Source: an uncultured Desulfatiglans sp.
GTDB lineage: Bacteria > Desulfobacterota > DSM-4660 > Desulfatiglandales > Desulfatiglandaceae
Direction of reading: 5' to 3'
DNA length: 64,000 nucleotides
Assembly (NCBI GenBank): GCA_900498135.1
Contig: LR026961.1
Coordinates: forward strand, 2,216,693 to 2,280,692
Shown piece by piece: positions 1 through 64,000 of the stretch. The position numbers and the translations under genes are program-made. The notes under the pieces are model-generated. The model was not told where the DNA came from, did no database searches, and saw only the letters and a list, made by a program, of their open reading frames with translations. Position 1 is the first letter of the stretch. Each line of letters opens with the position of its first letter.

Positions 1-800
1 AGGCACTGGGGATAGACTTCGTCGAGATCGAGGATTGGAATTGCTGCGGAGCTAGCATCTCCTATGTTGGAGCCGGCGACCTTTCCATCAAGGTTTTGAA
101 CGCGCGAAATCTTGCGCTAGCTGAAAAACAGGGCGGATACGATATCGTTGCACCCTGCAGTTCCTGTTATATCCAGATGATCAAGGTGAATCACGAGATA
201 CAGGAAAGTGAAAGCCTCGCTGCCCAAGTGAACGAGATCCTCGCCGAAGCCGGGCTGCATTACAGCGGAAAGGTGCGGGTACGGCACATCCTCGATGTGT
301 TGTATCACGACATCGGCACAGACAGGATCAAGGAGAGGGCGGTCAAGCCGCTGAACGGTCTGAAGGTGGCCGGGTATGTCGGCTGCCAGTCGGTTCGGCC
401 TTACGGGGAGTATGACAGTGTCGAGAGACCCGTTATTCAAGACCGCATCCTGAATGCCATTGGTGCGGAGGCGGTTCCCTTTCCGAAAAAGATGCGGTGC
501 TGCGGCTCCGGCATCTTCCTGACAGAGATGGATCACTGTATGCATCTGGTCAAAGATATCCTGGATGATGCCCTCGTCCATGGTGCGAAGCTCGTTTCGA
601 CGGTTTGTCCCATGTGTGCGATGAATCTTGAGAACTACCAATCGCGGATCAACAAGGCGTTGGGGACACGTTTCGATGTTCCCATCGTTTATCTGACCCA
701 ATTGATGGCTGCGGCCTTCGGGATGGATCTGAAGAAGGACGCTGCGCTGGACTACAACATCATCCCGCCTGAGACGTTGATCCAAGCCGCTCTAGGATGA
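1..800 (+). CDS. hdrB: Heterodisulfide reductase subunit B-like protein (CCG domains), 5' end missing
   Basis: The reading frame is open from base 3 and runs off the left edge, so the N-terminus is not in the window. It encodes the end of one cysteine-rich CCG domain (WNCCGA near the edge, then CSSCY) and a complete second one (CVGCQ in the form GCQSVRP, then RCCGSG, then CPMCAMN). This double-CCG layout is that of HdrB of CoB-CoM heterodisulfide reductase and its homologues in sulfate reducers and syntrophs. There the cysteines hold non-cubane 4Fe-4S clusters that reduce a disulfide or act in flavin-based electron bifurcation. Partners such as HdrA or HdrC would be expected to the left. A strong terminator follows at 823-872, so this is the last gene of its operon. 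The family call is firm; the physiological electron partner is unknown. Confidence 0.9.
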   Translation, partial: ALGIDFVEIEDWNCCGASISYVGAGDLSIKVLNARNLALAEKQGGYDIVAPCSSCYIQMIKVNHEIQESESLAAQVNEILAEAGLHYSGKVRVRHILDVLYHDIGTDRIKERAVKPLNGLKVAGYVGCQSVRPYGEYDSVERPVIQDRILNAIGAEAVPFPKKMRCCGSGIFLTEMDHCMHLVKDILDDALVHGAKLVSTVCPMCAMNLENYQSRINKALGTRFDVPIVYLTQLMAAAFGMDLKKDAALDYNIIPPETLIQAALG

Positions 801-822
801 TGTGACATTTTGGAACGTTCTT

Positions 823-872
823 GAGAACCAAATCCGACGGGGCTCTACCGCTTGGGTTTGGTTCTCTTTTTT
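823..872 (+). terminator. Rho-independent terminator after hdrB
   Basis: Two arms of about 13 bp, GAGAACCAAATCC and GGGTTTGGTTCTC (one G-T wobble), enclose a loop of about 19 nt and are followed directly by a T6 run. It lies 22 bases after the hdrB stop and fits a strong intrinsic terminator for the plus strand. Confidence 0.85.
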
Positions 873-915
873 CCTCCGTTACGAGGAGGCTCGATGACGG
901 GGAGATAGGGAGGCG

Positions 916-1188
916 ATGGTGACGGAAGATAAAGAAAGATGTCCGCATTGCGGTGAGGCGTTGCTCAAATGGAGGCCCCCGGAGAATTCGACCTGGGATA
1001 CGGAATTTCAGTGGGTATGTTTCAATGACGAATGTCCCTATTACACAAGGGGCTGGGATCACATGCTCAAAACACAGAACATCAAGGCATCCTACCGGTA
1101 CAGGAAGGATCCTCATACAGGGGCGAGCGGACCGCTTCCGTGCTGGTCCCAGGAGGCCCACAAGGACCACATTATCTCCGATGACTGA
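916..1188 (+). CDS. Small zinc-ribbon (Ogr/Delta-like) protein
   Basis: This 90-residue protein has two cysteine pairs, CPHC near residue 9 and a CFNDEC motif near residue 35, spaced as in a four-cysteine zinc ribbon. The second pair is followed by a PYYTRGW segment. Its shape resembles small Ogr/Delta-like zinc-finger proteins that sit beside hdr genes in deltaproteobacteria; that comparison is from memory, not a search. The start at ATG 916 follows GGGAGGCG. It lies behind the hdrB terminator, so it probably has its own transcription. Function unknown; DNA or protein binding is possible. Confidence 0.75.
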   Translation: MVTEDKERCPHCGEALLKWRPPENSTWDTEFQWVCFNDECPYYTRGWDHMLKTQNIKASYRYRKDPHTGASGPLPCWSQEAHKDHIISDD

Positions 1189-1195
1189 CAAGATG

Positions 1196-1234
1196 CCCCC
1201 CTGGTCGAGTGTAGCTTTGCTACGGAAAGGGGGG
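1196..1234. terminator. Hairpin between the zinc-ribbon and SEC-C genes
   Basis: CCCCCC at 1196-1201 can pair with GGGGGG at 1229-1234, and an inner TGTAGC/GCTACG stem gives a long imperfect hairpin eight bases after the preceding stop codon. There is no T tract, so termination is only a guess. The rest of 1189-1437 shows nothing I recognise. Confidence 0.4.
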
Positions 1235-1437
1235 TGAAGTGCGCCGACTCCTCCTGTCTGCAGAGCAAAGGACGTAGAGGCATAGGGCTCTTTTCCTGTA
1301 AAGAGGGGGATCTCCAGACTTCATTTTTACTTGTGGATAGTGGGTGATCTGCTTTGCGAGGGCGCAGGAGCAGACCGAAAGATGAATGGTATGATGGGTC
1401 CAAGGACTCGGCTGTAGGGGCCGACGGAAAGGTGTAC

Positions 1438-2202
1438 ATGAGAAAGATCGGGAGAAATGACCCTTGCCCTTGCGGCAGCGGCAAAAAGTTCAAGAAATGC
1501 CACCTCGGGCGGGAGGACGAGCTCTTCCAAAAGGAGGACGGTGCGTTTGCGGCGGATTTGAGCGCCCGTATCACGGCTCTGCCCGAGGTGGATTATGGCG
1601 ACGCCCATGAAATGGTCCGTGCTTTGGACCTGCAAACGTTGAGCAGGGGAGAATTCGGGATTCGGTTCGTGGATCTGAAGGCCTATCAGGAACTCGAAGT
1701 AAACGGAGAGACAGGGAGCGAGTCCAGACAGGATGCAACCGGTGGGGTTCTGATCAATCTCTTGAAGACGCGTCCGAGCGACCCGGCGCATATGTATATT
1801 GCGATTTCCCCCGATATCGGAAAGAGCGCCCTGGCGCATCAGATCGCCCATGTCTTGGACTATGCGGTGGGCTCGGGTTTGATTCCTGGATCGATGAGGG
1901 CGCTCAGTTACGAATTGGGGATTCCTATCGACCAGCTCGAACATCCCCAGGAATTCGGTTACTGGCTGCGTTATGTCCGTGAAAAACTCGGGATCGAACT
2001 GGATGCAGACGATACGGTGATCGACTTTCTTTATGAAAACCGGATGCTTGTCAAAGGGCGTGATATAGAAAAACAGGACATGGCTGCCCTCAAGGACCAG
2101 TCCCAGCGGATATTCAAGTTTCTGTCTCAGAAAGGCCCGGAGCTGGATGCACTTATTTGTGAGAAGCCGGGTTATATCGGCAGCCGTCTTGCGGCGGATT
2201 GA
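1438..2202 (+). CDS. SEC-C motif protein of unknown function
   Basis: With the ATG at 1438 the protein is 254 residues and opens with a textbook SEC-C zinc motif: [13 protein letters not shown] at residues 10-22 (Cys10, Cys12, Cys21, His22). In SecA this motif binds zinc and the chaperone SecB; in stand-alone proteins it is a general protein-interaction module. The frame stays open back to 1354, but the extra 28 residues look non-coding and GGAAAGG sits just ahead of 1438, so I chose the internal start. The remaining 230 residues are mixed helical sequence I do not recognise. The gene converges on the YkgJ pair. The SEC-C call is firm; the role is unknown. Confidence 0.75.
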
Positions 2203-2220
2203 AGATGCGCCGCAAGACGG
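2184..2220. repeat. Perfect 13-bp inverted repeat spanning the SEC-C stop codon
   Basis: CCGTCTTGCGGCG (2184-2196) and CGCCGCAAGACGG (2208-2220) are exact reverse complements around an 11-nt loop that contains the TGA stop of the SEC-C gene. A second, slightly bulged hairpin (CTGCTTGAGCG with CGCTCGAAGCAG) follows at about 2234-2270. Both sit between convergent genes and may act as a bidirectional terminator, although no T tract is visible. Confidence 0.65.
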
Positions 2221-2281
2221 TTGGATTGAAAGGCTGCTTGAGCGAAAACGCTTCGTTGCGCTCGAAGCAGTCTGCTTCGGT

Positions 2282-3091
2282 TCATTTTTGTAAGATGTTC
2301 ATCGTTTGTTCGCCGAATAGGCTGAAGCGAAGCCAGCGGAAGGCGAATTGGAGCAGCTCTTCATCCCGGGTGCGCAGCTTTTCTTGGAGTTCAGTATCGA
2401 CGTCAAAATGACGCAGAAAACTACTGCCGAACAGAAATGATCGAAATCTGTCCAAATCGTAAGAGGCCATAAAAAACATCTGGATGTTTCGTTCCGTGGC
2501 CGCTTTCATGACGAACGGTTTCGCGGCGGTTACAATCCTCGACCAGGCGTCATTCATCCGGCTGTAGTCGTTAAGTCCTTCATGTGAAAGCCATTCCCGC
2601 AAGGTCCACTCCCGAGCTTCGGCAAACCCTTTGCAATGAGGTTCTTTGACAAGGAAAAACCGCTCTTGCGCAGCGGGCTGAGCCTCCGTGAACGCCGAGG
2701 CGCGCCCGACAGGATAAAGTCGGCAGGCGGAAGGCCTGTCCTCGTAAACGGTGCAGCCAGCCGTAGAGACGAAAGGGCAGCGGCCTCCTTCAGCGTCCTG
2801 CATGCGAAGCCTGACCATCGGGAAGCGTGCGCCGGTATCGAAGAGTGTTTCCGTGTGGACCTCCAGGAATTTTCCAGAGGGCATCCCGAGACGGCGCTTA
2901 AGGCGCAATATGTCGTAGGGCGTCAGGATCAGGCGCAGTTTCGCACAGCAGGCGGTGAAGCAGGAGATTCCGGGATGGCAGTCGAAACGGAAGCTCTGAC
3001 CGGATTCGAGTGGCACGAACTGCGCCTTGGGCGGGTCGGTGTGAGCGGAGGAATTTAGGCTTGATGCTGGAGTATCGGAAGTATGAGTCAT
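2282..3091 (-). CDS. YkgJ-family cysteine-cluster protein, copy B
   Basis: The 269-residue protein carries the YkgJ signature: a CX5CX3CC cluster near residues 38-49 (in the context FDC...ISCFTACC) and a downstream CPFV...GCTVYEDRPSACRLYP segment. The cysteines of this family are thought to bind zinc or an Fe-S cluster; the biochemical role is not settled. Its start overlaps the end of the upstream paralogue by the four bases ATGA, so the two are translationally coupled. It shares the whole domain layout with copy A, including the LTPYD segment and the C-terminal DLDRFR/FLFGSSFL region, so the pair arose by tandem duplication. Function unknown. Confidence 0.85.
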   Translation of the reverse strand: MTHTSDTPASSLNSSAHTDPPKAQFVPLESGQSFRFDCHPGISCFTACCAKLRLILTPYDILRLKRRLGMPSGKFLEVHTETLFDTGARFPMVRLRMQDAEGGRCPFVSTAGCTVYEDRPSACRLYPVGRASAFTEAQPAAQERFFLVKEPHCKGFAEAREWTLREWLSHEGLNDYSRMNDAWSRIVTAAKPFVMKAATERNIQMFFMASYDLDRFRSFLFGSSFLRHFDVDTELQEKLRTRDEELLQFAFRWLRFSLFGEQTMNILQK

Positions 3092-3945
3092 TTTACACCC
3101 GGCGCACCTTCCTTGACGGTGAGGGTTTTTTTACCGAATATTCCGAACTGAATCCAGTCATAACTGAATTTAAGAAGTTCGAGATCGCTGCGAAGCATCT
3201 TCTGGATGCGGTTCGGGTCGACCTCGAAGCGCTGTAGAAAGGAGCTGTTGAAGACGAATTCGCGAAATTTGTCCAGGTTATAGAGCGCCATGAACAACAT
3301 TTTGAGAATCTGCGGGTTGTCGATATCGGGACTCTGGGCTTTCAACGGGGCAGTTATCTCAGTGAACAGGGCATTCGTCTGATCATAGATAGGGATTCCC
3401 TGGTCGACGAGCCAGTCGGCTATGCGCCAGCGTTTCTGTTGCAGAAGGCCTTTGCAGCGGGATGAGTCGGTGATCAGACGAAAGGTGCCGTCATCGTTCA
3501 TGTCGAGCGGGAACATACGACAGGCCCATGGTCGATCGACATAGACACGGCATCCCTGGGGTCCGACGAGTGAGCATTTCTTGTCGTCTTCGTTCATTTT
3601 AAGGACAACCATCGGGATGAGTCGATTGGGCTTGGGAAGGACGAGCGTATGGCGGTCCAGGAATTCATCCGATGACATTCCCAGGCTGTTTTTCATCCTG
3701 AGAAGATCGTAGGGTGTCAGCACGATCGTTACGTCGCGGCAGCACTGCGTGAAGCAGGGAACTTCGGGAGAACAGTCGAACTGGAAGGTGAAATCAGGGT
3801 CCATCCTTTCCATCTGGGGGTCGGTCTGTTTCATATCATGCTTCATGGAATTTTTCGATCCTTTCAATCCAGGTGTTTTTCGGGGAACAAATCGCTTGAC
3901 TAGAGCGTGGAGATCGATTTTTATACGGGAGCGTCGAGACCCCAA
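3088..3945 (-). CDS. YkgJ-family cysteine-cluster protein, copy A
   Basis: This 285-residue protein is the upstream member of the tandem pair. It has the cluster FDCSPEVPCFTQCC, then LTPYDLLRMKNSLGM and GCRVYVDRPWACRMFP, all diagnostic of the YkgJ (CxxCxxCC) family. The first 33 residues are basic and poorly conserved in style. An alternative ATG at 3846 (protein beginning MKHDMKQ) has an AAAGGA element about 13 bases upstream and may be the true start. It diverges from ndk with about 125 bp between them. The family is common in deltaproteobacteria as strings of paralogues; metal binding is likely, the reaction is unknown. Confidence 0.85.
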   Translation of the reverse strand: MGSRRSRIKIDLHALVKRFVPRKTPGLKGSKNSMKHDMKQTDPQMERMDPDFTFQFDCSPEVPCFTQCCRDVTIVLTPYDLLRMKNSLGMSSDEFLDRHTLVLPKPNRLIPMVVLKMNEDDKKCSLVGPQGCRVYVDRPWACRMFPLDMNDDGTFRLITDSSRCKGLLQQKRWRIADWLVDQGIPIYDQTNALFTEITAPLKAQSPDIDNPQILKMLFMALYNLDKFREFVFNSSFLQRFEVDPNRIQKMLRSDLELLKFSYDWIQFGIFGKKTLTVKEGAPGVK

Positions 3946-4069
3946 CGCGCTTCTGCTGCCGTAAAATCAGCCTCTTATGCTGCTCCTGTCTGTGATTGCA
4001 GGAGGTCTATAGCAGCAAAGAAACGGAGGGGTCAACCAAATAATACGAGCAAAGGAGCAAAGATTCACC

Positions 4070-4483
4070 ATGGAACGGACACTGGCGATTATCAAACCGG
4101 ACGGTGTGGCGCGCCAACTTGTTGGCACGGTCATTCAGAGGCTGGAGCAGGAGGGTATCTGCGTGGCCGGAATGAAGATGATCCGTCTGACAAAAGCGCA
4201 GGCCAAAGGTTTTTACAAAGTCCACGAAGGCAAGCCCTTCTTCGATAGCGTCACGGATTTCATGTCCTCAGGTCCGTGTGTCGTCATGGTTCTGGAGGGC
4301 GAGGATGTCATTGCGCTCTACAGAAAAATCATGGGGGCCACGGATTTCAAGAAAGCGGCTGAGGGGACCATCAGAAGGGACTTCGCCACCGATATCGAGA
4401 AGAACGTCGTCCACGGCTCAGACTCTCCGGAGACGGCCGCTTTCGAGATCGGGTATTTCTTCAGCGCAATGGAGGTGGGTTAA
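4070..4483 (+). CDS. ndk: Nucleoside diphosphate kinase
   Basis: Transfers the gamma-phosphate of ATP to NDPs through a phosphohistidine, balancing NTP and dNTP pools in the cytosol. The 137-residue length is standard. The N-terminal ERTLAIIKPDGV strand and the active-site NVVHGSDSPE loop with His115 are present. A GGAG-like element (AAAGGAG) precedes the ATG. It is a single-gene unit closed by a terminator at 4509-4536 and diverges from the YkgJ pair. Confidence 0.98.
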   Translation: MERTLAIIKPDGVARQLVGTVIQRLEQEGICVAGMKMIRLTKAQAKGFYKVHEGKPFFDSVTDFMSSGPCVVMVLEGEDVIALYRKIMGATDFKKAAEGTIRRDFATDIEKNVVHGSDSPETAAFEIGYFFSAMEVG

Positions 4484-4508
4484 TCTCTGCTGAACGTTCA
4501 TAAAACAA

Positions 4509-4536
4509 GGGGCCGGCTCATTTGAGCGGCCCCTTT
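4509..4536 (+). terminator. Rho-independent terminator after ndk
   Basis: GGGGCCGGCTC and GAGCGGCCCC pair with one bulged G around an ATTT loop, followed by TTT. It lies 25 bases after the ndk stop and also faces the end of the convergent small membrane-protein gene. Confidence 0.75.
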
Positions 4537-4583
4537 CTGAATAAACCGCGCTTAATCGGCATCCATCGGCGGGGAAAGGCGGC

Positions 4584-4877
4584 TCAAGAAGCTGATGCAC
4601 CTTCGTCTTCGAGCTTCTTTTTCTCTGCTTTCAGATCCTCGATTTCACGTTTCAAGGAATCGACCTCGGACTTCAGCCCAGAACCGCTATCGTCGAAGCT
4701 TTCCGCGGCCTTTTTGTCTTTGATTTCTTCGAAGCCGAGATAAGCTGCCAGGGCGCCGCCAAGAATCAGCATAACGGGCACTGCTCCCATCAGGAGATGA
4801 AGGAAGGCTTCCCACCACAAAAAGATCCCAATGACGCCCAACACGAACGCGGCCAATCCACCAGCTAATGCGACCAT
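4584..4877 (-). CDS. Small membrane protein with C-terminal coiled coil
   Basis: The 97-residue product has two hydrophobic segments (about residues 3-24 and 28-48) and then a charged heptad-like tail, about residues 58-92, rich in Lys, Glu and Leu. This suggests two membrane helices and a cytoplasmic coiled coil. A clear GAGGAGG ribosome-binding site lies about 8 bases before the ATG. No enzymatic motif is visible and no function can be assigned. It is convergent with ndk. Confidence 0.65.
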   Translation of the reverse strand: MVALAGGLAAFVLGVIGIFLWWEAFLHLLMGAVPVMLILGGALAAYLGFEEIKDKKAAESFDDSGSGLKSEVDSLKREIEDLKAEKKKLEDEGASAS

Positions 4878-5738
4878 TCTTCAATCCTCCTCAAATTACG
4901 TGAAAAGTGAAAAATCCTCCCAAGTGTGCATCTCAGCCACAAACGTCGGATCAAAGGCAGCGAGATTCAACTGCCTGCCAGTTGCGGTGCACACCCTTCG
5001 TGGTCAGACAAATCAGCGCATCGAGCGTTACAGCTACGCCGCGAGGCCAACCACTCCCCTCGAGCGGCTGAAGCACATGCAAAATGAAGCTTCAAAGCTA
5101 ACAGTTTCCATCTGGAAATGGTCTTTTTGGCCCATCACGGCGTCAATCTGCACATTTGCTTGTGCGGCGACCTGCAGGTCGCCTCCGCGCAAACGCTTGA
5201 TTTCCTGGAAATTGACTAAAAACCCTCATTTCCGAATCAGAAACTGAGTCCTAACACGGAATCATTTCCGGATGGATACTGAATACGAATCCATAGGCCT
5301 CAGACCAAAAACCCCGCCTGTCATCAAGCGGCGACCGGACTAACGGGCTGCAACTCCTAACCTTCACCTTTGCTTCTACCATAAGGCTCTTGCCTTTTCA
5401 AGCGCATAATGCCAATATGCAAAATAAGGCCGGTGTCGGGGATCGGTCGCTTCTGGCCCTTCGTACTTGCGTTGCCCCGGTTCCCCGCACGGTGATATCC
5501 GGACCTGGGACGGCCAAACGGGCGGGTCTGCCGGATTGTGCCTTTAGCGAAAACACGGCTCACGCGGTTTTCGGCCGATCTGAAAGGTTTCATGGCGCGA
5601 CTGTCCGGCGGTCTTTCCCGACGGTTAATGGAGGGGCAACATTAGAGGTATTCTGTGAAAACCGCCGATTTTTGGTGTTCGAAAGAGCTAGCGCCATAAA
5701 AAGGGGGAAATTTGTCGGTTTTTTCTGCTTTATCGGGT
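4878..5738. other. Gene-free stretch holding one dispersed repeat copy
   Basis: No convincing gene is present. Short open frames on both strands have no ribosome-binding site, and some overlap the repeat at 5104-5244. A solo end-like sequence (ATTTCCGGATGGATA) lies near 5263-5278, just outside the repeat. The rest holds nothing I recognise. Confidence 0.6.
5104..5244 (+). repeat. Dispersed structured repeat, copy 1 (short form, no module)
   Basis: This 141-bp copy begins GTTTCCATCTGGAAATGG and ends CATTTCCGAATCAGAAAC, so the ends are inverted repeats. Inside are CTTTTTGGCCCAT, a CACATTTGCTTGTGC segment, the perfect 16-bp palindrome GCGACCTGCAGGTCGC, then CGCGCAAACGCTTGATTTCC and AAAACCCTCATTTCC. 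The two halves fold onto each other as one long imperfect hairpin. It shares every block with the six other copies in this window. Confidence 0.9.
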
Positions 5739-5767
5739 TTGAATTTGTCGGCGTTTACCATTAACTT
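5739..5767 (+). promoter_or_regulatory. Possible promoter for the tRNA-tuf operon
   Basis: TTGAAT (5739-5744) and TAACTT (5762-5767) are separated by 17 bases and would start transcription about 10 bases before the first tRNA. Spacing is ideal, but both hexamers are weak matches, so this is only a candidate. Confidence 0.3.
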
Positions 5768-5784
5768 GCACATTTACGCTTTTG

Positions 5785-5860
5785 GCCAGCGTAGCTCAGA
5801 CGGCAGAGCAACTGACTTGTAATCAGTGGGTCGGGGGTTCGATTCCCTCCGCTGGCTCCA
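5785..5860 (+). tRNA. tRNA-Thr (anticodon TGT)
   Basis: The cloverleaf is complete: acceptor arms GCCAGCG/CGCTGGC, anticodon stem ACTGA/TCAGT with loop CTTGTAA (anticodon TGT), T-loop GTTCGATTC, and an encoded CCA end. It is the first of four tRNAs upstream of tuf. Confidence 0.97.
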
Positions 5861-5907
5861 TATGTGAGCATAAATGAGGCGGTTTCGGAATTGAAATGTT
5901 TCTGATT

Positions 5908-5992
5908 GGAGAGGTTCCCGAGCGGCCAAAGGGAGCAGACTGTAAATCTGCCGGCGAAGCCTTCGGAGGTTCGAATCCTCCCCTCTCCACCA
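5908..5992 (+). tRNA. tRNA-Tyr (anticodon GTA)
   Basis: Acceptor arms GGAGAGG/CCTCTCC, anticodon loop TGTAAA in CAGACTGTAAATCTG (GTA), a long variable arm as expected for a class II tRNA, GTTCGAATC T-loop and an encoded CCA. Confidence 0.97.
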
Positions 5993-6015
5993 TAATTATT
6001 CCTTTATAGGGATTG

Positions 6016-6092
6016 GCGGGAATAGCTCAGTTGGCTAGAGCGTCAGCCTTCCAAGCTGAGGGTCGCGGGTTCGAATCCCGTTTCCCGCTCCA
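6016..6092 (+). tRNA. tRNA-Gly (anticodon TCC)
   Basis: Acceptor arms GCGGGAA/TTCCCGC, anticodon loop CTTCCAA (TCC), GTTCGAATC T-loop and an encoded CCA. Confidence 0.97.
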
Positions 6093-6195
6093 AATTGAGA
6101 GAAGCCCGATCAGGTGCCGGTGCGGTGCCGCGGGCTTGTAGTGCGCTCAAGAGGTGCGGCCCTGCCGACCTTTGAGCGCGGCCATCGGGCCGAAC

Positions 6196-6272
6196 GCCCA
6201 CGTAGCTCAGTAGGTAGAGCACATCCTTGGTAAGGATGAGGTTCACCGGTTCGATCCCGGTCGTGGGCTCCA
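6196..6272 (+). tRNA. tRNA-Thr (anticodon GGT)
   Basis: Acceptor arms GCCCACG/CGTGGGC, anticodon stem CATCC/GGATG with loop TTGGTAA (GGT), GTTCGATCC T-loop and an encoded CCA. It lies about 100 bases ahead of tuf copy 1. Thr-Tyr-Gly-Thr-tuf is a classic bacterial order. Confidence 0.97.
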
Positions 6273-6373
6273 GTTATTTGAGTGGATCGCTCTCCGCAGC
6301 GTGGAGGCACAGGCCCTTGTGCGAATTTGAGTTTCAGCTCGAGCAAGTGACCGATCTTCAAGGAGGATAGGAG

Positions 6374-7567
<1,194 letters not shown>

Positions 7568-7582
7568 GGAGAGACTTGGGGC

Positions 7583-7732
7583 ATGCGAGATATCATTACC
7601 CTGGCCTGTGAACAGTGTAAGAACAAAAATTACACCACGACCAAGAATAAGCGGAAGACACCGGACAAACTCGCTTTCAAGAAGTACTGTGCGTTCTGCC
7701 GTACCCACACGGTGCACAAGGAAACGAAATAG
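7583..7732 (+). CDS. rpmG: 50S ribosomal protein L33
   Basis: The 49-residue protein has the zinc-binding (C+) form of L33, with Cys9, Cys12, Cys36 and Cys39 in two CxxC pairs. It sits at the surface of the large subunit near the E site. It lies 15 bases after tuf and before tRNA-Trp, the standard rpmG-trnW-secE order. Confidence 0.97.
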
Positions 7733-7747
7733 CGTATTTGTTCCTGC

Positions 7748-7824
7748 AGGCCAGTAGCTCTAACGGCTAGAGCACCGGACTCCAAATCCGGGTGTTGGGG
7801 GTTCGAATCCCTCCTGGCCTGCCA
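7748..7824 (+). tRNA. tRNA-Trp (anticodon CCA)
   Basis: Acceptor arms AGGCCAG/CTGGCCT, anticodon stem CCGGA/TCCGG with loop CTCCAAA (CCA), GTTCGAATC T-loop and encoded CCA. It is placed between rpmG and secE. Confidence 0.97.
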
Positions 7825-7897
7825 TTTTTTATTGGGCCTTTTCCTGCCACGTCTGACGGGCGGATGAACCGGAACAGCTGAGCATATCGAGAGGCAG

Positions 7898-8209
7898 ATG
7901 AAAACCCAGGAGCAGATTGGAAAGACGGACGGCGGGAAGGCGGGGGCCAAGACGCCGGTCGCCCGCGGAGGGGCCAAGAAGGCATCGGACAAGACCCCGC
8001 GAAAAGAGCGGTCCATTACCGTCTACATTCAGAGGGCCCGTCAATTCCTTAGAGAGGTCAAGATAGAACTGAGGAAGGTGAAGTGGCCTACTCGCAAGGA
8101 GTTGATTGCCTCGACGAGCGTTGTCATCGTGCTGGTGATGATCATTTCCTTTTATCTGGGCCTCGTGGATTTCGGTCTGATAAAGATCATCAAAGGAATT
8201 GTAGGTTAA
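7898..8209 (+). CDS. secE: Preprotein translocase subunit SecE
   Basis: SecE is the clamp subunit of the SecYEG channel in the inner membrane. At 103 residues it has a Lys/Gly-rich tail of about 45 residues, the conserved amphipathic FLREVKIELRKVKWPTRKE segment, and one C-terminal membrane helix (about residues 72-95). This is the single-helix form typical of most bacteria outside enterics. Its partner secY is at 32277. It is followed by nusG after 135 bases. Confidence 0.97.
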   Translation: MKTQEQIGKTDGGKAGAKTPVARGGAKKASDKTPRKERSITVYIQRARQFLREVKIELRKVKWPTRKELIASTSVVIVLVMIISFYLGLVDFGLIKIIKGIVG

Positions 8210-8344
8210 AAATTCCGCGATCCGGCCGACCTTTGGGACAGAAAATCTGCCTGCACCGTGGTCAACCGATCAGATCACCGGTGCGTTCTTTGACCTGGTC
8301 GCCGGGGATCCGGTGGCTGATTCAATACCAAGTCGGGTGTCCTT

Positions 8345-8875
8345 GTGGAATTGAAATGGTATATTGTACATACCTACTCGGGGTTTGAGAACAAGGTCAA
8401 GCGGAACCTCGAAGAGCGGATCAAAACGCTCGGGCAGGAGGACCTGTTCGGGCGGATTCTCGTTCCGACCGAACAAGTCGTCGAATTGAAGAAAGGGCAG
8501 AAAAAGACCTCTTCGAGGAAGTTCTACCCGGGCTATATTCTCGTTCAGATGATCCTCAGCGACGAGACCTGGCATACCGTAATGGACACGGCTAAGGTGA
8601 CCGGTTTCGTCGGAGGCGGTATCAAGCCCAGCCCCATACCGGATGCAGAGGCAGAGGTAATCCTGCGCCAGATGGAAGAAGGGGTGAGTCGCCCCAAGCC
8701 TCGTTTTCGGTTCGAGGAAGGGGATGAGGTGCGGGTTGTAGACGGACCTTTCAGCAATTTCCAGGGCATTGTCGAAGAGGTCAAGCCTGACAAAGAGAAA
8801 TTGCGCGTACTCATTACGATATTCGGACGGCCCACGCCTGTCGAATTGGATTTCATTCAGGTCAAGAAGATTTAA
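8345..8875 (+). CDS. nusG: Transcription termination/antitermination factor NusG
   Basis: NusG bridges RNA polymerase to Rho or to the ribosome through S10. The 176 residues contain the NGN domain ([15 protein letters not shown] at the start, [10 protein letters not shown]) and a C-terminal KOW domain ([16 protein letters not shown]). Translation appears to start at GTG 8345, directly before a Glu-Leu-Lys-Trp sequence usual for the family; no strong Shine-Dalgarno is visible there. It is followed nine bases on by rplK. Confidence 0.97.
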
Positions 8876-8886
8876 AGAGGTACATG

Positions 8887-9315
8887 ATGGCAAAAAAAAT
8901 CATCGGTTCAGTGAAGCTTCAGGTAAAGGGTGGGCAGGCCAACCCGTCGCCTCCGATCGGCCCGGCCCTGGGTCAGCACGGCGTGAATATCGCTGAATTC
9001 TGTAAGGCCTTCAACGCGCGTACGCAGGATCAGATGGGTACCGTCATTCCGGTGGTTATCACCATCTACGCGGACCGCTCTTTTTCCTTCATTACGAAGA
9101 CACCGCCGGCCTCCGTCCTTCTGAAACAGGTTGCAAAGATCGCCAAAGGGTCCTCCGTTCCGAACAAGGATAAGGTCGCTACGGTGACGCGGCAACAGAT
9201 TGAAGAGATCGCCAGACTCAAATTTGAAGATCTGAATGCCTATGACATCGATGCCGCCGCCAAAATCATAGAGGGCACAGCGCGCAGCATGGGCATTAAC
9301 GTAGGTGAGGCTTAG
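8887..9315 (+). CDS. rplK: 50S ribosomal protein L11
   Basis: L11 forms the base of the GTPase-associated centre with 23S helices 43-44. The 142-residue protein has the proline-rich [13 protein letters not shown] motif near the N-terminus. Two adjacent ATG codons (8884 and 8887) are possible; the second gives better spacing from AAAGAGG and the usual MAKK start. rplA follows after 20 bases. Confidence 0.97.
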
Positions 9316-9335
9316 CCCGGGAGGACGATTGAGAG

Positions 9336-10034
9336 ATGGGCAAAAAATATCGTGAAAGTTTGCAGAAGGTCGATCGGCAGAAGAAATATGCCTTTGAGGA
9401 AGCCTTGCGCACTGCGCTTGAGTGTCGTTTCGCGAAATTTGACGAGACCGTCGATGTGGCGGTGAAGTTAGGGGTTGATCCTCGTCATGCTGACCAGATG
9501 GTGCGAGGAACCGTCGTGCTTCCGCATGGCACCGGGAAAGAAGTTCGGGTCGCGGTTTTCGCCAAAGGTGAGAAGGAGAAGGAAGCCCTCGACGCAGGCG
9601 CTGATGTGGCGGGCGCGGATGAACTGGTCGAGAGAATCCAAAAGGGGTGGCTGGAATTCGACAAGGCCATCGCGACCCCGGACATGATGGGAGCGGTGGG
9701 CAAACTCGGCCGCATCCTGGGTCCTCGGGGTATGATGCCGAATGCCAAACTCGGTACGGTGACGTTTGATGTCGGTAAGGCCGTAAAGGAGATCAAGGCC
9801 GGAAAAATCGATTTCAAGGTCGAGAAGGCCGGGATCGTTCACGCCCCCGTTGGAAAGGCATCGTTCGGCGTCGAAAAGCTTCTGGATAATCTGGCCGCGT
9901 TTTTTGAAACCATACAGAGGTTGAAACCTTCTGCAAGCAAAGGCACCTATTTGAAGACCATCGCTGTCGCGACAACGATGGGACCCGGTTTCAAGGTCGA
10001 TCCGGCCTATGTAAAGGATCTGACAAGCCAGTAA
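9336..10034 (+). CDS. rplA: 50S ribosomal protein L1
   Basis: L1 forms the mobile stalk beside the E site and in many bacteria represses its own operon by binding mRNA. The length of 232 residues is standard and the signature [14 protein letters not shown] lies at about 129-142. The following 878 bases before rplJ are unusually long and hold a repeat copy and the L10 leader. Confidence 0.98.
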
Positions 10035-10511
10035 GAAGACCCATCGAGGGGTTGACAGAATGAAACGCCGATGAGAGCTGGGCGGGCGCTTCCTGTGGTC
10101 CCAGGTGGCCTCGTCGGCTTTCAGCGTTTGAGTGATTCCATTTCCGCTTCCTGCTATGCCTTTCGAAGAGCCACCGAACGGTTTGACCCTGTCGCCTCAG
10201 GTTCGGCACACGCGAGCGGTTTTTCATTCGTGCGATATCGATAACGTATGCTGAGCCAGAAGCATGAGATCCTATCCCGAATGGATGTCCAGGCCCTTAG
10301 GGGGAGCGGGGTTCCTGTGGGCGATAAGGGGCTTGGGAAGAGCCGGAATTTTCTTCGGGTCGATGGTCGCAGTCGGGTGGGATTGGGATCCCTGTCTTTC
10401 GGCTCATGAGCTTCACCTGACACCATATGGCGCAGATGCAGCCGCAGCGCGAACGCTTCGGCACTTCGGTCTGAGCGACGGATTATACGGGAGCATCCCC
10501 TACGGTGGGGA
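10035..10511. other. Gene-free left part of the rplA-rplJ interval
   Basis: No supported gene is present. A 9-bp stem (GCCGATGAG with CTCGTCGGC, one wobble) around 10067-10120 may be a weak terminator or processing structure. The open frames on both strands lack ribosome-binding sites. Confidence 0.5.
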
Positions 10512-10705
10512 GTTTGCAATCCGGAAATGAGGATTTTTCTTCACACCCTTCGACTGCTCAGTCCCACCGCTTCGCGGCGGGTCGCGGTTTGGCCGATACA
10601 TTGGAAATCAAGCGTTTGCGCGGAGGCGACCTGCAGGTCGGCGCAGAAGCAAACGTGCAGATCGACGCCGAGATTGGCCAAAAAGACCACTTCCGGATTG
10701 GAAAC
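10512..10705 (-). repeat. Dispersed structured repeat, copy 2 (one hairpin module)
   Basis: A 194-bp copy in reverse orientation, with ends GTTTGCAATCCGGAAATGAG and CCGGATTGGAAAC. It carries one module (CTTCACACCCTTCGACTGCT, then CCCACCGCTTCGCGGCGGG) and the palindromic core GCGACCTGCAGGTCG. A further GGGAAATCATTTCCGG inverted repeat lies just outside at about 10718-10733. It lies inside the ribosomal operon, between rplA and the L10 leader, so it is probably transcribed. Confidence 0.9.
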
Positions 10706-10765
10706 AGGGTCCAACCGGGAAATCATTTCCGGATATGATTTAAGTGATGATTGGAAGATGTCAAA

Positions 10766-10912
10766 GACAGTAGGTGCCTCAACCGGCCGGAGGCCTGCGG
10801 GCCGCCCGCTGGAGAAGGGCTTAAATACGATGCCTACCGAGACGTCCTGCTCGAGATGACGCTTTCAGCACCTCTGGCTTTGGCAAATTGTCCCACGGAG
10901 AGGAGGTGAAAA
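10766..10912 (+). promoter_or_regulatory. Ribosomal protein L10 mRNA leader
   Basis: The untranslated leader just before rplJ has the features of the L10 leader: GTAGGTGCCTC early, a GC-rich hairpin, then AAATACGATGCCTACCGAGA, where GTAGG and CCTAC can pair. In known cases L10(L12)4 binds a kink-turn here and represses rplJL translation. The match is by eye to remembered consensus; a covariance-model search would settle it. AGAGGAGGTG before the ATG is the ribosome-binding site. Confidence 0.7.
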
Positions 10913-11437
10913 ATGGATAAGCAGCAGAAAGAAGAGTTTGTCGCTGAACTGCAGGAACGCCTGAAGAAGGCTCAGGGTTCTTTTCTGGTAAACTATCAGG
11001 GTCTGAATGTGGAGACTTTGAGCAAGCTCAGAAAAGATCTCAGGGAAGCCGGTGGCGAGGTTCAGGTCGTCAAAAACCGGCTCCTCAAGTTGGCTAGTCG
11101 TGATACGGAATCGGAGTGTATGGAAAAATACATGACAGGACCGTCTGCGGTGGTGCTGTCTTATGAGGATGTCGTCAAAGGCGCAAAGGCACTGGTCGAA
11201 TTCGGGAAGACCGCTAAACAGTTCAGCATTAAGGGAGGCCAGATTTCAGGCAGAGTCATGGATGAGGAAGGCATCAAGCGTTTGGCGGATTTGCCTGCGC
11301 GGGAGGTGCTCCTTTCCCAGGTTCTGGCTGCCATGCAGGCCGTGCCGGCGGGCTTTGTCAGAGTATTGAACGGTGTGATGGTTCAATTTATGAACGTACT
11401 GAAAGCAATTGAGGAGCAGAAGGGAGAATCCGCTTAG
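10913..11437 (+). CDS. rplJ: 50S ribosomal protein L10
   Basis: L10 anchors L7/L12 dimers to the ribosomal stalk and is the likely ligand of the leader just upstream. The 174 residues show the family N-terminal region ([30 protein letters not shown]) and a C-terminal helix that binds L12. The start follows a strong GAGGAGGTG. rplL begins 38 bases downstream. Confidence 0.98.
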
Positions 11438-11474
11438 GACGGACTTCCCCGCTTACGGAGGATATGAAAAGATC

Positions 11475-11861
11475 ATGAGTGACCACATCACAAAGCAGGA
11501 TGTCATTGATTTCATCGCAAATATGACCGTTTTGGAGCTTTCGGAGCTGGTCAAGGAACTTGAAGATAAATTCGGTGTGAGCGCAGCGGCTCCGGTCGCT
11601 GTAGCCGCCGCCGCCCCGGTGGCCCAGGCCCAGGAAGAGGCGGCGGAAAAGACCGAGTTCGACGTGGTCCTCACCGCAGTCGGTGACAAGAAGATCCAGG
11701 TCATCAAGGTGGTGCGCGCCATTACCGGACTCGGACTGAAGGAGGCGAAGGCCCTGGTGGACGGGGCGCCCAGCCCGGTCAAAGAAGGTGTCCCGAAAGA
11801 GGAAGCCGAAAATATCAAAAAGGAACTGGAAGAGAACGGCGCGACTGTCGAAATCAAATAA
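11475..11861 (+). CDS. rplL: 50S ribosomal protein L7/L12
   Basis: The 128-residue stalk protein recruits translational GTPases. It has the N-terminal dimerisation helices, an Ala/Pro/Val-rich hinge (about 38-55) and the C-terminal domain with [21 protein letters not shown] start it at ATG 11475 (MSDHITKQ). The GGAGG upstream ends 13 bases before it, which is long. A four-codon frame (ATG 11464 to TGA 11478) lies between, its stop overlapping the rplL start as ATGA. Confidence 0.97.
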
Positions 11862-12163
11862 TGTTTGCAATGAAAAGGCCTTCTGGGCCGGTATGGGCGC
11901 CTGTGCGCGTGTCGAACGGAGGTTCGGGGCAGGCGCCCCACGCAGTTCTCCCTCTCGGGTTTCTACAAGGGTCGGCCGAAGCTCGGCCTCAGGAGAGGGG
12001 CAAGCAGCGCTTGGACGGGGTCGTTCAAGGCCGATAAGTCGAGAAGTGACCTCCGTCGTGGCTTGGATGGGTCCTTTTGAAGGGGGCGTTTCCAAGCCTG
12101 TGCGCCTTTACTGAGATAGAGGTAAGAGGCGCGTTTGGAGACATCAAAGATTGAGGAGATACC
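11862..12163 (+). other. rplL-rpoB intergenic region with a hairpin
   Basis: This 302-base gap has no gene. GGGCGCCTG (11895-11903) and CAGGCGCCC (11930-11938) form a perfect 9-bp stem not followed by a T tract. In E. coli an attenuator lies at the same place to lower rpoBC relative to rplL expression; a similar role here is an inference from position. Confidence 0.5.
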
Positions 12164-15100
12164 ATGCCGGGAAAAAATGGTGTCAGAAGCCGCCCAAGAA
12201 GGAATTTTGGGAAGATCAAGAAAGTCATGGAGATTCCGAGCCTGATCGAGATGCAGAAGATCTCTTATGAGCGTTTTCTGCAGAAGGATTTACCGCCCGA
12301 GGAGCGGCAGGATATCGGCCTTCAGGGGGCCTTTGAGAGTGTATTTCCCATTCATGATTTTGCCGGGACGGCCTCGCTCGAGTTCGTGAAATACACCTTC
12401 GAGCCGGTGAAATACGACGAAGACGATTGCATGAACAAGGGCATGAATTTCGAGGCGCCTGTCAAGCTCACCGTAAGATTGGTGGTTTTCGACACGGATA
12501 GCACGGATGGCACGAAGAGCATCCGGGATATCAAAGAACAGGACATTTATTTTGGAACCCTGCCCATGATGACGGAGCGGGGGACCTTTATCGTGAACGG
12601 GACGGAACGGGTTGTCGTCAGTCAGCTCCATCGGTCACCAGGCGTTTTCTTCGACCACGACAAAGGCAAGACCCACTCGAGCGGCAAACTGCTCTATTCT
12701 GCGAGGATCATTCCTCTGCGAGGGTCCTGGCTTGACTTCGAGTTCGATCCTAAGGATCTACTCTACGTGAGGATCGATCGACGAAGGAAATTCCCTGTTA
12801 CAATTCTTCTGAAGGCCCTTGGCTACAACTCGAGAGAGATCCTCGAGCAGTTCTACGACAAGGAGACCATTGAGATCGGTAGGACGGTCTGCTGGCAGGA
12901 GGCACGGATCGAGAATCTCTATCAGAAGAAGATCACGAAAGACATCGTAGATCCCCAGAGCGGTGAGGTGCTTGCCAAGAAAGGGGATAAGTACACCAAG
13001 CGGCTGCATCGGATCCTGGAAACGGCCGGCGTCGACCGCATCCCGATCGACCTCGAGGAGGTGATCGGGCGAGTCCTGGCGCAGGATGTGATGGACCAGG
13101 AAACCGGCGAGATTTTGATCGAAGGGAACCAGACCCTGACCCACGAGGTCGTTGAAACCTTGATCGAGAAGGGGGCCACCCGGATCGAATGTCTGGTGCT
13201 CGACGCCCAGGGGGTCAGCACGACGATCCGCGATACCATGTTGCTCGACCGCATCGACAGTCCGGACGAAGCCGTTCTGGATATCTACCGGAAGATGCGC
13301 CCGAGCAGTCCGCCAACCCAGGAGGTGGCGAACAACTTTTTGAACAACCTCTTCTTCAATATCAACACCTATGACCTGTCGAAGGTGGGGCGGCTCAAGC
13401 TCAACCACAGGCTCAGCCTCGATGTCCCCCTCGATCAGAGAACTTTGAGGCGGGAAGATATCCTGATGACGGTCAAGGAGTTGATCCATCTGAAGACGGC
13501 GGAGGCGATGGTCGATGACATCGACAACCTGGGGAACCGGCGGGTGCGGGCTGTAGGGGAACTGCTGGAGAACCAGTATCGGATCGGTCTGGTCCGGATG
13601 GAACGGGCCATCAAGGAAAAAATGAGTCTCCAGGAGGTGGAGACCCTGATGCCCCATGATCTGATCAACTCCAAACCCGTTTCGGCCATCGTCAAAGAGT
13701 TCTTCGGGACGAGCCAGCTTTCGCAATTCATGGACCAGACCAACCCCTTGTCCGAGGTGACGCACAAGCGGCGTCTGAGCGCCCTCGGACCCGGCGGTCT
13801 CACGCGCGAGCGGGCGGGGTTCGAGGTCCGCGACGTCCATCCGACGCATTACGGGCGGATCTGCCCCATCGAGACGCCTGAAGGTCCGAATATCGGTCTG
13901 ATCGTATCTCTGAGCACCTATGCTCGAGTCAATGACTTCGGATTCATCGAGACTCCTTACCGGTTCGTTGAAAACGGGGTTGCCAAAGCGGAGCTGAAAT
14001 ACCTTTCAGCCCTGGACGAGGGGAAGGACCCCATCGCGCAGGCTAATGCGCCGCTCGATGAAGACGGACGGTTCATCCGGGAAGAGGCTGCCGTCCGGAT
14101 CGAGGGTGAGGCGGCAAAGGTGCCGGTGCCCGAGGTAAGGTACATGGACGTTTCGCCCGACCAGCTGGTGAGCGTGTCGGCCTCGTTGATTCCTTTCCTC
14201 GAGCACGACGATGCCAACCGCGCTCTGATGGGATCGAATATGCAGCGCCAGGCGGTCCCGTTGCTCCGCGCGAAGGCCCCGCTGGTTGGCACGGGTCTCG
14301 AGCGGATCGTCGCCCGTGATTCGGGTATCTCAGTCATCGCGCGGCGGGACGGTATTGTAGAGGATGTGGATGCTTCGCGTATCGTGGTCCGGTCCTACGG
14401 AGGGAAGGGCGGGGCTGAGCCGGAGGTTGACATCTACAAACTGGTCAAATTCAAGAAATCCAATCAGAACAGCTGCTACAACCAGAAGCCGATCGTCGCG
14501 AGAGGGGATTTTGTCAGAAAGGGCCAAATCATAGCCGATGGCCCGGCTTCCGAGCTTGGCGAGCTGGCATTGGGGCAGAACGTGATGGTCGCGTTCATGT
14601 CATGGGGCGGGTATAACTTCGAGGACTCCATCCTGATCAGCGAGCGCGTAGTGAAGGAGGATATTTATACCTCCATCCACATAGAGGAATTCGAAGTCGT
14701 TTCGAGGGACACGAAGCTCGGCAAGGAGGAGATCACCCGGGATATTCCTAATGTCGGTGAGGAGGCGCTCAAGAACCTGGATGAAAGCGGGATTGTCAAG
14801 ATCGGCGCCGAGGTCAAAGCCGGGGATATCCTGGTCGGAAAGATCACTCCGAAGGGTGAAACGCAGCTTTCACCGGAGGAAAAACTGCTGAGGGCAATCT
14901 TCGGAGATAAGGCGGGGGATGTCAAGGATACCTCTTTGCGGGTACCTCCGGGGGTGGAAGGTATTGTCATCGATGCGAAAGTCTTTTCCCGGCGAGGTGT
15001 CGACAAGGATGAGCGCAGCCTGGCTATCGAGGCGGAGGAGGAGGCGCGGCTGCGGAAGGACCAGGAGGATGAAATCACCTTGATCGGGCGGAGCACCCGC

Positions 15101-16276
15101 GACAAGCTCAAGGAGTTGCTGATCGGTAAACAGCTGAAGACGGATCTCCGCGACCGCAGCACTGGAGAGACGTTCGTCAAAGCCGGCAAAACCATTGACG
15201 AAGAGACGGTCGATACGGTCCCCGTCGAACTCTGGGCCGCGGCGGACTTGAAAATACCGATGGAGGTCATCGAGCGGATCGAAGGCGTGGTGGAGAGCTA
15301 CAGCGAAAAGGTCGATCGCACGATGAACGTGTTCCAGGAAAAAATCGACCGGTTGAGCCTCGGAGACGAACTTGCGCCCGGTGTGATCAAGATGGTCAAG
15401 GTGTACATAGCGGTGAAACGTAAGCTGTCGGTCGGGGATAAAATGGCCGGGCGGCACGGAAACAAGGGGGTGCTTTCCCGTATTCTGCCGGTCGAGGACA
15501 TGCCCTACTTCGCCGACGGCACGCCTGTGGATATCATCTTGAACCCGCTTGGTGTCCCCTCCCGAATGAACGCCGGCCAGGTGCTGGAGACACATCTCGG
15601 CTGGGCTTCGAAAGAACTGGGCAGGCAGGTGGGGGTGCTTCTCGACTCGCTGCACAACAAGGAAGAGCTGAGGCTCAAGCTGGAGCGGATATTTCCCGGT
15701 GACAGCTTCCGCGAGCATTTCGAATCCCGGGACGATGACGAAATCCTCGGGAAGGCGCGCCTGCTGAGGGACGGCGTTCCCATGGCCTCGCCCGTTTTCG
15801 ATGGCGCCGAAGAGGATGAGATCAGGCAGTGCCTTGAAGAGGCGGGGCTGCCCGTGACGGGTGAGGCTGTTCTCTACGACGGCCGCACGGGTGAGGCCTT
15901 CGATCAGCGGGTGACGGTCGGGATCATGTACATCTTGAAACTGCACCATCTCGTGGATGACAAACTGCATGCGCGTTCCATCGGTCCTTACTCCCTGGTG
16001 ACACAGCAGCCCCTGGGTGGTAAGGCGCAATTCGGAGGACAGCGCCTGGGCGAGATGGAGGTATGGGCTATGGAGGCTTACGGCGCCGCCTATTCACTGC
16101 AGGAATTCCTGACCGTGAAATCCGATGACGTGGCCGGGCGAACCCGCATGTACGAGCGGATTGTAAAAGGGAACAACGTGCTCGAGGCAGGAATCCCGGA
16201 ATCCTTCAAGGTCCTCATGAAAGAACTCCAGAGTCTGGGGCTGGATATCCAGCTCTTCGAGGACAGCCAGGCCTGA
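12164..16276 (+). CDS. rpoB: DNA-directed RNA polymerase subunit beta
   Basis: The 1370-residue beta subunit forms one side of the active-site cleft. Recognisable landmarks are the rifampicin-region block [20 protein letters not shown] and [20 protein letters not shown], then [16 protein letters not shown], with the residues expected of a rifampicin-sensitive enzyme. The C-terminus has [21 protein letters not shown] 12164 follows GAGGAGATACC. rpoC follows after 100 bases. Confidence 0.99.
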
Positions 16277-16376
16277 GAGGCTGTTTTGTCGGTTGTTCGG
16301 AGGGGTCCCTGAAGGCGATGCGGGGTTTGACGTCTGAAAGGGGTCTAACGCGTTTGCGTATCGAAGGAGTTGAGCA

Positions 16377-19300
16377 TTGGAAGAGTTGTATAGTTTTTTC
16401 GCCAAGCCGAAGGATCCGTCCAGCTTCAACGCGGTTCGGATTTCGCTGGCTTCGCCTGAAAAGATAAAGGAATGGTCACACGGAGAAGTCAAGAAGCCGG
16501 AGACCATCAATTACAGAACGTTCAAACCGGAAAGGGATGGACTTTTCTGTTCGAAGATATTCGGACCGATCAAAGATTACGAGTGCAACTGCGGCAAATA
16601 CAAGCGGATGAAGCACCGGGGCATCGTGTGTGAGAAGTGCGGCGTCGAGGTGATCCAATCGAAGGTGCGCCGAGAGCGAATGGGGCATATCGAGCTGGCG
16701 GCGCCTGTAGCGCACATCTGGTTTTTGAAATGCCTCCCCTCCAAGGTCGGCAATCTGGTCGACTTGACCCTGAAGGACCTTGAGCGCGTGCTTTATTTCG
16801 AAAGCTACATCGTCATCGATCCGAAAGACACCCCTCTCATCAAGGGGACCCTCCTGACCGACGAGCAGCTGCAGCAGGCGAGGGAGGATTTCGGGGATCG
16901 GTTCGTGGCTGGCATTGGTGCGGAAGCGATTCAGACCATGCTGAAGGAGCTGGATCTCGACGTCCTCTCTGAGTCGCTGCGAGAAGAAATGATGGGGACG
17001 AAGTCGGATGCGAAACGACGTAAATTAGCAAAAAGGCTCAAGATCGTCGACGCCTTCCGGGAGTCGAAGAACCGTCCGGAATGGACCATACTCGACGTGG
17101 TTCCCGTCCTGCCTCCGGATCTGAGGCCGCTGGTCCCTCTTGACGGTGGACGGTTCGCCACCTCCGATTTGAATGACCTCTACCGGCGGGTGATCAACCG
17201 GAATAACCGTCTCAAACGTCTCCTGGAGCTGAGCGCGCCGGACATCATTGTGCGTAACGAGAAACGGATGCTCCAGGAGGCCGTAGACGTCCTTTTCGAC
17301 AACGGGCGGCGTGGCAAGGTGGTGACGGGCGCCAACAAACGGCCTTTCAAGTCATTGAGCGACATGCTGAAGGGTAAACAAGGGCGTTTTCGTCAGAATC
17401 TGCTGGGTAAACGGGTGGACTATTCGGGTCGTTCGGTGATCGTTGTCGGGCCTGATCTGAGGCTACACCAGTGCGGTCTGCCGAAGAAGATGGCCCTCGA
17501 GCTTTTCAAACCGTTCATTTACAACAAATTGGACGAAAAAGGGCTCGTGACCACCATCAAGAGTGCAAAGAAGATGGTGGAACGCGAGACCCCTGAAGTG
17601 TGGGATGCCTTGGACGAAGTGGTGCGGGAATACTGCGTGCTGCTGAACCGGGCCCCGACACTGCATCGCCTCGGGATACAAGCCTTCGAACCTACGTTGA
17701 TCGAGGGGAAGGCGATCCAATTGCACCCGCTTGTCTGTACGGCCTTCAATGCGGACTTCGACGGAGACCAGATGGCCGTTCACGTGCCTTTGTCGATCGA
17801 AGCGCAGATCGAGGCGCGGGTTCTCATGATGTCGACGAATAACATCCTTTCGCCCGCCCACGGTGACCCGATCATCGTTCCGAGCCAGGATATCGTCCTC
17901 GGCATTTATTACATGACCCGTGAGCGCGCTTTCGCCAAAGGAAGCGGGAAAACTTTTGCGAGCCCCAAAGAGGTCAGGATCGCATACGATGCAGGAGAGC
18001 TCGATCTTCACGCAAGCATCAAGGTGCGGATGAACGGGGGGCTCGAGGAAACGACTACCGGGAGGATCATTCTCTCGGACATTCTTCCTCCTGAGCTGCC
18101 ATTCAGCCTGATCAACCGGGTGATGTCGAAGAAGGAACTCCGTGGCCTGATCAATGAGGCCTACCGGCGCGTTGGGATCAAATCGACGGTGATTCTCGCC
18201 GACAGGCTGAAGGATATTGGATACAAGTATGCAAGCCTGTCAGGCATCTCCATTTCGATGAACGATATGGTGATTCCGGAGCGTAAGAACGAAATCATCC
18301 ACAAGGCCGAAACGGAAGTAAAAAAGATCGAGGAGCAATACACGAGCGGTTTGATCACCAACGGTGAGAAATATAACAAGGTGGTAGATATCTGGGCGCA
18401 GTCGACCGAAATGGTGGCCTCTGAAATGATGAAGGAAATGGCTACCGAGGAGGTGAGCGGGCCGAACGGGGAAAAGCTCCGTGACACCAGTTTCAACCCC
18501 ATCTTCATGATGTCGGAGTCGGGTGCTCGTGGCAGCAAGGACCAGATGCGTCAGTTGGCCGGGATGCGCGGGCTTATGGCGAAGCCTTCGGGTGAGATCA
18601 TCGAGACGCCGATTACCTCCAACTTCCGGGAGGGCCTGACGGTGCTGCAGTACTTCATCTCCACTCACGGCGCCCGGAAGGGTCTGGCGGATACCGCGTT
18701 GAAGACAGCGAATTCCGGTTACCTGACCAGGCGGCTGGTGGATGTGGCGCAGGACGCGATTATCACGGAGGAGGATTGCGGCACGATGGATGGGATCTGG
18801 GTCGACGCGTTGGTTGAGGCCGGTGAGGTCCTTCAGCGGGTCGGCGATCGTGTGCTCGGGCGAGTCGCGCTGCAGGACGTCTTTGATCCCATTACGGGCG
18901 AACTGCTGGTGAAGGCGAACGAAGAGATCGACGAGAGCAAGGTCGAGGCGATCGAGGGGGCCGGCCTGGAAAGGGTCAAGATCCGCTCTGCCTTGACATG
19001 CGAATGCCGGCGGGGGATTTGCCGGAAGTGCTATGGCCGCGATCTGGCGCATGGCCGGGCGGTCAATATCGGCGAGGCCGTGGGGATCATCGCTGCGCAG
19101 TCGATCGGCGAGCCCGGTACCCAGCTGACGATGCGTACCTTTCATATCGGTGGTACGGCAAGCAAACGGGTGGAGCAGACGACGATCCAGCCCCGGAACG
19201 AGGGCCACGTCAAATTTGTCAAACTGAAGACGGTGGAAAACTCCGAAGGGAACCTGGTGGTGATGAACCGCGACGGGGAGATCGCCATTCTAGGAAAAGG

Positions 19301-20447
19301 CGGCCGTGAGGTCGAGCGTTATCCGATCATTTACGGCGCCACCCTGCGTGTCCGGGATGGGATGCCCATCAAGCCGGATCAGGTGTTGGCCGAATGGGAT
19401 CCCTTTACCATTCCGATTATGACCGAGGTCGGCGGGGTGGTGAAATTCGGGGATATCCTGGAGGGCAAGACGATGCAGGAGAAGCGGGATAAGGTGACAG
19501 GCAAGATCAGCCGCGTCATCGTGGAGTCCCGTGAGGTGGATATCCGCCCCCGGATATCCATCAAAGATGCCGGCGGAAAAACAGCGAACCTGCCCGGGAG
19601 CAGCAAGGCGCAGGCGCGGTATCATCTGCCTGTCGGCGCTATCATTATGGTGAACGAGGGCGACGAGGTGGGGGCCGGAGCGGTCTTGGCGAAGATCCCC
19701 CGTGAAACGACGAAGACGAAGGACATCACCGGTGGTCTTCCGCGTGTCGCTGAACTTTTTGAGGTACGCAAACCAAAGGAAACCGCAATCATCAGCGAAA
19801 TCGACGGGGTGGTCTCCTTCGGGAAATACACCAAGGGCAAGCGGAAGATGACGATTACGCCTGAGATCGGCGAACCCGTGGATTACTTCATCGGGCGGGG
19901 CAAGCACGTCAGTGTGCTCGAGGGAGATTATGTCAGGGCAGGCGAGCCCTTGATGGACGGTTCGGTCAATCCTCATGACATCCTGAGAATCCGGGGCGTA
20001 AAGGAACTCGCCAAGTACCTCGTAGATGAGGTCCAGGAGGTCTACCGCCTCCAAGGCGTCAAGATCAACGACAAGCACATCGAAGTGATCGTGCGTCAAA
20101 TGCTTCGGCAGGTCAGCGTGACCGATGTCGGGGATTCGCAGTTCCTGTTGGGTGAGCACATCGAAAAATGGCGGTTCGAGGAGGAAAACAGGGCCATCGT
20201 GGCCCGCGGTGGGACGCCTGCCAGTGCCGAACCGCTGTTGTTGGGAATCACCAAGGCATCGCTGAGCACGGAAAGTTTCATATCAGCGGCCTCCTTTCAG
20301 GAAACGACCAAGGTCCTTTCCGATGCGAGTGTTGCCGGGAAGGTGGATTATCTCAAAGGCCTCAAAGAAAACGTCATCATGGGGCGGCTGATACCAGCCG
20401 GGACCGGTGTCCAGACCTACCGGGATATCGATCTGAGCGTGGAGTGA
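16377..20447 (+). CDS. rpoC: DNA-directed RNA polymerase subunit beta'
   Basis: The 1356-residue catalytic subunit starts at TTG 16377 after GAAGGAG. Zinc site 1 has Cys70, Cys72, Cys85 and Cys88, and the Mg-binding NADFDGD motif is at 458-464; both are at the same numbers as in E. coli. A second cysteine cluster ([15 protein letters not shown]) near residue 872 is the second zinc site. Transcription of the next operon starts anew from a promoter at 20477. Confidence 0.99.
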
Positions 20448-20476
20448 TGATTTTTCACGGTCTGGATTAAAACCGC

Positions 20477-20505
20477 TTGACAAAGAAAAAATTTAGTAAT
20501 ATGTA
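20477..20505 (+). promoter_or_regulatory. Sigma-70-type promoter for the str operon
   Basis: A perfect -35 hexamer TTGACA (20477-20482), a 17-base AT-rich spacer and TATGTA (20500-20505) precede rpsL by about 80 bases. This is the strongest housekeeping-type promoter I can see in the window, and it separates rpoBC from rpsL. Confidence 0.75.
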
Positions 20506-20523
20506 TAGTCTTTTAATTATTCA

Positions 20524-20548
20524 GGGACCCCATCGCCGACGGGGTCCC
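20524..20548 (+). promoter_or_regulatory. Leader hairpin upstream of rpsL
   Basis: GGGACCCC and GGGGTCCC pair perfectly around a nine-base loop within the predicted 5' leader of the rpsL mRNA. The bases after it (TTAGTC) are not a terminator T run. It could be a residual rpoC terminator, an attenuator or a stability element. Confidence 0.5.
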
Positions 20549-20583
20549 TTAGTCTACGTTAGACAGCGCGTTGAGGAGATGCT

Positions 20584-20961
20584 ATGCCGACGATAAACCA
20601 GCTCGTCCGAAAAGGCCGCCGACCGCCGAAAAAGAAGACAAAGACACCGGCTCTGCAGGGTGCGCCCCAGAAGAGAGGGGTGTGTGTCCGGGTCTACACC
20701 TCGACACCCAAAAAGCCCAACTCCGCCCTTCGAAAGGTAGCGAGGGTGCGATTGACCAATGGGATCGAGGTTACCTCCTACATACCCGGCATGGGGCATA
20801 ACCTGCAGGAGCACTCGGTTGTGCTGATCCGCGGAGGGCGCGTGAAGGACCTTCCCGGTGTGCGGTATCACATCATTCGAGGCACCATGGACACGACGGG
20901 TGTCGGCGACAGGCGACAGGGCAGGTCCAAATACGGCGCCAAGAGGCCGAAGGGACTCTAA
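20584..20961 (+). CDS. rpsL: 30S ribosomal protein S12
   Basis: S12 sits at the decoding centre and sets accuracy. The 125 residues include the loop [11 protein letters not shown] and [11 protein letters not shown], with wild-type lysines at the streptomycin-resistance positions and the Asp that is methylthiolated in many bacteria. It is first in the str operon and follows a good promoter. The start follows GAGGAGATGCT. Confidence 0.99.
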
Positions 20962-21018
20962 GGCGTGGTTGAGGCATAAGCGGAACCAACCCAACACTGG
21001 AATTGCGGAGTTTCCATC

Positions 21019-21489
21019 ATGTCGAGGAAGAGAGTAGCCGCCAAGCGGGAGATTACACCGGATCCGCGGCATAAAAGCGTCCTTGCGGCGAAGTTCATCA
21101 ACAATCTGATGAAGCAGGGAAAAAAGAGTACGGCCCGCACCATCCTCTATGATGCATTCGATATTATAGAATCCAAGACGAAAGAGGATCCGCTGGGCGT
21201 CTTCCAAAAGGCGGTCGAGAATGTCAAGCCCATTGTAGAAGTCAAATCACGGCGCGTTGGTGGATCGACCTACCAGGTCCCGACAGAGGTGCGGCCTGCA
21301 AGACGACAGGCGCTAAGCATACGATGGCTGATCTCGTTTGCAGAGGGAAGGGGCGAAAAAACGATGGCTGCGAAACTCGCGGGAGAGTTGCTGGATGCGG
21401 CAAACCAACGAGGATCAGCTGTAAAGAAGAGGGAAGATACCCATAAGATGGCCGAAGCCAACAAGGCATTCGCTCATTACCGCTGGTAA
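21019..21489 (+). CDS. rpsG: 30S ribosomal protein S7
   Basis: S7 nucleates folding of the 16S 3' domain and contacts the E-site tRNA. At 156 residues it is normal length, with the conserved [13 protein letters not shown] and [10 protein letters not shown] segments. In most relatives fusA follows; here tuf begins only 90 bases later. Confidence 0.99.
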
Positions 21490-21579
21490 TTGCCCCAGGG
21501 AAGAAGCCCCGAAGGAAACGGATTGCGTGTCTCCGTGAAGCGATGGCGCACTCGGAGGGACTATCAAGGAGGATAGGAG

Positions 21580-22773
<1,194 letters not shown>

Positions 22774-22784
22774 GGAATAAGCGA

Positions 22785-23096
22785 ATGTTAGCCAACCAGA
22801 AGATCCGGATACGCTTAAAGGCTTATGACCACAAGCTGCTTGACCAGTCGGCGATGGAAATCCTTGAAACGGCCAGGGAGACGGGTGCACGGGTTGCAGG
22901 GCCGATCCCTTTACCGACGGTCATCAATAAATATTGTGTGTTGAGATCTCCCCATGTGAACAAGAAATCGCGCGAGCAGTTCGAAATAAGAACCCATAAG
23001 CGGCTTCTGGATATTCTCGAGCCAACCCAGCAGACAGTGGACGCCTTGATGAAGCTGGATCTGGCTGCGGGCGTGGATGTGGAGATTAAACTCTAG
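22785..23096 (+). CDS. rpsJ: 30S ribosomal protein S10 (NusE)
   Basis: S10 is both a 30S head protein and the NusE partner of NusB/NusG in antitermination. The 103 residues contain [12 protein letters not shown] and the central GPIPLPT loop, then [13 protein letters not shown]. It begins 11 bases after tuf copy 2. Confidence 0.99.
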
Positions 23097-23152
23097 AAGT
23101 GAAAAGAGGTTAGACGGCCGCCGTGCCGGGCTGTGGATTGGAGCTGATTCAG

Positions 23153-23773
23153 ATGCTTAACAGGCTACTTGGAAAAAAGATAGGCATGACACGTGTTTTT
23201 GTCGAGGAAGGCAAAAGCATCCCGGTGACGCTGCTGAAAGTGGGTCCCTGCGTGGTTGTGCAAAAGAAGACTCCGGAGAAGGATGGGTACGCCGCTGTCC
23301 AGGTTGGCTATGAATCGAAGCCCGAGAAGCGGCTCAGCAAGCCTTTACAAGGTCATTTCAAGGCTGCTGGCAAAGGTGGATACGCTCATCTGCGGGAAGT
23401 GAAGGTGGACGACCCTCAGATGTTCGAGCTTGGACAGGAAATCACGGTAGATGTTTTCTTCCCTGGCGAGACCGTTAACATCGTCGGCACGAGCAAAGGT
23501 CGCGGCTTTGCGGGCGTTATGAAAAGATGGGGATTCGGCGGCGGGCGGAAGACGCACGGAAGCCGGTCTCACCGGGTGCCGGGGTCCATCGGCTGCAACA
23601 CCACCCCCGGTCGTGTGATCAAGGGCAAAAAACTGCCGGGTCGGATGGGGACGCAGCGCCTGACGGTCAAGAACATCCGGGTGGTTGATGTGCGCCCCGA
23701 GATGAATCTGCTTATGCTCAAGGGGGCCGTCCCCGGGAGCAAGAACAGTATCGTCGAGATCTGCAAGGTCTGA
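23153..23773 (+). CDS. rplC: 50S ribosomal protein L3
   Basis: L3 reaches the peptidyl-transferase centre. I begin it at ATG 23153 (MLNRLLGKKIGMTRVF), giving 206 residues. A GTG 30 bases upstream is in frame but adds sequence foreign to the family. The conserved FGGGRKTHGSRSHR and GSIGCNTTPGRV segments are present. Confidence 0.97.
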   Translation: MLNRLLGKKIGMTRVFVEEGKSIPVTLLKVGPCVVVQKKTPEKDGYAAVQVGYESKPEKRLSKPLQGHFKAAGKGGYAHLREVKVDDPQMFELGQEITVDVFFPGETVNIVGTSKGRGFAGVMKRWGFGGGRKTHGSRSHRVPGSIGCNTTPGRVIKGKKLPGRMGTQRLTVKNIRVVDVRPEMNLLMLKGAVPGSKNSIVEICKV

Positions 23774-23804
23774 ATCGGGTAGGGTGAGAGAACAGAGGCT
23801 TAGA

Positions 23805-24428
23805 ATGACTCTTATAGACGTATACAATCTTCGTAAAGAGAAGGTTTCTGAAACCGAACTGAAGGATGAAATCTTCGGGGTGCCGGTCAAAGAGCATGTC
23901 CTGCACGAGGTGGTGGTTTCTCAGTTGAACCGACGCAGGGCTGGAACTGCGGCTTGTAAGAGCCGCTCCCTCGTGAACGCCTCGACGCGGAAACTCTACA
24001 GGCAGAAGGGGACCGGAAGGGCGAGAGCGGGATCGGCTTCTTCTCCGACACGGCGTGGCGGAGGGGTAGCTTTTGGGCCCCAGCCGAGGGCTTACGTGAA
24101 AAAGGTGGCCAAGAAGGTACGCAAGGCCGCCTTGAGGATGGCGTTGAGCGACAAGCTGACAGGGAGCCAACTGTTCGTAGTCGAGGATTTCAGTCTGCCT
24201 GAGATTAAGACGAAGTCGTTTGTCGGGGTCATGCGCCGTTTCGATGTGACGAAAGCCCTGATCGTTACGGCCGATAAAAACGAGAAGCTGGAGAAGTCTT
24301 CGAGGAATGTTCCCTGGGTGAAGGTCTTACGTTCAGAGGGGTTGAATGTGTACGACCTCCTGAAGTTCGACCATCTGTTCCTTGAGAAGCCTGCCATCGA
24401 CAGGATAGAGGAGGCACTGATATCGTAG
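23805..24428 (+). CDS. rplD: 50S ribosomal protein L4
   Basis: L4 lines the exit tunnel and in some bacteria regulates the S10 operon. The frame is open from GTG 23784, but ATG 23805 after AGAGG gives the usual start. The 207 residues include the tunnel-loop region KLYRQKGTGRARAGS and GGGVAFGP. Its TAG stop overlaps the GTG of rplW by one base. Confidence 0.97.
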   Translation: MTLIDVYNLRKEKVSETELKDEIFGVPVKEHVLHEVVVSQLNRRRAGTAACKSRSLVNASTRKLYRQKGTGRARAGSASSPTRRGGGVAFGPQPRAYVKKVAKKVRKAALRMALSDKLTGSQLFVVEDFSLPEIKTKSFVGVMRRFDVTKALIVTADKNEKLEKSSRNVPWVKVLRSEGLNVYDLLKFDHLFLEKPAIDRIEEALIS

Positions 24429-24715
24429 TGGACACCTATCAGGTCATCGAAGCGCCGCATATCACCGAGAAATCCGGACTGCAGAAGAGCCAGGCCAACC
24501 GCATTTCGTTCAAGGTGCATAAGCACGCGAACAAGATAGAGATTCGAAGGGCAGTCGAAAAGCTTTTCAAGGTAAAGGTTCTGGATGTCCGCACGGTGAA
24601 TGTACAGGGTAAAAAGCGCCGTGTCGGTCGCCATTTCGGGAAGCGTTCCGACTGGAAAAAGGCGATTGTCAAACTTGCGCCCGGCGAAAATATCGAATTT
24701 TTCGAAGGACTGTAA
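24428..24715 (+). CDS. rplW: 50S ribosomal protein L23
   Basis: L23 lies at the tunnel exit and docks trigger factor and SRP. The 95 residues begin at GTG 24428, overlapping the rplD stop by one base, and carry the family [16 protein letters not shown] and [11 protein letters not shown] segments. Confidence 0.98.
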
Positions 24716-24756
24716 ACCCGGAGACGTGGCCGAGAGGGCGCTGCGGAGAATATAGC

Positions 24757-25584
24757 ATGGCTATAAGAAAGCACAAGCCGACCTCCCCAGGAAGGCGATA
24801 CCAGACGACATCGACATTCGAGGAAATTACCAAGAAGGAACCGGAAAAGACTCTGCTGAGGCCGCTCAGGAGTTCCGGCGGGCGGAATGCACTAGGCAGG
24901 TTGACTGCCCGCCATAAAGGAGGCGGACACAAGCGTCGCTACCGGGTTATCGACTTTCATAGAGAGAAGGATTCGATCCCGGCGAAGGTCGCTGCAATCG
25001 AGTACGACCCGAACAGGGGTGCCCGGATCGCGCTTTTGCATTATGTCGACGGCGAAAAACGGTACATCCTCGCCCCCCACAAACTCCAGGTCGGCGACCA
25101 GGTAGTTTCTGGACCGGAAGCGGAGGTTCGGACGGGGAATTGTCTGCCACTCAGGCTGATCCCTTTGGGGACGCACATTCATAATATCGAAATGAATCTA
25201 GGCCATGGTGGTCAAATGGTCCGGAGCGCCGGAGCCTATGCGCAGCTCATGGCTAAGGAGGGCAAATACGCCCAGATCAAGCTGCCTTCGGGTGAAGTAA
25301 GAGCGGTTTTGCAGGACTGCCGCGCTACCATCGGTCAGGTAGGTAATCTGGAGCACGAGATCCTGTCGGCTGGTAAGGCTGGTAGGAACCGCTGGCTGGG
25401 CAGGCGGCCTCATGTAAGAGGCGTTGCCATGAACCCGGTAGACCATCCTCATGGCGGTGGCGAGGGGAAATCCTCTGGGGGCAGGCATCCTGTGACCCCA
25501 TGGGGCGTTCCGACAAAGGGTTACAAGACCAGAGTCAGGAAACCCAGCGATAAGCTTATTGTTAAGCGAAGAAGCAAAAAGTGA
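24757..25584 (+). CDS. rplB: 50S ribosomal protein L2
   Basis: L2 is needed for subunit association and peptidyl transfer. The 275 residues end with the hallmark [20 protein letters not shown] loop, including its conserved histidine, and a basic tail. ATG follows CGGAGAATATAGC. Confidence 0.99.
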
Positions 25585-25663
25585 TCTACTGGTATGGCCG
25601 TCCGGCACGACCCCCGATGGTGTTTGGGCGGAAGACGGCTACCGAGCGTGAGGAGGAATAACT

Positions 25664-25954
25664 TTGCCGAGATCCCTGAAAAAAGGTCCTTTTGTGGACG
25701 ACCACCTGTTGAAAAAGGCGCAGGTGGCTGCAGAAACGCAGAGCAGGAAGATCATCAAGACGTGGTCCCGCAGGTCGACCATACTACCGGAATTTGTCGG
25801 ACTTACCTTCGCCGTTCATAACGGCAAGAAGTTTTTGCCCGTCTTTGTTTCGGAGGACATGGTAGGGCACAAGCTGGGCGAATTTTCACCGACACGGACC
25901 TTCTATGGTCATGCCGGGGACAAAAAATCGAAACTCAAGGGCAAGAAGAAGTAG
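25664..25954 (+). CDS. rpsS: 30S ribosomal protein S19
   Basis: S19 sits in the 30S head near the A site. The 96 residues start at TTG 25664, five bases after GAGGAGG, and read [15 protein letters not shown], then [11 protein letters not shown] and GEFSPTRTF. The TTG start is supported by the ribosome-binding site and the family N-terminus. Confidence 0.97.
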
Positions 25955-25984
25955 CCTGCGGGTATTAAAGCTGAAGGCAAAGAG

Positions 25985-26317
25985 ATGGAAACGACTGCAA
26001 AAGCAAGGTTTGTGCATATCTCCCCGCAGAAGATCCGACTGGTCATGGATGAAGTGAGGGGACAAAAAGTTGACGAGGCAGTTCAGAGGCTCGGCTATGC
26101 CCCTCAGAAAGGGGCGCGTATCCTCCGGAAGCTGGTTCAGTCTGCGATTGCCAATGCGGAACAGAATGCCGGGGCTGATGTAGATAAACTGTATATCAAG
26201 CGTATTTACGCCGATGAAGGGCCTCTGATGAAGCGGTGGAGACCGAGAGCGCTCGGTCGTGCGACGCGTATCCGAAAGCGGACGAGCCACTTGACCGTAG
26301 TTCTGGATGAGGCATAG
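25985..26317 (+). CDS. rplV: 50S ribosomal protein L22
   Basis: L22 spans the exit tunnel beside L4. The 110 residues carry RPRALGRATRIRKRTSHLTV, the beta-hairpin that reaches the tunnel constriction. No strong ribosome-binding site is visible. Confidence 0.98.
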   Translation: METTAKARFVHISPQKIRLVMDEVRGQKVDEAVQRLGYAPQKGARILRKLVQSAIANAEQNAGADVDKLYIKRIYADEGPLMKRWRPRALGRATRIRKRTSHLTVVLDEA

Positions 26318-26461
26318 GAAGCCTGCAAGGACCTCCCCGGGGGTTGGAGACGCGTGCGCATGATTTTGACATTGGGGAGGCGCGAGACACAGGGTTTTTT
26401 GAGATGATGAGTCGGCCGCTGTCTCGGCGGCCGCAATGCTTGACCATGCTGGAGGTGTCAA

Positions 26462-27106
26462 TTGGGACAGAAAGTTCATCCCGTCGGTTTCAGGCTGGGG
26501 ATTAACAAGAATTGGGATTCAAGGTGGTTTGCGGGGAAGGAATACTCCGAATTCGTGCTTGAGGATTTCAAGATCCGCAAATTCCTCAAGGAGAAGCTCC
26601 AGCAGGCTGGCGTCGCAAAGATCGAGATTGAACGGGCTGCAAGCAAGATCAGGATTCGGATCCACACTGCAAGGCCTGGGATCGTGATCGGCAAGAAGGG
26701 TGCTGAGATCGAGAAGTTGAAGAGGGAGCTCGAGAAGCAGGTCAAGCGTGAGATTATCGTGGATATCCAGGAAGTGCGGAAACCTGAGGTGGAAGCTCAA
26801 CTGGTGGCAGAGAATGTAGCAATGCAGCTCGTGAGGCGGATTGCTTTTCGCCGTGCGATGAAGAAGGCTGTGAGTTCCTCTCTGCGCTTCGGAGCGCAGG
26901 GGATCAAGATCGCGTGCGCGGGACGGCTGGGCGGTGCTGAAATGGCGCGCCGTGAATGGTATCGAGAGGGCAGGGTTCCGCTGCATACGATTCGTGCCGA
27001 TGTCGATTACGGGTTCGCAAAGGCCTTTACCACCTATGGCGTGATAGGAGTCAAGGTAACCATCTTCAAGGGTGAGATACTCCCTGAAAAGAGCAAGAAG
27101 GAATAG
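26462..27106 (+). CDS. rpsC: 30S ribosomal protein S3
   Basis: S3 binds mRNA at its entry channel and has helicase activity. The 214 residues start at TTG 26462 after GGAGGTG ([10 protein letters not shown]). They hold the KH motif [11 protein letters not shown] and the C-terminal [20 protein letters not shown] gap of 144 bases separates it from rplV, longer than others in the operon, with no clear feature. Confidence 0.98.
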
Positions 27107-27111
27107 ATGTT

Positions 27112-27522
27112 ATGCTTAGCCCTAAGAAGGTCAAATATCGCAAGAGACAGAAAGGCCGCACGAAGGGTATGGCCATGCGTGGCAACACCCTCGAATTTGG
27201 CGACTACGGTCTGCAGGCGGTGGAGTGTGGCCATATGACGGCCCAACAGATCGAGGCCGCCCGTGTCGCAGTAACGCGTCATGTCAAGCGTGGCGGCAAG
27301 ATTTGGATTCGGATCTTTCCTGATAAGCCCATCAGCAAGAAGCCTGCAGAGACCCGGATGGGAAAGGGGAAAGGAGCGCCGGAAGCCTGGGTGGCTGTCG
27401 TGAAACCCGGGAGAATTCTTTACGAGCTTGAAGGCGTAGCCGAAAATGTTGCAGGGGAGGCATTCCGTCTCGCCGGATTTAAGCTTCCTTTTGCAACCCG
27501 CTTTGTCAGCAGGAGATCATGA
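27112..27522 (+). CDS. rplP: 50S ribosomal protein L16
   Basis: L16 orients A-site tRNA. The 136 residues include [32 protein letters not shown] and [20 protein letters not shown], the conserved core. It starts five bases after the rpsC stop and leads into rpmC, five bases downstream. Confidence 0.99.
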
Positions 27523-27526
27523 GGCG

Positions 27527-27730
27527 ATGAAGGCGAAAGAATTGAGAGATCTGAGTGCGGGTGAATTGCGGCAGAAGGAGAAAGACCTCAGCCAGGAGCT
27601 GTTCAATCTGAGGTTTCAGAAGGCTACGGGCCAGCTAGGGAATACGGCGATGATCTGCAAGACCAAGCGCGACTTGGCAAGGGTCAAGACGATTCTTGTT
27701 GAAAACAAAACGCGCAATATGACTGACTAG
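27527..27730 (+). CDS. rpmC: 50S ribosomal protein L29
   Basis: This 67-residue helical hairpin lies at the tunnel exit. I place the start at ATG 27527 (MKAKELRDLS). AGGAGATCATGAGGCG precedes it, overlapping the rplP stop, which suggests coupling. LSQELFNLRFQKATGQL matches the family core. Confidence 0.97.
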   Translation: MKAKELRDLSAGELRQKEKDLSQELFNLRFQKATGQLGNTAMICKTKRDLARVKTILVENKTRNMTD

Positions 27731-27742
27731 GGCGAGGGGACG

Positions 27743-28006
27743 ATGGCAGAGCGAGGCTTACGCAGAAAACTGGTCGGCACCGTTGTCAGTAACAAGATGG
27801 ACAAGACGGCTGGTGTCGTTGTCGAGCATTTGACCCGTGATAAGAGCTACGGGAAATACATGCGCAGGCATGCTAAATATCTGGCGCATGACCCCAAGAA
27901 CCTATGTGAGATTGGGGACAAGGTTCGCATCGTCGAAAGCCGCCCTCTCAGCAAGCGGAAGCGATGGCAAGTGATCGAGATTCTTGAGAAGGCAGTGACG
28001 CTTTAG
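27743..28006 (+). CDS. rpsQ: 30S ribosomal protein S17
   Basis: S17 is a primary 16S-binding OB-fold protein. The 87 residues contain [31 protein letters not shown] and [18 protein letters not shown]. It follows rpmC by 12 bases. Confidence 0.98.
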
Positions 28007-28037
28007 CGGTTCACAGCTCTGTGGTTGGAGACGACAT

Positions 28038-28406
28038 ATGATACAGATGGAAAGTCAGCTTAAAGTGGCGGATAACTCCGGCGCTAAACTCCTGTCTTGC
28101 ATCAAGGTCCTTGGGGGAGCGAAGAGGCGTTATGCTGGTGTAGGTGACATCATCGTCGTCTCGATCAAGGAGGCGATGCCGAACTCGAAGGTGAAGAAGG
28201 GCGATGTTGCCAAAGCGGTCATCGTCAGGACCAAGAAGGAGATTCGTAGGCCGGATGGATCTTACATCAAGTTTGATGACAATTCCGCCGTTCTTATCAA
28301 TACGCAGAAAGAGCCGATCGGGACCCGGATCTTCGGCCCGGTGGCGCGTGAACTGCGGGCCAAGAATTTTATGAAAATTGTTTCGCTTGCACCCGAGGTG
28401 CTGTAG
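28038..28406 (+). CDS. rplN: 50S ribosomal protein L14
   Basis: L14 forms intersubunit bridges and contacts L19. The 122 residues have [20 protein letters not shown] at the start and the conserved [10 protein letters not shown] and [13 protein letters not shown] segments. Confidence 0.99.
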
Positions 28407-28443
28407 ATGCCCCGAGGACCGTGGCGGATAAGGAGCCTTTAAA

Positions 28444-28773
28444 GTGCTGAAGAAACATCCTACAATCAAGAAGAATGACAAGGTGATGGTCATCGCCGGC
28501 AAGGAAAAGGGAAAGATCGGTACCGTGCTCAAAGTGGATTCTGAAAAGGGGCGGTTGATTGTCGAAAAGGTGAACGTGGTCAAGAGGCATGCCAAGCCGA
28601 ACCCACGCACTGGACAGGGTGGGATCATCGAGAAGGAGGCTTCTTTACACATCTCGAATGTGATGGTCGTTTGCAACAAGTGTGCTGAGGCGACCAGGAT
28701 CGGCAAGCGTGTCCTTGAGGACGGAACAAAGGTCCGAACCTGCAGGAAATGTGGGGAAGCGGTGGACGCTTGA
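28444..28773 (+). CDS. rplX: 50S ribosomal protein L24
   Basis: L24 is an assembly initiator with a KOW domain ([19 protein letters not shown]). The 109 residues start at GTG 28444 after AAGGAGCC. The C-terminal part carries CNKC and CRKC pairs, giving a zinc-ribbon-like end that occurs in many but not all bacterial L24 proteins. Confidence 0.97.
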
Positions 28774-28831
28774 TGGCGGCGCGTCCTTGTTTATTTCCGA
28801 TTCCTGATGGATCGGCTTCGAGGAGGACAAC

Positions 28832-29371
28832 GTGTCTCGATTGAAAGAAAAGTATGAGACTGAGGTAGTACCCGCCCTGATGAAGGAGTTCGGTTACACG
28901 TCTATCATGGCAGTGCCTAGGATAGAAAAGGTTGTATTGAATATGGGGCTTGGCGAGGCGATTCAGAACATCAAGGTGCTGGATTATGGTGTCGATGAAC
29001 TGACGCGGATTGCCGGTCAGAAGGCAGTCATAACCAAGGCCAAGAAATCCATCGCCGGTTTCAAGTTGCGCCAGGGTATGCCCATCGGATGCATGGTGAC
29101 CCTTCGGCATATGCGGATGTTCGATTTCCTCGATAAGCTGTTCAATATCGCTATGCCACGTGTGCGCGATTTCCGCGGAATTTCCGATAAGATATTTGAC
29201 GGAATGGGGAATTGCAGCATCGGCATAAAGGAGCATATTATTTTTCCGGAAATTGAATATGACAAGATCGACAAGGTAAAGGGCGTCAATATCTCGATTG
29301 TGTCCAGTGCCAGGACTGATGACGAGGCCCTGTTCATGTTGAAACAACTTGGAATGCCATTTCGTAATTGA
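28832..29371 (+). CDS. rplE: 50S ribosomal protein L5
   Basis: L5 binds 5S rRNA and contacts P-site tRNA. The 179 residues start at GTG 28832 after GAGGAGGACAAC. The family blocks [23 protein letters not shown] and [20 protein letters not shown] are present. Confidence 0.99.
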
Positions 29372-29383
29372 TAGGGGGTTATT

Positions 29384-29569
29384 TTGGCTCGGACATCGCT
29401 TATTGTAAAGGCACAGAGAAAGGCCAAATTTTCCACACGTAACTACAATCGTTGCCCAATGTGCGGCCGCAGCCGGGCATATCTGAGGAAATTCGGTATC
29501 TGCCGAATCTGTTTTAGAAATCTGGCCTTGAGCGGTGAGATACCCGGCGTGGTCAAATCCAGCTGGTGA
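29384..29569 (+). CDS. rpsN: 30S ribosomal protein S14, zinc (type Z) form
   Basis: This is the short 61-residue zinc-binding form, with Cys24, Cys27, Cys40 and Cys43 in two CxxC pairs. It starts at TTG 29384 after GGGGGTTAT. Zinc-free longer S14 paralogues are used under zinc starvation elsewhere; none is seen here. Confidence 0.98.
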
Positions 29570-29613
29570 GAATGGATGACCCTTAACGAGAATGGTATGA
29601 AGGAGTTTTTGGG

Positions 29614-30012
29614 ATGACAATGACGGACCCCATAGCGGACATGCTCACTCGCATAAGAAATGCCTTGCGCGCGTCTCATGAAGTCCTGGATGTACCCGCC
29701 TCAAAGGTGAAGCTTAATATGGTGAAGGTGTTGAAATCCGAGGGGTATATCAAAAATTTCAAGATCGTTTCGGACGGGCGGCACAGACAGATACGAATCT
29801 TTTTGCGCTATGACAAGGACGGTTCTCCTGTGATAGACGGGATCAAGCGGGTGAGCAAACCGAGCTGCCGCGTTTATAAAGGCCATAATGAGATGCCGCC
29901 TGTTCTGAATGGATTGGGTGTCAACATTGTGTCCACATCCAAGGGGATGATGACGGACCGCGAGGCCATGAGGCAGGGGCTTGGCGGCGAGATTCTTTGC
30001 GCTGTCTGGTAG
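29614..30012 (+). CDS. rpsH: 30S ribosomal protein S8
   Basis: S8 organises the central domain of 16S rRNA and represses the spc operon in E. coli. The 132 residues open with MTDPIADMLTRIRNA and end with the typical STSKGMMTDREA and GGEILCAVW. Normal length, no oddities. Confidence 0.99.
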   Translation: MTMTDPIADMLTRIRNALRASHEVLDVPASKVKLNMVKVLKSEGYIKNFKIVSDGRHRQIRIFLRYDKDGSPVIDGIKRVSKPSCRVYKGHNEMPPVLNGLGVNIVSTSKGMMTDREAMRQGLGGEILCAVW

Positions 30013-30045
30013 TCGCGGTTGTTTTTGGGAATTGCGGAGGTTTGA

Positions 30046-30582
30046 ATGTCTCGTATAGGGAAAAGGCCGATACCGAACCCGGAGAAGGTGTCCGTCAGCG
30101 TTGATGGAGACGAGATCAAGGTGCGTGGGCCGAAAGGGGAGCTTACCCGGCCGCTGCACCCTAAAGTCCAAGTGGAGATCGGCGAGGATGACATCCGAGT
30201 CCATGCGGTTGATGATTCGCGTGAAGCACGGTCGGTCCACGGATTATACAGGGTTTTGATCGACAACATGGTGACGGGTGTGACCAAAGGCTTTGAAAGA
30301 ACGTTGGAAATCGTGGGAGTCGGGTATCGGGCCGAGCTGAATGGTCGCGTTGCTGTTCTGAATCTCGGATACTCCCATCCGATCCAGTTCGAACTGCCTG
30401 AGGGGATTGATGCCCGTATCGATAAGACCAAGATTGTGCTCAGTGGGATCGACAGGGAGAAACTGGGTTTAACGGCAGCCAAGATCCGTCACTTCAGGCC
30501 CCCGGAGCCTTATAAGGGGAAGGGCGTAAAGTATGCTGAGGAACAGATCAAACGTAAGGCTGGTAAGGCTGGCGGTAAATAG
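30046..30582 (+). CDS. rplF: 50S ribosomal protein L6
   Basis: L6 lies near the sarcin-ricin loop. The 178 residues begin SRIGKRPIPNPEKV and end with the signature PPEPYKGKGVKYAEEQIKRK. The start follows GCGGAGGTTTG. Confidence 0.99.
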   Translation: MSRIGKRPIPNPEKVSVSVDGDEIKVRGPKGELTRPLHPKVQVEIGEDDIRVHAVDDSREARSVHGLYRVLIDNMVTGVTKGFERTLEIVGVGYRAELNGRVAVLNLGYSHPIQFELPEGIDARIDKTKIVLSGIDREKLGLTAAKIRHFRPPEPYKGKGVKYAEEQIKRKAGKAGGK

Positions 30583-30669
30583 CCGACCGTTGGCTCCGTT
30601 GTCTGGCGCCCGATTGGATGTGATTTGCTGATGTGGTTAAGGCAAAATTTCGCGCAAGAGGTTGACTAG

Positions 30670-31038
30670 ATGGGATCTGTAAGCAGTTCCGTAGCCAGGA
30701 AAAGAAGGCAGAGGCGGGTTCGAAAGAAGGTGCTGGGTACCTCGGAGAGGCCGAGGCTATGTGTTTTTCGTAGCTCTAGGCATATATACGCCCAGATTAT
30801 AGACGATTCGACTGGAAGTGTGCTCGCCCAGGCCTCAACGGTGTCGAAAGACCTTAGAGAGAAGCTGCCTCTGCCGAAGGGAAATGTCGGAGAAGCGGCC
30901 CTGATTGGCTCCGAGATAGCTCAGAGAGCGCTGGAAAGAGGCATTCGCAGCGTTGTCTTCGACAGAAACGGTTTTCTGTACCACGGGCGGGTGAAGGCGC
31001 TGTCTGAGGCAGCCCGCGGTCAGGGGCTGGAATTCTAA
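30670..31038 (+). CDS. rplR: 50S ribosomal protein L18
   Basis: L18 binds 5S rRNA with L5. The 122 residues include [18 protein letters not shown] and the C-terminal [20 protein letters not shown]. The 87-base gap after rplF has a weak GAGG ahead of the ATG. Confidence 0.98.
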
Positions 31039-31096
31039 ATGGGTTTTTTTCCAGGGCCCGCGCCCTCCATGCAACCTGTCAAATAAATTCGGGAGA

Positions 31097-31600
31097 GTGG
31101 CATTGTTCAAAGAAGAAGAAGGAAAAGAACTGATTGAAAAGGTCGTGCACATCAACCGTGTGGCGAAGGTCGTCAAGGGTGGGCGGCGGTTCAGCTTCAG
31201 TGCGCTGGTGATCGTCGGCGATGGCAGAGGGACGGTTGGAACGGGCCTTGGAAAAGCGAATGAGGTCCCTGAGGCGATCAAAAAGGGCGTCGAGAGGGCG
31301 AAGCGCGACATGAAGAAGGTTTCACTCGTCGACACGTCCATCCCGCACGAGATCGTCGGGCAGTGGGGTGCCGGGAGGGTCCTTTTGAGGCCTGCAAGGG
31401 CTGGAACCGGGCTGATCGCGGGGGGCGCTGTGCGTGCTGTTCTCGAGGCCGCCGGTGTTCAGAATATTCTCACGAAATGCCTTGGCTCCCACAATCCGCA
31501 TAACATCGTCCGGGCGACGGTCGTGGGGCTACGCTCACTCAGGGGGCCGGAGGAGATTGCGCGCCGCAGAGAGAAGTCTCCCGAGGAATTAACCCGCTAG
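31097..31600 (+). CDS. rpsE: 30S ribosomal protein S5
   Basis: S5 contributes to decoding fidelity and mRNA unwinding. The 167 residues start at GTG 31097. An in-frame TTG six bases on, with GGGAGAG better spaced ahead, is an alternative start. The core [21 protein letters not shown] and [10 protein letters not shown] are present. Confidence 0.97.
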
Positions 31601-31622
31601 GAACAAGAAGAGAAGGCATACG

Positions 31623-31802
31623 ATGGCAGCAGACACGATCAAGGTTACGCTTGTGAAGAGCGGCATCGGGAAGGACCGCAGGATGCGTGAAACGCTGAAG
31701 GGTTTGGGTCTGACGCGGCTCAACAAGACCGTAGAGTTGAAGAACACCCCCGCGATCCGCGGCATGATCAACAAGGTGTCGTTTCTTGTCAAGATCGATT
31801 AG
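31623..31802 (+). CDS. rpmD: 50S ribosomal protein L30
   Basis: This 59-residue protein reads [20 protein letters not shown], then a [11 protein letters not shown] core, matching L30. It sits in the fixed rpsE-rpmD-rplO order, 22 bases after rpsE and 17 before rplO. Confidence 0.97.
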
Positions 31803-31819
31803 CCAGCTAGGGAAACGCT

Positions 31820-32260
31820 ATGAAACTAAATGAACTGAGGCCCGCAGAGGGATCGAGGAAGAGCCGTAAAAGAGTCGGCAGAGGACCGGGATCCGGGCAC
31901 GGCAAGACAGCCTGCCGGGGCAGCAAGGGACAGCGGTCGCGCTCGGGGGGCGGAGCGAGCCCTGGATTCGAGGGGGGGCAGATGCCCCTGCAGCGGCGAC
32001 TTCCCAAGCGTGGGTTCAAGAATCCCTTCAGGACTGAATTTTCAGTGGTCAATCTGGAGGTTTTGAACCGGTTTGAGCGCAACGCTACGGTAGACGTAGA
32101 GGCCTTGCAGGAGGCTGGACTCCTCCGGAAGGATCGCGCCGGGGTGAAGCTGCTCGGCAACGGGGAGTTGCAGCACCCACTGGTGGTGCGCGTTCATCGG
32201 ATCAGTCGGTCGGCCAGGGAGAAAATCGAGGCGATCGGTGGCAGGGTAGAGGTCATCTAG
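31820..32260 (+). CDS. rplO: 50S ribosomal protein L15
   Basis: L15 is a late assembly protein. The 146 residues hold the Gly/Arg/Lys-rich extended N-terminus ([19 protein letters not shown]) and [18 protein letters not shown]. secY follows after 16 bases. Confidence 0.98.
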
Positions 32261-32276
32261 CCCGCGGAGGGGTGCG

Positions 32277-33590
32277 TTGATAGGCGGCTTTCAGAACATT
32301 CCCAAGATTCCGGAGCTCAAGAAGCGGATCCTCTTTACGCTCATGATGCTGGCGGTATACCGACTCGGTTGTCATATTCCGACCCCCGGGATCGACGGCA
32401 CTGCGCTTGCTGCTTTTTTCAGTGCGCAGCAGGGAACGCTTTTCGGGCTGTTTGATATGTTTTCCGGCGGTGCACTGAGTCAGATGTCCGTGATGGCACT
32501 CGGCATTATGCCTTATATCAGCGCCTCCATTATTATCGAACTGCTGTCTGTCGTGATCCCCTATCTTGAAAAGTTGAAAAAGGAAGGCGAGCAGGGGCGA
32601 AAAAAGATCGTTCAGTACACTCGCTACGGTACAATCGTCCTCAGTGTGATCCAAGGCTTCGGTATTGCGGTCGGGCTGGAGAGGATGTCAAGCCCCGGCG
32701 GCGCTATGGTGGTGCCGGCGGGGGGTTGGGGTTTCCGCGTTTTGGCGGTGGTGACATTGACAGCCGGAACAGCCTTCCTCATGTGGCTCGGGGAGCAGAT
32801 TACGGAGCGAGGAATAGGGAACGGAATTTCACTGATTATTTTTGCCGGCATCGTGGCGGGCTTGCCTGTTGCGGTGGTGAACACCTTCCGTTTGATGGGA
32901 ACCGGTGAGATCGCACCGTTCTTCATGGTGCTTCTGCTGGCATTCATGATCGTCGTCATTGGTGTGATCGTCTTTGTCGAGCGAGGGCAGCGCAGGATAC
33001 CCGTTCAGTATGCCAAACGGGTGGTAGGTCGGCGTATGTACGGAGGGCAGAGCACCCATCTGCCGCTGAAGGTCAATACGGCCGGGGTTATCCCGCCGAT
33101 CTTCGCATCCTCGATCATCATGTTTCCAGCGACGATTGCCAACTTTTTGAACGTCGAAAAAATTCCCTGGCTGCAGGCGGTCGTGACCAGCCTTTCTCCC
33201 GGGCATATCGTCCATACTTTGATATACGTTGCCTTCATATTCTTTTTCTGCTATTTTTACACGGCTGTGCACTTCAATCCTGTTGATGTCGCAGACAATA
33301 TGAAGCGCTACGGCGGCTTTATTCCAGGTATCAGGCCCGGGAAGAACACTGCCGAATATATCGATCGGGTTTTGACGAGAATTACGTTCGCCGGGGCGAT
33401 TTATGTGTCGCTTGTCTGCATTTTACCGCAGATATTGATCTACCGGCTTAATGTGCCGTTTTACTTTGGTGGAACGGCTTTGCTGATCGTTGTCGGTGTG
33501 GCTATGGATACGACGAATCAGATAGAGTCGCATATGTTGACGCGTCATTATGAGGGCTTCATGAAAAAGGGTTTTGGAAGGACGCGTTAA
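32277..33590 (+). CDS. secY: Preprotein translocase channel SecY
   Basis: The 437-residue channel subunit has the expected ten membrane helices. It starts at TTG 32277 after GCGGAGGGG with [13 protein letters not shown]. Landmarks are the [12 protein letters not shown] opening loop, the plug region [18 protein letters not shown] and the cytosolic loop [12 protein letters not shown]. In most bacteria adk and map come next; here infA follows 43 bases later. Confidence 0.99.
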
Positions 33591-33633
33591 CGTCTATGGC
33601 GATGAACCATACACGGGGGGCCTGAGAGGGGGT

Positions 33634-33855
33634 ATGGCGAAAGAAGAGGCAATTGAGGTTGAGGGTGTTGTCATCGAGACGCTTCCCAATGCCATGTTCA
33701 GGGTAGAGCTCAAAAACGGCCACCGAGTCTTGGGGCATATTTCGGGGAAGATGCGGATGCATTTTATCAAGATTTTACCCGGAGATACGGTGGTTGTCGA
33801 GCTTTCGCCATATGATTTGACGAGGGGCCGGATCGTTTATCGGGGTCAAAAGTAG
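33634..33855 (+). CDS. infA: Translation initiation factor IF-1
   Basis: IF-1 occupies the 30S A site during initiation. The OB-fold protein is 73 residues from ATG 33634 ([13 protein letters not shown]), with [20 protein letters not shown] and [14 protein letters not shown]. An upstream in-frame ATG at 33574 would lie inside secY and is rejected. GAGAGGGGGT precedes the chosen start. Confidence 0.98.
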
Positions 33856-33887
33856 CAGGAAGCAAGCCAGAGGAAGGATATCGGATC

Positions 33888-34001
33888 ATGAAGGTCAAAC
33901 CGTCGGTGAAGCGTATTTGCAAGAAATGCAAAGTGGTGAAGCGTAAAGGTGTCGTGCGCGTCATTTGTGAAAACCCGCGTCACAAGCAGCGGCAGGGTTG
34001 A
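33888..34001 (+). CDS. rpmJ: 50S ribosomal protein L36
   Basis: At 37 residues this is the smallest gene in the operon. It has the zinc-binding form: CKKC, a distal Cys and a final His (CENPRH). ATG 33888 follows GAGGAAGGATATCGG. The infA-rpmJ-rpsM order is standard. Confidence 0.97.
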
Positions 34002-34085
34002 GCCATGTATATCAGTGCAGCGCAAGTTGTCGCTTCGCTGCGGATCGGTTGCGTTTACCATTCGCTTAGAAAAAGGAGTTGAAGA

Positions 34086-34457
34086 TTGGCTAGAATTGCT
34101 GGTGTCGATTTGCCTAAAGGGAAACGAGCCGAAATCGCCCTCACCTATATTTACGGCATCGGCCGCACGACATCCCAGAGGATTCTTTCCGAGGCCGGGA
34201 TTGATTGGGATACGAAATCGGACGATTTGAGCGGCGAGCAGGTGACCCAGATTCGCAAGATCATCGACGAGCATCATAAGGTGGAAGGTGATCTGCGGCG
34301 CGAAGTGTCCATGAACATCAAGCGGCTGATGGATCTTGGTGCGTACCGTGGTTTGAGGCACAGAAAAGGGTTGCCTGTCCGCGGGCAAAGGACAAGTACC
34401 AACGCTCGTACGCGCAAGGGTCCGAGACGTGCCGTAATGGGGAAGCGAAAGAAATAA
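34086..34457 (+). CDS. rpsM: 30S ribosomal protein S13
   Basis: S13 bridges 30S head and 50S and contacts P-site tRNA. The 123 residues start at TTG 34086 after AAAAGGAGTTGAAGA. The typical [20 protein letters not shown] opening and [20 protein letters not shown] end are present. Confidence 0.99.
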
Positions 34458-34475
34458 CGATACGAAGGGTGCGAG

Positions 34476-34871
34476 ATGGCTAAGACCGCTAGGAAAAGAG
34501 GAAAGGTCAAAAAGGAAAAAAAGAACGTCCCTACCGGGGTGGTACACATTCAATCCACATTCAATAATACCATCGTTACGGTTACCGACCCCGATGGGCG
34601 GGTCATCGCGCAATCGAGTGCGGGTAGATCTGGATTCAAGGGATCCCGGAAGAGCACGCCCTTCGCGGCGCAGCTGGCGGCGCGTGACGCGATCCGACAG
34701 GCTATGGAGCAGGGCATGAAGACTGCGGAGGTGCGAGTCAAGGGCCCCGGTGTGGGCCGGGAGGCAGCGTTGCGCGCCCTGCAGGTCGAAGGTTTCAGTG
34801 TCAACATGATCCGCGATGTGACCCCCATCCCGCACAACGGCTGCAGGCCCCCGAAGCGGCGCAGGGTCTGA
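34476..34871 (+). CDS. rpsK: 30S ribosomal protein S11
   Basis: S11 lines the 30S platform near the E site. The 131 residues contain [37 protein letters not shown] and the C-terminal [13 protein letters not shown]. It follows rpsM by 18 bases. Confidence 0.99.
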
Positions 34872-34960
34872 GGCATGGATCGACCTCATCCCGGGGCGAT
34901 ATCACGGCGTGAGAGGCTCGAGTGAAGATAACACATTGGATTTTTTGAGGAGGGGCTGTT

Positions 34961-35590
34961 TTGGCCAGATATTGTGGCTCGTCCTGCAGATTATGTCGGC
35001 GGGAAAATCTTAAATTGTTCCTGAAGGGTGATCGTTGTTACAGCGATAAATGTGCCTTTGAGAGGAGGCCATACGCGCCTGGACAGCACGGCCAACGGCG
35101 TGGGGGAAAATACTCTGACTACCGGACGCAGCTCCGGGAAAAGCAGAAGGTGAAGCGTATTTATGGCGTGCTCGAGAAACAGTTTCGCGGATATTATTAT
35201 CGTGCTGACCGCGCTAAGGGGATCACAGGTGTGAATCTTCTCATGAGCCTCGAAGCGCGTCTAGACAATATTGTTTACAGGATGGGATTCGCCAGTTCAC
35301 GGACTCAGGCGCGGCAGTTGGTCAGGCATGGCCACTTTCTCGTCAATGATAGAAAGGTGAACATTCCTTCCTATCAGGTGAAGCCGGGTGATGTGATCAA
35401 GGTGCATGCGGAGAGCCAGAAGGTTCATCAGATCGTCGATGCGATGGAGACGGTGTTGCGGCGTGGCATCCCAAATTGGGTCGAGGTGAACAAGACCGAT
35501 TTCAGCGGTACGCTGAAGTCCCTGCCCAACCGTGAGGATTTGACGATGCCGATCCAGGAACAGCTGATCGTTGAGCTCTATTCGAAGTAG
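34961..35590 (+). CDS. rpsD: 30S ribosomal protein S4, zinc form
   Basis: S4 starts 30S assembly and in many bacteria represses the alpha operon. The 209 residues have a zinc-type N-terminus with Cys9, Cys12, Cys26 and Cys31 and an S4 RNA-binding domain ([20 protein letters not shown]). TTG 34961 follows a strong GAGGAGGGG. The 89-base gap before it could hold an S4-binding leader, but I see no clear fold. Confidence 0.98.
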
Positions 35591-35684
35591 GGACAGGGCT
35601 GGGTGTTGTTTGCCTTGAAAACGGATAGGCTGAGTCCACGGAAGACTTCGGAACCTTTGCATTAAAGAAGATGGGGGAGACCTC

Positions 35685-36728
35685 TTGGTAGCTCTAAAAA
35701 GCAAAAACTGGCGGGAACTGATCAAGCCCCGGCGGATTGAGATCGATCCTGAGACTTATACGAACTTGTACGGGAAGTTCACCTGTGAACCGCTGGAGAG
35801 AGGTTTTGGTATTACTATTGGCAATTCTTTGAGGCGAATACTGCTGTCTTCGCTCCAAGGTGCAAGTATCGTTAGCGTGAAGTTCGATGGAGTGTTGCAT
35901 GAGTTTTCGACGATCCCCGGGGTTTATGAGGATGTAGCCGACATTATCTTGAACCTGAAAGAGGTCAAGCTTAAACTCCTCGAGGGGGAGGAGGCCGTCA
36001 TTCGACTTTTACGTGAGGGAGAAGGGAAGGTGACGGCTGGTGATATTGAGACCGATGGGTTGGTCGAGATACTGAATACGGAACAACATATCGCCACCCT
36101 CAATGCAGAGGCGCGCCTGGACATGAGTATGGTGGTGCGGACCGGGAAAGGGTACGTGCCTGCTGAGCGGAATAAAGGGCGTGAGGAGGAGATCGGTGCG
36201 ATAGCGATAGACGCGATCTTCTCACCCATCGAAAAGGTGAATTATGTCGTCAGCAACGCGCGCGTCGGGCAGATCACCGATTACGACAAGCTGACGCTGG
36301 AGGTGTGGACTGACGGGAGCATTTTTCCGGAAGATGCGGTTGCTTACGCTGCAAAGATTTTGAAGGAACAAATGAACCCGTTCATCAATTTCGAGGAAGA
36401 ACCCGAACCGGTGGAAGAAGAGGTTGAGGAGCGGGAGGAGAAGCTCAACGAGAATCTTTTCAGGCCCGTCTCCGAACTTGAATTGTCCGTACGGTCCGCC
36501 AATTGTCTCAAAAATGCGAATATCCGGCTTATCGGGGAACTGGTTCAGAAGACAGAGGCCGAAATGCTCAAGACAAAAAATTTCGGGCGTAAGTCCCTGA
36601 ACGAGATCAAGGCAATTTTGGAAGAAATGGGCCTGTCGTTGGGAATGAAGCTCTCGAATTTCCCTGATGCATCGGAGCTTGAGTTGCCGGATGACGAAGA
36701 TGGAAAGGAAGAGGGTGAGGACGAATGA
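35685..36728 (+). CDS. rpoA: DNA-directed RNA polymerase subunit alpha
   Basis: Alpha dimers scaffold RNA polymerase. The 347 residues start at TTG 35685 after GGGGGAGA. The N-terminal domain has [14 protein letters not shown] and the C-terminal domain [20 protein letters not shown], which contacts UP elements and activators. The acidic linker (about 242-265) is longer and more Glu-rich than in E. coli, as is the acidic tail. Its stop overlaps rplQ as ATGA. Confidence 0.99.
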
Positions 36729-37114
36729 GGCACAAAAATTCAGGGAAACAGTTGAGTCGAAACTCCAGCCACCGCCGGGCGATGCTGCGGAATATGGTTA
36801 CTTCCCTGTTTACGCACGAGCAGATTCAGACGACTGACACGAAGGCGAAGCAGATCCGTCCGATTGCAGAGAAGATGATTACGCTCGCGAAACGGGGTGA
36901 TTTGCACGCACGCAGACAAGCTATCGCTTATCTGCAGGAGGCCAGGGTTGCACATCGGCTTTTCGAGGAGATCAAGCCCCGCTTCAATGACCGGCAGGGT
37001 GGGTATGTGCGGATTGTCAAAAGCGGTATTCGGAAAGGGGATGGCGCGCCTTTGTCTATCATTCAACTTGTGAATATGAAGGAGAAGGCCAAGGGGCAGG
37101 CGAAGCAGGGGTGA
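36725..37114 (+). CDS. rplQ: 50S ribosomal protein L17
   Basis: L17 lies by the tunnel exit. The 129 residues begin [20 protein letters not shown], with a [19 protein letters not shown] motif. It overlaps rpoA by four bases and closes the S10-spc-alpha series. Confidence 0.99.
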
Positions 37115-37197
37115 TCCTGACCTTGTCTTAGGCCCTGCTGAGGTGGAGGGCGGAAGGGGAGATCCACTCGCATGATTGCTGATGGGTTTACAACAGA

Positions 37198-37224
37198 AAC
37201 CTCCTTGCCGGACGACGGTAAGGG
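37198..37224 (+). terminator. Rho-independent terminator between rplQ and pyrB
   Basis: ACCTCCTTGCCG and CGGTAAGGGGGT pair (with G-T wobbles) around GACGA and are followed by a run of eight Ts. It ends the ribosomal series about 85 bases after rplQ. It also lies only about 20 bases before the pyrB start, so it may double as a pyrimidine attenuator. Confidence 0.85.
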
Positions 37225-37245
37225 GGTTTTTTTTGAGAGGTTCCC

Positions 37246-38205
37246 GTGAGGAAATTCAACCATAAGGATCTTCTCGGTATGGGTCAGTTGTCGGTTGATG
37301 ATATCCAGCTTATCTTAGACACCGCCGACTCGTTCAAGGATATCTCTTCGCGCGAGATCAAGAAGGTGCCTACGCTTCGAGGCAAGAGCATCGTGAATTT
37401 CTTCTATGAGGCCAGCACCAGGACGAGGACATCCTTCGAGGTCGCCGCGAAACGTCTCAGTGCCGATACCTTCAGCCTGTCCGCATCGACGAGTAGCATG
37501 GTGAAAGGCGAAACGCTGATCGATACGGGCCGCAATTTGCAGGCGATGAGTCCCGACGTGATCGTTATACGCCACTCGTCGAGCGGTGCGCCGCACCTGC
37601 TTGCGAAGGCCGTCAAGGCGTGTGTTGTAAATGCCGGGGACGGGATCAATGAACATCCGACCCAGGCTCTTTTGGATTTATATACGATCCGTGAGAGAAA
37701 AGGTCGTATCCGAGGGTTGAATGTTGCCATCATTGGGGATATCGCCCATAGTCGGGTCGCGCGTTCGAACATGATCGGACTTGCGAAGATGGGTGCGCGG
37801 GTGACGATCGGAGGTCCACCGACAATGATTCCGCTAGGGTTGGAAGCGTTTGGGGTGGAAGTCGTCCCTGATCCCCGCGAGGCGATCAGGGACAAGGATG
37901 TTGTCATGATGCTGAGGATCCAATTGGAGCGGCAGAGGCGAACCCTTTTTCCCAGTCTTCGCGAATATTCCGCCGCCTTCGGGTTGGACAGCGAGGCCCT
38001 CAAATCCGCCAAGCCTGATTGCGTCATCATGCATCCTGGTCCGATCAACCGTGGCGTCGAAATCTCGTCGGAGCTCGCTGACAGCCCCGCATCACTAATC
38101 CTGGATCAGGTTGCCAACGGGGTCGCGGTGCGTATGGCTATCCTTTACCTGTTAATTGGAGGATCTAAGGCGGATGCTGTGGATAAAGAACGGGCAGCTG
38201 GTTGA
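37246..38205 (+). CDS. pyrB: Aspartate carbamoyltransferase catalytic subunit
   Basis: Joins carbamoyl phosphate and aspartate in the first committed step of pyrimidine synthesis. The 319 residues contain the carbamoyl-phosphate loop STRTRTSFE (57-65), [13 protein letters not shown] and [12 protein letters not shown]. It starts at GTG 37246 after GAGAGG. Its 3' end overlaps pyrC by 32 bases, so the two are coupled. No regulatory pyrI is present. Confidence 0.98.
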
Positions 38206-39460
38206 TCCTGTCCAAGGCGTGATCGAACAGGTTGACCTGATCATAGAAGAAGGGGTTGTCACTCATCTTCCCCCAAGGGGCGTGTTCAAGCCTGAGGGAG
38301 ATCAGATCGAAATCATCGATGCCACGCGTAAAATGATTGTCCCCGGGCTGCTGGATATGCATGTTCACTTGCGGGAGCCTGGTTTTGAATACAAGGAGAC
38401 CATTGCGACCGGGACGCTTGCCGCCTTGGCCGGGGGCTTTACAGGGGTGGCGTGCATGCCTAATACGGCTCCCCCGAATGACTGCCGTGCGGTAACCGAG
38501 TTTATTCTGAAGAAGGCAGAGATGGCCGGATTTGCAAAGGTTTATCCGATTGCTGCCATCAGTATCGGCCAGAAAGGGGAGGTGCTGACAGAATTCGGTG
38601 ATTTGAAGGAGGCAGGGGCGGTTGGTGTCTCGGACGACGGTTTTCCCGTTGCCAGCAGTGAGCTGATGCGCCGTGCCTTGGAGTATGGGCGGTATCACGG
38701 CCTCATGGTCATCTCTCATTCCGAAGATCGAACCCTGAGCGGGGACGGGGTGATGCACGAGGGGGTCGTTTCCACCCGCATCGGATTGGCGGGCATACCG
38801 GATGCGGCTGAGGATATTATGGTGTACAGGGAAATCTCTCTTGCACGACTGACCGGATGTCCTGTTCACATTGCGCATGTGAGCACCGCGAACTCCGTTG
38901 AGTTGATCCGCCGGGCCAAGGAGGAAAACCTCCCCGTCACGGCAGAAACCGCACCGCATTATTTCAGCCTGGACCACAACGGCTTGAGGGGTTACGATAC
39001 CAACGCGAAGGTGAATCCGCCTCTGCGGGCGCTGAAGGATGTTGCGGCGATCAAGCGCGGGTTGGCCGAGGGGGTGATTGACGCCATTGCCTCGGACCAT
39101 GCGCCGCACAGCATTCTCGAAAAAGAAGTTGAATTCGACAAGGCGGCCTTCGGATTGATCGGCCTCCAGACTACGCTGCCCCTGACGCTGGCGTTGGTCC
39201 GGGAAGGCGTGCTAGGCCTGGCGGAGGCGATCGCCAAGCTTTCACTGCGGCCCTCGAGGATCCTGGGAGTTGAGGGCGGACAGCTCAAAGTGGGCTCGAT
39301 CGCTGATCTGGCTGTGATCGATCCTGATGTCGAGTATGAGTTCAAGGCCGCCGATGTGCTTTCCAAAAGCAAGAATTCACCGTTTATCGGAAAGGTGCTC
39401 AAGGGGCGAAATGACCTGACCCTGATGGGAGGAAAGGTCGTTTGGCGAAGCATATCCTAG
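38174..39460 (+). CDS. pyrC: Dihydroorotase (class I)
   Basis: Cyclises carbamoyl aspartate to dihydroorotate. From ATG 38174 it has 428 residues ([12 protein letters not shown]); an earlier in-frame start at 38156 lies deeper in pyrB. The metal-binding [22 protein letters not shown] and ASDHAPH motifs are intact, so it should be catalytic rather than a pyrB-bound inactive partner. A GGAGGATCTAAGG element precedes it. Confidence 0.97.
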
Positions 39461-40444
39461 TGTTTGCCGCATAGCCTTTTTAGGGACAACCAAGAATTCT
39501 TCCCGGTGACCCAGGTTTGCAATTCATATTTCGGTGAGGGACCTTATGCGGAATGGCCATTATCCATTAGATCCATCCGGCAATGGTATTTTTGGCCGAT
39601 TTTGGCGTCAGTCTGCACGTTTGCTTGTGCGGCGACCACCAGGTGGTCTCCGCGCAAACGCTTGATTTCCTAGATATTGGCCAAAAATCCTCATTTCCGG
39701 ATTGGAACCTTTGCCGGGCCGGATGCTCTTTTTCGGGTGGACATCGATTAGATGGCCGATGTCGTGTCTAAATGGCCCGATCAGGCTGCGGAAGAGTATC
39801 CATCTGCTGTATTTCGCCTGTCGCGTGTCACCGCAGCACAGCTGAATGTGCATTTCCTTCAGGAAAATTTCGCAAATCTTGTATCTGCTCAATTTGCAAC
39901 ACGCGGTTGTCTTCTGAAATAGTCCCAGATGAATAGTTCCGGGCCAAGAGGCCTTTGCCAAGTCGTTGATGTTCCAATCCGCCGCAGTCCTTTCCCGAAC
40001 CGCCGAAAGTCATCTAATACCCAGCTTGGTCCCATTCGAAAAGAATCTCTTCTTCTCGCTCCGTTCGGGGGCCGGGGCACCCCGCCTCGCAACTGTTCCC
40101 GGTCTGTTCAGTCTCAAAAAAAACGCGTTGATTATGAAGAGAAAGCTTGTACATCACTGGAGAAGCAAGCGTCCAGAAAGACTCTGCTATGGCAAAGAAT
40201 GAAGAGTTCCGGATGGAAAGGAAGCCGCCCCTATTCCGATCGAAAAGGTCTTCAAGGGAAGTCGATCTCGAGCAAATAGCAAGGACTTCAAGAGTCATCC
40301 TGCCTTTGGAGACATAAAATCGGTCGAAGATCACAAGAGACTGTGCGTGTCATGTGAGGCCCGGCCGTGGTTTGTACGATCAACAGCGTAATAAGTCTCT
40401 GATTTATAGACCGATATCATTTTTGCAGCCAATCTGTCACCAGT
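39461..40444. other. Gene-free stretch after pyrC with one repeat copy
   Basis: Apart from the repeat at 39570-39708 I see no gene. Open frames on both strands are short, lack ribosome-binding sites and show no family motif. GTTCCGGATGGAAAGG near 40207 resembles a decayed repeat end. From about 40370 the base composition becomes AT-richer towards the pilin gene. Confidence 0.5.
39570..39708 (+). repeat. Dispersed structured repeat, copy 3 (short form)
   Basis: A 139-bp copy in the same orientation as copy 1, without a module. The core here is GACCACCAGGTGGTC: both arms differ from the GACCTGCAGGTC core in step, so pairing is kept. Outer segments ATTTTTGGCCGAT and GATATTGGCCAAAAAT pair, and the right end is CATTTCCGGATTGGAAC. 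The left end is degraded. Confidence 0.88.
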
Positions 40445-40460
40445 AGGCACATTCTTTGCT
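40445..40460 (+). promoter_or_regulatory. Sigma-54 (RpoN)-type promoter upstream of the pilin gene
   Basis: AGGCACATTCTTTGCT matches the -24/-12 consensus TGGCAC-N5-TTGCW except for the first base, with GG and GC in exact 12-base register. It would start transcription near 40472 and leave a leader of about 200 bases before the pilin ATG. Pilin genes are commonly RpoN-dependent in related bacteria, which supports the call. Confidence 0.6.
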
Positions 40461-40495
40461 CACGCCTAGATTATCCTTGGAAGAGGCATCAAGTC

Positions 40496-40525
40496 CAGAA
40501 GGATCCTGTAGCGCAGATCCTTCTG
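40496..40525 (+). promoter_or_regulatory. Perfect hairpin in the pilin leader
   Basis: CAGAAGGATC (40496-40505) and GATCCTTCTG (40516-40525) are exact reverse complements around a ten-base loop and are followed by TTTCTG. It lies about 25 bases after the predicted start site, so it could act as an attenuator or stabilise the 5' end of the pilin mRNA. Confidence 0.5.
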
Positions 40526-40668
40526 TTTCTGAATGATCTAAACTGAGCCGATGATGTATGGGAATTCCATGCAAAGAAACGGATGAAAAGTGTTTGTGGT
40601 TCATCATGCGCGAATAAAATATGTCAGGTTATTGAAATTCATGTTTCATAAATACAAGGAGGTCTAAC

Positions 40669-41064
40669 ATGCACTGCATAGTGAGGAAAATGGTGCAAGG
40701 GTTTACATTGCTGGAGTTGATGATTGTAGTTGCTATCATAGCAGTCATGGCAACAATAGCGATCCCAAATTATGTAAACTATCAATGCAAGGCAAAGCAA
40801 GCCGAGGCAAAAACGCTTCTTGGGAATATTGCTGTCGCTGAAGAGGCCTATTATACAGAAAATAATGTTTATTCATATGATTTTGCCGATATCGGATTTT
40901 CGAGCAAGGGCGATGCAAGATATGTCTATGCTATCTCAGAAGCGAATAACGTATCATTTATTGCGACGGCTTTTGCCAAGGGCCTCAAAGGGGATAAGGA
41001 CGATAAATGGACTATCAATCATGAGCGCGTTTTGGACAATCAAATAAACGCATGTGTGCCATAA
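40669..41064 (+). CDS. pilA: Type IV pilin (PilA-like major pilin)
   Basis: The 131-residue prepilin has an 11-residue leader ending in Gly, then [20 protein letters not shown]: the prepilin peptidase site, Glu5 and the assembly helix. The mature part is 120 residues with Cys29 and a Cys two residues before the end, and Tyr24 and Tyr27 just after the helix. AAGGAGGTCTAAC precedes the ATG. The gene and its flanks are AT-richer than the ribosomal region, as is common for surface genes. It sits behind an RpoN-type promoter and ahead of a glycosyltransferase-like membrane protein. Major pilin is likely; a minor pilin or pseudopilin is less likely given the strong ribosome-binding site. Confidence 0.9.
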
Positions 41065-41449
41065 GCATGAAAATAATCCATAATGTATTCATCCTTGGTC
41101 ACAGGGCCTGGGTCAAACAAAGGGCTGAGCGATCCGGGCGAGGTCAGGTTCCTGGCGCTGGAGATATGCGCGCAAGGCATCGACAAACTCGGGGAGGTTG
41201 ATTTCTACGAAGCCGGCAAGTCTGCCTGAGTGAGAGGATACGGACCAATCCACGGTTGGCTTTTTCGCTGGGCGTCCCCTGTCTGTATGTTATGCTGGGA
41301 AAGTTGATTTTGTCATTTTTAATATATTTTTGATGATTGATAAATAAGAATATCCAGAGGATATTTTTGCCAACCGATAATAATCGCCCAATTAAATTGC
41401 ATTAAATCTGGCAAAATAGTTGTGCAGATTAGGCTGAAATCATTTTTGT
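41065..41449. other. AT-rich intergenic region with a gene fragment
   Basis: This 385-base gap between the pilin and the membrane protein holds a minus-strand coding remnant at 41113-41289. The rest is AT-rich with no clear promoter, and no ribosome-binding site precedes the next gene. Confidence 0.6.
41113..41289 (-). pseudogene. C-terminal remnant of an unidentified protein, possibly a transposase
   Basis: On the minus strand an open frame of 58 codons with no start codon reads HTDRGRPAKKP, then a SGRLAGFVEI and LPEFVDALRAYL stretch, and ends EPDLARIAQPFV before a TGA. The sequence has the amphipathic pattern and GC-rich codon positions of real protein, in contrast to its AT-rich surroundings. 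The style recalls the basic C-terminal ends of some transposases, but I cannot name the family. It is probably the debris of an inserted element. Confidence 0.5.
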
Positions 41450-43156
41450 GTGAAGCTCAGAGATACTATATTCCATGCTGTATATATCCTTTTTTCTGCA
41501 GGTTTTTTATTTGCCATATATTTTAATACGCTTTCATGTCCATTTCTTTTTGATGACTTAATCAACATTGTCAATAACCAAAATTTGCAAATAGATAGAT
41601 TTGGATTAAAAGAAATATGTAATATATTTTCGAAAGAAAATCCATGTCAGAACAGGCCTATAGCATATGTATCCTTAGCGTGGAACTTCTCGTTAGGAAA
41701 ACTGGATCCATGGGGTTATCACATCTTCAACATAGTGGTCCATGTTTTAAATTGTCTTTTGCTCTATCTTTTCCTTCTGCAAACCATCCATTCAAGCTGG
41801 ATGCAGGATACCTATGGAAAACAAGGTCGCTGGTTGGCCTGTTTCGCCGCGCTGGCATGGGCGGCTCATCCGATTCAGACCAACGCAGTTACTTACATTG
41901 TTCAGCGAATGACCAGCTTGGCCGCCCTTTTTGGGCTTTTGGGCCTCGTTCTGTGGATGAAGGGACGTTCATGGTGGATCGAAGAGCACCGGAAAAGTGC
42001 TGGCATTTTTTTCGTGTTTGCCATTTCGAGCTGGGTAGCGGGCCTTTCATGTAAAGAAAATGTGGTGATTCTGCCCCTCATGATTGTCGTGCACGAGAAC
42101 GTTCTGCTCAGAGATTCTGGCTGCGCTGTCCGATGGCGATGGGTGTGGGCTGCCATCCTTTCAGCAGGCGCCATGTGCTTCCTGTACCTAGGGAAAGAAC
42201 CATTTGGCTATTTGGCTGCGGCTTATGGGCAGCGTGATTTTACCCTTACTGAAAGGCTCATGACGGAATCACGGGTCTTGTGGCATTATATCTCCCTTTT
42301 CTTCCGGCCAGAGGCATCGCGATTTTGTCTGTTGTATGAATATGAAATTTCACAAGGATTATTCAAACCCATTACGACGATTGCAAGCCTTCTAGGATGG
42401 CTTACTGTCTCCTGGCTTGCTCTTTTGTATAGAAGAAAGAAAATTATTGTGATTTGGTGTGTGCTATGGTTTTTTGTGGCACATTCTGTTGAATCATCGA
42501 TCATTCCGCTCGAGGTCGTCTTTGAACACCGCATGTATGTCCCGAGCATGGCCCTAACATTCGCCTCAGCCACCCTTTTATATGACCTTTGCATCCGGTT
42601 TCATATTCGGAGCCATATCTGTGGGCTGATGGGTGGCCTTATTTTAGGTTTATTGGGAAGCTCGGCCTATATTCGCAATATGGATTATACCGATGCAGTC
42701 CATTTTTATGCATCGGAACTATCAAAATCTCCTGGTTCAAGACGCATAAGACTAAACCTTGCGATTTCATTGATCCGATGCGGTGCTGTGAATGCCGGCG
42801 GGTCCATGTTCCAGCGGCTTGAAAAAGATTATCCTGAGGATATCCATGTCCTTCAGAGCCTGCACCATTATGTGGTCTATGAATTGGGGGATGAAGATAG
42901 AGCGGAAGAAATTTTCCTGCAGATTGAGCGGGTCCTGCGCTCTAAGGGATGTGTCTTGAAGAAAGAGGTTTTCGCACTGTGGAACTTGGCGGTCTACTAC
43001 CAGGAGAGGGGTCAATACGGACGAGCCCTTTTCCTTCTCGATCGGATGCCATCCGAGCTTGATTGTGAAGGTGTGAGGTCACTTCGTGAGCGATGCCTTG
43101 TCGTTGGCAGTCGAGTGGAAGAATCTGCGGGTGGCAATCGAATGGATGCTCCGTAA
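41450..43156 (+). CDS. Multi-pass membrane protein with C-terminal TPRs, GT-C/TMTC-like
   Basis: The 568-residue protein has about ten hydrophobic segments up to residue 410 and a soluble helical C-terminus (about 425-560) with TPR-like spacing. The first periplasmic loop carries an FLFDDLINI motif with Asp35-Asp36, the place where GT-C glycosyltransferases such as the TMTC O-mannosyltransferases keep their catalytic acidic pair; HPIQTNAVTYIVQRM also fits that family. Directly downstream of a pilin, a role in pilin O-glycosylation is a reasonable inference. It appears to start at GTG 41450 without an evident ribosome-binding site; the first half is AT-rich. Confidence 0.7.
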   Translation: MKLRDTIFHAVYILFSAGFLFAIYFNTLSCPFLFDDLINIVNNQNLQIDRFGLKEICNIFSKENPCQNRPIAYVSLAWNFSLGKLDPWGYHIFNIVVHVLNCLLLYLFLLQTIHSSWMQDTYGKQGRWLACFAALAWAAHPIQTNAVTYIVQRMTSLAALFGLLGLVLWMKGRSWWIEEHRKSAGIFFVFAISSWVAGLSCKENVVILPLMIVVHENVLLRDSGCAVRWRWVWAAILSAGAMCFLYLGKEPFGYLAAAYGQRDFTLTERLMTESRVLWHYISLFFRPEASRFCLLYEYEISQGLFKPITTIASLLGWLTVSWLALLYRRKKIIVIWCVLWFFVAHSVESSIIPLEVVFEHRMYVPSMALTFASATLLYDLCIRFHIRSHICGLMGGLILGLLGSSAYIRNMDYTDAVHFYASELSKSPGSRRIRLNLAISLIRCGAVNAGGSMFQRLEKDYPEDIHVLQSLHHYVVYELGDEDRAEEIFLQIERVLRSKGCVLKKEVFALWNLAVYYQERGQYGRALFLLDRMPSELDCEGVRSLRERCLVVGSRVEESAGGNRMDAP

Positions 43157-43241
43157 AACGCTTTGAAGATCGCATGATCCTCACCCTATATTTCGGCCGG
43201 CCTGCAGGGCGCAATCCGCGCTCCTGATCTTGAGGGAGGGT

Positions 43242-43967
43242 ATGAAGCGTACAAAAAACCATGTCCTCATCCTCTATGTTTCCTCTATCTTTCTGATGGT
43301 TCTCGTCTGGGGGATTCAATGGAAGCTTATCCGGCTTGGCCTTGCAGAAACCGGGGTGACCCTTTCCGATTGTCCTTGGTGCGAGGAAGGCGGGGATTTC
43401 GAGGACGTGGTTTTCCTGCCCCGCAATGCATCAACCCTGCGCCTGCTTGCACCAGCCGATGTTGACTTCTTGGCAGACTTGCTATGGCTGCGCTGTGTCT
43501 ACTATTTCGGCAGGCATGCTTTGACGAATAGAGAGTATCCATACCTTCATCATATATTGGATTTGATTACAGATCTGGCGCCGGCGTGGCGGTGGCCGTT
43601 TTTTTTCGGAGCAGTCGTCTTTGCAACAGAGATCCAGGCCTATGATCCTGGAATATCTCTGATCGAAAAAGGGCTGCAGTTCCATCGCGCCGACTGGCAG
43701 CTCTGGTTTTACAAAGGATATTACCTGTGGAAGTATGCAGAAGATGCGCTCGGAGCAGCCGATGCCTTGGGAGAGGCTGCTGATCTGCCGGGGGCACCCT
43801 CCTTCTTGAAAGGATTAGCGGCCAGCCTGGCGAACAGGGCCGGACATCGGGAGTTGGCTGTCTCACTCATCGAAAATGCCTTGAAGCAAACGATCGATCC
43901 TGCCCAGCAGGAGAGGCTGGTGCAAAAACGGGAGGAGATTCTTTCCAATGAGGGAACCCGCCGTTGA
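43242..43967 (+). CDS. Membrane-anchored TPR-like protein
   Basis: From ATG 43242, after GAGGGAGGGT, the protein is 241 residues with one N-terminal hydrophobic anchor (about 8-25). The C-terminal region of alternating short helices (LWFYKGYYLWKYAEDALGAA and similar) resembles TPR repeats. A CPWC motif near residue 44 may form a disulfide. It overlaps the following ABC ATPase by 20 bases. TPR plus ABC genes next to pilA also occur in Geobacter as I remember it. Function unknown; assembly or export of the pilus or its modification is possible. Confidence 0.7.
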   Translation: MKRTKNHVLILYVSSIFLMVLVWGIQWKLIRLGLAETGVTLSDCPWCEEGGDFEDVVFLPRNASTLRLLAPADVDFLADLLWLRCVYYFGRHALTNREYPYLHHILDLITDLAPAWRWPFFFGAVVFATEIQAYDPGISLIEKGLQFHRADWQLWFYKGYYLWKYAEDALGAADALGEAADLPGAPSFLKGLAASLANRAGHRELAVSLIENALKQTIDPAQQERLVQKREEILSNEGTRR

Positions 43968-44898
43968 ATGGCTGCATTCAACCTATTGCATCCGGTTGGG
44001 TTTTTGGCGCAGGAAAAAAGTGATTCTTCACGACCTGTGTCTGCGTGTGGCGCAGGGGATGACCTTGGGGCTGATCGGGCCGAATGGTGCAGGGAAGACC
44101 ACCGTGATCATGCTTGGAGCTGGGTTGCTGAAGCCTGACTTGGGGAGAGTCCAGGTGGCAGGAAGAGACGCTGTCGATGTGGCCTCCAAACGGGGGATAG
44201 GGTGCCTGACGGAGAGACCCTATTTCTACCCGCGTCTAACCCTTCTGGAATGGATGCATATGCTCGTTGGGCTCAGTGGAATCGGCCGCACCGAAGGACG
44301 ACGTGCCGTTGAAAAGCAGCTCGATCTTCTCGGGCTGCGGGATCAGGGACCGCTGCAGATGGGGACTCTTTCCAAGGGTCAACTGCAGCGGGCGGGGCTG
44401 GCTCAAGCACTGGTGCACAGGCCCTCGCTCCTTTTCCTGGACGAACCGATGAGTGGTTTGGATCCCTGTTGGCGCAGCCGCTTGCTGGAGATCATGCTGG
44501 AGCTTAAACGTGCCGGGCGTACGATCGTCTTCAGCTCTCATATTCTGTCCGATGTGGAAACGATATGCGATGAGGTCGTCTTGATGGATCAAGGAAAACT
44601 GAGGTGGACCGGGGATATGTCCGCGATCGAAAAAACCTTCAGGATGTTCGATATCCGAATGGAAGCGACAAGGCAGGAGTTTCTGTCCGAACTACGGGGG
44701 AAAGGTGTGCTTGTGATCCATAAATGCCGCAACACATACCACCTGCGCGTGCAAGGCCCTTTGTTGGACAAGATCCTCGCGCTGGCCGCAACCCGTAAAA
44801 TCCGCCTCGAATCTTTGAATCCTGTCTATGCGGATTTTGATGAGTTGCTGACCCGGTTCGGCCGGGAGAACGCTGGGAATTCAGGATGGCGGGTTTGA
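43948..44898 (+). CDS. ABC transporter ATP-binding protein (export type)
   Basis: The 316-residue ATPase has Walker A GPNGAGKTT, the signature LSKGQLQR, Walker B LLFLDEP and the H-loop FSSHIL. The C-terminal 90 residues form an extra domain as in CcmA/NatA-type exporters. It overlaps the TPR gene by 20 bases and the permease by 13, so the three are one translational unit. Substrate unknown; the pilin context suggests an envelope substrate. Confidence 0.93.
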   Translation: MREPAVEWLHSTYCIRLGFWRRKKVILHDLCLRVAQGMTLGLIGPNGAGKTTVIMLGAGLLKPDLGRVQVAGRDAVDVASKRGIGCLTERPYFYPRLTLLEWMHMLVGLSGIGRTEGRRAVEKQLDLLGLRDQGPLQMGTLSKGQLQRAGLAQALVHRPSLLFLDEPMSGLDPCWRSRLLEIMLELKRAGRTIVFSSHILSDVETICDEVVLMDQGKLRWTGDMSAIEKTFRMFDIRMEATRQEFLSELRGKGVLVIHKCRNTYHLRVQGPLLDKILALAATRKIRLESLNPVYADFDELLTRFGRENAGNSGWRV

Positions 44899-45677
44899 GG
44901 GCTGGCTGGGGTCTTCAAATTTGGGCTTTGGCCAGGCATGTCTGGATCGAGGCGCTACGTGACCGGTTCACTCAAGCTTTGTGTCTGATCGGAGTGATTC
45001 TTCTGGCCTCTTCGATGGTTTTAAGTCGTATGGCGATTGGAAATCACGAAAGAGTGATACAGAATATGGGATTCTGGGTCATTTGGGTCTCGGGCTTTTT
45101 TGGTGTCTTGTGTCTGGGCTCGAACCTCGTTCGCCATGAGATACAGCAGCGGACCATTTTTCTGATATTGTCGAGACCTCTCGGCCGCAACTCGTTCCTG
45201 CTGGGAAAGTATTGTGGCATGATCCTGGTTTTGGCCACGATCTTTCTCATTCTGTCCACGAGCTTTGGAAGTGTGATGTTGCTTTCGGGAATCCGGGTGA
45301 ACGCTCAGCACGCCGTGGCGGGGCTTTTCATCTTTTCCGAGTGGATCATTCTGGCAGCGTTCAGCGTCCTTTTCGCAGGTTTTACGAGTCCACCACTGCA
45401 CAACTTTTTTCTAGCCGGGGTCGCTTTCCTGGGTCATTGGTGCAACGATCTGCTCCTATTCGCTCAAAACACCGAATCGCATATGATTGAGATCGCCCTT
45501 AGGGTGCTGTTTTTAATCCTGCCAAATCTTGAGTGCATCAATTTCAGAGGAGCGGCCTTATATGAAGACCCCATTCCGGGCGCCATGATCGCCGGGGGCC
45601 TCTTCTTCACCGTCGCCTGGATTGGGGCGCTGATTTGTGCATCCGCAGCGATCTTCTCATCCAGAAAGATTTTCTGA
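44886..45677 (+). CDS. ABC transporter permease (ABC-2 type)
   Basis: The 263-residue protein has six predicted membrane segments with the last at the C-terminus, and RHEIQQRTIFLILSRPLGR between helices 2 and 3, a coupling-helix pattern usual in ABC-2 permeases. It starts inside the ATPase gene. It pairs with that ATPase as a two-gene exporter. Confidence 0.88.
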   Translation: MAGLRAGWGLQIWALARHVWIEALRDRFTQALCLIGVILLASSMVLSRMAIGNHERVIQNMGFWVIWVSGFFGVLCLGSNLVRHEIQQRTIFLILSRPLGRNSFLLGKYCGMILVLATIFLILSTSFGSVMLLSGIRVNAQHAVAGLFIFSEWIILAAFSVLFAGFTSPPLHNFFLAGVAFLGHWCNDLLLFAQNTESHMIEIALRVLFLILPNLECINFRGAALYEDPIPGAMIAGGLFFTVAWIGALICASAAIFSSRKIF

Positions 45678-45680
45678 GCG

Positions 45681-45869
45681 ATGAACCGGCACCTTTGCAG
45701 CCGTTTTGACTACAAGAGAACCGGACGTTGCGGTGGCCGGCTTTCTGTGAAAATCATCTTCGGATATAGGCTGTCTATGAAGAAGGCAAGGGTGCTCTTC
45801 GATAAAAACGGATATGCGGAAGCGGACATGCTGCCTGATAAAGAACCTTTGCACGAGGCGGCGAAGTGA
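45681..45869 (+). CDS. Possible small protein between the permease and glycosyltransferase
   Basis: A 62-codon frame begins three bases after the permease stop, and its TGA overlaps the GTG start of the next gene as GTGA. This tight packing is what a real gene would show, but no ribosome-binding site, motif or hydrophobic segment supports it. It may be chance, with the glycosyltransferase starting later. Confidence 0.3.
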   Translation: MNRHLCSRFDYKRTGRCGGRLSVKIIFGYRLSMKKARVLFDKNGYAEADMLPDKEPLHEAAK

Positions 45870-46786
45870 AACCGCGAGCCTGTCCATCAGAAAGAAGAAC
45901 GCCTGGGATGGGCCGCGATGTGGTCCCATGCAGTGTGTCGGTCATCATTTCCGCTCTGAACGAATCAGCGGTCATCGGTAATCTTGTCGCGCGCATCAGA
46001 GAGCTTTATCCGGATTTCGAGATCATTGTGGTGAATGATGGATCTGAAGATGAAACGGCCCAGGTTGCGCTCGAGGCGGGGGCCTTCGTATACAGCCATC
46101 CTTATACGATAGGCAACGGGGCAGCCGTGAAAAGCGGTATCCGGATCGCATCGGGGGAAGTCCTGGTTCTCATGGATGGTGATGGACAGCACCGACCTGA
46201 AGACATCCCCCGATTGCTCCAATATGTGCCTGAATTCGACATGGTTGTCGGCGCGCGCTGCAGATGCCAGCAGACGAATTGGTGGAGGGCTGCAGGCAAT
46301 CGATTTTTCAACTGTCTGGCATCTTATGTCACCCGGTTCGAGGTCCAGGATCTCACCTCAGGCTTCAGGGCGGTCAAATCGGGAACAGCCAAAGATTTCC
46401 TGAATCTGCTGCCGAACACCTACTCTTATCCGACGACGATTACCCTCGCGGCTTTGCATAGTGGCAGGTCGGTGAAATATGAGCCCATAGATGTATTGAA
46501 AAGGCGGACTGGTAAAAGCGGCGTACACTTTGTGGAAGACGGAATTCGGTTCCTGCTGATCCTGATGAAGGTCTGCACTCTCTTCGCTCCGTTGCGTGTA
46601 TTCCTGCCGACTTCCATCGCAATGTTTCTGGCCGGCCTAGGTTGTAATCTATGGACGTTTTTGACAGTCGGCCGATTCAATGATATGGGTGCTCTCTTTC
46701 TGACAACATCGATTCTCATATTTATGCTTGGTCTGATCTCTGAGCAGATCAGCCAAATGCGGTTTAATGGGTCCGCCGGTCCGTAG
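45866..46786 (+). CDS. Family 2 glycosyltransferase (DPM1-like)
   Basis: The 306-residue protein has the GT-A fold markers VSVIISALNES, VNDGSEDETAQV, and the DxD-type motif MDGDGQHRPEDI, then VEDGIRFLLILMKV and two C-terminal hydrophobic segments (about 235-255 and 270-290). This is the layout of polyprenyl-phosphate mannose/glucose synthases, which would supply the lipid-linked sugar donor for a GT-C enzyme such as the one at 41450. The start is either GTG 45866 or ATG 45908. Confidence 0.88.
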   Translation: MKPRACPSERRTPGMGRDVVPCSVSVIISALNESAVIGNLVARIRELYPDFEIIVVNDGSEDETAQVALEAGAFVYSHPYTIGNGAAVKSGIRIASGEVLVLMDGDGQHRPEDIPRLLQYVPEFDMVVGARCRCQQTNWWRAAGNRFFNCLASYVTRFEVQDLTSGFRAVKSGTAKDFLNLLPNTYSYPTTITLAALHSGRSVKYEPIDVLKRRTGKSGVHFVEDGIRFLLILMKVCTLFAPLRVFLPTSIAMFLAGLGCNLWTFLTVGRFNDMGALFLTTSILIFMLGLISEQISQMRFNGSAGP

Positions 46787-47100
46787 ATCGCCGGACCGGG
46801 TATGAAGAGTCAGGGATAAATGCAATGAGCTGTGGGAAGGTTCCAGGAAAAACCATTTTTGAGGGATGGAGGCTTTGAATGGTGCATCTGCCGAATGATC
46901 TTGATAGTGCGTAAGAAAGGCCGAAAACGGCTTTTACCACGTTATGAAAGAAAAGCTGAAACTGTAGATTATTGATGATATTTATATTTGGATAAGATTA
47001 GGATAAAATAAGCGACGGTTGGTTGCTTGACTTTAAAGCTGCCAACTGGTATCTACAGAAGAAGATCTTTTCTGACATAACCTCTTTGGGTGAATTTTTT
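46787..47100. other. Intergenic region with a terminator and AT-rich leader
   Basis: This 314-base gap contains the small terminator at 46916-46935 and then an AT-rich stretch (about 46965-47015). TTTATA, a 17-base spacer and TAAAAT there could be a promoter for the kinase gene. No gene is seen. Confidence 0.45.
46916..46935 (+). terminator. Weak intrinsic terminator after the glycosyltransferase gene
   Basis: GCCG and CGGC, extended by AAAG/TTTT, form a short stem with an AAAA loop and a following T run. It would end the pilin-associated operon. Confidence 0.45.
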
Positions 47101-48924
47101 ATGCTGACAAATCCTGACGATTTGATCAAGGCATTGCGGCAGGAGCCTTGGGCCGCGGAGGTCTCTGCCGACGAGTCGTTTTGGCGGTTTCTGATAGAGT
47201 GGGTCGAGGAACATGTCCTTTCCGAATTCCTGAAACGGGTGACAGGCCTGATCGATGAGCTTGTAGAGATCGACCCTGATCTAACCCCAAAAGAGGTTTT
47301 CCAAAAGGCCACCCAGTTCATGGTGGAATTCCTCGGAGCCCATTCCGCTTCTATCCGCATCTATGACCCTATTACGGAGCAGATGCTTTCATACGGGTCT
47401 TACCCGCTTGGGGAGGAGCACCACCGCTCGGAATTCATTCCCCTTGAAGGGAGCATCGCAGGAGAAGTCGTCCGGACCCGTCAGCCATGCCTCGTTCCTG
47501 ATCTGGCGAATGATGACCGGTATCTCGACAAGCATACGATCGACCGGAAAGGCGTTCGTTCCATGATGGGGATTCCGCTCGAGATCACCCGCTTTTTCCC
47601 GGACGAGCGCGATACCATCGGCGTCATTCAGATCTATTTCGTCGAGCGGAATCGGGTGTTTCATCCCCTGGAGATTCAGATGGCGACGCTGATGGCACGG
47701 CGTCTGAGTTTTGTCATGGCGAAGAAAAAGATCCTCTTTCTGCAGCGGACGAACGAGAAAAAGGCGTTTGTAACGGAGCACATCTTCCGTGCTCTGGGAG
47801 CGCGGGGCGGGATTAAGCTGAAAGAGATATTCAACCGCGTGGTCCCTGAACTTGCGGATATGGTCAACCTCCAGAGCTGTGCGCTTTTTTCTGTGACGGA
47901 GGACTTGACAAGGATTGTGCTCGAGGCGGGTTATCCGGAGAGCGGTGGTTATCACAGTATCGGGAAGAGCTTTGCCGTGAGCAGCGAGCCGGCCTTCGAG
48001 ATCTTGTTGAATCTACGCGGTTACGATGGAGACTCGGTCTACGAGACCCTGAGCCCTTCCTACCTGCTGGTGGTCGACCCGCAGCGCAGCACACTGATAT
48101 CGGACAACCTCAAGCGGTTCGCCCAGATTTACAATATCAATTCCATCCTCTACATCCCGCTCAGGGTGAACGGCAATGTCACCCACTTCATGACTTTCGA
48201 TGCACTGGAGCAGCGTCAACGGTACCGTGAGGATGAAATCGATCTGCTCATCTTCATGGGGCGCGAGCTGATGAAGGCTCAGAAAATGGAGCGGCTGGAC
48301 GATGCTCTCCATGATTTCAAGAACCCGGCGATTGCAACGGCAGGTTTTGCGCGCCGCCTGAAAAAGATGGTCGAGGAGGACCCGGTCGGCTGCCGCGATC
48401 AGATCCTCAAGTACGCTGACATCCTGCTTGAAGAGACCAGCCGTCTGCAGGAATTGGCGCTCAGCATCTACCATGTCGGGCAGGAACAGGTGGTCAACCT
48501 GACCGAAGTCCTCAGAAGGCGCTTCGAGATTAATCGGGAGGCGATCCGCGAGCAGCTGAGGCAGAATATCACCTTGAAAGAAGGCCCCTTCGATCCTAAC
48601 TTGTATGTGAAGTGTTTTTCGATCAACCTCGAAAGGGTGTTCGACAATATTCTCAACAATGCGACCAAGGCCATTCCTTTGAAAGGTGGAACCCTTGCGA
48701 TTCGCACCCACTCGAAAGGAGATTGGGTCTGTGCAGAAGTCAGCAATACGGGCGAGATGTCGGATGAGGATCGTGTTCTGATGGTCGAGGGTGGCGCTCA
48801 GGGTCGTGGCTTGTATATCACAAACAGGATAGTGAAGCTTTTGGGTGGAAAGGTGGAAGTGGTCAGAGGCAACGGTATGACCACATTTGTTGTTTGTCTA
48901 CCTGCAAACGATGGAACCCATTGA
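47101..48924 (+). CDS. Soluble GAF-domain sensor histidine kinase
   Basis: From ATG 47101 the protein is 607 residues and has no membrane segment. Two GAF-like regions (about 60-225 and 240-400) precede a dimerisation helix with the H-box LHDFKNPA, phosphoacceptor His404. An HATPase domain follows, with N-box ERVFDNILNNATKAIP and G-box GRGLYITNRIVKLLGG. The adenine-pocket motif reads SNTGE (Asn549) where many kinases have Asp. No response regulator is adjacent, so its partner lies elsewhere. The frame is open 26 codons upstream of the chosen start. A small zinc-ribbon protein follows. Confidence 0.85.
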   Translation: MLTNPDDLIKALRQEPWAAEVSADESFWRFLIEWVEEHVLSEFLKRVTGLIDELVEIDPDLTPKEVFQKATQFMVEFLGAHSASIRIYDPITEQMLSYGSYPLGEEHHRSEFIPLEGSIAGEVVRTRQPCLVPDLANDDRYLDKHTIDRKGVRSMMGIPLEITRFFPDERDTIGVIQIYFVERNRVFHPLEIQMATLMARRLSFVMAKKKILFLQRTNEKKAFVTEHIFRALGARGGIKLKEIFNRVVPELADMVNLQSCALFSVTEDLTRIVLEAGYPESGGYHSIGKSFAVSSEPAFEILLNLRGYDGDSVYETLSPSYLLVVDPQRSTLISDNLKRFAQIYNINSILYIPLRVNGNVTHFMTFDALEQRQRYREDEIDLLIFMGRELMKAQKMERLDDALHDFKNPAIATAGFARRLKKMVEEDPVGCRDQILKYADILLEETSRLQELALSIYHVGQEQVVNLTEVLRRRFEINREAIREQLRQNITLKEGPFDPNLYVKCFSINLERVFDNILNNATKAIPLKGGTLAIRTHSKGDWVCAEVSNTGEMSDEDRVLMVEGGAQGRGLYITNRIVKLLGGKVEVVRGNGMTTFVVCLPANDGTH

Positions 48925-48950
48925 AAAAGGAGGAATCCGGGAGAGGAACG

Positions 48951-49313
48951 ATGACGAATTGCAAACGGTGCGGCAGCTCGATTGAGCCGGGCGAAGAACG
49001 TATTCTGAATCAAGAGGTGATGTGCGAAGACTGCTACATGGATGCCCTGTCTCCGGCTCGTGCCTGTGACCCCTGGGCGGTCCACAGTGCAAAGTCCCTG
49101 GAGCGGAACATGGGACAGGCCCCTGAACTGACGGAAAGGCAGTCCCGAATCCTTTCGATTTTGCAAGAGACTGGCGGGGTTGAGCCGCAGGTGCTATGCG
49201 AGGCGTTGGACCTCAAGCCTTCAGATCTCGAAAAGGAGATCGCCGCCCTGAGACACATGGAGAAGGTGCGGGGCGAGCTACGGGAGGGGAGAAAATTCAT
49301 CCGCTTGTGGTAG
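48951..49313 (+). CDS. Zinc-ribbon and winged-helix-like small protein
   Basis: The 120-residue product has CKRC and CEDC pairs (residues 4-7 and 25-28) forming a zinc ribbon. A C-terminal helical segment (about 58-118, beginning LTERQSRILSILQETGG) looks like a winged helix-turn-helix and ends in a basic RKFIRLW. ATG 48951 follows GGGAGAGG. It begins 26 bases after the histidine kinase and may be co-transcribed. A regulatory role is possible but unproven. Confidence 0.7.
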   Translation: MTNCKRCGSSIEPGEERILNQEVMCEDCYMDALSPARACDPWAVHSAKSLERNMGQAPELTERQSRILSILQETGGVEPQVLCEALDLKPSDLEKEIAALRHMEKVRGELREGRKFIRLW

Positions 49314-49433
49314 CATTGAAGAAAATCGGTTTGCTGCTCGTGATCGTGCCGGTCCCGCCGAGAAAAATGGTCGCCTGGGAGAGTCGGCGTTCAGTTTGAC
49401 AGTCGGGGTGTCTTGAGGGATGGGGGGATTGAG

Positions 49434-49598
49434 ATGCCGTCATACGATTATCTCTGCGAGAAGTGCGGGTGCATATTCACTTTGATGATGACGCTGGTTG
49501 AGCACGAAAAGACCAAGGTGCGGTGCCCGAGGTGCAAGAGTGCACGTGTGAAGCAGCAGATAGGATCTTTTCAGACGATCACGTCCAAGAAGAGCTGA
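49434..49598 (+). CDS. FmdB-type zinc-ribbon protein
   Basis: The 54-residue protein starts MPSYDYLCEKCG and has a second CPRC pair, the regulatory-protein FmdB family pattern common in anaerobes. These proteins are named after a formamidase operon, but their role is not established. The start at 49434 follows GGGGGGATTGAG; a longer frame from 49413 is less likely. Confidence 0.8.
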   Translation: MPSYDYLCEKCGCIFTLMMTLVEHEKTKVRCPRCKSARVKQQIGSFQTITSKKS

Positions 49599-49701
49599 CG
49601 GAAAGCGAAAGCGGGGCTGTGATCGAAAGGGTCTGCGGCGTGTCGGTTTTATCGTTGACATAGATATTATTCATCCAGAAATGATGTCCCGGTAGAATCC
49701 G

Positions 49702-49946
49702 GTTTCCAATCCGAAAATGAGGATTTTTCTTCATACGCTGTGCGTGCTCAGTCCCACCCCTTGGGGGTGGGTCCCGGTTCCTTCACACCCTTCGGGTGCT
49801 CATTCCCACCGCTTCGCAGCAGGTGCCGACTTGGCTAATACTTAGAAAATCAGGCGATTGCGTGGAGGCGACCTGCAGGTCGCCGCACAAGCAAACGTGC
49901 AGATTGACGGCTGGATTGGCCTAAAGGACCATTTCCGGATGGCACC
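49702..49946 (-). repeat. Dispersed structured repeat, copy 4 (two hairpin modules)
   Basis: A 245-bp copy in reverse orientation, with ends GTTTCCAATCCGAAAATGAG and CCATTTCCGGATGGCAC. Two modules lie in tandem: ACGCTGTGCGTGCTCAG with CCCACCCCTTGGGGGTGGG, then CACCCTTCGGGTGCTCA with CCCACCGCTTCGCAGCAGG. The core is the perfect GCGACCTGCAGGTCGC palindrome, as in copy 1. Confidence 0.9.
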
Positions 49947-50100
49947 CAGGTAACACTGTTTGGGCATGGAATGAGCGGGAGCGAGATTGACAGCGGGGCC
50001 GTAATTGGCTAGGAATGTAAGAGCGGGTTTTCTGAAATGCTGGTCACGCCGGGTTCCGTCTGGTGGTGTTTACCTATAAATAATTTTTCGGTTCTACCCG

Positions 50101-50293
50101 GTTTCCAATCCGAAAAAGAGATTTTTTCTTCACACTCCTCGGGTGCGAAGTCCTGCCTCTGCGAGGCGGGTTGTGGTTTGTACATATGAAGGAAATCAAG
50201 CGTTTGCCCAGAGGCGGCCGATGGGGCGCGCCACACAGTCAGATCTGCAGATTGACGCCGAGATCGGCAAAATGGCCCTTTCCGGATGAAAAC
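50101..50293 (-). repeat. Dispersed structured repeat, copy 5 (one module, degraded core)
   Basis: A 193-bp reverse-orientation copy with ends GTTTCCAATCCGAAAAAGAG and CCCTTTCCGGATGAAAAC. One module is present (CCTGCCTCTGCGAGGCGGG, both arms changed in step). The central palindrome has decayed to a GGCGGCCGATGGGGCGCGCC-like segment, making this the most diverged copy. Confidence 0.8.
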
Positions 50294-50352
50294 GAAGCGG
50301 GAATTACCGGTGGGAGTCGATTCCGGCCCATGGATGACGAGAGGAAGATAGA

Positions 50353-50658
50353 ATGAAATGCCCTTTTTGCGAGAAAGATATACCCGGTCGTCCCTGCCCG
50401 AAATGCGGAGAGGAAAATCCGGAGGAGGCTTCGTACTGTATGCAGTGCGGTGCTGCGATGGACGGTCGTCAAGAGCCTTCGGCCTTGGCGGACGAGCAGG
50501 ATGATGAATTCGATTTTGAAAATCGCGTCTTGTGCCCGGACGGGGCCTGTACAGGGATCATTGTCGACGGGAAATGCACCGAGTGCGGGAAGGTCTGGGA
50601 ACCTGGCGCTGATCAGGGTCCTGCAGATGAAAATCAGAGCCCTGCAGACGAAAAATAG
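50353..50658 (+). CDS. Multi-zinc-ribbon small protein
   Basis: The 101-residue protein carries CPFC, CPKC, CMQC and CTECG elements, that is at least two zinc ribbons, followed by an acidic Asp/Glu-rich linker and a short repeated tail (GPADENQSPADE). ATG follows GAGAGGAAGATAG. It lies 12 bases before queD and may be co-transcribed. Zinc-ribbon proteins of this form are of unknown function. Confidence 0.7.
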   Translation: MKCPFCEKDIPGRPCPKCGEENPEEASYCMQCGAAMDGRQEPSALADEQDDEFDFENRVLCPDGACTGIIVDGKCTECGKVWEPGADQGPADENQSPADEK

Positions 50659-50670
50659 GGGGGCTGCTCA

Positions 50671-51042
50671 ATGTATGAATTGAAGATCGTTACACATTTT
50701 GCGGCGGCCCATCAGTTGCGAGAATACGAGGGTGGCTGCGAAAGGCTCCACGGGCACAACTGGACGGTCGAGGTTTTTGTCGCAGGGGATACCCTTGGTG
50801 AAAATGGTTTGCTGGTCGACTTCAAGCTTGTTAAGGAGGCCACCCAGCGGGTGCTGGATGCGTTGGACCATCGCTTTTTGAATGACCTTGAACCCTTCCG
50901 GGCTTTGAATCCCTCTTCGGAAAACATCGCCCGTTACATCTTCGAGCGTCTTGCTGCGGAGCTTGACGACGGGCGGGTCCACGTCAGCAGGGTGACCGCC
51001 TGGGAGTCTGAAAACGCCTGCGCCACCTATTCCAAGTCTTGA
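50671..51042 (+). CDS. queD: 6-carboxy-5,6,7,8-tetrahydropterin synthase (QueD)
   Basis: Makes 6-carboxytetrahydropterin from dihydroneopterin triphosphate on the queuosine route. At 123 residues it has the zinc-binding HxH of HGHNW with an upstream His (AAHQL), a nearby catalytic Cys (GGCERLHG) and DHRFLND, plus the C-terminal WES motif that binds the pterin. Other queuosine genes are not in the window. kdsB follows nine bases later. Confidence 0.93.
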   Translation: MYELKIVTHFAAAHQLREYEGGCERLHGHNWTVEVFVAGDTLGENGLLVDFKLVKEATQRVLDALDHRFLNDLEPFRALNPSSENIARYIFERLAAELDDGRVHVSRVTAWESENACATYSKS

Positions 51043-51051
51043 TTCCCTATA

Positions 51052-51801
51052 ATGGATATTTACGCTTTTATTCCGGCAAGGTATCAATCCACCCGTCTGC
51101 CCGGCAAGCCTCTGGTTTTGATCGCCGGCAAGCCGATGATTCAGCATGTGTATGAGAGGGCGTTACGCTGCACGGATTTGGCGGGCGTGTACGTCGCGAC
51201 GGACGACTCACGGATCGCGGATTGTGTGAGGTCCTTCGAGGGCCGGGTGGTTATGACACGGACGGACCACCTGTCCGGCACTGACCGGATTTGCGAGGCG
51301 GCAACCTCGCTCGGAGTGAAAGACGAGGATGTCATCGTCAATATCCAGGGTGATCAGCCGCTTTTCGATCCTTCTGTGGTGGCGGATCTGGTCGGACCAT
51401 TCAAAGATGACCCCGTTCTTTCCATGTCTACTCTCAAATTCCGGATCAACGCGGATGAGGCCGGCAACCCGAACCATGTCAAGGTTGTGACGGACGCGGC
51501 GGGCTTCGCCCTATATTTTTCCAGGGCCGCTATCCCCTTTTACCGTGAGAAGGACACCCCGGCGGTGTATTACAAACACCTCGGCTTTTATGCATATCGC
51601 ATGGAGTTTTTGCGGCGATTCAGCCGCATGCCGGAGGGATGCCTCGAATCCGCGGAAAAGCTCGAGCAGCTTCGTGTCCTCGAAAATGGCGTCCGGATGC
51701 GGGTTGTCGAAACCGCTTCCGATTCCCCCGAAGTGGACGTCGCTATGGATGTGCGCAGGGTGGAGGAACGCCTGCTCGCTATCACCCGGAAAGGCGCCTG
51801 A
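51052..51801 (+). CDS. kdsB: 3-deoxy-manno-octulosonate cytidylyltransferase
   Basis: Activates KDO as CMP-KDO for lipopolysaccharide inner core synthesis, showing the organism has LPS. The 249 residues start with IPARYQSTRLPGKPL, the nucleotide-binding motif, and contain VIVNIQGDQPLF with the Mg-binding Asp. Downstream recJ begins 11 bases later. Confidence 0.97.
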   Translation: MDIYAFIPARYQSTRLPGKPLVLIAGKPMIQHVYERALRCTDLAGVYVATDDSRIADCVRSFEGRVVMTRTDHLSGTDRICEAATSLGVKDEDVIVNIQGDQPLFDPSVVADLVGPFKDDPVLSMSTLKFRINADEAGNPNHVKVVTDAAGFALYFSRAAIPFYREKDTPAVYYKHLGFYAYRMEFLRRFSRMPEGCLESAEKLEQLRVLENGVRMRVVETASDSPEVDVAMDVRRVEERLLAITRKGA

Positions 51802-51812
51802 GGTCCCGGGAG

Positions 51813-53594
51813 GTGTCGCGATACAACATCTGGAAACTGAAACCCGTCTTCCCTGAAGCCCGCGAGTTGAGCCGAACCGCAGGTCTTACCCCCCTGCAGG
51901 CCCATTTCCTGGTGCATCGCGGAATGAGAGATCCACAGACTGCAAAGGACTTTTTTGACCCCCGTCTGGCCTCCCTCCAAGATCCTCTGACGCTTCCCGA
52001 TATGGGGGAAGCGGTCCGGATCGTTCAACACGCCATCGAACAGGATTGGAAGATCACCGTTTACGGCGATTACGACGCGGACGGTATCACGGCTACGGCT
52101 GTCCTGATCCATTTTTTCGATGCGATCGGCCTGAAGGCTTCCGCTTATATCCCCAACCGCCTGCGCGAAGGGTACGGGCTGAACCGGGAGGCTGTGCGCC
52201 GGATCGCCGCCGACGGCACGAAGCTCCTGATCACCGTGGATTGCGGCAGCTCGGACTACAGGGCGATCGCTGCAGCACAGCGCGCGGGGTTGACGGTGGT
52301 TGTTACGGATCATCACCAGGTCCCTGAGCATTATCGGCCGCCCTGTGCGGTCGTCAACGCCCACAGAAGCGGCGGTCCTTCCACTCTGAGGCCGCTGGCC
52401 GGCGTGGGGGTCGCCTTTTTTCTCGCCGTGGCCATTCGCAGCGCCCTGCGGGAAAAAGGATGGTTCAAGACCCGCAAGGAGCCGGATCTCCGGGAATATC
52501 TTGATTTGGTGGCGCTGGGGACAGTGGCGGACCGTGTGCCGCTGCTCGGTCAGAACCGCATCCTGGTCAACAGCGGTCTCAAGATGATGGCCGAAAGCAG
52601 GTGGGAGGGAATCGGTGCCATGAAGGCCGCCGCCCAGATAGACAAACTGTCCGTGACGGCCGACGACCTTGCATTCAGGCTCGCCCCGCGGCTTAACGCC
52701 CCCGGCCGCCTCGGGGGGGCGGCCTTGGCCCTTGAGATTTTGACAGTGCGTGATATGGCGAAAGCCGAGCGCGCGGCCCGTGAGTTGACGGCCTTGAATC
52801 AGGAAAGGCAGAGGCTCGAAAGGGAGATCCTGAAGCAGATCGACGCACAGATCGCCTCTATGGGCGATGTAGATCGCCTCAGGACCCTCATGTTGTGCGG
52901 TGAGAACTGGCACACGGGCGTTCTGGGAATTGTAGCCTCGAAACTGGTGGACCGTTACCACAGACCGGCCGTCGTGCTGAGCCTTCAGGACGGGCTGGGA
53001 ATCGGATCCGGACGCAGCATCGACGGATTCAACCTGTTCGGGGCACTCACTGAAATGGCCCACCTCTTCGAGCGCTATGGGGGCCATGCCCACGCGGCCG
53101 GGTTTGCCCTCAAACGGGTCAATCTCGATACGTTCCGAAAGGACCTCGAACAGTTGGCATGGGATCAGTTGGATGACGAAAGTTTGATGCCGGGACTGGA
53201 TATCGATGCGGTAGTCTCATTGGCAGATATCGATTTCCGCACACTAGCCGAAATCGACGCGCTGGCACCCTTCGGGGAAGGGAATCCGGAGCCTTGTCTG
53301 CTGGCGCGGGGTGTGACGGTTTTCGAATCGAGGTTGGTAGGGGACAATCATCTGAAGATGAGCGTTGCTCAAGATGGATGTGTTTTCGATGCCATCGGCT
53401 TCGGCTTGGGCGACCTCGCACCGGCAAAGGGCGAGCGGGTCAACCTGGCATTTGTTCCAGAAAAAAACACCTGGCAGGGGGTGGAAAGGATCCAGTTGAA
53501 GCTGCTCGATCTCGCCGGCTGGGATGAACCCGTGCCGTCAATCCTTGAAGATGCGCGCAGCCAGCTCGATGTCCTCGGGGCAGAATACGAATAA
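51813..53594 (+). CDS. recJ: Single-stranded-DNA-specific exonuclease RecJ
   Basis: RecJ degrades 5' ends in recombination and mismatch repair. From GTG 51813, beside CCCGGGAGGTG, it has 593 residues. DHH-family motifs are intact: DYDADG, VDCGSSD and TDHHQ, then RLNAPGRLG and the DHHA1 GRSIDGFN and GGHAHAAGF blocks. The frame is open to 51639 inside kdsB, but the upstream codons encode Arg-rich nonsense. Its 3' end overlaps the convergent ACT-domain gene by 57 bases. Confidence 0.97.
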   Translation: MSRYNIWKLKPVFPEARELSRTAGLTPLQAHFLVHRGMRDPQTAKDFFDPRLASLQDPLTLPDMGEAVRIVQHAIEQDWKITVYGDYDADGITATAVLIHFFDAIGLKASAYIPNRLREGYGLNREAVRRIAADGTKLLITVDCGSSDYRAIAAAQRAGLTVVVTDHHQVPEHYRPPCAVVNAHRSGGPSTLRPLAGVGVAFFLAVAIRSALREKGWFKTRKEPDLREYLDLVALGTVADRVPLLGQNRILVNSGLKMMAESRWEGIGAMKAAAQIDKLSVTADDLAFRLAPRLNAPGRLGGAALALEILTVRDMAKAERAARELTALNQERQRLEREILKQIDAQIASMGDVDRLRTLMLCGENWHTGVLGIVASKLVDRYHRPAVVLSLQDGLGIGSGRSIDGFNLFGALTEMAHLFERYGGHAHAAGFALKRVNLDTFRKDLEQLAWDQLDDESLMPGLDIDAVVSLADIDFRTLAEIDALAPFGEGNPEPCLLARGVTVFESRLVGDNHLKMSVAQDGCVFDAIGFGLGDLAPAKGERVNLAFVPEKNTWQGVERIQLKLLDLAGWDEPVPSILEDARSQLDVLGAEYE

Positions 53595-54020
53595 CGACCT
53601 CTTTCCGCGAGGGAGCGCGGATCCATACACATAATTGATATTGACCCCCTCTTCCCCGAACTTTCGGGCCATCGCCGCCAGGTTTCCCGGCCGGTTCTCG
53701 ATTTCAAGGGCGATCACCGGCGCGATGTCGAAGACATACTCACCCTTTGTCAGGAGATCCATCGCCTTATCCGTTTTATCGACCAGCAGGCGGATGAGGG
53801 CGTAATCGGCCGAGTCTTTCTGCATCGAACCATAACTGGCGGCCGGGGCGACGCGCTTGAGGGATTTCCCCCTGGCCTTGAAGATGCCCTGTACGTAGTC
53901 GGAGGCATCCTGAATGGTCAATGCGTCGATATTGATGCCCGCCTCCGCCAGTCGGCCGGCGAGGGCGCCCAGTTCACCCGGAGCGTTTTTCAGAAACAAA
54001 GAAATCTCGGTCCTGACCAT
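53538..54020 (-). CDS. ACT-domain protein (tandem ACT)
   Basis: From ATG 54020, preceded by GGGAGGGTAGCG, the 160-residue protein consists of two ACT domains: an N-terminal one with FLKNAPGELGALAGRLAEAG and a C-terminal one with ENRPGNLAAMARKFGEEG. ACT domains bind amino acids and regulate enzymes; stand-alone tandem forms are presumed regulatory. It lies 81 bases downstream of hflC on the same strand and may share its transcript. Its last 57 bases overlap recJ tail to tail. Confidence 0.85.
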   Translation of the reverse strand: MVRTEISLFLKNAPGELGALAGRLAEAGINIDALTIQDASDYVQGIFKARGKSLKRVAPAASYGSMQKDSADYALIRLLVDKTDKAMDLLTKGEYVFDIAPVIALEIENRPGNLAAMARKFGEEGVNINYVYGSALPRGKRSLFVFCPEDIELAARIFKD

Positions 54021-54101
54021 ACTCGCTACCCTCCCTTTACCAGTGGGCAATGGCGAAAAACGATCCAACAGCTTGCTTACAACGGATTTGTCATCACGTC
54101 G

Positions 54102-55061
54102 CTAATCCGTTGGCGACATCACGGCTTTTTCTTCGTAGCTCTTGAAAAACTTGAGCAGGTCGGAATCGGTTGAAAGGATCAAAGCGCTTTGCTTGTCCAT
54201 TGCATTGCGGTAGAGGTCCAGAGATTTGAGAAAAGAGTAAAACTCCGGATCCTTATTGTAGGCCTTTGCGTAAATGAGCGCAGCCTCTGCATCGGCCTTT
54301 CCTTTGATCTCTTGAGCCGTCTTGTAAGCCTCCGAAGAGATGCGTTTCAGTTCTTTGTCTCGGTTACCCTCGATCTTGCGGGCCTCGCCCTGGCCCTCCG
54401 AGCGGAATTTTTCGGCGATCTGTTTCCGTTCGGCGATCATCCTTGCATACACCGATTTCTGGACTTCTTCGACGTAGTTGATCCGTTTGAGTTTGACATC
54501 GACCAGTTGGATGCCGAAATCATCCAGCTTCGGCTGGGATTGCTCCAAAATGCCCTTGGTGATTTTCTGCCGGCCGAGTGTCACCTCTCCGAGATAGCGG
54601 GTGTCCACCAGGTCGGAGATGCCGACCTCGAAGGTGTCGAGCTTTCGGTTGGTCTTCCGCACCGTTTCGATCAACGGATAGGAGGTGATGAAATTGCGGA
54701 CGGCGGAATCGATGATATCGTCCAGACGGGCCATCGCCCCTGTGACGTTGTTGACGGTTTCGAAGAAAATCAGCGGATTGACGATCTTCCAACGGGCGAA
54801 GGTATCGACCCAGATGAAGGTCTTGTCCAGGGTCGGGATCTGTCCCGGGTCTCCATCCCATTCGAGAAGGTTCTTCGGGAAGTAATTGGTTTGCTGAATC
54901 ATCGGCAGTTTGAAATAAAGCCCAGGGTCGGTCTTGGGGCTGCCGACGGCTCTCCCGAACTGTGTGACGACAACCTGTTCGGTCTCATCCACCACATAGA
55001 CCGAAGAATAGACGGCAACGGCAATGATGATCAAGGGGATCAGGATGAATTTCAGTTTCAT
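54102..55061 (-). CDS. hflC: Membrane protease modulator HflC
   Basis: HflC and HflK form a membrane complex of SPFH (stomatin/prohibitin) type that surrounds and restrains FtsH. The 319 residues have an N-terminal membrane anchor (about 4-20), the SPFH domain (EQVVVTQFGRAVG) and the C-terminal RKQIAEKFRSEGQGEARKI helix. The ATG overlaps the hflK stop by one base (TAATG). Confidence 0.97.
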   Translation of the reverse strand: MKLKFILIPLIIIAVAVYSSVYVVDETEQVVVTQFGRAVGSPKTDPGLYFKLPMIQQTNYFPKNLLEWDGDPGQIPTLDKTFIWVDTFARWKIVNPLIFFETVNNVTGAMARLDDIIDSAVRNFITSYPLIETVRKTNRKLDTFEVGISDLVDTRYLGEVTLGRQKITKGILEQSQPKLDDFGIQLVDVKLKRINYVEEVQKSVYARMIAERKQIAEKFRSEGQGEARKIEGNRDKELKRISSEAYKTAQEIKGKADAEAALIYAKAYNKDPEFYSFLKSLDLYRNAMDKQSALILSTDSDLLKFFKSYEEKAVMSPTD

Positions 55062-56122
55062 TACTTGGTCCCTCCTTGCGGCCTGCCGAGGTTGAGGAGC
55101 GGGAGGAAATTTTTCTGCTCGGCGTCGACAATATATTTCTCACCCATTTTGGGCATGATATCCTGCATGGCCTCCAGATAGAGCCGCCTCCGGGTGACAT
55201 CCTCGGCCTTAATATACTCGTTGTACAGATCCTCGAATCGGGTGGCATCTCCCTGCGCCCGGTTGACGCGATCGAGCGCGTAGCCCTCCGCGGCCCGGAT
55301 GGTCTTTTCGGCGTCCCCCTTGGCTGCAGGGATGACCTTGTTGTACTGCTCGCGCGCTTCGTAGATCATGCGCTCCTTTTCCTGAACAGCCTGGTTGACC
55401 TCGTTGAAAGACGGCTGCACGGGTTCGGGCACGTTGGTCTTTTTCATCTCGATGGTGACAACCTTGATGCCCGTTTCCGCCTCGTCGAGCTCTTTCTGAA
55501 GGAGTTCCTGTGCCTGATTGGCGATCTCTTCGCGTTTGCTGATGACCTCGTTGATGCTCCTGTCGCCTACGACCAGGCGCATGGTCGATTCGGACAAGTC
55601 GCGCAGGGTGCTCCGGACGTTTCTGACCTTGAAGAGATAGTTGTAAGGATCGTTGATGCGGAACTGGACGATCCAGGGAACCACGGCGACATTCAGGTCG
55701 CCCGTCAGCATGAGGGATTCGTCCTCGTAAGGGGGGCTCGAGGCGAATCGTGAGCGGGTACCGGTTTCCACAGTCCGAAAACCGAATTCTTCCTTGAAAA
55801 CATATCGCACCTTGACCTTGCTGACCTTCTCGATTCCGTTCGGCAGTTTGAAGTTGAGTCCGGGCTGTGTCATCCGGACATACTTGCCGAACCGCTGGAC
55901 CATTCCCACTTCATCGACGGCAACCGTATAAACGGAGGTCGAACCGAGATAAAGAAGGATAATGACAAGGATGATCAGGGTCGTCCCGCCCGGGAGTTTA
56001 CCCTTGAAGCCCTTGAATCCTTTGAATTTCTGGAAGATTTCATTGACGTTGGGAGGCGGTCCGGCATCTCCGCCCGATGCCTTTTTCCTCTGTTCCTGCA
56101 GCTTATCCCAATCCCAGGCCAT
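55061..56122 (-). CDS. hflK: Membrane protease modulator HflK
   Basis: The 353-residue partner of HflC has a Gly/Lys-rich cytosolic start (MAWDWDKLQEQRKKASGG), one membrane helix (about 47-65), and the SPFH domain with VGMVQRFGKYVRMTQPGLNF. It is the first gene of the hflKC unit. The 235-base region upstream (56123-56357) should hold its promoter; no clear one is visible. Confidence 0.97.
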   Translation of the reverse strand: MAWDWDKLQEQRKKASGGDAGPPPNVNEIFQKFKGFKGFKGKLPGGTTLIILVIILLYLGSTSVYTVAVDEVGMVQRFGKYVRMTQPGLNFKLPNGIEKVSKVKVRYVFKEEFGFRTVETGTRSRFASSPPYEDESLMLTGDLNVAVVPWIVQFRINDPYNYLFKVRNVRSTLRDLSESTMRLVVGDRSINEVISKREEIANQAQELLQKELDEAETGIKVVTIEMKKTNVPEPVQPSFNEVNQAVQEKERMIYEAREQYNKVIPAAKGDAEKTIRAAEGYALDRVNRAQGDATRFEDLYNEYIKAEDVTRRRLYLEAMQDIMPKMGEKYIVDAEQKNFLPLLNLGRPQGGTK

Positions 56123-56357
56123 TTAGTAACTCCTGAATGGTTGATATGATGATGCATTTCCGGGTGACAACGGGTGATGACGGGGCGGGTTTCCGGGACG
56201 ATGAGGCTCTGTTTCCGGAAAGGTTACGATGCCCGAAATCGTGTCTGGACGTGCACGATTTGTCTTTAAAAATGAATAATCTAAAACCATGTAGCTCAAA
56301 ACATAGCGACAAAAGGGGGTCACGTCAAGAAAGAAAGGGCGGCGCGGGGCGGCAGCT

Positions 56358-57749
56358 TCAGGTCACGGGGAAGATCTTGCCCGGGTTGAGGATCCCGTTC
56401 GGGTCGAACAGGTCTTTGACCCGCTTCATCCAGGCGAGGCTGGCGCCGTGCTCCATTTCCATGAACTGCCGCTTTCCGATGCCGACACCGTGCTCACCGG
56501 TGGCGGTGCCGCCAACCGAAATGGCCTTCAGGACGAGCCTCCGGTTCACCGCCGCGATGGCGTCCCAGTCGACCGCGTCACCGTGCTTGCCCATCATCGC
56601 CATGTGGATGTTGCCGTCCCCTGCATGGCCGAAGATGTAGAAGGGCAGGGTGAGGGTTTGGGATGCCGCCGCGGCGAAATCCAGTACTTCAGGAAAGGTG
56701 GAGATCGGCACGGCCACGTCGGTTGTCAGAAAACCTCGGCCGGGATGGTTCCGGATAATCATTTCTCCCAGTTCGTGCCTGGCCTTGAATAGGGTGTCCC
56801 ACTCCTCTTTTCCGAGCCCGGATCGAAACTCCTGACAATGGGTTTCATCTGCGATGGAGCGCACGATCTCGAGGATCTCGGCGAGCTGGTTTTTCGAGGG
56901 GCCGCTGAACTCCATGAAAAGGGTGGGGCGTTCCTTCAGAGCGAGGGACTTTTCACGGTTGATCAGCCGGATGCATTCCGGGCTGAGCAATTCGAGCGCC
57001 GCCGGGTCGAGACCGCCGCGCATGATTTCGAAGACTGTCTTGCCTGCCGAGGCTGCCGAGTCGAAGGTAGCGACCACGGCCGAACGTTCCGCCGGGATTC
57101 CGACAAGGCGTATGGTTGCCTCCACCACCAAACCGAGGGTGCCTTCGGACCCGATGAACAGGTGCAGCAGGTCATAGCCCGAGGAACTCTTGGAGGCGCG
57201 GTTGCCGACCTCGATGATCTCCCCGCCGGCCAGTGCGATCCTCAGCCGCAGCACGTAGTCCTTGGTAGAGCCGTACCGCACGGTGCGTGTTCCACTGGCG
57301 TTGTTGGCGATCATGCCCCCGAGGGTCGCCCGGGCGCCGGGGTCCGGTGGAAAAAAGATTCCGGAGTACCGCAGCTTTTCATTGAGGTCCTGGTAAATGA
57401 CCCCGGGTTCGACATCCGCCTGAAAGTCCTGCGCCCGGATGTTCAGGATCCGGTTCATCCGGCTGAAGTCGATGACGATGCCCTTCGACACGGGAATAGG
57501 ATTTCCTTCGAGGCTCGACCCGGACCCCCAGCCTGTGACCGGTATCTGGTGCTCATGGGCGTAGCGAAGGATCTTCGAGACCTCCTCGGCCCGGTTCGGC
57601 CAAACCACGGCCTCGGGCCGGCAACGCAGGTGATGGGATTGATCGCAGGCGTGGAGGTCCAGATTGGACTCCCCGGTGGAGAGCGATCCGGGCTCCAGGA
57701 GGGTGCCCAGCGCCTCGAGATGTCGGGCATCAAGCGGTGTGAAGATCAT
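56358..57749 (-). CDS. FAD-linked oxidase, GlcD/D-lactate dehydrogenase family
   Basis: The 463-residue flavoenzyme has the PCMH FAD-binding region (VTGWGSGSSLEGNPIPVSKG, then GGMIANNASGTRTVRYG) and the C-terminal FAD-linked oxidase domain ending in ATGEHGVGIGKRQFM. Homologues oxidise glycolate or D-lactate and pass electrons to a partner Fe-S subunit, absent here. It lies 93 bases after tupC on the same strand, possibly read through. Substrate is uncertain. Confidence 0.9.
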   Translation of the reverse strand: MIFTPLDARHLEALGTLLEPGSLSTGESNLDLHACDQSHHLRCRPEAVVWPNRAEEVSKILRYAHEHQIPVTGWGSGSSLEGNPIPVSKGIVIDFSRMNRILNIRAQDFQADVEPGVIYQDLNEKLRYSGIFFPPDPGARATLGGMIANNASGTRTVRYGSTKDYVLRLRIALAGGEIIEVGNRASKSSSGYDLLHLFIGSEGTLGLVVEATIRLVGIPAERSAVVATFDSAASAGKTVFEIMRGGLDPAALELLSPECIRLINREKSLALKERPTLFMEFSGPSKNQLAEILEIVRSIADETHCQEFRSGLGKEEWDTLFKARHELGEMIIRNHPGRGFLTTDVAVPISTFPEVLDFAAAASQTLTLPFYIFGHAGDGNIHMAMMGKHGDAVDWDAIAAVNRRLVLKAISVGGTATGEHGVGIGKRQFMEMEHGASLAWMKRVKDLFDPNGILNPGKIFPVT

Positions 57750-57842
57750 GGTTTGCGGACCTCGCTGTTTCTGAAGGTGTCTGTGCGGAAACGCGGCCCC
57801 CGGTTGGAAACCAGGTCGAGCAGAAGGGTCTGCGGCGGACCG

Positions 57843-58856
57843 TTAGAGCCATTCGATCCCGGAAGGTGCGAGGACGACCGAAACGGCGCTCCCGATGCGA
57901 ATGTTCGATTCTCGAAACGCACTCTCATCCACCCATACCGTGAGCAAGAGGCCGACGTCCACCAGGGCGCTTACCCTGCCCTTCTCGAGGCGTAGCTCCA
58001 CCACCTTGCCTTGTAGTTCGGTATGGGACGCTGCGTCAGGTGTCTGATGCGCGATCTTCAGTGCGCGGGGATCGATGGCGATGTAGCGGGAGCCGGGAGA
58101 GGATCGTCCGGGCAGGTGTATAGCGATGCGCCTGCCCGATTCCCCGATAAGCGCGGCTTTGCCCTCGGGCGTAATCTCCGCGCGAAAAACGTTTTCATAG
58201 GCTGCTTGGATCACCCGGCCCTGGTGGAGAAAAACCGTCCGATCCGCGAGCCGCGCACTTTGATCGAGATTGTGGCTCGCAAAGACCACCGTAATTCCTC
58301 TCGTGTGATTGATGGTTTCGATCAGGCCCTCGATCTGTCCTTCGTGTTCCCGGTCGACGTTGGCGGTCGGTTCGTCCAGAAGGACCACCTCCGGATTGCA
58401 CGCGAGTGCCCGGGCAATGGCGACGCGCTGGGTTTCTCCTCCTGAAAGACGGTGGGCTTTGGAGGAGCGGAAGGGTTTCATATCGACGATGTCGAGGAGT
58501 TCTTCAACCCGTTTATAGCGTATGGAGGCCGGGGTCTTCCTCACAGCCAGGGGGTACTCGATGTTCTTGAAGACCGTTGTGGTGAAGAGGATGGGGTGCT
58601 GTTGAACCAGCACCACCCTGCGGCGCAGACGCCTCAAGGCCCTGGAGGACGACCATGGAACGGGTGCGTTGTCGAACAGCATATTCCCGCTGGATGGGGT
58701 TTCCAAAAAGGCCAGGGTTTCGAGGAGGGTGGTCTTCCCCGCGCCGTTCGGTCCCATAATGGCGGTGATGCGCCCCTTTTCGAGCATGAGATCGGAAATA
58801 TCCAGGATCTTCCGTGGACCGGCTGTCCTGATCAAGTCGGAGATCTGGTATAGCAT
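57843..58856 (-). CDS. tupC: Tungstate ABC transporter ATP-binding protein
   Basis: The 337-residue ATPase has Walker A GPNGAGKTT, signature LSGGETQRV, Walker B VVLLDEP and an H-loop FASHN. The C-terminal 75-80 residues (about 262-337) look like a TOBE oxyanion-binding domain, which senses Mo/W in related transporters. It follows tupB by four bases, so tupABC is an operon with tupA first. Named by context and homology of the whole set. Confidence 0.9.
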   Translation of the reverse strand: MLYQISDLIRTAGPRKILDISDLMLEKGRITAIMGPNGAGKTTLLETLAFLETPSSGNMLFDNAPVPWSSSRALRRLRRRVVLVQQHPILFTTTVFKNIEYPLAVRKTPASIRYKRVEELLDIVDMKPFRSSKAHRLSGGETQRVAIARALACNPEVVLLDEPTANVDREHEGQIEGLIETINHTRGITVVFASHNLDQSARLADRTVFLHQGRVIQAAYENVFRAEITPEGKAALIGESGRRIAIHLPGRSSPGSRYIAIDPRALKIAHQTPDAASHTELQGKVVELRLEKGRVSALVDVGLLLTVWVDESAFRESNIRIGSAVSVVLAPSGIEWL

Positions 58857-58860
58857 GTGC

Positions 58861-59556
58861 TCAGATCCTCGATCTGCCCTGGATGGCGTGAAAAAGGATA
58901 TTGACGGAAAAGCTCACGGCGAGAAGCACCATCCCCAGGGCCACGCTCAGGGTGAATTCGCCCTTGTCGTATTCCAGGGCCATGGCGGTGGTGATGGTCC
59001 GGGTGTAGCCTTTCACGTTCCCACCGAGCATCATGCTGATGCCGACCTCGGCAATGACGCGGCCGAAGGCCAGAATGAAGGCCGCCACGATGCCGAAACG
59101 GCTCTCGCGGATGATGGTGCCGGCGAGACGCACGGGGCCGGCACCCAGGGTCAGGGCGGTCTTGCGGTACCGGTCGTCGAGCCGCGCCACCGCCGACAGA
59201 ACGAAGGTGGTGATCACGGGGAAAAGGAGGATGGTCTGGCCGATGACGATCGCGGCAGGCGTATAGAGCAGATCATACGCACCCAATACCCCTTTCCTCG
59301 AAATGAAGGCATAGGCGAAGAGCCCTACGACAACGGTCGGGAGAGCCAGAAGGGTATTGCAGATCGTGATGCAGAGCCGCTTCCCCGGAAAGTCGTTCAG
59401 GGCGATGAGGATTCCCGCCGGGACGCCCGCAATGCCGGCCAATGCCGTAGAAAGACAGCTGACTTCCAGAGAGAGCACCACGATGGCAAGGAGTTCCGGG
59501 TCCAAATCCCAGATGAGCCGGCAGGCCGAAGCGATGCTATCGCTCAGAAACTCCAT
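58861..59556 (-). CDS. tupB: Tungstate ABC transporter permease
   Basis: The 231-residue protein has five to six membrane segments and the permease EAA-type loop (KTALTLGAGPVRLAGTIIR, then AFGRVIAEVGISMMLGG). This form with RVIAEVG is typical of TupB. It lies between tupA and tupC. Confidence 0.93.
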   Translation of the reverse strand: MEFLSDSIASACRLIWDLDPELLAIVVLSLEVSCLSTALAGIAGVPAGILIALNDFPGKRLCITICNTLLALPTVVVGLFAYAFISRKGVLGAYDLLYTPAAIVIGQTILLFPVITTFVLSAVARLDDRYRKTALTLGAGPVRLAGTIIRESRFGIVAAFILAFGRVIAEVGISMMLGGNVKGYTRTITTAMALEYDKGEFTLSVALGMVLLAVSFSVNILFHAIQGRSRI

Positions 59557-59600
59557 GGATGGCGATGCTCCGAAGAGGGAAGCGGTCTTTCAACAAGATT

Positions 59601-60509
59601 TTACGGCTTGGAGGCGACGGCATCCGGGAAAAAGGCCTGGCGGCCCTGGATCCGGTATTCTCCGATCAACTGCTGCCCGCGCGGGGAGACCAGCCATTTC
59701 GCCAGGCGTTCCGCGGACTCGAATCGAACGTGGGGGTGTTTCGCCGGGCTGACGGGAATGATCCCGTAAGGGTTGAAGAGCGTCGGGTCTCCTTCGCACA
59801 GGATTTCTAAATCCAGCCCCTGATCCCGGCCGTATTTGTATTGGAGATAGGTCCCGCGATCGGTCAGGGTGTAGGCCTGCTTTTCTTCAGCGAAGGTCAG
59901 CGTCTTGCCCATGCCTTGACCGATGGAGATGTACCAGTCTGCAGGGGATGCCGGTTCGGCCTGAGTGATCGTCCTCCTCTTTCCGGAAAGGTCGACATCC
60001 CGTTTAGCAGTGGTCAGGGGAATGTCTGCCGCCTTCCAAAGGAGCTGTTCTTTTGCATGGGTACCGCTGTCATCTCCTCTTGAAATCCACTTTGAACGGC
60101 TCTCGTAGATCTTTTTCATGGCGGCGGAGGCCTCGGTGAGGCCCTTGATTTTGGCAGGGTCGTTTGCCGGACCCAGGATGACGAAGTCGTTATGCATCAC
60201 CGCCAACCGGTAGGCCCCGAAGCCATCGGCTACAAACTGCTCCTCGCGCGGTTTGTCATGCACGAAGACGATGTCCACGTTTCCGTCCATCCCGTCCCGC
60301 AGCGCGGCGCCGGTTCCTTTAGCGAGAACCCTGACCTCGATGCCCGTTTCGCGTGTGAATTCCGGCAGCAGAAAATCCAGCAGGCCGCTGTTTTCCGTAC
60401 TGGTGGTCGTGCTCATTTTCAGGGTGTCCTGCGCATAAACCCCTTGGATGAACGTCAGGGTCAGGAGAACCGTTCCGATGAGAGAAAGCAAACATGCCCG
60501 TTTTGTCAT
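59601..60509 (-). CDS. tupA: Tungstate ABC transporter substrate-binding protein
   Basis: The 302-residue protein has a signal peptide of about 26 residues ending VYAQ. The oxyanion-site motifs STTTSTENSGLLD and RGDDSGTHAKE mark TupA, which binds tungstate tightly over molybdate. Tungstate is used for tungstopterin enzymes such as aldehyde:ferredoxin oxidoreductases and formate dehydrogenases of anaerobes. GGAGGCATCC precedes the ATG. Upstream lies repeat copy 6 in a divergent region with the parvulin gene. Confidence 0.95.
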   Translation of the reverse strand: MTKRACLLSLIGTVLLTLTFIQGVYAQDTLKMSTTTSTENSGLLDFLLPEFTRETGIEVRVLAKGTGAALRDGMDGNVDIVFVHDKPREEQFVADGFGAYRLAVMHNDFVILGPANDPAKIKGLTEASAAMKKIYESRSKWISRGDDSGTHAKEQLLWKAADIPLTTAKRDVDLSGKRRTITQAEPASPADWYISIGQGMGKTLTFAEEKQAYTLTDRGTYLQYKYGRDQGLDLEILCEGDPTLFNPYGIIPVSPAKHPHVRFESAERLAKWLVSPRGQQLIGEYRIQGRQAFFPDAVASKP

Positions 60510-61319
60510 TGGATGCCTCCGAAAACAAAAAAATGGTCATTGGGAATGGAAAATTGCAGTGCGCTTCGGCATCGATCCACAACGCCGCTCTTCCTTTTGA
60601 AGAGCTTCCGATTGAAGGCAATCTATCAGAGACGCTCTTCTCTGTAAAGAAGGGGCGTCAGCGAACCGATATTTCTTCCAATAAGCAGGTTTCCACCCGG
60701 AAAGGGTCTTTTCGGCCAATCTCGGCTTCAATCTGCAGGTTTGCTTGTGCATGGCGACCACCAGGCCGCCTCCGCACGCATGATTTCCTCGATATCGACC
60801 AAACTGGAATCCGTCGCGGCGGGGGGACCAAGCACGCGCAGCGTGTAAAAAAACCGGGAACCGCGGTGAACCGGTGGGACTGGGTACCCGCGGGGTGTGA
60901 AGAAACCGGGTCCCGCCTCGCAGGGGTGGGACTGAGCACCCGAAGGGTGTAAAGAAAAATCCTCGTTTCCGGATGGGGAACTGGATTCTACCGGGAGATC
61001 TATTTTGGCTGGACACCAGTCCATAAATGATCGGAGCCGTTTTCTTCCTCCTGAGAAACCGAATAGGAACCAAAAAAATCAGCTGGGTTCCGATGTTTCT
61101 GGAATCGGAATTACATCTTGCTGGCGGTTGTGAAATCAGATATCTTGAAAAGAAATGCCCCGGTGGTGAAAGGCCTTTCCGGAATCCTGCTCATGCCTCG
61201 GAGGCATCCGTGATTCCAGGACCTCGAAGGGGTTTTGTTTTTTTCGCCCCTGAAGGAGATACGGCGCTCCAACGCAACGATGGGGAATGATTTACAATCT
61301 GACGAAGGAGAATAAGTGC
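60510..61319. other. Divergent intergenic region with repeat copy 6
   Basis: This 810-base region between the divergent tupA and parvulin genes contains the largest repeat copy (60689-60981). The rest has no supported gene, and open frames inside the repeat are repeat-derived. Promoters for both flanking genes must lie here or just outside, but no strong hexamer pair stood out. Confidence 0.6.
60689..60981 (+). repeat. Dispersed structured repeat, copy 6 (three hairpin modules)
   Basis: The longest copy, 293 bp, in forward orientation, with ends GTTTCCACCCGGAAAGGG and CCGGATGGGGAAC. Three tandem modules lie in its right arm, with stems built on CACGCGCAGCGTG, TACCCGCGGGGTG and CACCCGAAGGGTG; the three read the same shape with different bases. 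The core GGCGACCACCAGGCCGCC is partly decayed. The right flank (GGATTCTACCGGGA) matches the flank of copy 4 in reverse. Confidence 0.88.
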
Positions 61320-62354
61320 ATGCGAACGTGGCGAGTGAAACAATGGATGATGGGTTTGCTGGTGGGTTTTTTGCTGTTGGCTGGAGGCCTGTGTTCATGG
61401 GCGGCGGAGGAGGCATCGAAAGGCGACGGAGATGCGGCCGACAAGGGTAAGGAGATCGTGGCCAAGGTCAACGGCGTGGCCATCACGGAGAAGGAGCTTG
61501 ATCAGGAAATGAGCATCGTGAGCGATCGCCTCATGCAGATGGGGAGACCCGTCGGCAAGGATCAAATGGGTGCGCTCAGGAAGAACATGCTCGAGCAACT
61601 GATCGCTTGGGAACTTTTCTATCAGGAGGCCCAGAGGCAGAAACTCGAGGTTTCTGATGAGGCCGTTGCTGAGAGTCTTAGCGGTTTCAAAAAGCAGTTC
61701 GCCGATGAAAAAGAGGCTGAAGCGCAGATGGGGAAAATGGGGTTTTCCGAGGAAGAGATGACCCGTATGACGAAACGGAAAATGACCATTCAGGCCTTGT
61801 TGGAGAAAGAAGTGGTGGAGAAAATAGAGGTTACGGATGCCGAGGCCAAGGCCTATTATGATGAGAATCCTCAGTATTTTGAAAAACCGGAAATGGTCCG
61901 GGCGAGCCATATCCTGATCAAAGTTCCTGCCGATGCCGATGAGGAAACCAAGGCCGCCGCCCGCAAGAAACTCGAGGCAGTCCAGGAGAGACTGAAAAAG
62001 GGCGAGGATTTCGGGGCGCTGGCCAAAGAGGTCTCCGAATGCCCCAGCGCGGCGAACGGCGGCGACCTTGGTCCATTTCCTGCGGATAAGATGGTGAAGC
62101 CCTTTTCCGATGCGGCGTTTGCCCTCGAACCCGGCAATGTGAGCGGGATTGTCGAAACGCAATTTGGTTATCATCTCATCCGCTCCGCCGAAAAGATTCC
62201 ACCGTCCAAGGTTTCTTTCGAAGAGGTCAAGGATCGAATCAGGGAATTTCTGAAAGAGCAGAAGGTTCAGAAGGCGTTGGGAGCCTATGCCGCTGAGTTG
62301 ACTGCCAAGGCGGACATAGAACGGATCGGCGGGGAGCCGGACCCGGTGGAATAA
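61320..62354 (+). CDS. Periplasmic peptidyl-prolyl isomerase (SurA/PrsA parvulin type)
   Basis: The 344-residue protein begins at ATG 61320 after GAAGGAG. It has a signal peptide (hydrophobic about 10-26, ending SWAA), a SurA-like N-terminal chaperone domain (IVAKVNGVAITEKELDQEM), and one parvulin domain (ASHILIKV, GGDLGPFP, SGIVETQFGYHLI, about 190-290). It probably assists folding of outer-membrane or secreted proteins. Single-parvulin proteins of this type are common in deltaproteobacteria. Confidence 0.9.
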   Translation: MRTWRVKQWMMGLLVGFLLLAGGLCSWAAEEASKGDGDAADKGKEIVAKVNGVAITEKELDQEMSIVSDRLMQMGRPVGKDQMGALRKNMLEQLIAWELFYQEAQRQKLEVSDEAVAESLSGFKKQFADEKEAEAQMGKMGFSEEEMTRMTKRKMTIQALLEKEVVEKIEVTDAEAKAYYDENPQYFEKPEMVRASHILIKVPADADEETKAAARKKLEAVQERLKKGEDFGALAKEVSECPSAANGGDLGPFPADKMVKPFSDAAFALEPGNVSGIVETQFGYHLIRSAEKIPPSKVSFEEVKDRIREFLKEQKVQKALGAYAAELTAKADIERIGGEPDPVE

Positions 62355-62957
62355 TCGTGTGGAACAGTCTGTGGGGCCAAATAAGGGAATAATAGGTTCG
62401 GTAAGGTTCGATTGGTTTTCTGCTTGACTATCGCTCTTGATCTTATTCTACTGTTGGAAAATGGGATGGGCTTTGTTTAAAGGCCGCGACTGAGCGGTTG
62501 CGACCGGATTGCGCGCCTGTCGGCGCTGGATCTTCATTCCGGGCGGGTGCCGTCGAACTGAAAGGCGGGAGGGCATTGCCGGTCATGCTGCCGATCGATG
62601 CCTGCTTCGGCTTGAAAAGATGTTAACGAGGGGCCCCGGATGAGCAGGGGCTGCCGATGCATCGATGAAAGGAGGTCCTGGCTTCAAGACCTTTTCCGAG
62701 GGGCAGCGCGTTCTGTTCGATGTCGAAGAGAGCCCTCGTGGGCCGGTGGCCAAGAACGTCTCGGTACCCTGACGAGCCTCTATCGATATCCAGTAAAGGT
62801 TCCAGCCGGGAGTGAAAAGCGCATCGGATCGTTCAACCTCTTCCGCTTGGTGACGGGGCTGAACGACCTGCCGTCACCGGCTGGATGGGGAGCCTCGTTG
62901 CGGGAAAAATTTTTGACTATTGCCTGGTCAGATGTTATAAGAAAAAACTTATTGGCC
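62355..62957. other. Intergenic region with a cold-shock gene remnant
   Basis: Apart from the csp fragment at 62665-62772 no gene is visible. A search by eye for the missing N-terminal half of the cold-shock gene in 62355-62664 found nothing. Confidence 0.5.
62665..62772 (+). pseudogene. C-terminal fragment of a cold-shock (CspA-family) gene
   Basis: In frame with an ATG at 62665 the sequence reads GFKTFSEGQRVLFDV, then GPVAKNV, and stops at TGA 62772. This matches the last third of CspA proteins, but the RNA-binding KWFN and GFGFI strands are missing, so only 35 codons remain. GGAGG lies after the ATG, not before. It is most likely a decayed gene, not an active product. Confidence 0.65.
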
Positions 62958-63045
62958 GGAGGGATGGCCGAGTGGTTTAAGGCGGCGGTCTTGAAAACCG
63001 CTGTCCCGAAAGGGGCCGTGGGTTCGAATCCTACTCCCTCCGCCA
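62958..63045 (+). tRNA. tRNA-Ser (anticodon TGA)
   Basis: A class II tRNA with acceptor arms GGAGGGA/TCCCTCC, anticodon stem GCGGT/ACCGC with loop CTTGAAA (TGA), a long variable arm, GTTCGAATC T-loop and encoded CCA. Confidence 0.97.
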
Positions 63046-63100
63046 CTCCTTCCTGGCAACGATCGGTGCGGCCTTTGCTATCGAGGCGGCACGGACACAC

Positions 63101-63194
63101 GGAGAGATGGCCGAGTCGGCTGAAGGCGCTCGCCTGCTAAGCGAGTGTGGGGTGTCAAGCCTCACCGAGGGTTCGAATCCCTCTCTCTCCGCCA
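63101..63194 (+). tRNA. tRNA-Ser (anticodon GCT)
   Basis: A class II tRNA with acceptor arms GGAGAGA/TCTCTCC, anticodon loop CTGCTAA (GCT), long variable arm, GTTCGAATC T-loop and encoded CCA. It lies 55 bases after the other tRNA-Ser and is followed by a terminator, so the two form a small unit. Confidence 0.97.
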
Positions 63195-63208
63195 GATTTC
63201 AAATACGT

Positions 63209-63235
63209 ACGGGACTTTATCGGGTCCCGTTTTTT
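63209..63235 (+). terminator. Rho-independent terminator after the tRNA-Ser pair
   Basis: ACGGGAC and GTCCCGT pair perfectly around an eight-base loop and run into a T6 tract, 14 bases after the second tRNA-Ser. Confidence 0.85.
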
Positions 63236-63331
63236 GTGCGATTTTTATTCCATAGCGCCTCCGGTGTGAGGGCTTTTGCTTCGAAATGGCTGTAATTGGT
63301 CTCCATGCGGAAATACTGTTTTGACGCAATA

Positions 63332-63576
63332 GTTTCCAGTCCGGAAATGGGGATTTTTCTTTACACCCTTCGGATGCTCAGTTTCACCCCTTTGGGGCGG
63401 GTCGCGGTTTCTTCACACCCTTCGGATGCTCAGTCTCACCCCCTGGGGACGGGTCCCGGTTTGACTAAAATTGAGAAAATCAAACGGTTGTGCGGAGGAG
63501 ACCTGGTGGTTTCCGCACGAGCAAGTGCACCGATTGACGCAGAGATGGGGTGAAAAGACCATTTCCGGAAGGAAAC
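63332..63576 (-). repeat. Dispersed structured repeat, copy 7 (two hairpin modules)
   Basis: A 245-bp reverse-orientation copy with ends GTTTCCAGTCCGGAAATGGG and CCATTTCCGGAAGGAAAC. Two modules lie in tandem: CACCCTTCGGATGCTCAG with CACCCCTTTGGGGCGGG, then CACCCTTCGGATGCTCAG with CACCCCCTGGGGACGGG. The core is GGAGACCTGGTGGTTTCC, the ACCACC-type seen in copy 3. Confidence 0.9.
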
Positions 63577-63603
63577 CTGCTGGTCTGACAGTGTAAAATG
63601 GAA

Positions 63604-63629
63604 CGGGGATCCTGGGATCCCCGCTTTTT
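63604..63629 (+). terminator. Hairpin with T run between repeat copy 7 and cysS
   Basis: CGGGGATCC and GGATCCCCG form a nine-base stem with a minimal loop, followed by CTTTTT on the plus strand. On the minus strand it lies about 40 bases after the cysS stop, with a weaker T run, so it may serve both directions. Confidence 0.6.
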
Positions 63630-63667
63630 GAAGGTGTTTGAATTTCGTGTGTTCCCGGGGGCATTGT

Positions 63668-64000
63668 TCAGGACTTGCCGGGGCCTGTCGAGGTGCGCTG
63701 CCAGATCGTCCCTTCGGGCGTGTCCAGGAGCTCGATGCCGCGCTCTTTGAGCCGGTCGCGGATGCGGTCGGCCGTTTCCCAGTCCTTTCTGCGGCGCGCC
63801 TCCGCTCTGGCGCGGATCGATGCTTCGATCTCGCCTTCGAGCGCGGCGGGTTCGAGGTCCAATACGCCGAGGACGCCGTTGACGGCCGCGAGGATTTCCA
63901 GAAACTTCTGTTTATCCGCTTTGGCGAGCATGTTGCGGTCCAGGAGTCCGTTGACGCGGCGGATGAATTGAAAAAGGGCCGCAAGGGCGGCTGCGACATT
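63668..64000 (-). CDS. cysS: Cysteinyl-tRNA synthetase, C-terminal part
   Basis: The frame runs in from the right edge; the last 110 residues are in the window. They hold the end of the anticodon-binding DALR-type helices (FQFIRRVNGLLD) and the CysRS C-terminal signature RARAEARRRKDWETADRIRD, then IELLDTPEGTIWQ. The catalytic HIGH and KMSKS regions lie outside the window. It converges on the tRNA-Ser pair. Confidence 0.93.
   Translation of the reverse strand, partial: NVAAALAALFQFIRRVNGLLDRNMLAKADKQKFLEILAAVNGVLGVLDLEPAALEGEIEASIRARAEARRRKDWETADRIRDRLKERGIELLDTPEGTIWQRTSTGPGKS

What the first reader, a model, noticed from the sequence alone, without database searches (positions are those of the whole stretch)
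60810..60965. Zero to three tandem double-hairpin modules inside one arm of the repeat
Copies differ in length because of inserted units of about 52 bp: none in copies 1 and 3, one in 2 and 5, two in 4 and 7, three in 6. Each unit has a first small hairpin (usually CACCC-TTCG-GGGTG type) and a second (CCCACCCC/GGGGTGGG type). Stems vary in step: CACCC..GGGTG becomes CACGC..GCGTG, and CCCACCGC..GCGGCGGG or CCTGCCTC..GAGGCGGG replace the second stem. Repeated gain and loss of a structured module in a dispersed repeat is unusual and suggests the module has its own role, such as transcription stop, RNase shielding or protein binding.
Basis: partly seen in the sequence, partly recalled or inferred. 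Interest (0 to 1): 0.6.

Follow-up and report, generated by a model that had tools for sequence, protein, structure and literature searches.

The report
Double-hairpin inserts nested in a MITE
The extra 52-base units are copies of a tiny double-hairpin DNA element, itself apparently mobile in related sulfate-reducer-type bacteria, that has lodged next to a run of A's inside a larger miniature transposon and rides along with it in zero to three copies.

Summary
The window has seven copies of a dispersed repeat carrying 0, 1, 0, 2, 1, 3 and 2 units of 52 bp, all at one point of one arm. A 1.2-Mb sample of the genome has 143 copies and 88 units (about 570 and 350 genome-wide).

The repeat is a MITE: terminal inverted repeats, 6-7 bp target duplications, empty sites in a 94%-identical congener, and the same ends as an ISNCY transposon in this genome.

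The unit is a separate entity: a double hairpin, AAACCGGG-hp1-ACTGAG-hp2-GAAG, with compensatory stem changes. It recurs in many uncultured Desulfobacterota, alone, in tandem arrays of up to at least five, and at four different points (both strands) of homologous MITEs, always just before two or more A's. Removing it restores the empty MITE. It is best read as a miniature hairpin element that inserted into MITEs repeatedly. Each unit recreates its own target, which explains the arrays.

Unit number differs at 6 of 21 clean orthologous sites. No transposase was found linked to it. Transcription stop, RNA shielding and protein binding gained no support. The closest working analogues are the GC clusters of yeast mitochondria. 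Who moves it is unknown.

The parts
60689..61016 (+). Copy 6: whole MITE copy (left TIR GTTTCCACCCGG..., right end ...GGCTGGACAC) carrying three units
   Evidence: sequence, alignment; orthologous copy with three units in congener G001
60697..60802 (+). Copy 6: near-palindromic MITE core
   Evidence: nhmmer E 1.4e-21
60807..60853 (+). Copy 6, double-hairpin unit 1 (most diverged)
   Evidence: nhmmer E 3.6e-6
60855..60905 (+). Copy 6, double-hairpin unit 2
   Evidence: nhmmer E 2.7e-8
60907..60957 (+). Copy 6, double-hairpin unit 3
   Evidence: nhmmer E 1e-14
5113..5219 (+). Copy 1 core, no unit
10589..10696 (-). Copy 2 core
10536..10585 (-). Copy 2, single unit
   Evidence: nhmmer E 1.1e-13
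39577..39684 (+). Copy 3 core, no unit
49831..49938 (-). Copy 4 core; whole copy absent from the orthologous site in G001
49726..49828 (-). Copy 4, two units (49778-49828 and 49726-49776)
   Evidence: nhmmer E 3.9e-11 and 1.2e-12
50178..50285 (-). Copy 5 core; shared with G001, one unit in both
50125..50171 (-). Copy 5, single unit
   Evidence: nhmmer E 2.2e-8
63461..63568 (-). Copy 7 core; no match in the congener's C9 at this point
63356..63458 (-). Copy 7, two units (63408-63458 and 63356-63405)
   Evidence: nhmmer E 7.9e-12 and 1.1e-11

Best explanation
The unit is a miniature mobile element in its own right: a roughly 50-nt double hairpin of the form AAACCGGG-hairpin 1-ACTGAG-hairpin 2-GAAG that inserts directly 5' of a run of A's in a fixed orientation. 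In the ancestor of this genus it landed once, or very few times, in an A5 run of one arm of a MITE whose ends match an ISNCY-family transposon. Since then it has travelled as a passenger of that MITE. Its number (0-3) drifts by tandem gain and loss: either further insertion at the AAA that every unit carries, or unequal recombination and conversion between units and between the several hundred MITE copies. Shown: one family, conserved two-hairpin fold, fixed junctions, several independent insertion sites in other genera, variation in number between orthologues, and movement of unit-bearing MITEs. Inferred: that mobility is DNA-level (ssDNA hairpins with GNA loops) and which process changes the number. 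Unknown: the enzyme that moves the unit.
For: Family: covariance model R1 finds it in 16 of 46 genomes of the family, and a consensus pattern finds it in 18 stretches of uncultured Deltaproteobacteria/Desulfobacteraceae MAGs, one of them a bin labelled archaeon. Independent insertion: in homologous MITEs the joints map to MITE positions 26 (-), 100 (-), 113 (+, this genus) and 131 (+), each immediately 5' of AA/AAA on the unit's strand, and the joined flanks match the empty MITE. Stand-alone and tandem copies occur in unrelated intergenic sites (L047, L135, L150; arrays L152, L242, L257); a tandem pair at one non-MITE site is not seen in two congeners. Number varies at 6 of 21 clean orthologous sites, e.g. 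0 v 2 in a core that is 93% identical. A MITE carrying one unit sits at a site that is empty in G001, with target duplication CTAAGGA. Hairpin loops are GNA in 27/34 and 33/35 units of the first sample, and 21/21 and 23/24 in a partly overlapping second set. Autonomous partner of the MITE: 1,693 bp, duplication TAAATA, same TIR, transposase matching NF033593 (ISNCY) at 1.7e-131.
Against: No transposase is linked: 50 Y1-transposase regions carry no adjoining full unit. No site was found that holds a unit in one strain and is exactly empty at base resolution in another outside a MITE; the congeneric sites are too diverged. In this genus nearly every unit found sits at the same MITE position or beside MITE remnants, so current activity outside the MITE is not shown. 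GNA loops are less regular in relatives (17 of 30 for hairpin 1). The A-run blurs the junction, so a 0-3 nt target duplication cannot be told from none.
Confidence: 0.66

Rival explanations
1. Every unit in a MITE arm is a separate, site-specific insertion at the A-run, and zero-unit copies arise by precise excision, as in single-strand transposition of the IS200/IS605 type. Tandem arrays are successive insertions at the target each unit recreates.
For: Invariant junctions, fixed orientation to the A-run, units of different subtype side by side in one array, weak link between MITE lineage and unit number, GNA loops of the kind that give very stable DNA hairpins (the stability is my own knowledge).
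Against: Two-unit arrays often have the same order of subtypes (first GCGAAGC, last CCGCAGG stem), which points to copying of a ready-made pair. No full unit near Y1 transposases. G018, with 22 units, has no Y1 match at E<=1e-8. No replichore bias (19 v 30 elements).
Confidence: 0.22
2. The unit is merely an internal tandem repeat of this MITE, with number changing by slippage, unequal crossing-over and gene conversion between MITE copies; it was never mobile.
For: Fixed position in this genus, homologous flanks shared by hundreds of copies, tandem arrays of whole cores as well.
Against: The same unit at other MITE positions, on the other strand and outside MITEs in other genera.
Confidence: 0.1
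3. The unit is a functional RNA or DNA site (transcription stop, RNase shield, protein-binding module) gained and lost under selection.
For: Stem pairing is kept by compensatory change.
Against: No T-run after either hairpin on either strand; terminator scan shows none on the units. No concentration downstream of genes; copy 6 lies between divergent genes. No Rfam family. Pairing is also expected if the fold is needed for mobility.
Confidence: 0.07

Closest known systems
GC clusters of yeast mitochondrial DNA (e.g. GC42; PMC4478555, which lists Weiller et al. 1989 on target sites and tandem arrays)
   Same: About 40-50 nt, GC-rich, hairpin-forming, at conserved short target motifs, in tandem arrays, merged or stand-alone at the same homologous site, no known enzyme.
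   Different: Mitochondria, not bacteria; short AG or ACT duplications rather than an A-run; no sequence relation claimed; not described as nested in a DNA transposon.
Repetitive hairpin-forming / double-hairpin elements of sponge and fungal mitochondria (PMC2800124)
   Same: Two short hairpins, tandem insertion, compensatory stem changes, dispersed in intergenic DNA.
   Different: Organellar; different sequences; not tied to one A-run site in a MITE.
REP / REPIN repeats and RAYT transposases (PMC3733652, PMC8266576)
   Same: Small palindromic, high copy, intergenic, possibly moved as ssDNA hairpins.
   Different: No GTAG or CGTC tag in the consensus, two hairpins in direct order, no RAYT linked.
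PATEs: ends-only derivatives of IS200/IS605 (PMC7290912)
   Same: Left hairpin plus right hairpin with nothing between, fixed target, no clear target duplication.
   Different: No parental IS200/IS605 with these ends was found.
ISNCY-family transposon and its MITE (NF033593)
   Same: The carrier repeat has the TIR and 6-bp duplication of the 1.7-kb ISNCY element in this genome.
   Different: This is the carrier; the unit itself has no TIR and is not part of the IS.

Membership tests
MITE of an ISNCY transposon (the carrier repeat) | Terminal inverted repeats shared with an autonomous element | tested here: met
   GTTTCCATCCGGAAA at both ends of the 1,693-bp element and at its other copies; same TIR in MITE copies
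MITE of an ISNCY transposon (the carrier repeat) | Target-site duplication and empty sites | tested here: met
   GAATTC and CTAAGGA against empty sites in G001; TAAATA for the autonomous copy
MITE of an ISNCY transposon (the carrier repeat) | Transposase of the family in the genome | tested here: met
   NF033593 at 1.7e-131; three copies in own genome, one with a stop
REP/REPIN (unit) | GTAG or CGTC tag at the foot of the palindrome | tested here: not met
   Absent from the consensus of 45 units
REP/REPIN (unit) | Associated RAYT (Y1) transposase flanked by the repeat | tested here: not met
   No unit at 50 Y1 or RAYT-like regions, except one partial 29-nt hit in L193
IS200/IS605 PATE (unit) | Ends identical to a resident IS200/IS605 | tested here: not met
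   No unit at the Y1 loci examined, including IS200-like L175 of this genome; not every Y1 copy was examined
IS200/IS605 PATE (unit) | Insertion 3' of a fixed short motif without target duplication | tested here: inconclusive
   Fixed A-run, but A's hide whether 0-3 nt are duplicated
Intrinsic terminator (unit) | GC hairpin followed by a T-run | tested here: not met
   sequence of all units
Known Rfam RNA family (unit) | Match at gathering score | tested here: not met
Mobile GC cluster / double-hairpin element (works like) | Same unit with and without insertion at homologous sites | tested here: met
   Four MITE sites, joined flanks match empty copies; 0 v 2 units at orthologues

The most novel reading that the evidence does not exclude
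A previously undescribed bacterial class of enzyme-orphan, 50-nt double-hairpin mobile elements that insert next to A-runs in one orientation, build their own tandem arrays by recreating the target, and hitch-hike inside MITEs: a bacterial counterpart of yeast mitochondrial GC clusters.
Probability: 0.4. Interest if true: 0.7.

Novelty: new variant of a known kind. Interest (0 to 1): 0.52.

Why it matters
Very small hairpin elements with no known enzyme are an old puzzle in mitochondria and in REP-rich bacteria. Here is a bacterial family with known empty and filled sites, a fixed target, a growing tandem array and a carrier transposon whose transposase can be named. That makes the question 'what moves a 50-nt hairpin' testable, and shows a parasite-of-a-parasite arrangement at very small scale.

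Tried and rejected
IS200/IS605 or RAYT as the mobiliser: searched in 80 genomes and tested at 50 loci, no link. Replication-strand bias as a sign of ssDNA transposition: none significant. Terminator reading. In-gene insertion like Rickettsia palindromic elements: units are mostly intergenic. Replacement of whole elements by conversion as the cause of number differences: core identity is no lower in differing pairs (86%) than in equal pairs (85%). Presence in phages, plasmids and viral contigs: none. A precise empty non-MITE site in G009-type repeats: pattern not found. Tandem neighbours made several orthologue comparisons ambiguous and these were left out of the 21.

Full report
OBSERVATION. 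The seven copies in the window align as one repeat with 0, 1, 0, 2, 1, 3 and 2 inserted units. The units of copy 6 score E 3.6e-6 to 1e-14 against a profile built from a sample of the genome. In a sample of 1,203,308 bases of the 4.80-Mb genome there are 143 elements and 88 units. Of 100 full-length elements 60, 27, 11 and 2 carry 0, 1, 2 and 3 units. Extrapolated, the genome holds about 570 elements and 350 units; a covariance-model search of the whole genome listed 144 units with capped scoring.

STRUCTURE OF THE UNIT. Forty-five distinct units align over 51 columns without internal gaps. Two hairpins (8 and 5 pairs, three-base loops) have 93.2% of cells paired; 36 cells change on both sides against 15.5 in shuffles, and sliding the partners destroys the pairing. 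Two pairs (12-18 and 34-40) flip GC/CG in about a third of units and carry most of the signal, so part of it reflects two old alleles of each hairpin. Loops are GNA in nearly all cases: hairpin 1 27/34 and 21/21, hairpin 2 33/35 and 23/24 in two partly overlapping sets. From my own knowledge, d(GCGNAGC)-type loops form unusually stable hairpins in DNA, and only the strand as written has them; this is a hint, not proof, that the fold matters as single-stranded DNA. In relatives the loops are less uniform.

THE CARRIER IS A MITE. Complete copies read GTTTCCATCCGGAAATGG...CATTTCCGGATGGAAAC with 6-7 bp flanking duplications. Copies are missing from orthologous sites in a congener (G001, about 94% identical), leaving a single copy of GAATTC or, with one mismatch, CTAAGGA; window copy 4 is one of the missing ones. 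At position 2,892,411-2,894,104 of the genome lies a 1,693-bp element with the same terminal repeat, a TAAATA duplication and a 455-aa transposase matching the ISNCY model NF033593 at 1.7e-131; there are two further copies. The MITE is therefore most simply a non-autonomous relative of this ISNCY element; transposition by that enzyme is inferred.

THE UNIT IS A SEPARATE ENTITY. Relatives in the same order carry the MITE without units, or with units elsewhere. Joining the flanks of units from different genera and aligning them to an empty MITE places the insertions at MITE positions 26 and 100 on one strand, and 113 and 131 on the other, in each case immediately 5' of two or more A's on the unit's strand. 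One site-100 lineage has CTT in place of the first AAA. Units also stand alone between genes and form tandem arrays outside MITEs. A pattern scan of 84,980 species found them only in uncultured Deltaproteobacteria or Desulfobacteraceae bins and one bin labelled archaeon; none were seen in phages, plasmids or viral contigs. At one non-MITE site a tandem pair is not seen in the two congeners, though the spacer is too diverged to give the exact joint.

GAIN AND LOSS. Over about 400 kb of synteny, 21 element pairs are clean; 15 have equal and 6 unequal unit numbers. Some of the six also carry neighbouring truncations; the clearest is 0 v 2 units in cores 93% identical. Core identity is the same in equal and unequal pairs (85% and 86%), so wholesale replacement of the element is not needed to explain them. 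The three units of copy 6 and the one of copy 5 are shared by both species, so change is slow enough for arrays to be inherited. MITE core sequence predicts the unit class only weakly. Two-unit arrays often have the same order of subtypes, which suggests that ready-made arrays are copied with the MITE; a unit-bearing MITE is indeed a recent insertion at one site.

MECHANISM. Junctions never varied in the copies of this genome that were tested: A5 when empty, A3 to the left, A5 to the right, A3 between units. A unit AAACCGGG...GAAG placed 5' of an A-run yields all of these and recreates its own target, which explains arrays. Whether arrays grow by new insertions or by unequal recombination is not settled; I favour passenger status plus recombination in this genus, with true mobility shown by the distribution in other genera. 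The enzyme is unknown: Y1 transposases are common in the order but none of 50 regions examined carries a full unit.

RIVAL FUNCTIONS. The units are not followed by T-runs, no terminator-like site falls on them in copy 6, they are not enriched downstream of genes, and there is no Rfam match. Conservation of pairing is equally expected if the fold serves mobility.

VERDICT. It works like the GC clusters of yeast mitochondria, and fails the tested hallmarks of REPs.

Noticed in passing
L063 12411-14104 (genome 2892411-2894104): Autonomous ISNCY-family element (1,693 bp, TSD TAAATA, 455-aa transposase) with the MITE's terminal repeats, close to a MITE copy; two more copies at 2157540 (one stop) and 1500303.
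   Followed up: yes
L083 15765-16350 (genome about 3015765-3016350): Head-to-tail array of MITE cores spaced 142 bp, with a unit only in the last core; similar tandem cores in L066, L074, L076.
   Followed up: partly
window 6358-7570 and 21564-22776: 1.2-kb repeat, 99.8% identical, each with a 397-aa ORF; looks like a recent insertion sequence pair.
   Followed up: no
G041 loci L144, L214, L217, L226-L239: One MAG has at least 42 units, in two types with the same 5' half but different 3' halves (GCGAAGAA and GAGGACAAA); many lie at contig ends, as if arrays break the assembly.
   Followed up: partly
L138, L139, L140, L151, L159, L222: The G005-type lineage has CTT instead of AAA at the 5' end of the unit, so that CTTC could pair with the terminal GAAG.
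   Followed up: no
L242, L152, L257: Tandem arrays of three to five units outside any MITE, with period 47-61 bp and hairpin 2 varying most.
   Followed up: no
window 5099-5234 and 63331-63581: MITE copies 1 and 7 lie next to tRNA genes (5785 onward; 62958-63191).
   Followed up: no
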